Of a stretch of DNA of 32,499 nt, positions 1 through 32,499 are shown piece after piece. The notes under the pieces are model-generated. The model did no database searches. It saw nothing but the letters and a program-made list of their open reading frames with translations, and was not told the DNA's origin. Made by a program: the position numbers and the translations under genes. Positions within the stretch are counted from its first letter, which is position 1. Each line of letters begins with the position of its first letter. The DNA comes from Planctomyces sp. (lineage in GTDB: Bacteria; Planctomycetota; Planctomycetia; Planctomycetales; Planctomycetaceae): assembly GCA_027483405.1 (NCBI GenBank), contig JAIXUU010000293.1, positions 1-32,499 of the forward strand, given 5' to 3'.

Positions 1-2
1 CC

Positions 3-461
3 TCTGTCAGCCGAGCACTCAGTCAACTGGCCCGACAAGTCTCGACATTCCCTTCGATCACCGGCTCGGGTTATCTGCCCCTGGGCACAGGTTCTTTCCT
101 GCCGACTGGCACCGGCTCCTCTTTGACTGGTGGCGGCTCGACCACGACCACACGCCGCTTTGCCACGGGTCGACTCGTCTCGGGCCCACCCGGCATCGAC
201 CGCATCCCGGCTCTCCTCACGGCTGGTGAATATGTCCTGAGTTCCGAAGTCGTGCAGCGAATCGGGCTCGGAAATCTGTCGCAACTTTCAGCCGCCGCTG
301 CCGGTTCTTCCAGAGCCATAGCTCCACCAGCCACCGTGCAGAATTCCCACCATCAATCGATTGGCGAACTGCACGTTCACATGGCCCAGAACCTGGATCT
401 TGAATCATTCACGCAGAATCTGGCCGCCGATGCCCAAAGACTCCGCCATCGCCGCGGCTAA
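3..461 (+). CDS. Phage tail tape-measure protein, C-terminal part (5' truncated by window edge)
   Basis: The frame is open from the window edge to the TAA at 459-461, so the ORF-track start (a TTG at 123) is only an internal codon. The visible end contains GIDRIPALLTAGEYVLSSEV, a close form of the 'D-x-VPA-(M/L)LT-x-GE-(Y/F)V' signature common near the C-terminus of tailed-phage tape-measure proteins. It is preceded by a Gly/Ser/Thr-rich linker. Tape-measure proteins fill the tail tube, set its length and help DNA or effector passage. The downstream order (distal-tail-like, then hub-like protein) is the usual siphovirus tail order and supports the call. The N-terminal bulk, where coiled coils and membrane segments would lie, is outside the window. 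Family assignment rests on one short motif plus context. Confidence 0.72.
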   Translation, partial: SVSRALSQLARQVSTFPSITGSGYLPLGTGSFLPTGTGSSLTGGGSTTTTRRFATGRLVSGPPGIDRIPALLTAGEYVLSSEVVQRIGLGNLSQLSAAAAGSSRAIAPPATVQNSHHQSIGELHVHMAQNLDLESFTQNLAADAQRLRHRRG

Positions 462-465
462 GATC

Positions 466-522
466 CCCCTCTGGAACCCTCGCCCGCGTCCTTGTGGGCG
501 AGGGCAGTATGAGCGTGTTCTG
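466..522. repeat. Interspersed repeat family A, copy 1
   Basis: This copy begins CCCTCTGGAACCCTCGCCC and carries an imperfect GC-rich inverted repeat followed by a GAGCG/GAGGG-TTCT tail. It lies 5 bases after the tape-measure stop codon. Similar copies are at 1278, 4864, 6780, 8545 and 12149. All are intergenic, so this looks like a dispersed REP/MITE-like element. Confidence 0.75.
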
Positions 523-535
523 TCTTTCTCTTCCT

Positions 536-569
536 GTAGGGTGCAATGCAGCGTAAGCGGAATGCACCA
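536..569. repeat. GTAGG-type palindromic repeat (family D), copy 1
   Basis: This is a 34-nt imperfect palindrome starting GTAGGGTGCAATGCAGCG and ending AGCGGAATGCACCA. It matches the element at 4928-4961 at 29 of 34 positions by hand alignment. In both places it follows a family A copy and precedes a pyrimidine-rich tract, so the three parts form a composite unit. GTAGGGTG...CACC palindromes of this style occur between genes in many bacteria. Confidence 0.65.
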
Positions 570-570
570 G

Positions 571-655
571 CTCTCCCCCTATTTCCCTTCATTGCCTTCC
601 CGCCTTCTGCCGTTCGCTGCCTTCACGCCTTCGCGAGAGACCTCCGAATTCGGCT
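571..655. repeat. Pyrimidine-rich repeat (CCTTCCCGCCTTCT type), copy 1
   Basis: The tract is almost purely C/T on the + strand and contains CCTTCCCGCCTTCTGCC, then TTCGCTGCCTTCACGCC and a TTCGCGAGAGAC end. It aligns well with 1555-1636. It lies upstream of the distal-tail-like gene and leaves that gene without a purine-rich ribosome binding site. Confidence 0.6.
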
Positions 656-711
656 TCATCCTTCTCCCCTTTTTCCCTTCCCGCCTTCACCCCCTTCCTC
701 ATCGGTCCACC

Positions 712-1152
712 ATGCCCCTCCAATTCCACCCGGCTATCGCCCGATCGACCGCCTGGTTCTCGCTCCCCCGGCCCATCGTTTCTCTTCGTGTGCAGGACGT
801 CTGGGATGCCGAGCGCTTCAAGTCTCCACTGATTGATGGCCAGCGCACGGTCGGTCATTCTCAAGGTGGCTCGACGATTGTCATTCAGGGACAGGTCGCT
901 GCCCAGGCGGAAGAAGTTCGTTTCACGGAAGCTGAGATGCTGGCCACACTGCTTTCTTTGCGTGAGGCCCTGCATGTGGGCGAGTCTCAGTCCAAGTTCG
1001 ACCTTGTGCTCTTTTTTGATCCCGTCACCCACGAGCGTCAATACTTCCAGGAGTGCTCGACGACCCGTTTGGAATGGGATCTCTCCGAAGCCAGCCTCTA
1101 CACCTATTCCCTCACGATCCAAGCCGACGATCCCCAGATTCACACCGCCTAA
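712..1152 (+). CDS. Putative phage distal tail (Dit-like) protein
   Basis: This 146-aa product begins at the ATG at 712; the longer ORF-track start at 361 runs through repeat DNA and is unlikely. The sequence is beta-rich. It has a STIVIQGQV strand early on, a helical LREAL region, then FDLVLFFD, a Cys-containing YFQECSTTRLEWDL stretch and a terminal LYTYSLTIQADDP. That pattern resembles small distal tail or baseplate adaptor proteins, which connect the tail tube to the hub. Position supports this: it sits between the tape-measure C-terminus and the large hub-like protein. No Shine-Dalgarno is visible, since the 60 bases before the ATG are C/T-rich. Function is inferred from gene order and fold-like features, not from a diagnostic motif. 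Confidence 0.55.
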   Translation: MPLQFHPAIARSTAWFSLPRPIVSLRVQDVWDAERFKSPLIDGQRTVGHSQGGSTIVIQGQVAAQAEEVRFTEAEMLATLLSLREALHVGESQSKFDLVLFFDPVTHERQYFQECSTTRLEWDLSEASLYTYSLTIQADDPQIHTA

Positions 1153-1239
1153 GAAACCTTTGCACGAAAAACCTTCCTCACGCGAAGCCGCGAAGTTCTC
1201 CAAGAAGATCAGCAGATGCACTTCTTCCTGAGTCTGTAG

Positions 1240-1257
1240 GGCATGCTCGCGCATGCC
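1240..1257. repeat. Short perfect hairpin GGCATGC-TCGC-GCATGCC
   Basis: The element has seven-base perfect arms and a four-base loop, preceded by GTAG as in the other GTAGG palindromes (536, 4928, 16351). It lies in the 531-bp gap after the Dit-like gene. It could stop transcription but has no U-tract. Confidence 0.5.
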
Positions 1258-1277
1258 AAAGAATTCGTATCTCATGT

Positions 1278-1338
1278 CCCCCTCTGGAACCCTCGCCCAC
1301 GTCTGCGTGAGTGAGCGCAGTGTGAGGGTCTTTTCCCC
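1278..1338. repeat. Interspersed repeat family A, copy 2
   Basis: It shares CCCCCTCTGGAACCCTCGCC with copy 1 and ends CAGTGTGAGGGTCTTTTCCC. The middle ACGTCTGCGTGAGTGAGCG is nearly identical to copy 6 at 12149. Confidence 0.75.
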
Positions 1339-1376
1339 ATTTTTTGTGACGAATCATCATCAAACTCTCACAGTAC

Positions 1377-1417
1377 CGGGTGGCAGGGGTCGGATGTCTT
1401 CATCCGCCCCCTGGTCA
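1377..1417. repeat. GGGTGGC-flanked hairpin (family C), divergent copy
   Basis: GGGTGGC is followed by a stem CAGGGGTCGGATG / CATCCGCCCCCTG with a TCTT loop and one mismatch. The GGGTGGC lead is shared with the elements at 4754 and 16421. Confidence 0.5.
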
Positions 1418-1554
1418 ACAAAGTTCGCAGGCACGATGGCACCGGTAAAGTTCCTTCCCATGATGATTGCCATGAACATCAACGCCCCATGACCTGTGGG
1501 CAAACGAAGACGTTTGACCCCAGCCACGCTTCTTAATCACCACGCCCACCACCA

Positions 1555-1636
1555 GCTCCTCACCTTCTTCCCCTTCCTGCCTTCCCGCCTTCTTCCCTTC
1601 GCTGCCTTTGCCTTTTCGCGCGAAACACCCGACTCC
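1555..1636. repeat. Pyrimidine-rich repeat, copy 2
   Basis: It contains CCTTCCCGCCTTCTTCCC, then TTCGCTGCCTTTGCC and TTCGCGCGAAAC, in the same order as 571-655. The rest of the gap up to the ATG at 1684 is C/A-rich (ACCAACAACCCACAACTCCC) and shows no coding potential or Shine-Dalgarno. Confidence 0.6.
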
Positions 1637-1683
1637 CAACCATCCACCAACAACCCACAACTCCCCCTACCCCGGCTCACTTC

Positions 1684-3489
1684 ATGCGCAACATCTTTCT
1701 CCATGCCGGCAGCCCCTCAGCAGCACCTCTCCTCATCGACCATCGCCTCGTCTCCAACTGCTGGTTCGAATGGCTCCGGCAAGGGGGCTGCGGCCCGGGC
1801 GAACTCGAATGCAATCTCCCCCTCGACAGCCCACTCTTCGCACCCGGCGATTTCGTCTCGATCGAAGATCATCTCGGCAACCGCTGGTACCTCGGACGCA
1901 TTGAAGAACATTTCACCCGCTGGCCCAACCGCGCCATCATTCGCCTGGAAGGCCTCGCGGTCGAACTGGGCGAAGTCTTCCCCGGCGGCTTTGCGAACAA
2001 CGAGACCGATGCTCCCGATCCTTATCGACTTGGGCTCACTGAAGGGGGTTTCTCCTTCGATCCCGATTATGGCAACGAATCCTTCGCCTTCGCTTCACGG
2101 CCGGAAGACGTCGTCCGCAAACTGCTCGAACTCGAAGAGATTGCCAGCACCCAAATCGCTTTCCCGCCCGAAGAAATCACCAACACCACTACTCCCGTCC
2201 CTTTGGAAAGCTTCAAGTTCCATGGGGAAGAGTCGCTTCGTTCGATCTTTAAAGATCTCGCTCTGAGGGCTGGCAATGCTCCCTGGGGTGTCGATGAAAT
2301 GGGCCGCTTCTTTTTCCGTGCCGGTCAGGAATTCTCGACACAGTCCATTCCTCGAACTTCGGTCATCCAGCTCGAACACTCCCGCAGTCTCGACCAGATC
2401 TTCAATCGCGTCCTGCTGACCGGGGCCTACCTTTATCTTCCCAATGGCCAGCCCTATCGCTGGCGTGGCAACTATACCGAACCGACCAGTCGAGCCTTGT
2501 ATGGCGAACGCCGCATTCGCTTGTGGGTTCCGTGGATTCGTACGGCTCAGGATGCCCGTGGCTTCCTCAAGGAATTCTTTTCGCAATATGCCTTTCCCAC
2601 AGGCCGCCTGCAGGTGGAGTCGGTCGCTTCGAGCCCATGGCTTCCCCCCTGGAAAACTCGCTATCAGATGGAAGGCTTTTCGGGATCCACCGGAGCCACC
2701 TGGCAGGCCGACAAGCTCCGCATCGAGTTCAATGAAACACCCGTCTACCGGCTCGAACTCGGCCCTGTTGATCCACGCACTCTCTGGCCAGAACCCGATC
2801 ACGATGAACGCTGGCCACTGGCACCCACCAGCGCACTCCCCTCGGGCTTTGGTGGCGAAGACATCCCCCTCCCCTGGCCTCCCGGCGGCGGTGGTGGCGG
2901 CAGTTCTTCCTCCAGCACCGACTCTCTCACTTCTGACGAACTCTCTTCCTCGCTCGCACTCTCTTCAAGTGAGGCCTCTTCCATCCTCGATAACTCTTCG
3001 AACTCCAGTTCATGGCTCACCAGCGACTCATCCGGCGATTCAACTTTCACCAGCAGCGATGCCAGTCACTCCTCATCGGCCACATCCAGCAGCACAGAAA
3101 ACTCCTCCAGCTGGCACTCCTCTTCGCTCTGGTCTTCTTCTGAGTCTCTCGAAAATTCATCATCGAACAGCGATTCGCTCTCCAGTACTTCGCTCGCCAG
3201 CGATCTCACTTCAAACCAAACCTCCAGCGAAGAAACACCCTCTAGCACAGAATCAGCAGCCACCCCCACCTCATTCGCACTTCCGACGGACGAACCAACC
3301 TCCACCCTCTCACCTCCCACCGATTCACCCACATCCTTCGAACCCCCTCACTCATTCGATTCGACAGAGACCGCTCCCCTCACGATCAGCAGTGAAGAGT
3401 CCGAATCTCCCTTCACTGAATCCTCCGCATCCACCACCAGCGAATCGTTAGAACTCCCCGTCAGTGTCCCTTCCGAAGATCTTCCTTAA
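1684..3489 (+). CDS. Phage baseplate/tail hub-like protein with Ser-rich C-terminal tail
   Basis: This 601-aa protein has two clear parts. Residues ~1-395 look like a tail hub or tail-associated structural protein: an early FEWLRQGGCGPGELECNLPL segment, a GDFVSIEDHLGNRWYLGRIE beta segment, and a mid-region with PWGVDEMGRFFFRAGQEF. After a polyglycine hinge (residues ~400-405) come ~195 residues with about 75 serines by hand count, plus many Thr, Asp and Glu. They are arranged as short Ser runs separated by single residues. Serine codons are mixed TCN and AGC/AGT, so this is not a simple DNA repeat. The tail could be a flexible stalk or an O-glycosylated brush. Three putative sugar-transfer genes follow directly. 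No Shine-Dalgarno is visible before the ATG. Structural role is inferred; the exact family is uncertain. Confidence 0.6.
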   Translation: MRNIFLHAGSPSAAPLLIDHRLVSNCWFEWLRQGGCGPGELECNLPLDSPLFAPGDFVSIEDHLGNRWYLGRIEEHFTRWPNRAIIRLEGLAVELGEVFPGGFANNETDAPDPYRLGLTEGGFSFDPDYGNESFAFASRPEDVVRKLLELEEIASTQIAFPPEEITNTTTPVPLESFKFHGEESLRSIFKDLALRAGNAPWGVDEMGRFFFRAGQEFSTQSIPRTSVIQLEHSRSLDQIFNRVLLTGAYLYLPNGQPYRWRGNYTEPTSRALYGERRIRLWVPWIRTAQDARGFLKEFFSQYAFPTGRLQVESVASSPWLPPWKTRYQMEGFSGSTGATWQADKLRIEFNETPVYRLELGPVDPRTLWPEPDHDERWPLAPTSALPSGFGGEDIPLPWPPGGGGGGSSSSSTDSLTSDELSSSLALSSSEASSILDNSSNSSSWLTSDSSGDSTFTSSDASHSSSATSSSTENSSSWHSSSLWSSSESLENSSSNSDSLSSTSLASDLTSNQTSSEETPSSTESAATPTSFALPTDEPTSTLSPPTDSPTSFEPPHSFDSTETAPLTISSEESESPFTESSASTTSESLELPVSVPSEDLP

Positions 3490-3512
3490 GCCACTCAGCA
3501 ACCTCTCTCGGA

Positions 3513-4496
3513 ATGTTCTTTTTCCACCTCGAAAGCGCCACGGACATGTTCTATCGTTCGACCACCGATCAGCAATGGTCGCCGCTCGATCTCGAAAACC
3601 TCTACGCCGGCCCGCAAGGTTCCGCCTGCTGGCTCTTAGGTGGTGGCCCTTCACTCACCACTCTTCCACTCGAAAAAATTCGCTCGTCGCTGGCTCCCAT
3701 CATGGCCATCAACCTCGCAGGTCACGGCCACATCATCCCCGACTTCTGGACAGCCTACGACCCCACCACACGCTTCCTCCCGGCCAGCTACCGCACTCCC
3801 CGCACTCTCAAATTCATTCACAAAAGACGGGCGATGGATCTCCTCCCCGGCGACACCTTCAAACTCTGCGAATGCCCCGGCGTGGTCTTCTTCGAACACG
3901 AAAAACGCAACTTCTCCCACTCGTTCTCGCCAGCCGCTACTCGCATTCTCGACTGGAATGATTCCTTCATTCAGGCCCTCGACCTGCTCCTGCATCTCGG
4001 CTTTCGCACCATCTACCTCGCAGGCTGCGAACTCTACATCGCTCCCTCGACGGAACTCCAGCAACAGGCTCAGCAGCAGGGCCTCAATTACCAGCCCGGC
4101 CAATCGCTAAGGCTCTTCCTCGAAGCCTGCCGCAGCCAGAACATCGCCCCGGAACTCACGGAAACCGCCATCACCGGCCCTCAATATCACTTTGATGAAG
4201 CCAAGCCCCTGGCAGCGACCCTTCGCACCGACGACCACTACCAGCGCACCGTCCAGCTTCTCAGACTCTCACGCCAGGCACTGACACAAACGGGCCTGAA
4301 GCTCATCTCCGTCACACCCCTCAGTCGCCTCAACGATTACTTCCCTTTTCAAGATGTCGAAAACGTCCTAGAAAATCTCGCCCACATCCAGGGCCCACCA
4401 GCACATCAGCAGACCCGCGGCCTCTACACCGGCCAACCCATCATGGCCCCACAACTCACCTGTCCCATGCGCGACCTCAAAGCCCCCATCGCGTAA
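3513..4496 (+). CDS. DUF115/MptE-like (Maf-related) protein, probable glycan transferase
   Basis: This 327-aa protein (or 316 aa if the second ATG at 3546 is used) begins 23 bases after the Ser-rich tail gene. The N-terminal third has the hallmark WLLGGGPSL at residues 40-48, then IMAINLAG and IIPDFWTAYDP, and later a Rossmann-type strand FRTIYLAGCELYI around residue 170. This layout fits the DUF115/MptE-like superfamily. That group includes the Maf flagellin transferases, which attach nonulosonic sugars to Ser/Thr, as well as pterin pyrophosphokinases and many phage-encoded homologues. Position between a Ser-rich surface protein and two glycosyltransferases favours protein glycosylation over pterin metabolism. 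Substrate and donor cannot be read from the sequence. Confidence 0.6.
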   Translation: MFFFHLESATDMFYRSTTDQQWSPLDLENLYAGPQGSACWLLGGGPSLTTLPLEKIRSSLAPIMAINLAGHGHIIPDFWTAYDPTTRFLPASYRTPRTLKFIHKRRAMDLLPGDTFKLCECPGVVFFEHEKRNFSHSFSPAATRILDWNDSFIQALDLLLHLGFRTIYLAGCELYIAPSTELQQQAQQQGLNYQPGQSLRLFLEACRSQNIAPELTETAITGPQYHFDEAKPLAATLRTDDHYQRTVQLLRLSRQALTQTGLKLISVTPLSRLNDYFPFQDVENVLENLAHIQGPPAHQQTRGLYTGQPIMAPQLTCPMRDLKAPIA

Positions 4497-4521
4497 GGAG
4501 TCACCAGCATATTCTTCGTGC

Positions 4522-4547
4522 CATGCTTGCGGCCCCGAGCAAGCATG
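4522..4547. repeat. CATGCTTGC palindrome (family B), copy 1
   Basis: Perfect arms CATGCTTGC / GCAAGCATG enclose the 8-nt loop GGCCCCGA. The same design recurs at 6842, 6908 (inverted) and 32421. It lies 25 bases after the stop of the DUF115-like gene. Confidence 0.75.
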
Positions 4548-4577
4548 CTCTGCACCTGCTGATGGGTGACGAGACAT

Positions 4578-4671
4578 AGGGTGTTGGGTGTTTGGAATTT
4601 GGTATTCGGTATTCGGTGTTTGGTGTTTGGTTTTGGGAAGTTGGTAGTTGGGTGTTGGGTATTGGGTGGCA
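4578..4671. repeat. G/T-rich low-complexity tract
   Basis: Short GTGTTGG, GGTATTCG and GTGTTTGG units repeat irregularly, with almost no C on the + strand. Related strings occur at ~1630 and ~6957 (complement) and at ~12115. The reverse-strand ORF through it encodes only NTQ/TPN-like low complexity and is not a gene. Confidence 0.55.
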
Positions 4672-4753
4672 CGTCCCTGAAGCCCCAAAAAAATCAAAAC
4701 AGTGCGCAAGGGCGTGGTCTTTACGCTCTCAAACTCTCTTTTGATGTCCAGCC

Positions 4754-4786
4754 GGGTGGCCCGGCCAACTCGTGGCCGGGTTGTCG
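4754..4786. repeat. GGGTGGC-flanked hairpin (family C)
   Basis: GGGTGGCCCGG is followed by a perfect stem CCCGGCCA / TGGCCGGG around the loop ACTCG, then TTGTCG. It is the same architecture as 16421-16460. Confidence 0.55.
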
Positions 4787-4863
4787 TGCGAAAGCAAGAC
4801 AACAAGAAGCCGCGCCATGCGTTCAACCTGCCACGCACCATTCATTCTACGACCCGTCCAACT

Positions 4864-4923
4864 GCCCCTCTGGAACCCTCGCCCGGTCTTCCAGGAGAGG
4901 ACAGGGTGAGGGTCTTCTGCCTT
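4864..4923. repeat. Interspersed repeat family A, copy 3
   Basis: It begins CCCCTCTGGAACCCTCGCCC and ends CAGGGTGAGGGTCTTCTGC. The family D palindrome follows 4 bases later, in the same order as at 466-569. Confidence 0.75.
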
Positions 4924-4927
4924 TGTT

Positions 4928-4961
4928 GTAGGATGCCATGCAGCGCCAGCGGAATGCTCCA
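4928..4961. repeat. GTAGG-type palindromic repeat (family D), copy 2
   Basis: It starts GTAGGATGCCATGCAGCG and ends AGCGGAATGCTCCA, differing from 536-569 at five positions. The following bases to 5058 are again strongly C/T-rich (CTTCCTGCCTTCTTCCC) and contain no ribosome binding site. Confidence 0.65.
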
Positions 4962-5058
4962 CCTTCCTGCCTTCTTCCCTACCCTAGAGCCTCTTGTCTT
5001 GCCCCCCTCCCTGCTTTATCCCCCCTTCCAACCTTCTCCCCTTCTCCGGCCCCCGTTC

Positions 5059-5766
5059 ATGCCCAACTCCGTCGCCCGCCAGGTGACTGTCGTTATCCCG
5101 GTCTATGGCAGCCTCGATCATCTCCAGAAATGCCTCGCTTCACTCCTCGCCTGGCATCATGTTCCCATCCTCCTCATCGATGACGGAAACCCACCCGGCA
5201 CACTCCAGCACTTCGCTTCTCAACCTGGCCTCAAAATCATCCGCCAGCCCCATCGAGGAGTCACCCACGCCTGGAACAGCGGCATCGCCGCCGTCCGCAC
5301 ACCCTGCGTCATCCTGCTCAACAGCGATGTCATCACCAGCGGCCCCTGGATCAAACAACTCATCGAACCTCTGCGGGCAACAGAATCATCACTCTCCACC
5401 CTGATTCAACTCACCGGTGCTGCCTGGCAATCGCCCACTGCCTCAGCCAGTGTCGGCATGCCGGCCCAAAGCCTGCTCGCCGGCTGGTGCCTCGCCTTCC
5501 GCAAGTCACTCTGGCACCACTTAAGACACTTCGACGAACGCTTCCGCCACTGGTATTCCGATACCGATTTCCAACAACGCCTGCTGGTCACATCCTCCGC
5601 ACATCACACTTCCACAAGTCCTATCCGCTGCATCGACACACTCCCATTGAGTCACGCACTCCACGCCTCGACCCAACATCTCCCCGCTCGCTCACAACTC
5701 TACGCTCTCGATCGAACCGCTTACTTCCAGAAGTGGCAGCCTGAAGGCCATCGACCATGCACCTGA
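5059..5766 (+). CDS. GT2-family glycosyltransferase
   Basis: This 235-aa product begins at the ATG at 5059; the upstream ORF extension from 4702 lies in repeats. It has a GT-A fold signature: VTVVIPVYGS at residues 9-18, LLIDDG at ~38-43, RGVTHAWNSGI at ~66-76 and a DXD-like LLNSD ending at residue 90, followed by RHWYSDTDF in the acceptor half. GT2 enzymes transfer a sugar from a nucleotide-sugar donor with inversion. The protein is shorter than many GT2 members, but the catalytic half is complete. Its last 10 bases overlap the start of the next glycosyltransferase, so the two are probably translationally coupled. I infer that it extends or starts a glycan on a tail protein; donor and acceptor are unknown. 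Confidence 0.82.
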   Translation: MPNSVARQVTVVIPVYGSLDHLQKCLASLLAWHHVPILLIDDGNPPGTLQHFASQPGLKIIRQPHRGVTHAWNSGIAAVRTPCVILLNSDVITSGPWIKQLIEPLRATESSLSTLIQLTGAAWQSPTASASVGMPAQSLLAGWCLAFRKSLWHHLRHFDERFRHWYSDTDFQQRLLVTSSAHHTSTSPIRCIDTLPLSHALHASTQHLPARSQLYALDRTAYFQKWQPEGHRPCT

Positions 5767-6782
5767 TTCAAGTCATCAACGTCGGCCAGATTGTGGGTGG
5801 CACAGCCGCCTGTGCCTGGTCTGTCACGCGGGCACTTCCCGATGTTCAGCACAGCCTCTTTTCACTCAGTCCCATCTCACGCGAAACTCAGGCAGCCTTT
5901 GCTCCCGTTCCCATCCAATCACTCGCCGGTAGCAATCTCTCCCAGTTTCAAGCGGCACTGTGCGAACATGTCCAGCAAATTCGAGACGCGGGCGAACAGC
6001 CCCAACTCCTCCTGCACAACACTCATGCCCGCTGGCAACTCGCGCGCTGGCCTTGCCCCACGCTGATTTACGCGCATTCAAACACTTCACTGGTCAAGGC
6101 CCATCAACTCATCGTCTGTTCCCACTGGCTCAAACAACAGGCCCGGCTCGCAGGAACAGTCCTCTGGCAAGGTGTGCCCGATCCCCACGACATTCCACCA
6201 CCAATCGGCTCATCCATCACCCCGCCAGCCGGTGCATTCCGCGTCGGTCGCCTCTGCACTCCCACAGTGAAAAAATTTCCCGCAGAACTCATCCCGCTCT
6301 ATGCCCACTGGGCGAAACAGTTCCCGCAGATCTGGTGGGAATTCGTAGGCTGCCCCACGCTTCGCCAGCCCGCCTTGACCGAAGCCTGCATGGGACGCAT
6401 TACCTTCCATCCCGCCGGTTGGTCAGCCCGACACTGGCTTTGCCAATGGGATGCCTGGCTCTATACCCAGCCCGCGATCCACGAGAGCTTCGGCCGCGTT
6501 CTGGCGGAAGCCATGCTCGCCGGCACATTTCCCATCTGCGATGCCCAGGGCGGCTTCTGTGAACAGTTTCCGATGACCAGCGAATTCCCGGTGGAAGCAG
6601 GTACAAAGCGCCAGCGCGGCCAATGCCATTCCCCCGCCGACTTCTCCGCCGATCTCCACTGGATGATCACCCAGCCCGCCCCCTGCCAATCCCTTCGCCA
6701 GACTCTGCAAAGCCACGCAGGAAAGCATTTCTCCCTCCCCGCCTTCGCCATCCGCCTCAAACAACTCCTGCCCCTTGCTTGA
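5757..6782 (+). CDS. GT4/GT1-type (GT-B) glycosyltransferase
   Basis: This 341-aa product starts inside the end of the preceding GT2 gene. The C-terminal half shows the GT-B retaining-enzyme E-x7-E motif in IHESFGRVLAEAMLAG (residues ~241-256), followed by TFPICDAQGGF, the usual nucleotide-sugar binding loop region. The N-terminus begins HLIQVINVGQIVGGTAACAW, resembling the donor-independent Rossmann half. A central WWEFVGCPTL strand is the usual start of the second domain. It probably acts sequentially with the GT2 enzyme. The gene is the last of the + strand module and is followed by family A and B repeats. Confidence 0.78.
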   Translation: MHLIQVINVGQIVGGTAACAWSVTRALPDVQHSLFSLSPISRETQAAFAPVPIQSLAGSNLSQFQAALCEHVQQIRDAGEQPQLLLHNTHARWQLARWPCPTLIYAHSNTSLVKAHQLIVCSHWLKQQARLAGTVLWQGVPDPHDIPPPIGSSITPPAGAFRVGRLCTPTVKKFPAELIPLYAHWAKQFPQIWWEFVGCPTLRQPALTEACMGRITFHPAGWSARHWLCQWDAWLYTQPAIHESFGRVLAEAMLAGTFPICDAQGGFCEQFPMTSEFPVEAGTKRQRGQCHSPADFSADLHWMITQPAPCQSLRQTLQSHAGKHFSLPAFAIRLKQLLPLA

Positions 6783-6830
6783 ACCCTCGCCCGGTCTGTC
6801 GGGAATAGGCCGGGTGAGGGCGACTTTCTG
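6780..6830. repeat. Interspersed repeat family A, copy 4
   Basis: GAACCCTCGCCCGGTCTGTC is followed by GGCCGGGTGAGGGCGACTTTC. It overlaps the last codons of the GT-B gene and may serve as its terminator (stem GCCCGG / CCGGGT). Confidence 0.65.
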
Positions 6831-6841
6831 CATCGTCGTGC

Positions 6842-6867
6842 CATGCTCACGGCTCGGAGTGAGCATG
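6842..6867. repeat. CATGCTCAC palindrome (family B), copy 2
   Basis: Perfect 9-bp arms CATGCTCAC / GTGAGCATG enclose the 8-nt loop GGCTCGGA. Both arms carry the same compensated change relative to copy 1 (TTGC to TCAC, and GCAA to GTGA), so base pairing is conserved. Confidence 0.7.
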
Positions 6868-6907
6868 CCGGTTTGCGTGGATAACACTTCCTGAAGAAGC
6901 AAGAAAA

Positions 6908-6933
6908 CATGCTTGCTCCGGGCCGCAAGCATG
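6908..6933. repeat. CATGCTTGC palindrome (family B), copy 3, inverted
   Basis: Arms CATGCTTGC / GCAAGCATG enclose the loop TCCGGGCC, which is the reverse-complement orientation of copy 1's loop. With copy 2 it forms a head-to-head pair between convergent genes. Confidence 0.7.
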
Positions 6934-6994
6934 CCACGATCTTCAGAGCCGTTTTCCCACTCCCAACCAACAACCATCAACTCCCAACCCACCC

Positions 6995-8425
6995 TCACGC
7001 CACCCGGTTAAACCCATTCAAAGCCGCCACGCGATACGCCTCGGCCATTGTCGGATAGTTAAACGTCGTGTTGATAAAGTAGAGCAGCGTGTTGTTTGGC
7101 GCCGGCTGGGCCATGATCGCCTGACCAATGTGAATGATCTCACTCGCATTGGCACCAAAGCAGTGGATCCCCAGAATCTCCAGCGTTTCCCGATGGAACA
7201 GGATCTTGAGCATCCCGGTCGTCTGCCCCGTAATCTGTGCACGAGCCAGACTCTTGAACTGCGAATGTCCCACTTCATAGGGGACTTTCGCCTCGGTCAA
7301 TTCGCGTTCGGTCTTTCCAATCGAGCTGATCTCGGGGCTCGTATAAATCCCGGTGGGAATCTCGCCAATCCCCACCAGTTGATCCTCTCCTAAAAGATGC
7401 GAAGCCGCATGCCGGCCTTGCGAATACGCCGCACTCGCCAGAGCCGGGAAGCCAATCACATCTCCCACTGCGTAAATCGTGGGGACAGCCGTCTGATAAT
7501 GCTCGTTGACCTTCAGATTCCCGCGCTGATCGGGCGTGATCCCCACAGCTTCCAGGTTCATATCATCTGTGTTGCCCGTTCGCCCTGCTGCATACAGCAG
7601 AATATCAGTCTTAAGCTGCTTGCCCGATTTTAAGTGGACAATCACGCAATCTTCGCGAGGTTCCACAAAGTCGAGTGTTTCATGATGGCGAATCAGCATG
7701 CCGCGATCGCGGAAGTGATAGCTGAGCGCATCGACAATCTCCTCGTCGAGAAACTCCAAGAGCTTGTCGCGTGTATTGACGAGGTTCACCTTGCAATCCA
7801 GGTTCCGGAACATACTGGCGTATTCACAGCCAATCACCCCCGCACCATAGACTGTGGCCGAACGCACATCGTAAGCGAGATCGAGAATCGTATCGCTGTC
7901 AAAGACTCGTGGATGATTGAAATCGACTTCCGCCGGTCGATAAGGTCGCGAACCCGTCGCCACCACAATGTGTTCCGCGGTCACCAGCTTATGACCTTCA
8001 TCATGTTCCGTAATCAGTACCGTATGCTGATCGATGAACTTGGCTGTCCCCTGGAGCACAGGCACGTCGTTCCGCTCATAAAAGGTGCCACGCATCTGCA
8101 CCTGGCGCTCAATCACCGCCCGGGCTGTCCGGCGGAGCTTCTGAAAACTCAAATGAGCCGACAGACCATGTTCCGCAAACAGCTTGTTCGAGTTGACTTC
8201 CATCATCTGGAAGATCGCATAGCGCAAAGCCTTCGAAGGGATGGTGCCGCGATGAGTGCAGTTGCCACCAATCTGATGGTACTTCTCGACCATCCCCACC
8301 CGTTTGCCATGCTTGGCGGCTTGCATGGCCGCCCCTTCGCCACCCGGCCCGGAGCCAATCACCAGGACATCAAAGTCGAATGTCTCAGGCTTTGCTGGTG
8401 CAGTCGTCGCAGGCAAACCAGTCAT
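6995..8425 (-). CDS. sthA: Soluble pyridine nucleotide transhydrogenase
   Basis: This 476-aa cytosolic FAD flavoprotein exchanges reducing equivalents between NADPH and NAD+. It has the FAD-binding GSGPGGEG at residues 24-31, then [16 protein letters not shown] at ~53-68. The single Cys56 with Thr in place of the second redox Cys is typical of SthA rather than of disulfide reductases. [12 protein letters not shown] forms the NAD(P) site, [17 protein letters not shown] the second FAD contact, and [16 protein letters not shown] and [20 protein letters not shown] the dimerisation domain. Length and motif order match E. coli SthA throughout. A short Thr/Pro-rich N-terminal extension precedes the core. 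It is transcribed toward the phage module and preceded by a family A repeat. Confidence 0.95.
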
Positions 8426-8544
8426 CTTGCACTATTCCTTAGATCATCAAATCTGATCAATCCCTCAACCTCCCTGAGCGCCCCGTCAAAATATCAGTCC
8501 CGCACAAGATCGGCTAGTGCGTCTCCTCGCGGAAGAACTCTTTC

Positions 8545-8598
8545 GGGAACCCTCGCCCGCGTCTTCGAGGGAGTGTGCCGGTTGAAGGGCTTTTCTCT
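8545..8598. repeat. Interspersed repeat family A, copy 5 (diverged)
   Basis: GGGAACCCTCGCCCGCGTCT is followed by GGGAGTGTGCCGGTTGAAGG. It fills part of the 221-bp gap between sthA and the next upstream minus-strand gene. Confidence 0.6.
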
Positions 8599-8646
8599 AT
8601 CTCTTTGTGCCGAACATCTCATAGCCACGGCAGAACAATGCCGGCA

Positions 8647-10170
8647 TCACGCTGGGGGTAATGCCCCTGCCTTCTGAGCCGATCGCCACAGGCGCCAGGT
8701 CCGCTGATCGAACCCGAAATTCTGGCCCGTCAGCTTCATTAACGCCTCGCGAACTTCTTCATTCTGATGCACCTGCTCAACAGTGATCGTCTTCATCGGA
8801 CGTGGCGTCATCGTATCGGGAACAATCGTCCCCCCTCCATTGATGATCTGACCATCGGGCAGAAAAATCCGATTGTTGGCCCCCGGTATCAGTGGTGAAG
8901 AGGTCGATCCACCCGAACGCAAACCAGTAGCACTCGCACCATCTGTCACCGGCACCTGCACCTGATATCGATGCCTCGTCACCAGAGCCTCAATCAACGG
9001 GTCGATGGATGAATCATCCCCTTTCACCAGCAATGCCCGCCCTGCCCGGCACACCACCGCATTCAGATCGTGCTTGAGGTGACGAGCCCAGAAGCCGCGC
9101 GCCTGGGGGAGAAACTCTTCCGCAACCCCACTGACGGCGCTGTAGCGAATCTCCAGATCGTCGTCGAACAGGGCAGCACGGGCGAGTGCTGTCGCAGGAC
9201 GTTCTCCCTTCAGCTTCGAGAGAGAACTGATCCCCACGAGACGAAAGTTCCTGCGGGCATCTTTCATCACAAAGCGTTCAATCGCTGCTGTGGCATCCGG
9301 GTCAGTCAGTTGCTCGAACTGGAATAGACCCTCCGCATTCCGCTGCGGATTTTCACTTGCCAGCCAGTTCATCCACAAACGAATTTTCGGGAACCAGGCC
9401 TGCTCGGCTTCAAGTTCGGCTTTGCTCCGCTCCAGAAGTTCAAGCTCCTGCAAAGTGATGTACCGGCCTTTATACTTCACATAGCCTTTGGCCATCATCC
9501 ATTCATCGCGATCAACCCACTTCCCCTCCTGAAACGTATGGTTCAGCCCTTGATGAGCTTTTTCATCCTCAGGATCGAGACGAAGAATCTCGCGCAGTTG
9601 TTCTTCACGCTGTTTAGTCAGACCACGCTGACGTGCCCAGTTGGCCAGCTCCCACCGCGCTTCAACAGTATCAGTGACCTCCTCGGCCCGGGTTTCATAT
9701 TCCTCAGCCACTGGTGAACGCGGCGTGACAAACGCAATCTGCGAACGAAGAATTGTCACCTCACCACCCGTCGCCAGCAGAATCGTGACCGGCTCATCGA
9801 CCATCGCAGGTTGAACCGGTGGAGTTTGTGCCGACGAGGAAGACTCTGGAGTCCCTGGATCTGGTTTGTTGGGAGCCGGCTTGCCGGGAGTCACTGCTTT
9901 GGCAACAGACAGCGGCTTGCTGAGCTTGCCGCGAATCTCCCCTCCGGTTACCAGCTTAATCACATCCGCCTGTGCCGAAGAAACCAGCAATCCCATCCCT
10001 ACCAGCGTGCACAGCGCGACCACGACATGGCCACACACCCAGCGGCCCATGCCGGAGGCGAATGACCCTGCTGTTCGATACCAGAATTCGCGAAGCATTC
10101 GAACCATGACGAAATCCACATGCCTGAAAAAGCCAACCGCATTGTAATTACTTTTCGGAATCTGAGTCAT
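8647..10170 (-). CDS. Secreted protein of unknown function with repeat-like helical region
   Basis: I cannot name the family. The ORF encodes 507 aa, but the hydrophobic stretch VVVALCTLVGMGLLVSSAQA lies at ~50-68. True starts could therefore be Met22 (10107), Met25 or Met41 (10050); the last gives a classical signal peptide. After the cleavage site ADVIKLVTGGEIRGKL and a second GGEV-type strand form a small beta domain, separated by a Pro/Ser linker. A TPR-like ARQRGLTKQREEQLREIL segment follows, then GKWVDRDEWMMAKGYVKYKG, a motif I associate with planctomycete secreted proteins. HEAT-like helices continue to ~380, and the tail is Gly/Ser-rich. It probably resides in the periplasm. A divergent PQQ-propeller gene lies upstream. 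Confidence 0.6.
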   Translation of the reverse strand: MTQIPKSNYNAVGFFRHVDFVMVRMLREFWYRTAGSFASGMGRWVCGHVVVALCTLVGMGLLVSSAQADVIKLVTGGEIRGKLSKPLSVAKAVTPGKPAPNKPDPGTPESSSSAQTPPVQPAMVDEPVTILLATGGEVTILRSQIAFVTPRSPVAEEYETRAEEVTDTVEARWELANWARQRGLTKQREEQLREILRLDPEDEKAHQGLNHTFQEGKWVDRDEWMMAKGYVKYKGRYITLQELELLERSKAELEAEQAWFPKIRLWMNWLASENPQRNAEGLFQFEQLTDPDATAAIERFVMKDARRNFRLVGISSLSKLKGERPATALARAALFDDDLEIRYSAVSGVAEEFLPQARGFWARHLKHDLNAVVCRAGRALLVKGDDSSIDPLIEALVTRHRYQVQVPVTDGASATGLRSGGSTSSPLIPGANNRIFLPDGQIINGGGTIVPDTMTPRPMKTITVEQVHQNEEVREALMKLTGQNFGFDQRTWRLWRSAQKAGALPPA

Positions 10171-10724
10171 GGAAAAACGGTTCGACTCTCCACCAGAAGG
10201 CCGAATTCACCATGAACTTCCACCGGCAGAATCACCCGAAAATTCGAGAAGGCCAAACTCCAAATTCACACCAGACAACCCGCAAGAACCCGACAATCGG
10301 CAAAAGCGCCAGAATTTTGCCAAACCACGGGCGAATCGAGCCCGGAACAACTGGATGAAAGCTCAAATTCACCGATGGATGCGGCTGGCGTTTGGTGTTC
10401 TGCGAGCGATAGAATCACTCATGTCGAGCTGGGGGGATTGGTGGAAATCTGCAGCCTGGAGGCGCGGTTTTTTCAAGGCCCGACTCCCTTTTGGTTGGGA
10501 TTGCTCTTGTACAGTCGATTCTGTGGTAGGTTTCGAAAGGGATCTTCCACAAGGTCATCTTCATCCATGAGGTTCTCCCATCGAGTCGATGTCCAGAAGT
10601 TTCCGGGTGAATTCAGTCGTACGGATCCAGTGGTTTGTCATGATTTTCCGGCTGCCTGTGTGAGGCGGAAAGTTTGATCTCCTGCAAAGTGATTCCTGCC
10701 AGATATAACGGTTCAGGTTGTTCT
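10171..10724. other. Divergent intergenic region, no convincing gene
   Basis: The 554 bp lie between divergent secretory genes and should hold both promoters. The + strand ORF at 10169-10570 has unusual composition (Arg/Pro/Asn-rich start, then Trp-rich) and no recognisable domain; I do not call it. Confidence 0.5.
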
Positions 10725-12059
10725 ATGAATGCAGATGTTCTCGGTACAGCAGTCATTCCCGTCGAGAGTCGCCGCTTTGCGAACTGGGGTGTTCTGGCCT
10801 CTTTGCCCGGAATTCGCCATGCCGTCTGGGCTATCCTTCCCGCACTGTTGCTGGTCAGCAGCTTCGGTGATCTGACTCCAGTGCAGGCCCAGCAGACGAC
10901 AGGTCTCATCACACAGGATCAAGCCCAGGCCATTGGTTTGGAACGTGCCTGGTGGGGACAGGCCGTCTTCAATCCTTCACGCGACAAGATTGCCCACATC
11001 GTCATTGATGAAGACAATCTTTACGTGCAGGCCACATCCGGCCACGTCACAGCCTTCGATGCCGAAGATGGCCGCAAGCTTTGGGCCGTTCTTCTGGGCT
11101 CAAATGACGACCCCATGTTTCCCGTCGCTGCGAACGAGACAGAATGCATTGTCATCGTCGGTACCAAAATGGTCTGCCTGCAGAAACGAACAGGCAAAAT
11201 CCTCTGGACGCTTCGCCTGCCCGGTGCCCCTTCGACAGGTGCCGCCGTCGATGATGACCATGTCTACTACGGGACACTCAACGGCAGTGTCTACGCTTTC
11301 AGCCTGAAGCGGATTCGCGAACTCTATCTCGAACAGCGTTTGCCTCAATGGTCTTATGATGCGTTTGTCTGGAAGTATAAAGCAGCTGGTGAAATTACCT
11401 CGACACCCATAGCCGGTGGCCGCCTGGTGAAGTTCGCCAGTCGAGATGGTTCGGTCTATGCCGTCTCAGCCCGCGATCGTCGCCTGGCCTTCCAGTTCGA
11501 GACCGACGCACCCATTGTCGCTCCCATGGCACTTTCCGGCCGCTCACTCTATCTCGCTTCCGAAGACTTCACCTTCTATTCCATCGATGCAGAAAACGGC
11601 AATGTGAATTGGGATTTCTCGACGGGCCTGCCCATCCGCAAAGCACCTCATGTCGTCGGAAACGACCTGTTTGTCACTCCAGATCGCGGCGGCATGTACT
11701 GCATGTCAACCTCCGCAGGAACACAGCGCTGGTGGAACAAAGCCATTACGCAATTTGTCGCAGTCGGTGGCAACAGCGTCTACGCCAGTGATGCCAACAT
11801 GAACCTCCTGATGCTCTCGCGATCTGAAGGGAAAGTGACAGGTTCTTTGCCAGTTCGTCACTACACCTATCGCGTGGCCAACGACCGCACCGACAGGTTG
11901 TATCTGTCCACAGCGAATGGAACTGTGGTCTGTCTGCGTCCGACCGGGCGGCCCTATCCCACATTCCATCGCTATCCCGATCGCCTGCCACTGATGCCCG
12001 AGTTCGAACCCGAACCCGGCACCGAACCAGCCGCCGAAAATCCCCCCGCCGGCAACTGA
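10725..12059 (+). CDS. PQQ-like beta-propeller repeat protein, exported
   Basis: This 444-aa product uses the ATG at 10725; the ORF-track TTG at 10674 would add a non-signal-like extension. A hydrophobic segment AVWAILPALLLVSSFGD at ~32-48 ending PVQAQQ looks like an export signal with a long n-region. Propeller blades follow: GHVTAFDAEDGRKLWAV, VCLQKRTGKILWTLRLPG, GTLNGSVYAFSL, DGSVYAVSARDRRLAFQF, YSIDAENGNVNWDFSTG and GGMYCMSTSAGTQRWWN. Each carries the (D/T)G-x-x-x-W signature of PQQ/BamB-type blades. The tail is Pro/Glu-rich. Proteins of this kind act as periplasmic scaffolds, but nothing here shows cofactor binding or enzyme activity. Confidence 0.8.
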   Translation: MNADVLGTAVIPVESRRFANWGVLASLPGIRHAVWAILPALLLVSSFGDLTPVQAQQTTGLITQDQAQAIGLERAWWGQAVFNPSRDKIAHIVIDEDNLYVQATSGHVTAFDAEDGRKLWAVLLGSNDDPMFPVAANETECIVIVGTKMVCLQKRTGKILWTLRLPGAPSTGAAVDDDHVYYGTLNGSVYAFSLKRIRELYLEQRLPQWSYDAFVWKYKAAGEITSTPIAGGRLVKFASRDGSVYAVSARDRRLAFQFETDAPIVAPMALSGRSLYLASEDFTFYSIDAENGNVNWDFSTGLPIRKAPHVVGNDLFVTPDRGGMYCMSTSAGTQRWWNKAITQFVAVGGNSVYASDANMNLLMLSRSEGKVTGSLPVRHYTYRVANDRTDRLYLSTANGTVVCLRPTGRPYPTFHRYPDRLPLMPEFEPEPGTEPAAENPPAGN

Positions 12060-12148
12060 TACAGATTCCATGCTGAACTCTACCATACCAACCCCGCTCA
12101 TAACGTGTTCAATGAAGTTGGGTATTGGGAGTTGGGGTGCCCCAGCGT

Positions 12149-12207
12149 CCTCTGGAACTCTCGCCCACGTCTGCGTGGGAGAGGGCAGCGTGAGGGTCTT
12201 CTCCCCA
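12149..12207. repeat. Interspersed repeat family A, copy 6
   Basis: TCCTCTGGAACTCTCGCCCA is followed by CGTCTGCGTGGGAGAGGGC and GCGTGAGGGTCTTCTCCCC. The inner CTCTCGCCCACG / CGTGGGAGAG can pair. It lies between convergent genes. Confidence 0.75.
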
Positions 12208-12423
12208 TCTCTAAAACGTCTTGATCAGGCTTCACGCCACGCTTGCAGCTCCTTTTGAGTGAATACCGAGCAAGCATGTTCATCGCCTTCTCAAGGGTGC
12301 CATGCACTGCATGTCCAAAATCAGAACACTGCAAAAGGGCGTGGTCGTTAAGAACTTCAACGTCACTTGCCCTGTCAGCCTGCATAGCGTTCACGATCAA
12401 GCGACCGCCGCCGCAAATGATCA

Positions 12424-12456
12424 CACCCTGAGCCAAACGATGTTCAGCTCAGGGTG
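12424..12456 (-). terminator. Stem-loop downstream of rpsA
   Basis: Perfect 10-bp arms CACCCTGAGC / GCTCAGGGTG enclose a 13-nt loop, 29 bases beyond the rpsA stop. No U-run follows on either strand, so termination is plausible but not proven. Confidence 0.5.
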
Positions 12457-12484
12457 CGCGAAATATGAAATCGGGCAGCAATAC

Positions 12485-14149
12485 TTAGCGGAAGGAGTTG
12501 GGGTCGCCAAACAGACCGCCTGATCCAGTATTCCCTGTCGTACCACCACGCAGCGGCTCTTTGCGTTTGCGTTCGTACTGCTGGCCTTTACCTGGGGCAA
12601 GGTCTTCATCCTTGGGTGGAGCCACCACTTCAGGCTTCGGCTTGAGGGCTTTGACCGACAGGCTGATCCGCTGACGCTCAGGCTGAATTTCCAGCACTTG
12701 AGCATCGACCTGCTGACCTTCCTTAAGCACATCAGCCACGCGCTTGACCCGCTTGTAGTCCAGCTCGCTGATATGGATCATTCCTTCCACACCCGGCTCA
12801 AGCTCGATGAACGCACCAAAATCGGTAATGCGTGTCACCTTACCTGTGACAGTCTTGCCGACGGCATATGTCTCAGGAGCCGAGTTCCACGGGTTCTGCA
12901 CGAGTTGCCTCATGCCCAGACCGATCTTCTGCTTTTCGCGATCAAGCGACAGCACCACCACGTCGACAGTCTGCTGTTCACGCACACAATCTGTGGGGTG
13001 CTTGATACGAGTCCAGCTCATCTCGCCCACATGCAGGAAGCCATCGACCCCACCGAGATCAACAAAGGCACCATAATCCTTGATCGTCTTGATCGTCCCT
13101 GTGAACTTCTGGCCCACTTCGACCTTATCCCAGAAACTGGCAGCAGCTTCTTTACGCTCGGCAATCAGAATCGCCTTGCGGCTGACCACGAGATTCCGCT
13201 TGGCGGGATTCACTTCGGTGACTTCCACCGGGAACTTCTTGCCAACAAAAGCATCCATTGAGGAGACAAAACCAAGTTCCACCTGGCTCGCTGGCAGGAA
13301 GGCACGAATCTGGCCCACAGCCACTTCCAGCCCGCCTTTATTCACAGCGGTCACATACGCTTCAACAATCTGGCCCTTCTGGAGTTCATCCCAGTTGCCA
13401 CGAGCCCGACGAGTCGATTTTGTGAGATTCACATAAATCAGCCCCTGCTCGGCATCGTACTTTTCCACGATGACCAGATGCTCTTCACCGGGATGTGGCG
13501 GCTTTCCCTGGGGAAAGTTTCGCGTGGGAAGCATGCCGGGAGAGCGGAAGCCGAGATCGACAAACGTATTTTCGGGTGAGACCGACTGCACTTTGGCCTT
13601 GAGCTTCATGCCCGGTGCCAGTTGGTCTTCGGATGTAATCTGTGCAGCGACAGAAGCACTATCGCCCGCACCCACAATCTCACTGGCACCAGCCACCGTC
13701 GGTGCTCCACCCGACATCGCAGCAGCCAGTTCTGCTTCCAGTACCGGGTCAAGTTCTTCGGTCCGGGGAATTTCCACCGGGCCCGCTTGAGGGATCGTCG
13801 CCACCTGGGGCACGCCCGGCGTCTGTCCATCAGCAGCGTAAGTGGGAATGGCCAGTCCATCTTTGGACGAGAGTGTCGGATTGAGTTCCACTCGCTTGCG
13901 AGGTGCCTCAGCAGGCTCTGCTGCGATTGGTGCAGCTTCCGCAGCAACCGTGACCACTGGCTCAGTTTCTGGTGAAACAGCTTCTGCCGCTGGAGTAGAA
14001 GCGACCGGGCTGTCGCCGGTAACAACCTGGGGAGCACTCGAAAGCTCTGTGGGAGCAACTGCCTCTACAGAAGAGACAGGTTCTGCTGGAGAAGATGCCT
14101 CAGGCGAAAGGCTGGCATCCACAGGTTTGTTTTCACCGTCACCGCTCAT
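12485..14149 (-). CDS. rpsA: 30S ribosomal protein S1 (four S1 domains, long N-terminal extension)
   Basis: This 554-aa protein contains four S1/OB-fold RNA-binding repeats at about residues 177-245, 257-327, 344-416 and 428-502. The last two are the most canonical ([20 protein letters not shown] and [20 protein letters not shown]). S1 binds mRNA and helps start translation on the 30S subunit. The first ~170 residues are Ala/Pro/Glu/Ser-rich and presumably disordered, and the C-terminus has a basic then Gly-rich tail. The E. coli protein has six S1 domains and no such extension; reduced domain numbers are known in other phyla. The start ATG is followed by GDGENKPV. It is divergent from the DNA methyltransferase gene. 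Confidence 0.88.
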
Positions 14150-14469
14150 CGTAATTTACCAATATCGATCGTTCGTTGTGGGGGGCTGTCATCCAGTCTT
14201 CAGCCGCCACATATCGGGATATAGACTGGCCCCAGAAATGCTAGCGAAAAAAAATTGTCAATGCCACGAGCAACCGCTAAACCGCCAGAAACTGACAGAC
14301 TTTGCCTCATTTCGGAAAGCTCCTCCAGACCCACCCGGCTTACCCAACCCTCCAGATGTGGTTAAATGTCCAGTGCTCTGGCTTGTTGATTTTCTTACCA
14401 TCAGCGGCCACGATCGGCATTTGCTGAAAACCATCAGACCTTTTCGTGGCCCGGTCGGTGTACGATTGC

Positions 14470-14483
14470 AGGAGTCTCCATTG
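14470..14483 (+). promoter_or_regulatory. Shine-Dalgarno and TTG start for the methyltransferase
   Basis: AGGAG at 14470-14474 lies 6 nt before TTG at 14481. The product then begins MNQLLLEDC, the usual N-terminus for this enzyme class. No ATG lies in frame near this point, so the TTG is the best start. Confidence 0.65.
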
Positions 14484-15404
14484 AATCAATTGCTGCTGGA
14501 AGACTGCATCGCAGGGCTTGGCAAACAGCCTGCAGGATCGGTCGATCTGGCGTTTGCCGATCCTCCCTTCAACATTGGCTACACTTACGACGTTTATGCC
14601 GATTCCAAAGAAAGCCAGCAGTACCTGGCCTGGTGCGAAGAATGGATCGCTGCCGTCTACCGAGCACTTAAGCCTGATGGCACATTCTGGCTGGCCATTG
14701 GCGATGAATATGCTGCGGAGCTGAAAGTTGCTGCCCAGAAAATTGGTTTTCATACGCGCAGTTGGGTCGTGTGGTATTACACCTTTGGGGTGAACTGCAA
14801 ATTCAAATTCACCCGCTCGCATGCACACATCTTTTACTTTGTGAAGGATCGCGAGAAGTTCACCTTCAACAGCGAAGATCCTGCCAACCGCATCCCTTCC
14901 GCCAGACAGCTGGTTTATGCCGATAAGCGGGCCAATCCAAAAGGTCGCCTGCCAGACGATACGTGGATCATCCCCCCCACTGTCGAAGAGATGGCCCGCC
15001 AGACCAATGCCACCTGGGTGCTCAGGCCACAGGATCTGGCCGATCGCTTCACTCCCACGGAAGATACCTGGTACTTCCCGCGTGTGGCCGGCACCTTCAA
15101 AGAGCGCGAAGGTTTTCACGGCTGCCAGATGCCCGAACAACTTCTGGGACGCATCATCCGCATGTGCTCGCATCCCGGAGAACTGGTGCTCGATCCCTTC
15201 TCCGGAAGTGCGACCACACTGGCCGTGGCCAAAAAACTCGGCCGCAAGTATCTCGGCTTCGATATCAGCGAGCAGTACGTGACTCACGGCCTCAAGCGGC
15301 TCGAATCGATCGAACCAGGCGATCCCCTCGACGGTGCCGCCGAACCCACCATGAGTGCCCCCAGTACCGCCAAAGGCAAACAGCGAAAATCCCTGCCGAA
15401 GTAG
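14481..15404 (+). CDS. Orphan site-specific DNA methyltransferase (beta-class, N6-A/N4-C type)
   Basis: From the TTG start this is 307 aa. Catalytic motif [12 protein letters not shown] is at residues ~25-34. The variable target-recognition region follows, and the AdoMet-binding motif [21 protein letters not shown] lies near the C-terminus, giving the beta-class order seen in CcrM-like enzymes. Motif IV and its order fit N6-adenine or N4-cytosine methylation; the two cannot be separated by sequence alone. The tail after residue ~285 is low-complexity and basic ([10 protein letters not shown]). No restriction endonuclease or specificity gene is adjacent, so it is probably an orphan regulator- or housekeeping-type methylase. 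It is divergent from rpsA and 71 bp ahead of an LRR gene. Confidence 0.88.
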
Positions 15405-15475
15405 CGGGGTTTGGCTACTGGATCCTTGAATCTATTGAGGTGTGGACGCTTGACTTGCTTGCAGGTGAATTTCCT

Positions 15476-16303
15476 ATGCTATTCCGAGGCGCGAAGTGGA
15501 CAACCGAAAAAATTCTTGATCGACTGGCTACGCGCCGTGTGCGGACTTTGGAACTGTACAACACGTCCGCAGGCGACGATCTGCTTCTGGAACTTGCACA
15601 AACCGGCTCACTGACCGCACTGGATGTCTCCAGCGCTCACATCACTGACGTTGGAGTGCAGGCGATCGTTCGCCAATGCAAGTTGAAAAGTCTCATGTTT
15701 CGCGACGCTGTCGGTGTGACGGATCGGTCGATGGTCGATATCTCCGGTTGCAAAACACTGCGAGAACTCTATCTCGAGGGCACATCGGTATCAGACGATG
15801 GAATCGGCCAGATTGGAAGGCTGCCCGAGCTTTGGTCACTCGACATCAGTCGAACGGCCGTGACGGACATCGGACTCGAACGTATTGCCTCCGATCGAAT
15901 TCGCCTGATTTCTTTCAACGATTCCCAGATCACCGGGCATGGTTTTTCCTCCTGGTCCGTGCCTGACAAGTTCTCGCTTTACACCCGTCGTTCGCAATTG
16001 GATGACGAGGGATTTGCGGTCGCATGCAGATCCTTTCCTTTTTTGTGGAATCTCGCGATCGAAGATGTCCCTTTGACAAACAAGGGCTTGTTTTCGCTTG
16101 CGGGTCAATGTCCCACTTCGATGAGAATCAATGGCTCCAGAATCGACCGAGACGGTGTTCTCTGGATCATTGAGAACCTGCCAGTGCACCTGCTCGAAAC
16201 CGATACTCGACAGTTTTCCGAGGCGGATGCGAAAACGTACGAGAACTATCAAGGCCGATATCTGAAAATCTTGCCTTGGGATCGCAGCGAAACTGATCAG
16301 TAG
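15476..16303 (+). CDS. Leucine-rich repeat protein (cysteine-containing/RNI-like LRR)
   Basis: This 275-aa product starts at the ATG at 15476, preceded by AGGTGA with 7-8 nt spacing. The ORF track extends it upstream into the methyltransferase, which is a shadow. Repeats of ~24 residues read SLTALDVSSAHITDVGVQAI, TLRELYLEGTSVSDDGIGQI and ELWSLDISRTAVTDIGLERI. The L-x-x-L-x-(L/I)-x-x-T-x-(V/I)-T/S-D-x-G pattern is the one frequent in planctomycete LRR proteins. Later repeats are more degenerate. There is no signal peptide or membrane segment, so it is probably cytoplasmic. LRRs bind proteins; the partner is unknown. Spacing allows co-transcription with the methyltransferase, but a functional link is not evident. 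Confidence 0.8.
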   Translation: MLFRGAKWTTEKILDRLATRRVRTLELYNTSAGDDLLLELAQTGSLTALDVSSAHITDVGVQAIVRQCKLKSLMFRDAVGVTDRSMVDISGCKTLRELYLEGTSVSDDGIGQIGRLPELWSLDISRTAVTDIGLERIASDRIRLISFNDSQITGHGFSSWSVPDKFSLYTRRSQLDDEGFAVACRSFPFLWNLAIEDVPLTNKGLFSLAGQCPTSMRINGSRIDRDGVLWIIENLPVHLLETDTRQFSEADAKTYENYQGRYLKILPWDRSETDQ

Positions 16304-16350
16304 TGACTGTTGTTAGACCACGAGTTGAGCACAACTTCTATCCAGTCCAA

Positions 16351-16372
16351 GTAGGGCAGGATCCCGCCTGCC
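16351..16372. repeat. GTAGGG-led hairpin (family D-like)
   Basis: GTAG followed by stem GGCAGG / CCTGCC around ATCCCG. It lies ~50 bases after the LRR stop and could act as its terminator. Confidence 0.45.
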
Positions 16373-16420
16373 TCCCTGACGCTCCTCCAACCTTCGTGGT
16401 GCACCCGATTCTTACCCATC

Positions 16421-16460
16421 CGGGTGGCCCAGACGTGGCTCTGCACGTCTGGGTGACGCC
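16421..16460. repeat. GGGTGGC-flanked perfect hairpin (family C), best copy
   Basis: GGGTGGC leads into perfect 10-bp arms CCCAGACGTG / CACGTCTGGG with loop GCTCTG, then TGACGCC. A degenerate copy lies at 21875-21914. It is ~75 bp upstream of a transposase remnant of the type that mobilises REP elements. Confidence 0.75.
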
Positions 16461-16527
16461 AGTCACGAGAAAATCGTCATGCAAAATACACGAATTCCCG
16501 TAGAACGCCCCGGCTGATACTCTGTTT

Positions 16528-16661
16528 TCTATCAGAATGGTCGATCCGCTCAAGCACGGCCTGATGAACCGCGTCACCGATAAGCCTTGGAGTTCATTCC
16601 ACGTTTCGCGCGGGCGGACGAATACTCGCTGAATTGGGGGCCGCACGAATCAATGGAGTAG
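16528..16661 (+). pseudogene. Remnant of a REP-associated tyrosine transposase (RAYT), C-terminal end
   Basis: From 16537 one frame reads VDPLKHGLMNRVTDKPWSSF, matching the conserved RAYT segment NP(V/L)KHGLV-x-R...W-x-x-SSFH. After the SSFH codons the reading must shift by one base, as if a C were lost at ~16601. The next frame (16602-16661) then continues RFARADEYSLNWGPHESME and stops at TAG, which is the expected SSFHR(F/Y)-R-x-G-x-Y-x-x-(D/N)WG ending. Only ~40 codons survive; the catalytic HUH histidines and the tyrosine would lie upstream and are gone. RAYTs recognise REP-type hairpins, and a perfect one sits just upstream. This is visible only by joining frames, so the ORF track does not show it. 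Confidence 0.72.
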
Positions 16662-16864
16662 CAACGAATTCAGTGATCTTGAATGATGGCACGAAAAGAA
16701 GCTGGTGGCTTGCGCAAAGCCTTAAACTACCCTGCGGGGATCACGGTTAACTGTTCGCCCTCCCCCGAGGCTGTTGATTCCCCGGGTGGCAGCTCAACAA
16801 GGACTCGTTATCCACCAGCGGCTGTGACATACATCACTGGCATCCATCTGAGGGAGAATCGCCG

Positions 16865-17872
16865 ATGCCCCGGTTCGTAGAAATCGCCATCTGCCTCTTC
16901 GCACAATGCGTCGCTGTTATCGGTATCCTGATCGGGTGGGGGTTCATTACACCGCTGCTGACTTATGTCTCCACTGCGATTCAAGGGCAGCCGTGGCAGG
17001 TGGGGGAAATGGCTCGGCTGATCGCGCTGGTCTGCGGGCCGGTTCTGCTGGGACTGTTCACCCTCGTCGGGCTCACCTGGTATCTCTGGTTCACTCACGT
17101 CCAGCGGCAGCGGATGCGGCTGTATCCGGATCGGCCGTGGATGTGGCAGTCGGACTGGGCTGAGAAGTCGATCCGCTTGTCGAACCAAACGACACTGTGG
17201 ATCACGATCATCTCATCGACGCTATATGTTCTCGTCGTTTTGCCGATGGGGATCTACTTCGCCTCGCTGAAGAATGCGAGTCTCGTCTATTTGTTCGTGG
17301 GAGCTGTCGGCTGTTTCCTGCTGATCTTCTTTCGCCTGCTGTGGGTGAATCGCCAGTGGAATCGATCGAGCATGAAACTGGAAACGCTGCCGGGCGTGAT
17401 TGGCGGAAGCTTTGAAGGAGTGGTCACGATTCCGGAATCGATCCCGGAAGGCACCATCATGAGCATCGCACTCCGATGTGACATGACACGAAGTGCTCGC
17501 ACCTCAGCAGATGGAAGAGAAGATTTGGTTGATATGGCCATCGGAATTGAGCGTAGCCGTCATGGACAGTCGACATTGCAGACTCAGACAATCTATGAAG
17601 ATCGCCGCCAGTTCACCGTCACGCGGACTTCGCTCGAATCGGCGACAACCGTCTTGCCGGTCTCCTTCCAGATACCAGAGGACTTACCCTCCTCCGGCAA
17701 ACAGCTCCCCTCGGCGTCCGATGGCTTGTCACTTCGCACCCGCATCACCGATTACTGCAACTGGCGAGTCCAAATCAAACTCGAACAGGCGTCGGACTTA
17801 AGGGAAATCTTTTTCGAGGTTCCAATCTTCGACCTGGGAAATGGATCCATCTCAAAGGCTGATCGAAGATAG
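16865..17872 (+). CDS. Four-TM membrane protein with C-terminal soluble domain, function unknown
   Basis: This 335-aa product has a good Shine-Dalgarno (AGGGAG, 8 nt before the ATG). Hydrophobic segments lie at about 6-34, 49-76, 110-133 and 138-160, followed by a ~170-residue beta-rich domain. This has SFEGVVTIPESIPEG early on, VSFQIPEDLPSSG, and a final WRVQIKLEQASDLREIFFEV with VPIF. The late 'P-x-D-L-P-S-S ... W-x-V ... F-E-V-P-(I/V)-F' pattern resembles the extracytoplasmic half of DUF3592-like membrane proteins; I recall this resemblance and have not tested it. A single-gene unit on both sides is likely: the gap before it holds repeats, and a minus-strand gene faces it. Confidence 0.65.
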   Translation: MPRFVEIAICLFAQCVAVIGILIGWGFITPLLTYVSTAIQGQPWQVGEMARLIALVCGPVLLGLFTLVGLTWYLWFTHVQRQRMRLYPDRPWMWQSDWAEKSIRLSNQTTLWITIISSTLYVLVVLPMGIYFASLKNASLVYLFVGAVGCFLLIFFRLLWVNRQWNRSSMKLETLPGVIGGSFEGVVTIPESIPEGTIMSIALRCDMTRSARTSADGREDLVDMAIGIERSRHGQSTLQTQTIYEDRRQFTVTRTSLESATTVLPVSFQIPEDLPSSGKQLPSASDGLSLRTRITDYCNWRVQIKLEQASDLREIFFEVPIFDLGNGSISKADRR

Positions 17873-18045
17873 CAGTCTTGGAAGCACACCCACTAAGTGC
17901 GGAATCTTCCTGGAGCCGCAGAAAATTCAAAATCCCCTTGCCTCGCTTGCCGTATAGCAATGCGGGACAAAGGGATTTGATTGAGTGGAGGCGGCTTCTT
18001 CGACTCGCAAGGTTGCCGAATTTCGATCATCTGAGGGTCGCAGAT

Positions 18046-19098
18046 TCAAGCCTTGTTGGGGGAGGCACTCGGACCAGTTCTGCCCGGCAATTCCTCGTAG
18101 TAACAGTCCTGAACCCACTCCCAGGTACTCCCGTTCATGTCGTGCAGGCCCCAGGCATTCGCCTTCTTAGTGCCTACCGGCTTCAAATAACCGCCGCTGT
18201 TTCCATCGTGCCACGCCACGTCATCCACGCTGCCTCCGGGGTACATTCCTGTCTCACCCGCTCGCGCAGCGTATTCATACTGCGCTTCGGTCGGCAAAGA
18301 CATCATTCCGCCATCGTCACTCCCAAGGTTGGCATTGACCTTCTCCATGAACACTTGGGCGTCATCCCAACTGACGCCAACGATGGGGAGATTACTCCCT
18401 TTGTTTTTCTCAGGGTGAGGCTTGCCGTAGGGGCCTATGCCCTCCAGTGGATTGCTCCCCATTACCGCCGCCCACTGCGACTGGGTCACCTCGGTTTTTG
18501 AGATCCAGAAGCCCTTGCTCAGGGTGACTTTCGCCTGATCTTCTCGACTTTCCCGGGCCTCCTCGGATGGCGGGCTGCCCATCATGAACTCACCCGCTGG
18601 GCACCAGCAGAAAGTCATCTTCACGCCGGGCGCGATTTCGAACTCACGCTCCTCGCCAGCACGGTTTCCCTTGAGCTTTGCGTAAGCCTTTGCACCAGCG
18701 GTATCGACAGAGTCTGGATGGGCTTCTTTTCTTTGTGCATTCATCTCTGTCTTCGGGAGGGAGTCCCGAAATTCCGCATCAAGTTCAGCAAGGTCCACAT
18801 AGATGACGCGGTCCGACCACTTCCCGCTGATGACGGATTTGGAACGATGATTGATGTAGGAGCGCCCATCACGCTGACCCAGGTAAGTGATGCTGTGCAT
18901 CGTTTGGGGCATTCCAATTAACGCATACTCCTTCTTGAACTCGGCTGGTGAAACACGCTTTGGCGTAACGCCGGCGGGAAGTTGATTTTCGTTGGTTGCA
19001 GGTTTGGAAGGGGCGATAGTCTGCGCGTGCGTGCTGGCCAAGTAAATCAACGCGAGTGCCATGACAATGATTTCACCGAGTCTTTTCGATCTTCTCAT
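18046..19098 (-). CDS. SUMF1/formylglycine-generating-enzyme-like secreted protein, C-terminally truncated
   Basis: This 350-aa product has an N-terminal signal peptide (IIVMALALIYLASTHAQ). A ~120-residue linker region precedes a FGE-sulfatase/SUMF1-like domain from ~150: MTFCWCPAGEFMMGSPPSEE, KGFWISKTEVTQSQWAAVMG, LPIVGVSWDDAQVFMEKVN, LPTEAQYEYAARAGE and LHDMNGSTWEWVQDCYY. In normal members the next block is a 'G-P-S-G...RVLRGGSW' followed by CRSA-R and the terminal GFR. Here the protein stops at GPSASPNKA, so the last ~50 residues are lost. No other frame downstream restores RGGSW. Most bacterial paralogues are not active FGEs, but the missing core strands suggest a non-functional or altered protein. 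Confidence 0.78.
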   Translation of the reverse strand: MRRSKRLGEIIVMALALIYLASTHAQTIAPSKPATNENQLPAGVTPKRVSPAEFKKEYALIGMPQTMHSITYLGQRDGRSYINHRSKSVISGKWSDRVIYVDLAELDAEFRDSLPKTEMNAQRKEAHPDSVDTAGAKAYAKLKGNRAGEEREFEIAPGVKMTFCWCPAGEFMMGSPPSEEARESREDQAKVTLSKGFWISKTEVTQSQWAAVMGSNPLEGIGPYGKPHPEKNKGSNLPIVGVSWDDAQVFMEKVNANLGSDDGGMMSLPTEAQYEYAARAGETGMYPGGSVDDVAWHDGNSGGYLKPVGTKKANAWGLHDMNGSTWEWVQDCYYEELPGRTGPSASPNKA

Positions 19099-19889
19099 CT
19101 TTGTGGTTCCGTTGAGTTACTTTGCACTTCCGTTCGAACCCCAAAGAGGGTTATGCGCATGAGTTCGCTGAAATCATTTGCGCGGATTCAAAAAAAGTTC
19201 GTTTCTCAAAAAGTAGCCAATGGTTTCGTCTGACTGTTAGGGAAGAAAAAAGGTGTGAGGAATCGATTTCATAACAAGGGCCATTTCCTTGATTTGTTCG
19301 ACCGCGCATCAGACGCCCCGCGAGAACTCCTGCTCAGGGGTGAGCTCATGCGGCGGCGAAGAAAGGTGATTGCTGATTCTCAGGTAGCCCACCGAATAGA
19401 TTGGAATGCGTATCATTCGTCGATACAGGCAGAGGACTTCGTTCTGTCCCAAGACAACAGTCTAATCAAATTCGAGACCAATCCGGCATCGAGTCATTCA
19501 CGAGGAAGGATTGTTGACAGGTTTGGGAACTGTGGCATGTCGAAAAGAACTGTGGCATGTCGAAAACCCGATCTCCGCGGCGTGGCGAAACTTCCGGATG
19601 CCGGTCCACCCTGGAATAACCTTGAAGCGCCCCATGCCGAATTGACACAGCAGTGCCGCGCAGAAAGCCTCAGGTTCCAGGTCTTTCGAAATTCACTCTT
19701 TCGACATTCCCTCGCAAGTGTGCATCGGGGTTCCGGTGTTGAATCTGCGAAAAGAAATTGATTCTGAAATTATTTTTTTAAATCCGCCAATGAGATCTCA
19801 GCGAATACCAACGTGAGCTGCTCAAAACTGTCGACAGAATCGCTTTTCGAATCGCAAACTATTGAACCATTGTCAAAGGGAATCTGAAC
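19099..19889. other. Gene-poor stretch
   Basis: The only long frame (19255-19761 +, 168 aa) has no recognisable domain, Arg-rich irregular composition and no clear Shine-Dalgarno. It spans a 20-bp tandem duplication without disturbing anything recognisable. I see no gene here. The last ~130 bases are AT-richer (TTATTTTTTTAAA) and presumably hold the FAS1 promoter. Confidence 0.5.
19527..19566. repeat. Perfect 20-bp tandem duplication
   Basis: GAACTGTGGCATGTCGAAAA occurs twice in direct succession (19527-19546 and 19547-19566). It is probably a recent slippage event. Confidence 0.9.
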
Positions 19890-20375
19890 ATGAAATTGTT
19901 TTTTGCCGGTGTCTTGTCGTTGGCTGTTGTTTTGGGAGTTTCGTCATTTGCAGCTGCCCAGGAGAAGAAGGATATCGTGGATACTGCGGTAGGTGCGGGC
20001 AGCTTCAAAACGCTGGTCGCTGCCGTCCAGGCGGCTGATCTGGTGGACACATTGAAGGGTAAGGGACCATTCACTGTATTTGCGCCGACCGACGAAGCTT
20101 TCGCCAAGCTTCCCAAGGGGACTGTGGAATCGTTGCTGAAACCCGAGAACAAGGAGAAACTGATTGCTATCCTGACCTATCACGTGGTCCCCGGGAAAGT
20201 TATGGCCAAAGACGTCGTCAACCTCACCGAGGCAAAAACAGTGCAAGGTTCCACCGTGAAGATTGCTGTTGAAGGTGGCAAAGTGATCGTCGGCGGTGCG
20301 AACGTGGTGAAGACCGATATTGTGACCAGTAATGGCGTCATTCACGTGATCGACGCAGTCATGTTGCCCAAGTAG
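19890..20375 (+). CDS. Secreted fasciclin (FAS1) domain protein
   Basis: This 161-aa product has a signal peptide (residues 1-23, cleavage after FAAA) and one FAS1 domain filling the rest. Signature blocks are [51 protein letters not shown] and [14 protein letters not shown], all in order and complete. FAS1 domains mediate adhesion and surface interactions. Shine-Dalgarno AAGGGA lies ~8 nt before the ATG. The next two genes are an ECF sigma factor and an RskA-type anti-sigma factor. In Mycobacterium the SigK-RskA pair controls FAS1 proteins MPT70/MPT83, so this protein is a likely output of the adjacent switch. Confidence 0.93.
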
Positions 20376-20402
20376 TATGCCTCATAGCTCTTAACGCAAG
20401 TT

Positions 20403-20434
20403 GGACGGGGTCGGCCTGCTTACCGACCCCGTCC
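20403..20434 (+). terminator. Perfect 12-bp stem-loop after the FAS1 gene
   Basis: Arms GGACGGGGTCGG / CCGACCCCGTCC enclose the loop CCTGCTTA, 27 bases after the FAS1 stop and 29 before the sigma start. The U-tract is weak (CTTTGC). It would let the FAS1 mRNA end separately, with partial read-through to the regulators. Confidence 0.7.
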
Positions 20435-20453
20435 CTTTGCACGCCCAGTGAGA

Positions 20454-20466
20454 GGAGGTTGATTTG
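20454..20466 (+). promoter_or_regulatory. Strong Shine-Dalgarno and TTG start of the sigma factor
   Basis: GGAGG at 20454-20458 lies 5 nt before TTG at 20464. There is no earlier ATG in frame, so a TTG start is used, which may limit sigma synthesis. Confidence 0.65.
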
Positions 20467-21030
20467 CAAGTCCCGCTTTTAACCCGCATTGCCAACGGTG
20501 ATACCGGAGCGGTTGATGAATGTATCGACCGCTATGGCGGGCTCGTTTGGTCGCTCGCCCGCCGACTCTCCACTTCGTTAGCTGATGCGGAAGACGCCGT
20601 TCAGGAAGTCTTCGTGGACTTGTGGAAGAATGCAGATCGTTATCGCGGGGAGATTGCTGGTGAGCCGACTTTTGTAGCAATGATAGCGCGGCGGCGTCTG
20701 ATTGATCGGCTCCGCAAGTCTGGCCGCGAGTTGGAATCACGACCGATCGATAAGCTTGCTTTGCAACATGCGGCTCCCCTGCAGACTTCCCCCGTAGAAT
20801 TGGCGGAAGAAGTAGCCCAAGCTGCGGCTTGTCTGGAGAGGCTGCGAAAAGACGAACGGAAAGTGCTGGAACTCTCGATCTATCATGGCTTGCCGCAAAC
20901 GCGAATCGCCAATCAAACGGGGCTGGCACTGGGCACAGTGAAAACCATTGCACGACGCGGGTTGTTACAGCTCCGCGTTTGCATGCAAGTCCGCAACCAG
21001 CGACGTGCGAATGAAGTTGAGGTCGTATGA
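20464..21030 (+). CDS. ECF (sigma-70 family group 4) sigma factor, SigK-like context
   Basis: This 188-aa product contains region 2 at ~20-90 (LVWSLARRL, DAEDAVQEVFVDLWKNADRY, FVAMIARRRLIDRLRK) and region 4 at ~125-175 (LRKDERKVLELSIYHGLPQT, then an LGTVKTIARRGLLQLR helix-turn-helix). There is no region 3, as expected for ECF factors. It directs RNA polymerase to a small set of promoters once released from its anti-sigma factor. The stop codon overlaps the next start (ATGA), so the pair is translationally coupled. Group assignment to SigK rests on neighbours rather than on a tested alignment. Confidence 0.92.
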   Translation: MQVPLLTRIANGDTGAVDECIDRYGGLVWSLARRLSTSLADAEDAVQEVFVDLWKNADRYRGEIAGEPTFVAMIARRRLIDRLRKSGRELESRPIDKLALQHAAPLQTSPVELAEEVAQAAACLERLRKDERKVLELSIYHGLPQTRIANQTGLALGTVKTIARRGLLQLRVCMQVRNQRRANEVEVV

Positions 21031-21821
21031 GCAGGCATTCAAACCCTGAGACGAATCATTGGGAAGAAATCCAGGTGACACGACTGCTGTTTGGTCTGAC
21101 CGAGGAAGAGAAGACGGAGTACGACAGGCTTGCGAGTCGAATCCCTGTCGAAGAACTCGAACAGTTGGATAAGGTTGTCGCTTCTCTTGATGTAATTTGG
21201 GCGGACATGCAAACGGAACCACTACCTGAACATCTACGCCACGCAATCCGAATTCGAGCTTCGCAAGAGTTAGCCGCAAAGCCCGTTGTGTCGTTAGCCA
21301 ACCCCTCGACCTTCCCTGCGAAGGCCCTTCGTGGAAAGAAATATCTGCCCTGGTTTGTTTCAGCTCTCTGCCTGATGTTTGCAGTGTTTACCTGGCTCGA
21401 TAACCGTCCGATGGAGAAAGTACGCCCTGACGTCGCTCAACTGCGAGCTGAATTGCTCACTGCGAACCAGGGGCTTGTGCAGGCAAAATGGTCACCAGGG
21501 CCGACGCCCAGCGAAGGTGCCACAGGCGACATCGTCTGGAGTGCTTTGCAGCAAAAAGGTTTCATGCGCTTTCAAGGGTTGCCGGTAAACACGCCCGACA
21601 AAGAGCAGTATCAGTTGTGGATTTTCGCCAGAAATCAAAGTGACACGACGCCCATTGATGGCGGCGTGTTCGACATCACATCGACCGAAGAAGTTGTCAT
21701 CCCGATCAATGCGAAGCTGTATGTTCAAGACGCCTACATGTTCGCAGTTACGATCGAGAAGCCAGGCGGCGTGGTGGTATCTTCTCGCGAACGACTGCCG
21801 CTCCTGGCCAAGGTGGAATAA
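21027..21821 (+). CDS. RskA-type membrane anti-sigma factor
   Basis: This 264-aa product has an N-terminal cytoplasmic segment with QVTRLLFGLTEEEKTEYDRL, typical of zinc-less anti-sigma domains that bind the sigma factor. One membrane segment follows at ~106-123 (LPWFVSALCLMFAVFTWL), then a periplasmic RskA C-terminal domain. That domain shows GDIVWSALQQKGFMRFQGLP, EQYQLWIFARNQSDTTPIDG and IPINAKLYVQDAYMFAVTIE, ending EKPGG. In this family, cleavage of the membrane anchor frees the sigma factor. It overlaps the sigma gene by four bases. A degenerate GGGTGGC-type repeat follows. Confidence 0.88.
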   Translation: MSRHSNPETNHWEEIQVTRLLFGLTEEEKTEYDRLASRIPVEELEQLDKVVASLDVIWADMQTEPLPEHLRHAIRIRASQELAAKPVVSLANPSTFPAKALRGKKYLPWFVSALCLMFAVFTWLDNRPMEKVRPDVAQLRAELLTANQGLVQAKWSPGPTPSEGATGDIVWSALQQKGFMRFQGLPVNTPDKEQYQLWIFARNQSDTTPIDGGVFDITSTEEVVIPINAKLYVQDAYMFAVTIEKPGGVVVSSRERLPLLAKVE

Positions 21822-21874
21822 CCCAAAATCAATGGAGAGATCATGCAAAACGAGGTCGTTGGGTCCCGTTTCGC

Positions 21875-21914
21875 AGGGTGACCAAGACGTGGCACTGCAC
21901 ATCTGCGTCACGAC
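21875..21914. repeat. GGGTGGC-type hairpin (family C), degenerate copy
   Basis: GGGTGACCAAGACGTGGCAC aligns base for base with the 16421 element but has several unpaired changes in the second arm (CACATCTGCG). Confidence 0.55.
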
Positions 21915-22030
21915 CAACACCACACCTCCCACAGAATCTCATCTGAGTTTTCAGCAACCCCTACAACCTTTCCTCCGGCAGCAGAACCACCTCTGCCACC
22001 TGGCAATATCGATTCGTTAGACCACGAACC

Positions 22031-23059
22031 TTACCAGAACTTCCACCAGGGCCTTTTCAGTACTTCAGTGGGTGATGGCTTGGCCTTAGCGACTTCTTCC
22101 GGCAGGCGCGCGGGAAGCTCTAAGGTTTGCCACCATTGATCGACTTCAACTGCTGGTAGCTCTTCGACAATCCGCAGTGAAGGTGGCGCTGCCATCAGGA
22201 ATGGCCGGAAGAAATTGCCATCCCACTGCCGGCTCTCCAGCATCGGTGGCCAGAGCAGCATGATCTGCTGTGAGTTGATCATGGGAATGGTACTGGGGCT
22301 CAATTCTCCCCAGATCGAAGCGAGTATGTTCGGTTCGCTGCTGGTTCCATTTCCGTAATGCCACCAGGCCGCATCGGTCACATCGTGCATGGCCGGGCCA
22401 GTGGCCACTTCCACGAGTTCCTGTGAGATTCGAGGAGCATAGGGCAAACGCGGTGCCAGCTCGATCTGCAGCAGGGTGAACAAATGAAAGCAGTTGGAAA
22501 GGTTTTTGTACTCCACGCGAAAGGCGCGACGTTCCGCGACATCGATGGCAATCAATGAACCGCTGGTACGAGATAGAAGTTCATAGACCCAGTTGCAACC
22601 CGCCGACACCCCTTCGACACGTTGCAGTTCCTGTATCAACTGTTCGTCATGCTGGTACTGTGCCCAGCGTGTGGGACTGCGCGAAATGTGAGCGACAATC
22701 CCTTGCCCCAGAAACTCCAGACCACTCGATAACTCGGCTGAAACAGGTTCCGAGAGATCGTTTGGGATCTTTCCCATCCATCCGCGCAACGCTTCGATCA
22801 GTCGTGGAATCGCATCGTCAGGATCGGTACCGTTCTCGACACCCGCACCCAGCCAGACTGCCAGAATTCCACATCCCACAGGCGATCCGATCTGCGGGAT
22901 CGCGTCCGCAAGGATCGTGACGGCTTGTCGACGATCAGGATGCTGGCCTAACGCATTGAACGCGTTCCTCAATCGATCACTGATTTCTCGACCAACCTGC
23001 GCTTCCGCACTCGCGACAACGTCCTGGCACAAAGCTTCCAGGCTGATTTCATTCGCCAT
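22031..23059 (-). CDS. Conserved-looking protein of unknown function
   Basis: I do not recognise this 342-aa product. It has no signal peptide or membrane segment. The N-terminal ~110 residues look helical (LEALCQDVVASAEAQVGREI, RQAVTILADAIPQIGSP). The middle contains GCNWVYELLSRTSGSLIAID, and the C-terminal third is rich in Trp and Pro and ends in KRPWWKFW. Codon use looks like that of its neighbours, and AAGG lies 8 nt before the ATG. It begins 38 bp after the end of rfbB on the same strand, so the two are probably co-transcribed, but nothing in the sequence points to sugar metabolism. Confidence 0.7.
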   Translation of the reverse strand: MANEISLEALCQDVVASAEAQVGREISDRLRNAFNALGQHPDRRQAVTILADAIPQIGSPVGCGILAVWLGAGVENGTDPDDAIPRLIEALRGWMGKIPNDLSEPVSAELSSGLEFLGQGIVAHISRSPTRWAQYQHDEQLIQELQRVEGVSAGCNWVYELLSRTSGSLIAIDVAERRAFRVEYKNLSNCFHLFTLLQIELAPRLPYAPRISQELVEVATGPAMHDVTDAAWWHYGNGTSSEPNILASIWGELSPSTIPMINSQQIMLLWPPMLESRQWDGNFFRPFLMAAPPSLRIVEELPAVEVDQWWQTLELPARLPEEVAKAKPSPTEVLKRPWWKFW

Positions 23060-23097
23060 CTTTTAAACCTTGTCCGTCTGCGAGATACCCCAAGAGC

Positions 23098-24126
23098 CTA
23101 CTTCAGCACAGCGTTCACCCAGGCCTGATTGCCCAGATACCACTCGACTGTCGCCCGCATCCCCTGCTCGAACGTGACCGACTGTTTCCAACCCAGTTCC
23201 CGCTCGATCTTTGAACAATCAATCGCATAGCGGAAGTCGTGACCGGGACGATCGGAAACAAACGTAATCAGGTCGGCATGCCGGCCACCTTGCGGCCTGG
23301 GGCGCAGCTCATCCAGCACTTTGCAGATCACATGGACCAGGTCGATGTTGCGAACTTCCGCCCGGCCACCAATCGCATACGTTTCCCCAATCACGCCGAT
23401 TTCGAGAACTCGCAGCAGAGCCGAAACATGGTCTTGGACATGCAGCCAGTCGCGCACGTTCTCGCCCTTGGCATAAACGGGAATCGGCTCTTCGGCCAGC
23501 GCTTTGCGAATGACGACAGGAATCAGCTTTTCAGGAAACTGGAAGGGCCCGTAGTTGTTGCTGCAGTTGGTGACCAGCACAGGCAACCCATACGAATGAT
23601 TCCACGCCCGCGCCAGATGATCGGCAGAAGCCTTGCTGGCCGAATAAGGGGAATGCGGGTCGTAGCGGGTCTCTTCGGTAAACTGGCCGGTGGCCCCCAG
23701 CGCACCAAAGACTTCATCGGTCGAAACGTGCAGAAAGCGGAACTTCGCTTTGTCGCTGGCCGCGAGCTTCCCGTAATGCGTGCGGGCCGCTTCCAGCAAT
23801 GTGTAGGTTCCCACAATGTTGGTGTTGATGAACTCTGCCGGCCCGGTCAACGATCGATCCACATGGCTCTCGGCTGCCAGATGCATCACAGCGGCAGGCT
23901 GATACTCGGCAAAAGCCGCATCCATCGCTTCCCGGTCAGAAATATGCTTCTGGATCAGGAGATGTCGCGGATGAGTCGCCACTTCTTCCAAAGATTCAAC
24001 ATGCCCCGCATAAGTGAGACAATCGACATTCACCACGGTCCAATCGGTGTTCCTCACCAGATGACGGACAAGGGCTGAACCAATGAAACCACAACCACCG
24101 GTAACGAGAACATGCATGGTAAGCAT
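23098..24126 (-). CDS. rfbB: dTDP-glucose 4,6-dehydratase
   Basis: This 342-aa short-chain dehydrogenase/reductase converts dTDP-glucose to dTDP-4-keto-6-deoxyglucose, the branch point to rhamnose and other deoxysugars. It has NAD-binding GGCGFIGS at residues ~10-17, VDCLTYAG (substrate loop), [23 protein letters not shown] with the catalytic Thr-Asp-Glu, and the YSASKAS YxxxK pair. [17 protein letters not shown] and RDWLHVQDH follow. Length and motif order match RmlB. Start could be Met1 (24126; AAGG 5 nt upstream) or Met4 (24117). rfbA, rfbC and rfbD are not in the window. It might supply deoxysugars for surface or tail glycans, but that is speculative. Confidence 0.95.
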
Positions 24127-24695
24127 CCGTGCCTTGCGAGAACTTCAGGGTTTTGAAAATGAAAATGTGACCAGCAGTCATACACAAATCAATGCCAATT
24201 GGGGAGTTCCGTCGATATCAAAAAATTCTGATCGGTTCCCTGATTTTCGTCATCCACCCCAGCGTCTTAGTGCGTTAAGATTACATGCAGACACAACACG
24301 CCAGGAAACGCCAAGCCTCGCCAAAGCGACACACCAGGCAGGCTGGATGACGTTCCCCGGAATTTTTCTGCGGCATCATTCATCGAGCGAAGACATCCTT
24401 CCGTGTTGTGCCTGCCTTTGATGTGATCGTGCAAGCTGGCAGGTTCTCTGCACCATGCAGACTCACTGGCATGTCTACTGAAGATGTTGCCAGGCCGGCC
24501 AGTTTTCTGATCAGCGGGCAGCGAGTGATTGATTTCTCTGGATACCAGTCATGCTGAAGAGCTTGACTTTGATCCAAATGAAATTGATCACTGGATTTTT
24601 CTACTGCCCGCAGTGACTCGATTGTGTGTTCTGTCGAAGTTTGTCCGTGAACAGCGGCAATATGGCTTCCAGAGTTTTCGAGAGAGAGGCGATGA
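24127..24695. other. Divergent intergenic region
   Basis: The 569 bp lie between rfbB (-) and hpf (+). No coding signal, repeat or RNA gene was recognised. The + frame starting 24529 overlaps hpf in another frame and is a shadow. Confidence 0.5.
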
Positions 24696-25049
24696 ATGCA
24701 TACGAATCTCATCACGCGTGGATTGGTTCTTCCTCAAGGTCTCAGAGAATTTGTCGATCGCAAACTGGAGTTCGCACTCGACCGTTTTCAGCTTTCGCCG
24801 GCTGATGTCGAGATCACCCTCGAAGATATTAACGGTCCTCGGGGCGGCCAGGATAAGCGATGTCGCTTGCGGGTCGGTAACACCAAACGCACACGAGTTC
24901 TCATTGAGGAAACCGGATCGGATCTGCAGCGTGTTCTTTCGCGGACAGTCGATCGCATGGAACAGGCTCTGGCCAAACTGCATCGCAAACATCATTCGCG
25001 AGCATCCAGACAGCCGGGCCGTCGCCTGGCGATGACAGCAGATCTTTAG
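24696..25049 (+). CDS. hpf: Short HPF/RaiA-type ribosome hibernation factor
   Basis: This 117-aa product has Shine-Dalgarno GAGG 6 nt before the ATG. It shows the S30EA/HPF N-terminal fold layout: beta1 TNLITRGLVLPQGLREFVDR leading into a helix, beta2 DVEITLEDINGPRGGQDKRC, beta3 RVLIEETGSDL, and a last helix LSRTVDRMEQALAKLHRKHH. It is the short form, with no C-terminal dimerisation domain. HPF/RaiA proteins bind the 30S decoding region in stationary phase and block translation. The tail after residue ~100 is basic. The family is well supported; the HPF versus RaiA (YfiA) subtype is not. Confidence 0.82.
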   Translation: MHTNLITRGLVLPQGLREFVDRKLEFALDRFQLSPADVEITLEDINGPRGGQDKRCRLRVGNTKRTRVLIEETGSDLQRVLSRTVDRMEQALAKLHRKHHSRASRQPGRRLAMTADL

Positions 25050-25210
25050 GCTACAGTATTTGTATCCTGAGGCAATGTTTGCATCCTGAGCCAGCTTTCG
25101 TGTCCTAACCCAGTGGTCGTATTGCTAAATCGTGTTGATGCAGGGATATTTTATCACCGCATCATGGTCACCTGAACGCGACCCGTCATCACGACCGCTG
25201 AACTGTCCCG

Positions 25211-25245
25211 GCAGGCCCGGCTGCAAAATCTGCAGCCGGGCCTGC
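25211..25245. terminator. Perfect 15-bp stem-loop
   Basis: Arms GCAGGCCCGGCTGCA / TGCAGCCGGGCCTGC enclose the loop AAATC. It lies between the convergent hpf and HEAT genes and would work in either direction. Followed by TTGTTGG, it lacks a long U-run. Confidence 0.6.
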
Positions 25246-25286
25246 TTGTTGGATCGTAGCGCAGCACAAGCTCGCCCTCATCCCAA

Positions 25287-25312
25287 CCTTCTCCCGTCGG
25301 AACGGGAGAAGG
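25287..25312. terminator. CCTTCTCCCG stem-loop
   Basis: Arms CCTTCTCCCG / CGGGAGAAGG enclose the loop TCGGAA, with AGTAAAAAA beyond. On the minus strand the hairpin is followed by GTTGGGATGAGGGCGAGC, the usual flank of CCCTCATCC-type REP elements. It lies 13 bases past the HEAT gene stop. Confidence 0.55.
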
Positions 25313-25324
25313 AGTAAAAAATCC

Positions 25325-26452
25325 TTATTCGTCGCTGTTGCTGGCGGGTGTGGCGTCTCCCGGTTTGGGCGCACCATCCAGCCGACGCAGGGCCTGGGCA
25401 GCTTCCTCCTGTAGAGGATCGGCGGGTTGTCTGGCAATGGCTTGAAGTGTTCTGCGGATCGCAGGAGTCCCTGAGCCACTTTGTGCCAGGCTGCGAATGG
25501 CGGCTTGCCTGACCTCGACAGCAGGATCATCGACCAGCTTCAGCAGTGCAGGCTCAATCTGAGCGACGAGATCAGCTTGTGAAGTGAGATTGCCCAGCGA
25601 GGTCGCAGCAATCATGCGGATATTGACTTCATCACTTTCGAGAAGTCCCAGAAGCACAGGTGCGACCTTCGATTCGTATGCGACAATCGAGGAAAGGACC
25701 GAAGCCACATTGGCCCGCACAAACAGAGACTGATCTTGCAATGAGCTGACAATCTCCGGTGCCGACGATTCTGCTTCGGGGCCCAATTGAGCCAGGAACA
25801 TCGAGGCGAGTTCCCGAACCATCAGATCGTCGTCTTTCAAGTGGCGAACATAAATTCCCAGTGCTGTGGTTCCCAGTTGTGTCAGTTTTTGTTCGGCAAT
25901 CTGCCATTGATCGGGAGTCGAACCTCCGCGTGCAGCCTGCAGCAATTCAGCAAAAGCCGCTTCGGCTGCCGGAGAACTTTCTGGCAAGCCCCCATTCCGA
26001 ACACCCGTCGCCATGGCGGGGTTTTCTGGCACAGGCAACAGGAGTTGGCCAGGGACAGCGGCGGGGATCGTCAATACTGCCGAACCTGAGTTGGCTTCTG
26101 TGACTGGTGCAATGGTGAGCACAGGGAAGTCATCTTGTGAAGCCTGCGAAACTGACGCGGAAGCGTCTTCCTGAGTGGGCGCTCCTGATGAGTTGGCACT
26201 GAAAGCGGGATCTTCCGCCTGCTGGCAACCGGCAACCGCCATGCCGACAAGGAGCATGAGGATGAATGAAAGCTGGGTTCGACATCGATTGGGCCAACGA
26301 TCCAGAAAGACAACACCTCGCCCGGCAACAGGGAATGATTCCTGTAAGGTGGATTTGCTCTGATGTTCACAAGCTCTGCATGCCAAATGATCGAGCGCGT
26401 GACCACTCGCCATGGTTTCACTCAGATGCTTTGATGATCGATGGGATTTCAT
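25325..26452 (-). CDS. HEAT-repeat protein, putative lipoprotein
   Basis: The ORF is open to 26521, but the ATG at 26452 has AGGAG ~11 nt upstream and is preferred, giving 375 aa. A hydrophobic stretch SFILMLLVGMAVAGC at residues ~60-74 ends in a lipobox (VAGC), suggesting a lipid-anchored secreted protein. It lies unusually far from any Met start, so the real start may be a later non-ATG codon. After a Ser/Ala-rich linker, helical repeats from ~170 read GIYVRHLKDDDLMVRELASM, LQDQSLFVRANVASVLSSIV, LESDEVNIRMIAATSLGNL and LVDDPAVEVRQAAIRSLAQS. These are HEAT/PBS-lyase-type repeats for protein binding. Convergent with hpf. No enzymatic domain. Confidence 0.72.
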   Translation of the reverse strand: MKSHRSSKHLSETMASGHALDHLACRACEHQSKSTLQESFPVAGRGVVFLDRWPNRCRTQLSFILMLLVGMAVAGCQQAEDPAFSANSSGAPTQEDASASVSQASQDDFPVLTIAPVTEANSGSAVLTIPAAVPGQLLLPVPENPAMATGVRNGGLPESSPAAEAAFAELLQAARGGSTPDQWQIAEQKLTQLGTTALGIYVRHLKDDDLMVRELASMFLAQLGPEAESSAPEIVSSLQDQSLFVRANVASVLSSIVAYESKVAPVLLGLLESDEVNIRMIAATSLGNLTSQADLVAQIEPALLKLVDDPAVEVRQAAIRSLAQSGSGTPAIRRTLQAIARQPADPLQEEAAQALRRLDGAPKPGDATPASNSDE

Positions 26453-26950
26453 AGTTGATTGCTCTCCTGCAGCCGGTTCCCTGGCGAGGGGAATCTTGAC
26501 ATGCCTGAGGCAGATCTCCAAGAGGTGTTTTGGGGGAGGGGTTTGGGAATCTGTGGGCTGTTCGAATCGGCGGCAGACGGGAAGCGACCTGAACCTGTGT
26601 TTCGAAGAGGGGTGACTGTGTACAGTTCATCAGATGTCGCAGGCACGGTGGTTCGATCGAGAGCTGACCGACAGGGGCAAAATGACGGTTAAAAGGATCA
26701 ATCGGGCTGGCGTGCAGGAATTTCACGGCAAGTCGAGACAGGCCATACTTGCGTTTGGGGGTTCTCCGGGAGCAGAATGATCAACGTCAATTTCTGCCAG
26801 CAGGTTTCCCACAGGATGCTCTCAAACGGTCTGTCGAGACCAGTCCTGCCATGGAGAAGCTGCAACGCCACTTTGATCGAAATGCATCATTTCGATTGAC
26901 CTTCTGTATGTCACAGGTTTCAACCTCGCAACATTTATAGAGCAAGACTC
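26453..26950. other. Divergent intergenic region upstream of the Hsp70 gene
   Basis: About 500 bp without a credible gene. The + frame at 26459-26692 is short and lacks a domain. A CIRCE-type inverted repeat (TTAGCACTC-N9-GAGTGCTAA) was looked for and not seen. Confidence 0.5.
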
Positions 26951-28528
26951 ATGAAGTTCCTCGCAGGAAACACCGTTGGCGTTGACCTTGGCACGACTTA
27001 TTCTGCGATGGCACGGATTGGTGCCGATGGCCAGCCGACCTCGCTGCAGAATGCTGATGGTCGCAACATTACGCCTTCGGTGGTGCTGCTGGCTGACGAC
27101 GGCTCAGTAGTCGTTGGCCCCTCAATTGAGCGTGCCTCGTTGGAATCGGCCGATCATATTGTCGAAGCTGTGAAGCGGCAGATGGGCAATAAAGACTACT
27201 ATGTGGTCTATCAGGGTAAGAAGCTGACACCTGAGTTTATCTCGGCCCTGATTCTCAAAAAGATGAAACAGGACGCGGAAAAAGAGATCGGCCCGATCAC
27301 CAATGCCGTCGTAACAGTCCCGTATTACTTTAATGACGTTCGTCGTAAAGCGACTCAGGATGCTGGTCGTATTGCGGGTCTGAACGTTGTGGATATCATC
27401 AACGAACCGACAGCCGCGACGCTTGCGTATGCGTGGATGAAGGGGGAATTGGGCCGGACAGATCTGATTCAGGAGCCGAAGACCATCCTCGTGTACGACC
27501 TGGGTGGTGGTACGTTCGACGTGACTGTCGTGCGATACACGCCGACACAATTCCGGGTTCTGGCGACGGACGGCGACGTGATGCTGGGTGGTCTCGACTG
27601 GACGAGACGACTTGTCGACCATGTGGCGGAACAGTTCTTGCGCAAGTTTGGCGAAGATCCCCGGGAGGATGCCGACGCCATTCGCGATTTCAACCGGGAG
27701 TGTGAACAGGCCAAGCGGGATCTGAGTAGCAAGCCACAAGTCCCGGTGACCGTTTACTTCCGCGGAAAGACGCTTTCAGTCTCGTTGACACGCACCGATT
27801 TTGAACGCATGACGGCTGATCTGCTCCAGCGAACACAGGATACGACCGAACTCGTGCTGCAACAGGCCGGCGTAGCCATGGGGCAACTGGATGATGTCGT
27901 ACTGGTGGGCGGTTCGACTTACATGCCTGCTGTCGAGAAGATGCTGGCAGAAACTTGCGGTCGCAAACCTTCGCGAGATCTCAGGCCGGAAGAAGCGGTC
28001 GCCCAGGGGGCTGCCATCCATGCAGCCATTCTGGAAGCACGTGCCGGTGTTCAGAACTCGCAAGTGGTCGATGCGATTCGCAAGCGGCTCAATAACGTGA
28101 CGACTCTGGATGTGAACTCCCATTCGCTGGGAGTGAAGGTCTCCAGTCCGGAAGACCGCGCCAAGAAAATCAATCACATCATGATCCCGAAGAACACGAA
28201 CATTCCCTACAGCCTGACCCAGCGCTTCCGCACGAATGCCGATAACCAGAAGACGATTCACGTCTACATTCTCGAAGGCGATGCGAAAGATCCCGCAGCC
28301 TGTACGCAGATTGGTGATTTCCGCATCACGGGCTTACCGGCAAACCTTCCCGCCGGTTCACCAGTCGAAGTGACTTACAGTTACGAATCGACAGGTCGAA
28401 TTGCTGTGGCTGCACGGGAACTTGTCAGTGGCAAGGCCGCCTCGACTGAGATCGTTCGGGATATGGGCCTGACAGATCAGAACATTGATGTCTTCGAAGA
28501 ACTGGCCAAGGGCTATAAGGTCGAATAG
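26951..28528 (+). CDS. Short DnaK-like Hsp70 lacking the C-terminal lid
   Basis: This 525-aa chaperone has a complete nucleotide-binding domain: VGVDLGTTYSAMARI at ~9-23, the TVPYYFNDVRRKATQDAGRI segment, NEPTAATLAYAW, LVYDLGGGTFDVTVVRY at ~180 and VVLVGGSTYMPAVEKML at ~316. A beta-type substrate-binding domain follows (LDVNSHSLGVKV, then IMIPKNTNIPYSLTQRF and GDFRITGLP). The interdomain linker reads NVTTLDVNSHSLGV instead of the usual DVLLLDVTPLSLGI. The chain ends at ~525, whereas DnaK runs to ~640, so the helical lid and the acidic tail are missing. No grpE or dnaJ lies alongside. It is therefore probably a paralogue, not the housekeeping dnaK. Confidence 0.88.
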   Translation: MKFLAGNTVGVDLGTTYSAMARIGADGQPTSLQNADGRNITPSVVLLADDGSVVVGPSIERASLESADHIVEAVKRQMGNKDYYVVYQGKKLTPEFISALILKKMKQDAEKEIGPITNAVVTVPYYFNDVRRKATQDAGRIAGLNVVDIINEPTAATLAYAWMKGELGRTDLIQEPKTILVYDLGGGTFDVTVVRYTPTQFRVLATDGDVMLGGLDWTRRLVDHVAEQFLRKFGEDPREDADAIRDFNRECEQAKRDLSSKPQVPVTVYFRGKTLSVSLTRTDFERMTADLLQRTQDTTELVLQQAGVAMGQLDDVVLVGGSTYMPAVEKMLAETCGRKPSRDLRPEEAVAQGAAIHAAILEARAGVQNSQVVDAIRKRLNNVTTLDVNSHSLGVKVSSPEDRAKKINHIMIPKNTNIPYSLTQRFRTNADNQKTIHVYILEGDAKDPAACTQIGDFRITGLPANLPAGSPVEVTYSYESTGRIAVAARELVSGKAASTEIVRDMGLTDQNIDVFEELAKGYKVE

Positions 28529-28551
28529 GTCGATCTGCGTCGTGATGAAAT

Positions 28552-28586
28552 CTGCTGGGGGATGACATCGATCATGCATCCCGCAG
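28552..28586. terminator. Possible bidirectional stem-loop between hsp70 and the TPR gene
   Basis: CTGC and GGGATG can pair with CATCCC and GCAG, with a 3-nt bulge and a 12-nt loop. It lies in the 89-bp gap between convergent genes. No U-run follows. Confidence 0.35.
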
Positions 28587-28617
28587 GCAGGCTGACCGAC
28601 GACTGAAAAACATCGGC

Positions 28618-31600
28618 TCAATTGCGTTTGCGAGCTGCTTCCAGTCGCTCTTTGGCTTCCGCAGCGTAACTGACATTGGGAAACTCACGCAGCAGCCGCT
28701 CATAAGTCGCAATGGCTTCCTTCCACTGGCTGCGCTGTTCGTCGCATTTGGCTGCCTGCAGTAAACCGGCCGCCTGCCATTCGGGGAAGGCGTAATTGGA
28801 ATAGACCTTCTGGTATTCCAGGAATGCCTGCTTCCAGTTTTCCTGCAGAAAGTAGGTCTCTGCGAGCAGAAACTGGGCTTTGGCAGCGAGTTCTGTCTGC
28901 TGGCTTTGCGGGTCCTTGGTCACGATTTGAAAAGCAGCACGGGCTTCATCAAACTTGGCTTGCTGTTTGTAGGCTCGGCCAAGAACTTCACGAATCTGCC
29001 AGCGGGCAGGTACAGGTGGTTGCCAGCCATCCAGTTCTTCCGCAGCGTCTGTCAGACCTTCATAGTTGCGATGGCGTAACCGGGCTTCGGCCCAGAGCAC
29101 CCAGGGCCTGCCATGCCAGTCTTCGATTTCGCCCTGTTTTCTCGCAGTGCGAATGGTTTCGCGCAGAGTATCGAGTTGTGGAAGTAACGCGGTGGCAGTT
29201 TCCACACTGAGATCAGTGGCCAGTTGAGATTCAGCCAGAGCCACGGCCACTTGCAGCTTTTGTAGGCTTTCCGGATAGGTGGCCACAAACTGACCACCCA
29301 GTTTTTTGACGTCCTCCCAGCGCTGCTGTTCGATGGCGAGCACGACCAGTTGATAAAGAGCCCGTTCTTTCACACTGACATCGGCTTTTTCACTTTGCAG
29401 CAGTTCTTCGAGTGATTTTCTCGCGCGGGTAAATTCACCTTGAATCAAGTCGCTCTCCGCCAGGCTCAGCTTCGCGTTGTCAGCCAGTGGGCTTTGCGGA
29501 CATTCAGCGACTAAGCGCGCAAAAATCTTGTCGGCCTGCTCAAATCGACCCGCTTCATAATTGATCAGAGCCCATTCATTGAGTAACTGATCAAACACTT
29601 CCGCTTTGGGAAACTTCTTGAGCAAGGTTTCGTACGCCAGATCAGCCTGTTCAAGTCGCCCGGTCTGTTCGAGAGTACGAGCCATCATCAGGCCCGAGCG
29701 ATATCCGAAGAGCACCGGGGCTTTCAATTCCTCTTTGGGGCCGGCGGCGTCTTTGGGCGTGAAGCGATCAAAAGCCTGTTGAAAGACCTTGAGTGCTTTC
29801 TCGGTCTCTTTCGCCAGTAGCCACGATTCACCTTCGTAATACATCGCCTCGGCCTGAAGCGGATGCTGCGGGAATTTGGTCGACAACTGGCCAAATTCTT
29901 CAGCCGCCAGTTTGTAATCGCCCAGACGAAATCTCGACCAGCCTGTTCCTCGCCACGCAAATGGTTCATTGGTCGTGCCCGCAGCCAGTCGCTTCAGTTT
30001 CTCGAAGTCAGCGAGAGCGACTGGCCATTGTTTGGCAGCTTCTGCCACTTCGGCCTGATCCATCAAAGCTGCAGCGACTGCAGGATCACCAGGAAACTCG
30101 GCTTCAAACTGCTTGATCGCAGCTTCGGCCTTGGCCCACTGTTGCGCTTTGGCGTATGCCAGGCCTTGCAACGCATAGGCCCGCCTTCGCTGAGTGGCCT
30201 GAGGGAACATACTCAGGTATTTAACTGCGACCGCAGCACTGGCCTCAAAGTCGTTGAGGCTGAAGAGGGCTGACATCTCGATCACGAGTGATTCGATAAT
30301 CTCCGGGCGAACACTTTGTGCATTGATCTGTGCCGCCAGAGGGGCAATCATTTCCCGCGCTTCGGGAAGTTTGCCCTGCAGTTGCAAAACGAGTCCTAGA
30401 AAGTATCTGGCCTGATCTTTCAGTTCGATCGATGTGGCCCCTTGAAGCGTTTCTTCAAAGGCCACTTGAGCCCGCTGGAGAGCTTCCACATTGCTCGTGC
30501 GGGTCCCTTCTTCAAGATCCCGCCGACCTTCCAGCAGTCGCACATGCCATTTGAGTGAGCTTTCCGGGAAGGACTTGCGAAATTGCGCGATCAAGCTCTG
30601 TGTCCTGGCGGCATCCTGACGATCCAGCGAGAGATCAATCACCATCAGCAACGCATCATCGGCGGAATCACCTTGCGGCCACTTCTCCACAAGCTGGAGT
30701 GCCAGCGCTTCTGCCTTTGGTGTTTGTCCCAGTTGTCTGGCCGTGAGTGCCTGCTGATACAACACGCCTTCCGCGATTGGCGATCCACCAGCCAGGTCAA
30801 AGCTCTTTGCAAAAGTGACGAGTGCAGCTTCCAGTTGATTGCCATTTTTCTGGCTCAACCCTTGCCAGTACAGATAGCTCGCCGCCTGTTGCTTCTGCTG
30901 AGGCGTCCATGCCGATGACGTCTTTTCCAACTGAGCGGCAAGTTTTTCAAACTGCGCGGCTGCGGCATCAAACTGACCGGTCTGAAAGAGCGCATAGCCG
31001 CGGTTAGTGAGTGCTGTCTCTGCGAGCGGGCTTTGAGGATATCGCTCGGCCAGAAATTCAAACTGGCGAATGGCCACCGGATAATCCTTGGCTGCGGCGG
31101 CTTGATTTCCCAGCAGCAGTAAAGCGTCAGCTGCATGAGGATGATTCTGTCTGGCGGCGATGGCATCGAGCAGCTTTTGTCCTTCTGCGGTTTTGCCAGC
31201 CGCTGAATAGGCCTGAGCCAGTCCGTACTCGATGTCATCCGCAAGGGCACCGGCAGGGAAACGCTTACGGGCTTCCTCGAAGGTGGTGATCGCAGCTTGC
31301 GGGTCTTTCAGTTGGAGCTGCACATCTCCCAGATAAGCAAGTGCCCTGGGTGCCAGGGCATCCTGGGGATACTTTTCGAGATAGCTTTGAAGTTCCTGCT
31401 TCGCAGCCGGGAAATCATTGAGCAGAAAACTGCATTCCGCCACCCGGTAACGTGCCTGAGCGACGTTGCTGTTTTCGGGGAAGTTTTTGAGAAACTCTCG
31501 CAGGACGGACCGGGCCTCGACATAGTTCTGCTGGTTAATCAGAGCCAGGCCAATGTAGATTTGCGATTCTGGAACTCGCGGACTTTGAGGGTTGGCTTTG

Positions 31601-31935
31601 ATGAATTGACGAAAGGATTCGACAGCATCTCCCCAACGACTCTGACGGTACAATCCCACGCCGTTATTAAAATCACTCAGGTCTGCTGAATTGGCAGGTG
31701 GCTGTGCCAGTGATGGCTGAACGGCCAACCATTGGAAACCACAGATCATGGCCAGCCATAAGAGGCTCGAGCAGGCCAGGCGCGCTTTGGCCCTAATGGC
31801 ACCGAGGTCATACCCTCTTGTCGAGCCGTCCTGTGGGACACAGCGATTCATCGCGTTGAGGGATTGATCATGCGTTTGCAATTGGTGCACTTCTCCTTCC
31901 GATAGAAGGCCTGGCAATCCGCCTTTGAACAACAT
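28618..31935 (-). CDS. Large exported TPR-repeat protein
   Basis: The ORF encodes 1105 aa. An internal Met29 (31851) gives MNRCVPQ followed by the hydrophobic LACSSLLWLAMICGFQWLAV and a Ala-Gln cleavage region (PSLAQ), so the mature protein is probably periplasmic. No clear Shine-Dalgarno distinguishes the two starts. The rest is built of tandem TPR motifs, for example GVGLYRQSRWGDAVESFRQF, ARYRVAECSFLLNDFPAAKQ, ALTNRGYALFQTGQFDAAAA and FLLAETYFLQENWKQAFLEY, spaced ~34-37 residues apart. I judge at least twenty repeats. The N-terminal repeats resemble YbgF/BamD-like TPRs that bind envelope proteins. It is likely a scaffold; the partner is unknown. Confidence 0.85.
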   Translation of the reverse strand: MLFKGGLPGLLSEGEVHQLQTHDQSLNAMNRCVPQDGSTRGYDLGAIRAKARLACSSLLWLAMICGFQWLAVQPSLAQPPANSADLSDFNNGVGLYRQSRWGDAVESFRQFIKANPQSPRVPESQIYIGLALINQQNYVEARSVLREFLKNFPENSNVAQARYRVAECSFLLNDFPAAKQELQSYLEKYPQDALAPRALAYLGDVQLQLKDPQAAITTFEEARKRFPAGALADDIEYGLAQAYSAAGKTAEGQKLLDAIAARQNHPHAADALLLLGNQAAAAKDYPVAIRQFEFLAERYPQSPLAETALTNRGYALFQTGQFDAAAAQFEKLAAQLEKTSSAWTPQQKQQAASYLYWQGLSQKNGNQLEAALVTFAKSFDLAGGSPIAEGVLYQQALTARQLGQTPKAEALALQLVEKWPQGDSADDALLMVIDLSLDRQDAARTQSLIAQFRKSFPESSLKWHVRLLEGRRDLEEGTRTSNVEALQRAQVAFEETLQGATSIELKDQARYFLGLVLQLQGKLPEAREMIAPLAAQINAQSVRPEIIESLVIEMSALFSLNDFEASAAVAVKYLSMFPQATQRRRAYALQGLAYAKAQQWAKAEAAIKQFEAEFPGDPAVAAALMDQAEVAEAAKQWPVALADFEKLKRLAAGTTNEPFAWRGTGWSRFRLGDYKLAAEEFGQLSTKFPQHPLQAEAMYYEGESWLLAKETEKALKVFQQAFDRFTPKDAAGPKEELKAPVLFGYRSGLMMARTLEQTGRLEQADLAYETLLKKFPKAEVFDQLLNEWALINYEAGRFEQADKIFARLVAECPQSPLADNAKLSLAESDLIQGEFTRARKSLEELLQSEKADVSVKERALYQLVVLAIEQQRWEDVKKLGGQFVATYPESLQKLQVAVALAESQLATDLSVETATALLPQLDTLRETIRTARKQGEIEDWHGRPWVLWAEARLRHRNYEGLTDAAEELDGWQPPVPARWQIREVLGRAYKQQAKFDEARAAFQIVTKDPQSQQTELAAKAQFLLAETYFLQENWKQAFLEYQKVYSNYAFPEWQAAGLLQAAKCDEQRSQWKEAIATYERLLREFPNVSYAAEAKERLEAARKRN

Positions 31936-32499
31936 CCCCGCTGGTGATGCGTTTCAGGCCAGACGATTGCCACAGCAACAATCAGAGTAACTTTGCACGG
32001 CTCGCAAAAAAAGACCGCCATCGCCATCCTGAGGGGGAAAGGATGACGATGGCAGTCAGTGGACTTGATGCCGAGGTTATTGGACAGGTTGCGGGGCCTG
32101 CACAATTCAGGGCATCAATTCCATCCAAAACGGTCAACATCAGGTGATGATCAGCTCGAGCCTGCTGAAAACGAACGTCATTCAGGCTTAAGCGGGGAAG
32201 GCAGGCAGAAGGTCAGACTCATACGCAGGAAATAGAACCTTCCTGAGTGATACAGACCGTTCTTTCATCGCTAAGTATCGGGAAGGTGGTCGTCACGCAT
32301 CGGCAAAATCTGCGGAATTCCACCCTTGCCGAATACAACCTGCCCACCGGATGTAACGATTCTAAGGAATCTTCGCGTCAGAAATCGGCTGACTTATGGC
32401 TCAGGCACTGTGCTATGTGCCATGCTTGCAGCTCTGGGCAAGCATGGCTTCTTCAACCAACACTTCGCTATATTGTCATTAAAAGCGATTTATCGCTTC
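31936..32499. other. Terminal intergenic stretch
   Basis: Apart from a family B hairpin at 32421-32446 I see no gene, RNA or promoter I can support in the last 564 bases. The short ORFs there have no domain. Confidence 0.5.
32421..32446. repeat. CATGCTTGC palindrome (family B), copy 4
   Basis: Perfect arms CATGCTTGC / GCAAGCATG enclose the loop AGCTCTGG. The flank GTGC before the arm matches the 4522 copy (CGTGC). It is ~28 kb away from copies 1-3, so the family is dispersed over the chromosome. Confidence 0.7.

Follow-up and report, generated by a model that had tools for sequence, protein, structure and literature searches.

A RAYT gene relic in a Planctomyces genome lies beside a REP that probably belongs to another RAYT clade

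Introduction

TnpA-REP enzymes cut single-stranded REPs at CT, and a Marinomonas enzyme of group 3 has been reported to cut at both CT and CA (PMC8266576). The four-base head of the REP takes part in the choice of the cleavage site, with T2 and G4 of the head being linked to CA, and the REPs of Escherichia coli need a bulge (PMC8266576). GTAG REPtrons are known from Planctomycetes too (PMC3733652).

Here, we analyzed a stretch of 32,499 nucleotides from Planctomyces sp. (hereafter the window), which corresponds to contig C373 in a draft genome of 5.36 Mb and 487 contigs. An earlier note on this stretch, made from the letters alone, had described a broken RAYT C-terminus downstream of a perfect 10-bp hairpin with a GGGTGGC lead, and had regarded the broken gene as a possible source of the repeat family next to it. 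The positions of the gene relic, of the hairpins around it and of a second REP of the same architecture are listed in Table 1.

Table 1. Positions of the features at the locus and of a related REP in the window
Feature	Position	Strand	Description
Clade B type REP, 51 bp	16422..16472	+	Head GGGTGG, main hairpin, second hairpin, tail
Main hairpin, perfect 10-bp stem, 6-nt loop	16428..16453	+	Directly after GTGG
Second hairpin TGAC-GCCA-GTCA	16454..16465	+	Abuts main stem; folds so; stem covaries across species
Spacer	16473..16535	+	63 bp; forms, with the REP, the left part of a ~195-bp repeat that recurs on contigs C429 and C289
RAYT C-terminus relic, assigned to clade A	16537..16686	+	Begins past the lost catalytic Tyr; 2 frame changes, 1 in-frame stop
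Decayed GTAG-headed hairpin GCAGGGTAGTTTAAGGCTTTGCGCAAGCCACCA	16703..16735	-	4 mismatches to GTAGGGTGGGTTAAGGCTTTGCGCAACCCACCA
Two-hairpin clade B type REP	4754..4808		GGGTGG, stem CCCGGCCA/TGGCCGGG, second hairpin, CAAGA

Results

The RAYT relic and its own GTAG hairpin

The presence of a broken RAYT C-terminus at the locus was confirmed. The first frame (16537-16605) reads MVDPLKHGLMNRVTDKPWSSFH and the second frame (16596-16659) ends in RFARADEYSLNWG, and alignment with intact copies revealed that one base has been lost at the junction, just as the earlier note had proposed. A second frame change, due to an extra base near 16636, was also detected, and the true end of the gene (EFSDLE followed by the ancestral TGA at 16684-16686) lies past the limit set in that note. 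In the profile search that the note had suggested, the joined peptide scored 48.7 bits with a profile of intact clade A RAYTs (10.8 bits with the clade B profile and 15.2 bits with the clade C profile), which places it among the RAYT/TnpA-REP proteins by homology to REP-associated Y1 transposases. Tiles over the relic gave the only strong RAYT-profile match in the whole window (4e-8, the runner-up being at 0.07), and tblastn with an intact RAYT from a sister species matched the same region (6e-14). Pfam and NCBIfam scans of the 41-aa piece alone returned no match, because this piece lies mostly beyond the cores of the models. The HuH motif and the catalytic tyrosine are absent from the relic, both falling in the lost 5' part. 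Given the further shift in frame and an in-frame stop, the copy is dead, a non-working remnant of a RAYT. In itself, such a remnant is ordinary.

The RAYTs of this genome and its relatives form three clades (support 100/100 for clade A, 100/99 for clade B and 94/88 for clade C), and sequence comparison assigns the relic to clade A. Intact clade A RAYTs are flanked by inverted GTAG-headed hairpins, which are close to both ends of the gene in the better-preserved cases. Within the genus this hairpin is GTAGGGTGGGTTAAGGC..GCGCAACCCACCA, and in other genera the stems differ and the pairing is kept. At the bounds of the relic, the left end is lost and a decayed GTAG hairpin is found at the right end, in the same place and orientation as in intact clade A copies, and we take it to be the right-end REP of the relic's own REPtron. 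The hairpin folds poorly by itself now; in the congener G002, the frame of the relic's ortholog is broken in the same way, and the GTAG hairpin in the expected place (C1:77712-77744) is perfect. Nine copies of the GTAG family with at most 3 mismatches were found in the genome of the window, which yielded no intact RAYT of clade A. The GTAG-GGTGGGTT family was the relic's own and is left without an intact RAYT in this genome. The suggestion that the relic was the source of one repeat family of the window is thus borne out in part, as the relic points to the GTAG family rather than to the GGGTGGC family.

Other remnants of this kind were observed in the genome. Contig C464 carries a clade A RAYT relic that is nearly complete and has a GTAG hairpin at either end (25.8-26.4 kb), with additional decayed copies ~1.2-1.5 kb away, and another C-terminal RAYT relic, on contig C27, scored best with clade A.

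The GGGTGGC REP and its second hairpin

The perfect hairpin with a GGGTGGC lead was present upstream of the RAYT piece, with a gap of 84 bp from the end of the REP (16472) to the relic. The main hairpin has a folding energy of -15.3 kcal/mol as DNA (z -3.7), and the tail of the element reads CGAGAAA against the family consensus CAAGAAA. The genome contains ~35 copies of this REP, 23 of them with at most 3 mismatches to the consensus, and the family thus shows the many dispersed copies and the hairpin with a GT[AG]G foot that are expected of a REP.

In REPs of the clade B type, a 4-bp stem with a short loop lies directly 3' of the main stem and is usually followed by CAAGA. Among 77 distinct elements, gathered by anchoring on the head, the main stem and CAAGA, the second stem was perfectly paired in 67, while randomly dealt partners gave 20.7 on average and never more than 34 (1000 trials). 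Eight different second-stem sequences were found, such as TCGC/GCGA, TGAC/GTCA, TGCC/GGCA, TGGC/GCCA and TTGC/GCAA; the second stem of clade B REPs covaries. A search for the two-hairpin pattern in 30 genomes gave matches in 14, and the reversed control pattern gave 0.

Related hairpins had also been noticed at 1377, 4754 and 21875. The element at 4754 has the same two-hairpin architecture, with a longer second hairpin on direct reading (TTGTC..GACAA, then CAAGA), and the one at 21875 belongs to this family in a decayed form. The element at 1377 shares the GGGTGGC lead only, its stem being another one and the second hairpin being missing, so its inclusion in the family is unsupported.

The window contains further repeats. 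A hairpin family GTGCCATGCTTGC..GCAAGCATG occurs at 4522-4547, 6842-6867, 6908-6933 and 32419-32448, including one inverted pair ~40 bp apart (REPIN-like), and a repeat with the palindrome CCCTCGCCC..GGGCGAGGG has four copies (468-527, 1281-1340, 8541-8600 and 12149-12208). The GGGTGGCACGTCCCTG..AAGGGCGTGG elements at 4664-4715 and 12317-12361 resemble the hairpin beside a clade C RAYT on contig C384.

Association of the GGGTGGC REP with clade B RAYTs

An intact clade B RAYT is encoded on contig C214 (NCBIfam REP_Tyr_transpos, 118.1 bits, cut-off 80), which keeps the HuH motif and the tyrosine (DHVH and YLHLNP). Three copies of the GGGTGGC REP surround this gene and lie on both sides of it, including one upstream and one inverted directly downstream, so inverted copies flanking a RAYT are found for the GGGTGGC family. 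The ortholog in the congener G001 (89% identical) shows the same arrangement. Clade B RAYTs of other genera are accompanied by GGGTGGC or GGGTAGC hairpins with other stems, and two more distant clade B loci in a genome of another family (G069) carry inverted GGGTGGC hairpins with the CAAGA tail. Within ~350 bp, seven of eight clade B loci have a two-hairpin GGGTRGC REP, and the 23 loci of clade A or C all lack one (P-value = 3e-6, Fisher test, which overstates independence as the loci are related within clades). Across 30 genomes, the presence of clade B RAYTs was associated with the presence of the REP pattern (P-value = 0.0035, uncorrected for relatedness). Near clade C RAYTs, GGGTGG hairpins are often present, but lack the second hairpin and the tail. 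Thus, the GGGTGGC lead alone identifies no family.

The association has exceptions. The genome G022 contains 26 REPs of the clade B type and the genome G003 (88% complete) contains five copies of the 51-bp REP, with no clade B RAYT detectable in either; the partner may have been lost, the gene may have been missed, or the REPs may be used by another RAYT. At the scale of the phylum, five genomes gave a clade B match at E < 1e-38, and four of these lacked the strict REP pattern, partly because tails or stems depart from the pattern; with a sparse sample, a strict pattern and varying tails, co-occurrence across the phylum is uninformative. Head-outward pairs of two-hairpin REPs ~60 bp apart (REPIN-like) were observed in G022, for example at C10:82086 and 82201, 2697272 and 2697385, and 3082467 and 3082579.

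These results bear on the earlier proposal that the GGGTGGC hairpin is the relic's own REP and that the relic is the source of that family. In three species the REP lies next to the relic, and this REP copy is among the least diverged ones, both of which would be consistent with the proposal. However, intact copies of the relic's type carry GTAG hairpins on their flanks rather than the CCCAGACGTG two-hairpin REP, this REP lies on both sides of the intact clade B RAYT of the same genome, and the REP with its spacer is found elsewhere without a RAYT. The note had itself named intact RAYTs flanked by unrelated hairpins as grounds against its pairing, and the GTAG flanks come close to that. We therefore strongly disfavour the proposal and consider it very improbable. 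The clade B RAYT on C214 is instead likely the mobiliser of the GGGTGGC family, as its flanks suggest.

Structure and age of the chimeric locus

On contigs C429 and C289, the REP and the 63-bp spacer start a ~195-bp repeat that runs on into different sequence, and no RAYT profile match was obtained at these two loci. Since REP and spacer occur there without a RAYT, the locus in the window is a chimera, in which, near 16536, the left piece of the ~195-bp repeat gives way to the right-hand piece of a clade A REPtron. The spacer was also considered as a decayed 5' part of the RAYT, and this was rejected, given the missing profile match at the two other loci and its place in the ~195-bp repeat. 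All three congeners have an additional hairpin with a GTAG head (GTAG GGCAGG..CCTGCC, 16351-16372) about 50 bp to the left of the GGGTGGC element, and the locus is a REP cluster.

A chimera might also have arisen by transposition of a clade B REP into a clade A RAYT gene, which was broken thereby. The junction does fall inside the RAYT gene, and REPs inserted in tnpA-REP genes are known for subclass 2.4 (PMC6006769), but the 5' part of the RAYT was not found to the left of the REP, and the spacer of the larger repeat intervenes. An insertion would therefore need at least a larger rearrangement or deletion in addition, and we regard it as unlikely.

In G001 as well as in G002, where identity is 94% over 1.7 kb, the syntenic locus has the same REP, spacer and missing base, so the break is older than the split of the three congeners. 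The extra base near 16636 is common to G002 and absent in G001. Such conservation of the remnant at a syntenic locus in three species, with the sequence mostly unchanged between the genome of the window and G002, might point to a frameshifted remnant kept for a function as a small peptide or RNA element. Yet the entire neighbourhood in G002 is 94% identical, the segment in G001 is only ~85% identical against 96% for the neighbouring gene, and the frames and stops differ, which leaves retention for function extremely unlikely.

Discussion

Our reading builds on homology, flanking order, clade assignment, a frameshift common to three species and the covariation of the second stem. We consider it very probable that the relic is a clade A RAYT with its own GTAG hairpin, that the GGGTGGC REP belongs to the clade B family with the C214 RAYT as its likely mobiliser, and that the locus is chimeric. 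On this reading, what remains at the locus is the right-hand half of a dead REPtron of clade A, comprising the end of a gene for a RAYT, a Y1, HuH single-strand transposase, and the right-hand GTAG hairpin. The left half with the catalytic centre has been lost, its place being taken by the left part of an unrelated repeat with a clade B REP, and the junction near 16536 may have been made by deletion or by repeat-mediated rearrangement. The protein encoded on C214, we infer, both cuts the GGGTGGC REP and spreads it.

More speculatively, the near-constant CA directly after the second hairpin could be the cleavage dinucleotide. Since the GTGG head retains the T2 and G4 that are tied to CA, the CA of CAAGA is a candidate site, which might be chosen through these two bases, in the way reported for the group 3 enzyme of Marinomonas, and positioned by the second hairpin. 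It is conceivable, although we would not call it probable, that the clade B RAYTs of Planctomycetes have a REP class of their own, with a GGGT(A/G)G head, a main hairpin, a short second hairpin that adjoins it and is kept by compensatory change, and a tail containing the CA at which cleavage takes place, with the second hairpin holding this site in position. The two-hairpin REP thus yields a simple cleavage-site prediction.

The locus illustrates that nearness alone misassigns repeats to transposases, the correct partner having been reached only via intact relatives. One genus holds three RAYT clades, of which two differ clearly in REP format, and REP recognition can therefore be compared inside one bacterial group. 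Moreover, the dead clade A lineage and its leftover GTAG repeats provide a case of a REP family outliving its enzyme in its own genome, older than the split of the three congeners.

Compared with the TnpA-Y1 subclasses of Quentin et al. (2018; PMC6006769), clade B likewise has HVH (mostly DHVH), mostly WQ and mostly Y-H-NP, and the stem of its REP likewise follows immediately on a GT[AG]G foot. The REP types given in the text of that study are short, long, long with bulge, double foot and atypical, and an abutting second hairpin with a CAAGA tail is not among them. Nor was this architecture found in the main text of the literature checked, so its novelty is provisional; the two-hairpin REP departs only modestly from known kinds. 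Clade A resembles the REPtrons described by Di Nocera et al. (2013; PMC3733652), which have GTAG-tagged palindromes at the RAYT ends; GGGTGGC is absent from the main text of that paper. The E. coli TnpA-REP (RAYT group 2, subclass 2.2; PDB 4ER8) differs from the window in that the copy here is dead and that the stems and loops are different. Its GTAG REPs and those of clade A are alike in the GTAG head and in the inverted flanking hairpins. Clade A is of the E. coli TnpA-REP kind: an intact clade A member from G002 matches 4ER8 at 4e-39, in an alignment that spans the C-terminal segment surviving in the relic.
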